In this document: positions 1-6,690 of the stretch, in pieces | Numbering within the stretch: the stretch's first letter is position 1 | How the letters are laid out: each line of letters starts with the position of its first letter | Assembly (NCBI GenBank): GCA_900769385.1 | Contig: CAAGGO010000236.1 | Span: 1-6,690, forward strand | Reading direction: 5' to 3' | Length of the DNA: 6,690 nt | DNA from: Rikenellaceae bacterium | GTDB taxonomy: Bacteria > Bacteroidota > Bacteroidia > Bacteroidales > UBA932 | Made by a program: the position numbers and the translations under genes | The notes under the pieces: generated by a model | The model's database searches: none | Seen by the model: only the letters and a program-made list of their open reading frames with translations | Told to the model about the DNA's origin: nothing

Positions 1-1381
1 GAATAATACTCTTAGTATCATTTATTGCCACGTGTAATGGCATACTGTAATATTGGTGGTTCCTTCTCAGGTATTCTATTAGAATGTCCTTACATCGGCC
101 TGTAATAGCACTTTCATCAATGAGTTCTACTATATTATTCTTAATGTAGGCAAATGTATATCCGCATTTATGTGCTGTTGAACCAATTCTATATATTCCA
201 CAAGCGGATAAAAAAATCTTAATTACAACGCTGTTTATCTTGTATAGAGGGTTCCCTTTCTTGTCCTGGCCGATAGTCCAGAATTTCATTGAGTGTGCTG
301 TTTTTACCAGGCCAGCAAATATCTTGTGCGGATTGGCTTCCTCTGAAGTTCTATACTTCATCATCATATCCTTAACATCCTTACAATACTTACCAGGTTT
401 CCCAGTGGGTATTTTGGTAAGGTCGTCTGGTAATAGCAGTATTTTCAGATCAAGATCTTTCATACAGAGTTTATATGTATTTCGTAGGCCTGTTTCATCC
501 ATATCATAGCATACATATACCTCTTTAGCCAGACGTTTGATTATATATAGGTCTGAGCTTTTTAGTTCTGCAGTCTCACTGTTAAGCCAGCATACGTGAT
601 AACCAGCTGCACGTACATTTAATGCGTCTGAACCGCCAGAACACAGGATTACTTCTGCCATCCTTTCATCTTCGCCATCTCCAGTTTCCGGGAACTTGCT
701 CTTTGTTTTGGCATCTATGAACATCCTGAGGAACTTCTCGTCACCAAAGATGAAATCATCCGGCTTCTGGCCGTAGCTCATAAAACGGAGTTTGCCTACA
801 GGCTGGTAGATCTTGCCCCAGGTACCATAATCATACGCATAAATGGGATACTCTTCAGTAGGGGAAATCTTGTATGATTTTCCCTTGTCATTTTTACGGG
901 TGATATAGTATTCCACCGGTTTGAGCTGGAGAGCATCGCAGTGCTGTTGTTGGATCTTCCATCCAAGGTAGGCAAGTTCTGATGCCATGAATATCCCATC
1001 TTCCCTGTATTTGATTTTAATTTCATCCACTCCTGGAACCTCTTCCATCTTCGGCTTGGGTTCCACTTTGTATCCTGTACCTGCATTCACCAGGTGAGGA
1101 GCATATTTGTGTGCAATATGTTCCAATGCCTGTGGGAATGTCAGCCGTTCTTTCTCCATCACCAATGTGATTGCAGTGTATGCTGTGGTATCAGAACCTC
1201 CTTTATCCTGGACAAACCAGATACCGTCTTTATTGAAGACTACTGCAGAAGCATTCCGGTCATCGGAACGTATCTTAAAGTTCCTGCGGCCAGAAAAACC
1301 CACAGATGCCTGTGGGTAGTATTCCAATATCACATTCTTGCCTCCATCGGTGGCAGCCAAAACATCTTCTTTCTTTATCAT
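1..1381 (-). CDS. Toprim-domain DNA primase (primase/helicase-like), 3' end outside window
   Basis: The frame is open from ATG at 1381 to the window edge (460 codons) and was read by direct translation. The N-terminus (residues about 15-95) follows the layout of a CHC2 zinc-ribbon primase domain, including the closing segment LTFPQALEHIA, but the zinc-binding cysteines are absent. A Toprim domain follows: VILCSGGSDALN at about 244-255, then YVCYDMDETG, whose D293 and D295 form the metal-binding DxD. The usual Toprim glutamate is serine (S248). Residues about 370-460 resemble the linker before a D5/SF3-type helicase, which would lie beyond the window. The likely role is priming or helicase work in replication of the element. 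The start follows seven bases after a T7 run of a terminator-like stem-loop, with only a weak GAAAG as ribosome site. The Toprim identification is firm; actual primase activity is uncertain because of the missing residues. Confidence 0.85.
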   Translation of the reverse strand, partial: MIKKEDVLAATDGGKNVILEYYPQASVGFSGRRNFKIRSDDRNASAVVFNKDGIWFVQDKGGSDTTAYTAITLVMEKERLTFPQALEHIAHKYAPHLVNAGTGYKVEPKPKMEEVPGVDEIKIKYREDGIFMASELAYLGWKIQQQHCDALQLKPVEYYITRKNDKGKSYKISPTEEYPIYAYDYGTWGKIYQPVGKLRFMSYGQKPDDFIFGDEKFLRMFIDAKTKSKFPETGDGEDERMAEVILCSGGSDALNVRAAGYHVCWLNSETAELKSSDLYIIKRLAKEVYVCYDMDETGLRNTYKLCMKDLDLKILLLPDDLTKIPTGKPGKYCKDVKDMMMKYRTSEEANPHKIFAGLVKTAHSMKFWTIGQDKKGNPLYKINSVVIKIFLSACGIYRIGSTAHKCGYTFAYIKNNIVELIDESAITGRCKDILIEYLRRNHQYYSMPLHVAINDTKSII

Positions 1382-1388
1382 AACTTTC

Positions 1389-1473
1389 AAAAAAAGCAGG
1401 AGGGGCACAGGTCTTATGCTTGTCCAGAGCCTTTATTGCTTATGTCAGAAATCAATAAATTGTTCCCTCCTGC
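1389..1473 (-). terminator. Intrinsic-terminator-like stem-loop upstream of the primase
   Basis: On the minus strand GCAGGAGGG (1473-1465) pairs perfectly with CCCTCCTGC (1404-1396), followed at once by seven T (1395-1389). The 60-base loop is unusually long and can hold its own hairpin TTATTG/CAATAA plus a GGC/GCC pairing, giving a possible three-way junction. The T run ends 7 bases before the primase ATG, so it either ends the upstream operon or acts as an attenuator for the primase. Function is inferred from sequence only. Confidence 0.55.
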
Positions 1474-1507
1474 ATGCTTTATGATAATGGTGAAGTGTAT
1501 GTAAATA

Positions 1508-1515
1508 CCCCCCCC
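1508..1515 (-). repeat. G8 homopolymer run (minus strand) after an ATG
   Basis: Eight C on the plus strand, read as ATG plus seven further G on the minus strand, lie in the 146-base gap between the primase and the 69-residue ORF. As written the frame from this ATG gives a 12-residue peptide. With one extra G it would read 34 codons, ending in KGSGQA across the terminator-like stem. There is no strong evidence that it is translated. Apart from this run and the stem-loop, nothing else is seen in the gap. Confidence 0.6.
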
Positions 1516-1527
1516 ATTGATAATCAG

Positions 1528-1737
1528 TTACTTATCATCTTTTATAGGGAATGCAAAAGACCCTTCAATTGCTACAAAGTCTGAAAGTTCGTACTCTTCC
1601 AGGATTCTTTTGCCGAACATATCCCTTTCTTCGGAGTCCAGGTCTATCCCTTTTACCTGGGCTGTTGGGCCATCTGCATCAGGAACTCCCATCCGGAGAA
1701 CCTGTACCCTATGGCCAAGTTTTGTTATCATTATCAT
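1528..1737 (-). CDS. Small hypothetical protein (69 aa)
   Basis: I do not recognise this gene. The product is a soluble, acidic, single-domain-sized protein with no membrane segment. It starts with a basic and hydrophobic stretch (TKLGHRVQVLRMG) and continues as a charged region with KGIDLDSEERD and an EEYELSDFVAIEG segment that looks like a helix followed by a strand. It overlaps the end of the upstream 60-residue gene by 29 bases in another frame. Longer overlaps are less usual than the ATGA junctions elsewhere here, so the true start may be internal (M16 in VLRMGVP). It lies last among the small early genes before the terminator-like element. The amino-acid composition and operon position support a real gene; function is unknown. 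Confidence 0.55.
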   Translation of the reverse strand: MIMITKLGHRVQVLRMGVPDADGPTAQVKGIDLDSEERDMFGKRILEEYELSDFVAIEGSFAFPIKDDK

Positions 1738-1891
1738 GGGCTGTAATAATTCTTGTTATATCTGTGTGAATCCTTTTGGCTCTTGTCATTTCCCCAACTG
1801 TGACATCCATTTTCCCCTCCAATATCATTTTAAGAGCCTTGGCAATAACACGGGCATCTTCAATGCTTATCGTTATTATTCCTTGCTTCAT
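1709..1891 (-). CDS. Small hypothetical protein (60 aa)
   Basis: An unrecognised small protein. Its start overlaps the stop of the upstream gene in an ATGA arrangement (1888-1891), which supports both the start and translational coupling. The sequence begins with ITISIEDARVIAKALKMILEGK, which reads as a short strand followed by an amphipathic helix. A basic stretch TRAKRIHTDITRI follows, then a polar tail. There are no cysteines, signal peptide or membrane segment. It could be a small DNA- or protein-binding accessory factor of the early operon, but that is only a guess from charge and location. Confidence rests on the coupling and plausible composition. Confidence 0.6.
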   Translation of the reverse strand: MKQGIITISIEDARVIAKALKMILEGKMDVTVGEMTRAKRIHTDITRIITAHDNDNKTWP

Positions 1892-2088
1892 ATTTTCTTC
1901 CTTAGTGCTGAAATATCTTTTGCTATATCAATCATTTCAAGTATTTTAGGATCCTCCATTAAACTACTCAATGCTATTATAAGCATATTCTTACTACCTG
2001 CTTTACTATAAAATGTCTCTCCTGACTCTTTATTTAATGCGATGACAATGAATGAATTATCCCCCCCCCATTTCGTTTTTTCTTTCAT
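1888..2088 (-). CDS. Small hypothetical protein, downstream part of a gene split at a G9 run
   Basis: As written this frame opens at an ATG at 2088 and gives 66 residues: MKEKTKWGG, then DNSFIVIALNKESGETFYS and a helical C-terminus ending DISALRKKI. The first seven codons lie before a run of nine G (2069-2061). The same bases also sit in a second frame that starts at 2155 and stops just after the run. With eight G instead of nine, the two join into one 88-residue protein spanning 2155-1888. The 88-residue form seems the ancestral or ON form, because its 2155 start gives the short overlap with the upstream gene seen at other junctions here. The internal ATG lies inside a perfect inverted repeat. 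Function is unknown; the FIVIALN..SGETFYS segment resembles a short beta-hairpin. Confidence 0.6.
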   Translation of the reverse strand: MKEKTKWGGDNSFIVIALNKESGETFYSKAGSKNMLIIALSSLMEDPKILEMIDIAKDISALRKKI

Positions 2089-2093
2089 TCATT
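2047..2093 (-). repeat. Perfect 10-bp inverted repeat enclosing the G9 run
   Basis: AATGAATGAA (plus 2047-2056) and TTCATTCATT (plus 2084-2093) are exact reverse complements with a 27-base spacer that contains the nine-G (minus) run at 2061-2069. In the mRNA the 5' arm contains the internal start codon at 2088, so folding would hide that start while presenting the G run in the loop. Confidence 0.65.
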
Positions 2094-2155
2094 CTGCCTG
2101 TAAAATCTCTCATTTCCTGGATGAATTGTGTCTTTGGTTCAATGTTCTCTTTCAT
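2057..2155 (-). CDS. Short ORF, upstream part of the G9-split gene (32 aa as written)
   Basis: The ORF begins at ATG 2155, overlapping the 3' end of the 129-residue gene by 17 bases, and is preceded by an A-rich stretch typical of this cluster's weak ribosome sites. It encodes MKENIEPKTQFIQEMRDFTG, then RMNERKNEM and three glycines from the G run, and stops at TAA immediately afterwards. The predominantly helical, charged N-terminal segment followed by the downstream frame makes a coherent small protein if one G is lost. It may be a frameshifted gene, a phase-variable gene, a transcriptional-slippage gene or a sequencing error; the window cannot separate these. Confidence 0.5.
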   Translation of the reverse strand: MKENIEPKTQFIQEMRDFTGRMNERKNEMGGG

Positions 2156-2528
2156 AATTATTTCTTTTTTGGTTAGTATTAGTGTGAATTTTTATTCTTG
2201 CTTTCGCCTGTTCAAGTGTGATACCTGGAAGGTCCTGCAGCATCTTGATGAATTTGTCACGGCCCATTTTCTTGTAAACGGTAATCCAGTCAGCTTGTAT
2301 CAGATCTGCTGGTTTCCCCGGTTCAATGGCCATTCTGCCTTCACCAACATAATGTTTGCTATCTGGATCACTCAGCTCATCCAGTGTAATTCCATTCTCA
2401 TTTACAATCTTGTAATCTTTGCTACCTATCATCAGACCTCCATAAAATCTTGCTACAGAAAAATGGCAATTGCGCCAGTATTCTTCCACCATCATAACTG
2501 GCTGAAACTTGTTAGTATTTCTTTCCAT
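2139..2528 (-). CDS. Hypothetical early phage protein (129 aa)
   Basis: I do not recognise a named family. The product is soluble, with an N-terminal segment containing VEEYWRNCHFSVARFYGG (about 14-31) and a central acidic section ELSDPDSKHYVGEGRMA (about 51-67). A C-terminal helical section follows (DWITVYKKMGRDKFIKMLQ, about 80-98), with PGITLEQAKARIK (about 101-113) looking like one more helix. The tail KRNNYEREH is polar and lies over the start of the next gene. The chosen start overlaps the upstream MazG-like gene by 17 bases; M12 or M13 are alternatives that would remove the overlap. Its position between a MazG-like enzyme and small unknowns suggests an accessory early function, not assignable from sequence. 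Confidence 0.7.
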   Translation of the reverse strand: MERNTNKFQPVMMVEEYWRNCHFSVARFYGGLMIGSKDYKIVNENGITLDELSDPDSKHYVGEGRMAIEPGKPADLIQADWITVYKKMGRDKFIKMLQDLPGITLEQAKARIKIHTNTNQKRNNYEREH

Positions 2529-3021
2529 GTTTGTATCCTCTTAATTCGTTATAATTCATTTTCTCGATTATAAACCAAAGTATGTTTATCCCAATTATCT
2601 CGCACAAGCTGTATATACGTCCAAGTGCATATGTTAAAGAACCACTTTGAACAAGTGTTTTCATTATGTCATATACATGTTCCGGTAGATTCTGGCCTTC
2701 TTTTAATTTTACCTTATAGAAAACGGCTTTTTCACCTTTTGCTTCAGCATAAGTAAAAATGCGAATACATGTATCTGCCAGTTCATCCTCCAATGTGCCC
2801 GATATATATTTATCATATCTTGTCTTTAGTGGCACTCCGTTTGACATGTCTTGTTTATATGCGAGTATGTCAGCTCTCCGTCTATTTCTGTCTGCATCTA
2901 TAGCTTCAAAGAGCTCTGATACAATCATTGTTATCCAGAATTTGTTGCTATGCTCTTCATCCATGAACCCATTTTTTGCAGCTATTCGCAGTGCTTTTTC
3001 TCGGTATGATTCTCCATTCAT
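2512..3021 (-). CDS. MazG-like nucleotide pyrophosphohydrolase
   Basis: The product has the all-alpha NTP pyrophosphohydrolase (MazG-like) signature. The first metal-binding pair is in SELFEAIDADR (E36xxE39), and the second is in LEDELADTCIRIF (E80xxD83). The helix between them is charged (RNRRRADILAY). The C-terminus (WFIIEKMNYNELRGYKHGKKY region, about 149-169) has the NxLRxYKHGK-type ending common in phage and Bacteroidetes MazG-like proteins. Family members hydrolyse (d)NTPs to monophosphate and pyrophosphate in the cytoplasm. In phages they may alter nucleotide pools or counter (p)ppGpp and other host signals; substrate here is unknown. The start overlaps the stop of the upstream 306-residue gene as ATGA (3018-3021), which implies coupling. 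At 169 residues it is a normal single-domain size, with an insertion between the two motifs. Confidence 0.85.
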   Translation of the reverse strand: MNGESYREKALRIAAKNGFMDEEHSNKFWITMIVSELFEAIDADRNRRRADILAYKQDMSNGVPLKTRYDKYISGTLEDELADTCIRIFTYAEAKGEKAVFYKVKLKEGQNLPEHVYDIMKTLVQSGSLTYALGRIYSLCEIIGINILWFIIEKMNYNELRGYKHGKKY

Positions 3022-3938
3022 AGCGTCATTCCTCCTATATATTTTTCCAATGTTCCCACTACAGTGAGTATTGGTATTGTGTTTTCAATCTTTACCCCAT
3101 CCATAACTGTTTCCATGCAGTTGTTCAGCTCCTTCATGTATTTGAAGCTTTCGTGCTGTGAGCCTTGGCCAAGCCTCTGCCGGATGATTTCAACGTTCCT
3201 TTGGTCCAGTCGTCTCTGGCACTTGTAGCAGAGGATTGCCAAATATGCGTATGCTTTCACTTCATCCAGCTCAATGCCTACGTGCTGCCGGTTAATTTCA
3301 TTTTTTACAGTGGTGAAGAAGATGAAGAAACTTTGCCTGTGCTGCTCAATAACATTCATAACCTTCTCCCTTGCATAATCAATTATGTTTTGAGTCATTG
3401 ATTTGCGCAGTTCACAGTTAAATTCCACCCGGAATGATCTTATCAGCCTTGAAACCTTCTTCAATTTTTCAATCTTCATTTGCCTGCCCAGCTCCATTGC
3501 CTGTTCTGCATAATGCCAGGCAAGTTCTGCATACATATAAGGGTGGTAGGCCATCTGTATCCGTTCCTGTTCTGTGAACTGTGCTTTCAGGAACTCTTCT
3601 TCCTTCTCTTCCTGTTTCTTCTGGAATTCTTCTTTGAACTGTGTGAACTTGGCCTGCATTTCCTTCTTGTCTTTGCGCTTCCATTCAAACCTCTCTTCAT
3701 TGATCCTTACCATATCTTTGGGGTCAATGTTCTCTTTAGGTCTTACAAGAACCTCTCTGGCCATCTTCCCGAACTCGGCCACTTTCAATACAGTTGCGCC
3801 GCTTTTGATTTTATCGGAAGCAAGAACCAGGTAATATGTGCCCACTTTTACACGTGGCTGCACCTTATCTGAACACAGACGTTTGGTGATTTGAATGAGG
3901 TCACCCATTTTATAAGGAGCCGGTTGTTTCTTTTTCAT
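3018..3938 (-). CDS. Coiled-coil hypothetical protein (306 aa)
   Basis: No named family recognised. Residues about 11-80 read as a small beta-rich domain (MGDLIQITKRL, VKVGTYYLVLASD, VLVRPKENIDPKDMVRI) that may be an SH3-like barrel. Residues about 84-125 are very rich in K, E and Q (EEFQKKQEEKEEEFLKAQF) and should form a coiled coil or long helix. The remainder to 306 is mostly helical with aromatic patches (YHPYMYAELAWHYAEQAMEL at 131-150) and a C-terminal half rich in basic residues. There are no obvious catalytic motifs, signal peptide or membrane helix; the FFIFFTT stretch near 204-210 is too short to span a membrane. It overlaps both neighbours by ATGA, so it is expressed with the LuxR-type regulator and the MazG-like enzyme. 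M11 is an alternative start, but the ATGA junction favours 3938. Confidence 0.8.
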   Translation of the reverse strand: MKKKQPAPYKMGDLIQITKRLCSDKVQPRVKVGTYYLVLASDKIKSGATVLKVAEFGKMAREVLVRPKENIDPKDMVRINEERFEWKRKDKKEMQAKFTQFKEEFQKKQEEKEEEFLKAQFTEQERIQMAYHPYMYAELAWHYAEQAMELGRQMKIEKLKKVSRLIRSFRVEFNCELRKSMTQNIIDYAREKVMNVIEQHRQSFFIFFTTVKNEINRQHVGIELDEVKAYAYLAILCYKCQRRLDQRNVEIIRQRLGQGSQHESFKYMKELNNCMETVMDGVKIENTIPILTVVGTLEKYIGGMTL

Positions 3939-4504
3939 ACGCCGGCCTCCTGAAGTCTGGTGAGAAGATATGCCCTTGTCACATTCTTGCCGGTGATTGC
4001 ACGAACCTTGGCAACAGCATTGGTGAAGTGAGTTATGACTGTCGTAGCACTGATATTGAGTGCAGCAGCTATTTCTTTATCGGTGAATCCTTCACGCATA
4101 TACATCAGGCACTCCTGTTCACGTTTGGTAAACGGTGCAAGCAATTGTTTACAGAAGCATTTTGAGTACTGGCAGCTTGCACAGTGCGATGCTATTTCCA
4201 CGTTGGACCTTCCTGATGCTACATCAATATCAATATCAGCATCCACTGAACCGTACAAGCACCAGCACATGCGCTGTATTGTCTCTTCATGGCCGTATTG
4301 TGATGCCAGTAATGAGTACGCTTCGCCGTATTCCCTCAAGTTCTTGATTACTGCAAACTGGGCTGTTTTTGGAAGGGTGAAGAATGAGGTATGCATTTGC
4401 CCCTGGAAAATGAAATTTACCCTGTTCTTTGCTGAGGCCACTATCTCCAGGCCTGTGCTCTCTTGCTGAAGTACTGATGCAAGAGCTGACTGTATAGTTT
4501 TCAT
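3935..4504 (-). CDS. LuxR-type HTH transcriptional regulator with cysteine cluster
   Basis: Residues about 124-186 form a LuxR/GerE-type winged HTH: FTKREQECLMYMREGFTDKE, then IAAALNISATTVITHFTNAVAKV, with the recognition helix near 150-166. Just before it lies HCASCQYSKCFCKQ, giving a CxxCxxxxCxC cluster (C108, C111, C116, C118, with H107), which could bind zinc or an iron-sulfur centre. C80 and C82 (MCWCLYG) add two more cysteines. The N-terminal 100 residues are unlike known two-component receivers or autoinducer domains. It is probably a DNA-binding regulator of early or late phage genes, with activity possibly tied to metal or redox state; that last point is inference. Its ATG is preceded by a perfect tandem 12-bp repeat and a structured leader. 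Its stop overlaps the next start as ATGA. Confidence 0.85.
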   Translation of the reverse strand: MKTIQSALASVLQQESTGLEIVASAKNRVNFIFQGQMHTSFFTLPKTAQFAVIKNLREYGEAYSLLASQYGHEETIQRMCWCLYGSVDADIDIDVASGRSNVEIASHCASCQYSKCFCKQLLAPFTKREQECLMYMREGFTDKEIAAALNISATTVITHFTNAVAKVRAITGKNVTRAYLLTRLQEAGV

Positions 4505-4528
4505 AAGCTGCTGTAGAAGCTGCTGTAG
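4505..4528 (-). repeat. Perfect tandem 12-bp repeat abutting the LuxR-type start codon
   Basis: The plus-strand unit AAGCTGCTGTAG occurs twice in a row (4505-4516 and 4517-4528); on the mRNA it reads CTACAGCAGCTT twice, directly followed by ATG. There is no recognisable purine-rich ribosome site here. The units contain GCAGCTT, complementary to a segment of the leader at 4565-4572, so the two copies could be alternate pairing partners. Confidence 0.8.
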
Positions 4529-4533
4529 TTATA

Positions 4534-4588
4534 AAGGCCCGTATTATGGAGTTTCCTCCGGCTTGCAGCTTCTTCTCGCCCGGGCCTT
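4534..4588 (-). promoter_or_regulatory. Candidate structured 5' leader of the LuxR-type gene
   Basis: On the minus strand AAGGCCCG (4588-4581) pairs perfectly with CGGGCCTT (4541-4534). The enclosed segment can form GGAG-GAAA-CTCC (4559-4548), a hairpin with a GNRA tetraloop, and a GGC/GCC pairing. An 8-base loop segment GAAGCTGC (4572-4565) is exactly complementary to GCAGCTTC in the tandem repeat next to the start codon (4523-4516), so a pseudoknot or switch is possible. The stem is followed by only three T, so it is a poor terminator. Known riboswitch or ribozyme cores were not found. Together with the repeat it fills the 124-base gap between the HTH and LuxR-type genes. Confidence 0.45.
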
Positions 4589-4628
4589 GAAATGAGTATT
4601 TGGTTATTTTCTTTGCTTTTTTACCATC

Positions 4629-4778
4629 TTATTGAGCTTTTTTAAGCTCCCGTAGAATTCGCTTTCCTTTAGTTGTTCTTATTGGTTTACCATCTTCTTT
4701 TCTGTTCTTAATGTAGTAGACCATACGCCTTGAAACTTTAAGTTTTTTGGCTATGTCTGTTACTGAGCCGTAGTGCAT
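4629..4778 (-). CDS. Small HTH DNA-binding protein (49 aa), Cro-like position
   Basis: From ATG 4778 the product is a compact basic HTH protein. GSVTDIAKKLKVSRRMVYYI (about 4-23) fits helix-turn-helix spacing, with the recognition helix at SRRMVYYIKNR, followed by a basic tail rich in K and R (KGKRILRELKK). The frame is open upstream to an ATG at 4880, but that start would place the promoter and operator array inside the gene, so 4778 is preferred. It is the first gene leftward, divergent from the CI-like repressor, which is the location of a Cro-type early repressor; that role is inferred from position. It could alternatively bind the TGTTACA array to control its own operon. Confidence 0.65.
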   Translation of the reverse strand: MHYGSVTDIAKKLKVSRRMVYYIKNRKEDGKPIRTTKGKRILRELKKAQ

Positions 4779-4813
4779 TACAATATTTTTTGTATTTTCG
4801 TTGCTTAAAAAAC

Positions 4814-4845
4814 TTGTTACATTTGTTGTAACAATGTTTGTTACA
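4814..4845. promoter_or_regulatory. Operator array of three TGTTACA-type sites
   Basis: TGTTACA at 4815-4821, its reverse complement TGTAACA at 4827-4833, and TGTTACA again at 4839-4845 have centres exactly 12 bp apart. The first two, flanked by T/A, make TTGTTAC-7-GTAACAA dyad symmetry. The array lies just downstream of the likely leftward transcription start and overlaps a possible -33 element of the rightward promoter. It is a good candidate binding region for the small HTH protein or the CI-like repressor. Confidence 0.6.
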
Positions 4846-4870
4846 CTTGCAAAGTAAAGAATTACTCTTG
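4837..4870 (+). promoter_or_regulatory. Possible rightward promoter of the CI-like repressor
   Basis: TTTG (4837-4840) and TACTCTTG (4863-4870), one mismatch from TAnnTTTG, are 22 bases apart, slightly long for this promoter class. Transcription would begin near 4876, leaving about 50 bases to the repressor ATG at 4927. It overlaps the leftward promoter, so the two would compete. The assignment is tentative. Confidence 0.3.
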
Positions 4871-4880
4871 AATAATTCAA
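4850..4880 (-). promoter_or_regulatory. Likely leftward promoter of the early operon (Bacteroidetes type)
   Basis: On the minus strand TTG (4880-4878) is followed after 20 bases by TTACTTTG (4857-4850), one mismatch from the Bacteroidetes TAnnTTTG -7 element at near-ideal spacing. Transcription would start near 4840-4845, inside the TGTTACA array, leaving a leader of about 65 bases to the HTH start at 4778. The -33 element lies within the TTCAAGA palindrome, so the repressor could block it directly. Confidence 0.5.
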
Positions 4881-4914
4881 GAAAAAATCAAGAAAGTTTA
4901 TAAAAAATTCAAGA
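4866..4914. promoter_or_regulatory. Operator array of four TTCAAGA-type sites
   Basis: A 7-3-7 palindrome, TCTTGAA at 4866-4872 with TTCAAGA at 4876-4882, is followed by ATCAAGA (4887-4893) and TTCAAGA (4908-4914). Site centres are 10, 11 and 21 bp apart, i.e. on one face of the helix, which fits cooperative repressor binding. The array covers the -33 region of the leftward promoter and the start region of the rightward one, ending just before the repressor gene. It is the best candidate for CI-like autoregulation. Confidence 0.6.
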
Positions 4915-4926
4915 ATTATTATTTAT

Positions 4927-5319
4927 ATGACAGATATTCAGATACTTGAAGAATTGAAAAAAATCTTAGGATTGTCTTTCAATTCCTTAGCAAAGGAGGT
5001 TGGATTGAAAAGTCCTCAGATATTCTATGATATTAAAGCTGGTAAGTGTGGAATATCTAAGGATCTTGCAACTAAGATTCACGAAAAATTCTTGAATGTT
5101 AATATGGCTTGGCTATTGACAGGTGAAGGTGATATGCTTAACGCAGCACCTGTGCAAGTGCAGGAAAAAGCAGATGACTCAGCAATTACATTAGCACTTA
5201 ATATGCTTAATGAGCAGCTGAAGGTTAAGGATGAACAGATAGCAAAGCTTCATCAGCTGCTTGAGATTAGATTAAAAGGGGATGTCCACGAGGATGCCGC
5301 CTGTGCAGATGTCGGATAA
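4927..5319 (+). CDS. CI-like phage repressor, XRE-type HTH
   Basis: Residues about 5-55 form a lambda-repressor-like HTH. LGLSFNSLAKEVGLKSPQIF (14-33) covers helices 2 and 3, followed by YDIKAGKCGISKDLATKIHE. The segment NMAWLLTGEGDML (59-71) is a familiar end of this domain in phage and Bacteroidetes repressors. After an alanine- and glutamine-rich linker, residues about 87-115 (LALNMLNEQLKVKDEQIAKL and following) show heptad leucines and should form a dimerising coiled coil. There is no LexA-type S24 peptidase domain, so induction would not use RecA-stimulated self-cleavage as in lambda CI; an anti-repressor or host signal is more likely. It probably binds the TTCAAGA array upstream. It is followed after 30 bases by the pseudo-exonuclease genes, likely co-transcribed. 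Confidence 0.85.
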   Translation: MTDIQILEELKKILGLSFNSLAKEVGLKSPQIFYDIKAGKCGISKDLATKIHEKFLNVNMAWLLTGEGDMLNAAPVQVQEKADDSAITLALNMLNEQLKVKDEQIAKLHQLLEIRLKGDVHEDAACADVG

Positions 5320-5349
5320 TTTTTGGAATCAGATTAGATAGATATTGAT

Positions 5350-6228
5350 ATGGATTTTGCAGCTTTTTATCTTATTTCTGCCAATGAACACAGAACAAGT
5401 ATTTGTAATGTTGGTTTAACTATTGTCAAGGATAATTGTATAGATAAGCATTTTTCTTACTATGTAAGACCTGTGCCTTATGAGTTTGATTCATACAATG
5501 TTGATTTATATTCATTGGATGAAACTGCCTATGTTTCTGCAAAATCTTTTCCTGAAGTGTGGGCAGATGTAAAGGAGAAAATTGGCAAACTGCCTATGTT
5601 TACTTTTTTTACTTCCTTTCAGAATAGCCTTTACAAGCAATCTATGGCAGCATATAATATTGAATTTACATCAGAATATAAGCCTGAAGATGTCTGGAAA
5701 TTGGCCTATGGTTATAATCCTGATTTTCTATGTCACAGCTTTAAATACGTTGTAAGTAAATTGCACATTCCTGTTGATTTCTCTTTACCTTCAAGTATGT
5801 CAGATGCTGTAGCCTTTATGCTTCTCCATTATGCTGCTTCTCTCAATGCAACATCACTGGCTGAGTTATATGATAGATTACCTAGTATCTATCACGGGGG
5901 TGGAGTCATTAAAAAGTCAATTTTCTCAGGTGATGTAGAGATAGAAGAAAGCGAACTTGTAAAAGATAGGTTCTTCTGCTTTACAGGTGAAATGGAGTAT
6001 TGCAAGAGAGATGATGCAAAAAGGATTGTTATTGAGTCAGGTGGCCAGACTACAGATTCTGTTACATCAAAAACAAATTATCTTGTTATAGGCAAGAAGG
6101 AATATATCAATGAGGATGGCAAACCTTCAAGTAAGGTTCAGAAAGCAATGAAATTAAGGGCTGAGAACAAGCCTATTTCTATAATTTCTGAAGAGGAGTT
6201 CCTTCAAATGGTTGTTATAAAAAGGTAG
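5350..6228 (+). CDS. Degenerate DnaQ-like (DEDD) exonuclease domain fused to a BRCT domain
   Basis: Residues 1-175 align by eye with a bacterial 3'-5' exonuclease domain. MDFAAFYLISAN matches the usual MDFVAIDFETAN, so the catalytic D and E are replaced by Y7 and I9. TFFTSFQ (85-91) matches the HNASFD motif with the aspartate replaced by Q91. The last motif HRALSDA corresponds to PSSMSDA (147-153), where the histidine is P147 and only D152 remains. CHSFKYVVSKLHI (128-140) matches the HSLKTLA helix. Residues about 205-288 form a BRCT domain (FFCFTGEME, the GG pair at 231-232, SKTNYLVIGKK, ISIISEEEFLQM), as in DNA ligase and exonuclease-BRCT fusions, which bind DNA ends or phosphoproteins. The protein is therefore probably a non-catalytic DNA-end binder rather than an active nuclease. 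Start 5350 is supported by the motif alignment at residue 1. A paralogous-looking gene follows after 3 bases. Confidence 0.85.
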   Translation: MDFAAFYLISANEHRTSICNVGLTIVKDNCIDKHFSYYVRPVPYEFDSYNVDLYSLDETAYVSAKSFPEVWADVKEKIGKLPMFTFFTSFQNSLYKQSMAAYNIEFTSEYKPEDVWKLAYGYNPDFLCHSFKYVVSKLHIPVDFSLPSSMSDAVAFMLLHYAASLNATSLAELYDRLPSIYHGGGVIKKSIFSGDVEIEESELVKDRFFCFTGEMEYCKRDDAKRIVIESGGQTTDSVTSKTNYLVIGKKEYINEDGKPSSKVQKAMKLRAENKPISIISEEEFLQMVVIKR

Positions 6229-6231
6229 CCT

Positions 6232-6690
6232 ATGTTTAACAGAAGCCATTATAGTTCTCCTGTGTACATTTCTGAACCAGAATTGATGGAAAGCAATAGT
6301 TTTGTATCCTTCAATTTTGAACAGGCGTGTCCGGACTATTATGCTTGTAAGGTTGCTTTTGTTGTTGTTGAAAATAGCTCTATCGTTAAAGAAAAAGAAT
6401 ATCTGATACAGCCACCAAATAACGACTATCATAGTTCGTTTTCTTTATGTCACGGCATAACTGCTGAAGATACGAGACGGCTATGGCAATTTGATAAATT
6501 GTGGCCAATCCTCAGATCATACTTGAGAGATAAATTTATAATCGCTCACACTTTACGTTCAGAATTACAGATTCTTAATAAGAGCCTACGGTTTTATGGC
6601 TTACGCGGAGTGAGAATAAAAAACAGCTTGTGTACAGCAGAACTTTACTCTCATAATACAATATATGACATTGCTCGTGTTTTAGGTCTC
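6232..6690 (+). CDS. Second DnaQ-like (DEDD) exonuclease-fold protein, partial at right edge
   Basis: The frame is open from ATG 6232 through the window end (153 codons). After about 20 unrelated N-terminal residues, FVSFNFEQA (24-32) matches FVAIDFETA: the catalytic aspartate is N28, while E30 is kept. CHGITAEDT (73-81) is the well-conserved HGI-type segment missing in its neighbour. FIIAHTLRSELQIL (102-115) matches VAHNASFDMSVL, keeping H106 and carrying E111 in place of aspartate. C134 and LYSHNTIYDIARVLGL match the later LKTLAEYLGI helix; the last catalytic motif and any C-terminal domain lie beyond the window. Activity is doubtful but less clearly lost than in the upstream gene. The 3-base gap points to one transcript with the BRCT protein and the repressor. 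Codon use is AT-rich like that gene. Confidence 0.7.
   Translation, partial: MFNRSHYSSPVYISEPELMESNSFVSFNFEQACPDYYACKVAFVVVENSSIVKEKEYLIQPPNNDYHSSFSLCHGITAEDTRRLWQFDKLWPILRSYLRDKFIIAHTLRSELQILNKSLRFYGLRGVRIKNSLCTAELYSHNTIYDIARVLGL

What the first reader, a model, noticed from the sequence alone, without database searches (positions are those of the whole stretch)
5350..6690. Tandem pair of apparent pseudo-exonucleases downstream of a phage repressor
Two adjacent genes, 3 bases apart, both have the DnaQ/DEDD exonuclease fold by motif alignment, and both have substitutions at catalytic positions (first: Y7, I9, Q91, P147; second: N28, E111). Two differently decayed copies kept as full open frames beside a repressor suggest selected non-catalytic roles, such as binding DNA ends, shielding phage DNA from host nucleases, or joining an immunity function expressed in the lysogen. 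Full open frames argue against simple decay. The combined role is inference.
Basis: partly seen in the sequence, partly recalled or inferred. Interest (0 to 1): 0.75.

Follow-up and report, generated by a model that had tools for sequence, protein, structure and literature searches.

The report
Twin dead exonucleases beside phage repressor
Two neighbouring phage genes next to a lysogeny repressor encode predicted relatives of DNA-trimming exonucleases that have lost most of the catalytic residues their relatives keep, so they likely bind DNA ends or partner proteins without cutting; this looks like a disarmed version of an accessory gene found in many other temperate phages.

Summary
ORF1 (5350-6228) and ORF2 (6232 to the window's end) are open frames 3 bases apart, 30 bases behind a short phage repressor gene. 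Both are predicted with good confidence to adopt the DnaQ/DEDDh exonuclease fold. Corrections: ORF1 also carries an intact BRCT domain, and the two are not recent duplicates.

ORF1 belongs to a known architecture, an exonuclease-BRCT protein behind the repressor of temperate phages; in Campylobacter CJIE4 it was detected by proteomics. In the relatives aligned here the catalytic residues are nearly always kept, so this phage carries a disarmed version, twice. A relative at a similar place in another phage contig (L030) has separately lost two catalytic residues.

Most likely: co-transcribed, lysogen-expressed, non-cutting accessory proteins, perhaps with an immunity-type role. Residue loss and location are shown, the fold is predicted, and non-catalysis, co-expression and function are inferred. 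New variant of a known kind, moderate interest.

The parts
5350..6228 (+). ORF1, 292 aa: predicted inactive DnaQ-like domain (about residues 1-180) plus BRCT domain
   Evidence: fold; homologues
5368..5376 (+). ORF1 Exo I positions: Y7 and I9 where relatives have D and E
   Evidence: D 39/40, E 40/40 in relatives
5620..5622 (+). ORF1 Exo II position: Q91 where relatives have D
   Evidence: D 38/40
5788..5805 (+). ORF1 Exo III positions: P147 where relatives have H; D152 kept
   Evidence: H 40/40, D 39/40
5965..6204 (+). BRCT domain of ORF1 (residues 206-285); 16 of 17 conserved BRCT positions kept
6232..6690 (+). ORF2, first 153 aa: second predicted inactive DnaQ-like protein (200 aa in homologue P0003, no BRCT), runs off the window
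6313..6321 (+). ORF2 Exo I positions: N28 (relatives D 19/19) and E30 kept
6562..6564 (+). ORF2 Exo II position: E111 (relatives D 17/19)
4927..5319 (+). short CI-like repressor, 130 aa, no S24 peptidase match
   Evidence: (phrog_8 6.9e-9)
4814..4925 (.). divergent switch region with two operator-like repeat families (TTGTTACA at 4814-4849; TTCAAGAA-type half sites at 4866-4925)
   Evidence: function inferred
4629..4880 (-). small HTH protein (Cro-like position), divergent from the repressor
   Evidence: weak HTH matches
3935..4504 (-). LuxR/GerE-type regulator; LuxR-like genes (by eye) lie in a similar place in phage contigs L012, L144 and L030

Best explanation
The window holds two adjacent open frames directly behind a phage repressor gene whose predicted DnaQ-like domains each lack or alter four of the five catalytic residues that nearly all aligned relatives keep (for ORF2 two of these are read from homologues), so both are predicted to be non-cutting proteins that likely serve as accessory, probably immunity-type, DNA-end or partner-binding factors made in the lysogen. 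ORF1 is related to the exonuclease-BRCT gene that many temperate phages carry behind the repressor (shown by homology and gene order). Its BRCT domain is conserved while its active site, the HGI motif and the Exo II histidine are gone, so the BRCT domain is inferred to be the part that works, with the DnaQ fold as a scaffold. ORF2 has no BRCT, keeps the HG and AH motifs and is inferred to bind 3' ends or nucleotides without efficient cleavage. The 30- and 3-base gaps suggest one transcript with the repressor, hence expression in the lysogen (inferred). A physical ORF1-ORF2 complex is a guess, based on the 3-base spacing and on dimers being common among DEDDh enzymes (recalled).
For: Fold. Residue loss against relatives. 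Same losses in other records: ORF1/P0001 (13 differences, none at the five positions), ORF2/P0003/P0004. Uneven loss in ORF1: 1 of 5 catalytic, 11 of 19 other exonuclease and 16 of 17 BRCT conserved positions kept; exonuclease versus BRCT p = 0.005, catalytic versus all others p = 0.028. Location: repressor, exonuclease-BRCT, then integrase in phages LH1, phi12, Javan549 and phiARI0923; in 38 loci scanned (of 48; L003 and L031 are probably one gene) the next gene upstream matches HTH_3 in 13, S24 in 6 and M78 in 4, and of 63 downstream ORFs over 200 aa (of 67) 16 match Phage_integrase and 7 Resolvase. Expression of a homologue: CJIE4 ORF6 to ORF10 proteins detected by iTRAQ in the two strains that carry them (PMC3995785, passages). 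A further loss: L030, behind a short repressor-like gene with one small ORF between, has lost the Exo II and Exo III aspartates while a 75% identical relative keeps them. Candidate-defence family: PADLOC PDC-S48 matches the Staphylococcus LH1 homologue at 5e-35, CJIE4 at 2.6e-21, P0003 at 4.6e-8, ORF1 at 4.1e-4.
Against: No activity, binding or expression was measured. The PDC-S48 match of ORF1 is weak and lies in the BRCT part; no paper naming PDC-S48 was found. ORF2 keeps three acids (E30, E111, E164), and E at the Exo II position also occurs in L074 and L087, whose other catalytic residues are kept, so ORF2 may keep some activity. Neutral simulation without indels leaves 6% of ORF2 window parts at 71% identity and 45% of ORF1 copies at 13 changes without a stop (400 runs each): weak evidence for selection. 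Codon usage does not favour the ORF2 frame. None of 11 fetched loci around primase relatives holds an ORF1 or ORF2 match, though several end near the repressor, so the pair is not a fixed part of this phage type. In lactococcal phage Dub35A three genes between integrase and repressor gave no resistance when tested (PMC7693887, passages). The integrase side lies outside the window.
Confidence: 0.42

Rival explanations
1. The pair forms a DNA-damage input for a repressor that cannot cleave itself: the window's repressor lacks the S24 domain, so a non-cutting end or nick reader next to it could trigger induction as an antirepressor.
For: No S24 match in the window's repressor, while a relative in L012 (63% identical over residues 1-71) is fused to S24; the CJIE4 repressor in front of an exonuclease-BRCT gene is also short (127 aa, Phage_CI_repr only), and phiARI0923 has a gene annotated metallo-protease between its regulator and exonuclease-BRCT.
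Against: S24 proteins also lie directly upstream of exonuclease-BRCT genes (6 of 38 scanned). A related short repressor without Pfam match occurs in L144, whose contig holds no exonuclease match but ends about 250 bases after it. No direct evidence of repressor contact.
Confidence: 0.2
2. ORF2 is still a weak exonuclease and ORF1 is its BRCT-bearing partner that targets it, so the pair together works like one ordinary exonuclease-BRCT protein split in two.
For: ORF2 keeps three acids and the HG and AH motifs; its nearest canonical kin are exonuclease-BRCT proteins (P0006-P0009), so ORF2 probably lost BRCT while ORF1 kept it.
Against: ORF2 also lost the general-base histidine (S159) and the first aspartate (N28), both invariant in 19 of 19 relatives.
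Confidence: 0.15
3. The proteins cap phage DNA ends and shield them from host nucleases such as RecBCD/AddAB, as Gam-type end binders do.
For: DnaQ folds bind 3' ends and BRCT domains can bind nicks or ends (recalled); ORF1's BRCT resembles those of DNA ligase and RFC1.
Against: The position behind the repressor predicts expression in the lysogen rather than early in lytic growth (inferred). ORF1 has lost the HGI motif and the Exo II histidine.
Confidence: 0.13
4. Simple decay: two formerly active genes drifting without function.
For: Very long stem branches in the tree (3.17 and 2.76 changes per column); simulated neutral drift does not exclude it.
Against: Open frames in the copies seen (window, P0001, P0003, P0004), short branches within each family after the long stem, conserved BRCT, and an N-terminal extension shared by ORF2 and P0004.
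Confidence: 0.08

Closest known systems
Exonuclease-BRCT proteins of temperate-phage lysogeny modules (e.g. Staphylococcus phages LH1 and phi12, Streptococcus phage Javan549, Campylobacter CJIE4 ORF8; NCBIfam NF004844)
   Same: Same two-domain layout and similar length (ORF1), same place behind the repressor
   Different: They keep DEDDh; ORF1 lost four of five; ORF2 has no BRCT and comes as a second gene
PADLOC phage-defence candidate PDC-S48
   Same: Profile matches canonical relatives strongly and P0003 moderately
   Different: ORF1 matches only weakly through BRCT; candidate status, no paper naming it found
pExoDinG, DinG helicases with a pseudo-exonuclease domain (PMC11981726, passages)
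   Same: DnaQ-like domain with incomplete metal site, predicted inactive
   Different: No helicase here; free-standing phage proteins
diDNases, DEDD nucleases of genomic islands with suggested immunity role (PMC11706625, passages)
   Same: DEDD fold on mobile elements, expressed from a prophage in one case
   Different: They are active dinucleases

Membership tests
DEDDh 3'-5' exonuclease (DnaQ fold) | DnaQ fold | tested here: met
DEDDh 3'-5' exonuclease (DnaQ fold) | DEDDh catalytic residues | tested here: not met
   ORF1 Y/I/Q/P/D; ORF2 family N/E/E/S/E, the last two from P0003 and P0004
DEDDh 3'-5' exonuclease (DnaQ fold) | metal-dependent cleavage | not testable with these tools
   needs purified protein
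Lysogeny-module exonuclease-BRCT family (NF004844-like) | exonuclease fold plus C-terminal BRCT in one protein | tested here: met
   ORF1 only; ORF2 homologues end at 192-200 aa without BRCT
Lysogeny-module exonuclease-BRCT family (NF004844-like) | NCBIfam score above curated cut-off | tested here: not met
   ORF1 114.9 bits, P0003 61.4 bits versus 373; canonical LH1 (218.6) and P0002 (221.3) also fail it
Lysogeny-module exonuclease-BRCT family (NF004844-like) | gene directly behind the repressor, same strand | tested here: met
   30-base gap after 4927-5319
Lysogeny-module exonuclease-BRCT family (NF004844-like) | integrase downstream | not testable with these tools
   window ends inside ORF2 and no genome is held
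PADLOC PDC-S48 | profile match over most of the protein | tested here: inconclusive
   P0003 E 4.6e-8 over residues 44-178; ORF1 E 4.1e-4 over residues 197-288 only
pExoDinG | DinG helicase domains behind the pseudo-exonuclease domain | tested here: not met
   ORF1 ends in BRCT at 292 aa; ORF2 homologues end at 192-200 aa
Self-cleaving CI/LexA-type repressor (for the window's repressor) | Peptidase S24 domain | tested here: not met
   130 aa, no S24 match at E 0.1; related repressor in L012 has it

The most novel reading that the evidence does not exclude
Prophage exonuclease-BRCT genes are repeatedly disarmed in Bacteroidota phages and turned into non-cutting DNA-end readers; in this phage two of them form a lysogen-borne sensor that tells a repressor without its own protease about DNA damage or an incoming phage.
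Probability: 0.18. Interest if true: 0.72.

Novelty: new variant of a known kind. Interest (0 to 1): 0.43.

Why it matters
Exonuclease-BRCT genes sit between repressor and integrase in Staphylococcus and Streptococcus phages, behind the repressor in Campylobacter CJIE4, and in many uncultivated phages; the family matches a candidate defence profile, yet no function was found in the papers listed by my searches. Naturally disarmed members that stay intact separate what the fold and the BRCT domain do from what cutting does, so they make it directly testable whether the role of this gene family in the lysogen needs catalysis at all.

Tried and rejected
Close relatives of ORF1, the ORF2 fragment, the primase and the 306-aa protein in IMG/VR: none found; ORF1 in the genome collection: none. 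DNA similarity of the whole window to phage and plasmid records: none. No Rfam match at gathering scores. A recent tandem duplication of ORF1 and ORF2: rejected. P0005, from a 663-base contig, does not align with ORF2 in its N-terminal part and equals P0004 in its C-terminal part; it was dropped as a probable chimera. A sigma-70 promoter and terminator scan of 4500-6690 found about what shuffles give (10 versus mean 7.6; 1 versus mean 1.1) and cannot decide on co-transcription. Codon usage favoured frame 0 for the repressor and ORF1 but not for the ORF2 piece, so coding of ORF2 rests on its homologues. The catalytic survey (73 rows) was seeded by a pattern over the Exo I motif that allowed D/Y and E/I, so it favours canonical relatives, and only the best 80 of 120 loci were kept. 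A second survey was seeded on the BRCT part (19 loci; 13 distinct proteins, 12 with an exonuclease part): 11 of 12 keep all five residues. The twelfth is L030, which was itself one of the four seed sequences, so it is no measure of frequency. In one search the automatic columns for the last two residues were shifted by the aligner; those two were read from the printed motif blocks. A search for further L030-like proteins found only L030. Only 1 of 90 loci with a match holds a second exonuclease match elsewhere in the fetched stretch (L062).

Not in print: the listings shown for searches (open-licence PMC papers; long lists cut at 15) held no title or abstract start on this pair or on inactive exonuclease-BRCT proteins of prophages. 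Papers seen as passages: PMC3995785, PMC7693887, PMC11706625, PMC11981726; no whole paper was read.

Full report
What was checked. The window (6690 bases) comes from a record for which no whole genome is held. Its left two thirds carry minus-strand genes: a Toprim-type primase-like protein (open at base 2; weak Pfam matches), small proteins, a pyrophosphatase-like protein, a 306-aa protein, a LuxR/GerE-type regulator and a small HTH protein. On the plus strand follow a short repressor-like gene (4927-5319), ORF1 (5350-6228) and ORF2 (6232 to the end). This looks like the divergent lysogeny switch of a temperate phage. Hints of the host are few: the only genome-collection match of the repressor is in a Bacteroides MAG (66% over residues 1-71), and among 393 sampled genomes of that order the primase's best match is 50% identical. 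Other orders were not searched for it.

Residues. In the alignment of 42 proteins (ORF1, its 96% identical sibling P0001 and 40 relatives), D7, E9, D91, H147 and D152 are kept in 39, 40, 38, 40 and 39 of 40. ORF1 and P0001 have Y, I, Q, P and D. The HGI motif (YSL) and the Exo II histidine (F86) are lost too, while 16 of 17 conserved BRCT positions stand. P0003 and P0004 read N28, E30, E111, S159, E164 where 19 relatives have D (19), E (19), D (17), H (19), D (18); they keep H74, G75, A105 and H106, but have also changed other conserved positions such as T31, N33 and S37. The 20-residue N-terminal extension of ORF2, with YISEP, is shared by P0004. ORF1 is therefore very probably inactive; ORF2 probably so.

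How unusual this is. In a first survey of 73 rows only ORF1, P0001 and ORF2 depart at the two Exo I positions, apart from one fragment without that part, but that survey was seeded on Exo I. A second survey seeded on the BRCT part gave 12 distinct proteins with an exonuclease part, 11 with all five residues; the twelfth, L030, was in the seed. L030 is still telling: it has a LuxR-like regulator and a small gene divergent from a short repressor-like gene, then one 63-aa ORF and exonuclease-BRCT, and that protein has lost the Exo II and Exo III aspartates while its 75% identical relative L112, from a Bacteroidales genome, is canonical. The regulator and repressor of L030 match the window's only marginally (E 0.006 and 6e-4; no Pfam match for the repressor), so the similarity is mainly of layout. 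In 393 sampled Bacteroidales genomes, 13 have an ORF1 match at E 1e-12 or better; the five full-length exonuclease-BRCT genes read there are canonical, two of them next to a gene that looks like ligA by eye.

Location. In annotated phages the exonuclease-BRCT gene follows the repressor and precedes the integrase: LH1, phi12, Javan549 and, with a metallo-protease gene between, phiARI0923; in satellite Javan542 the upstream gene is annotated hypothetical. Of 48 loci examined by simple ORF calling, 40 have a same-strand gene within 600 bases upstream; of the 38 scanned, 13 match HTH_3, 12 HTH_31, 6 S24 and 4 M78 (classes overlap; L003 and L031 are probably one gene). Of 63 downstream ORFs over 200 aa scanned, 16 match Phage_integrase and 7 Resolvase. 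In C. jejuni CJIE4 a cassette of repressor (127 aa), ORF7, exonuclease, ORF9 and KAP ATPase replaces another cassette, and all five proteins were detected by iTRAQ in the two plate-grown strains that carry it (PMC3995785, passages). Genes between integrase and repressor include known superinfection-exclusion genes in lactococcal phages, but three such genes of Dub35A gave no resistance when tested (PMC7693887, passages).

Origin. ORF1 and ORF2 do not group with each other; each sits on a very long stem (3.17 and 2.76 changes per column against a median end branch of 0.55) with short branches inside, and most deep forks are unresolved. ORF2's nearest canonical kin are exonuclease-BRCT proteins P0006-P0009, one of them from a Prevotella MAG, at 30-32% identity, so it likely lost a BRCT domain. 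L062 shows that two DEDDh proteins around one repressor occur elsewhere, there with canonical residues (1 of 90 loci).

Mechanism. Shown: gene layout, residue loss shared between records, BRCT conservation, family location. Predicted: the fold. Inferred: no cutting; one transcript with the repressor; expression in the lysogen; a binding role. BRCT conservation in ORF1 points to BRCT as the working part, and the kept HG and AH motifs in ORF2 point to 3'-end or nucleotide binding. An immunity-type role is preferred because of the location and the PDC-S48 match of the family, with an antirepressor role as the main rival, since the repressor lacks S24.

Limits. ORF2's C-terminal part is read from homologues only; P0003 comes without a named source. 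Selection was not measured at codon level; simulated neutral drift without indels leaves 6% (ORF2 part) and 45% (ORF1) of frames open.

Noticed in passing
L030:3269-5912: Exonuclease-BRCT gene behind a short repressor-like gene that has lost the Exo II and Exo III aspartates while a 75% identical relative (L112) is canonical: a separate partial loss of catalytic residues in a similar locus.
   Followed up: yes
window 4927-5319: Repressor of 130 aa without S24 match; its first 71 residues are 63% identical to a repressor with S24 in L012, and a related 132-aa repressor without Pfam match lies in L144.
   Followed up: partly
window 4814-4925: Two different families of operator-like repeats between the divergent HTH gene and the repressor gene (TTGTTACA and TTCAAGAA-type sites).
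   Followed up: partly
window 1508-1515 and 2061-2069: Two runs of C (8 and 9 bases); the second lies inside a small minus-strand frame (1888-2088) and could be phase-variable or a sequencing artefact.
   Followed up: no
L004:2972-5942 and L010:3197-6650: A KAP-family P-loop ATPase gene one gene away from the exonuclease-BRCT gene in two different phages (Campylobacter CJIE4 and a human-gut phage scaffold).
   Followed up: partly
L062:4803-9470: One locus with an exonuclease-BRCT gene and a second DEDDh exonuclease carrying a SWIM zinc finger on either side of an S24-like repressor (S24 by eye), both exonucleases with canonical residues.
   Followed up: partly
L109:6396-9836, L110:6680-10877: Chromosomal Bacteroidales exonuclease-BRCT genes lie next to a ligA-like gene (by eye), whose BRCT end also matches ORF1's BRCT.
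   Followed up: no
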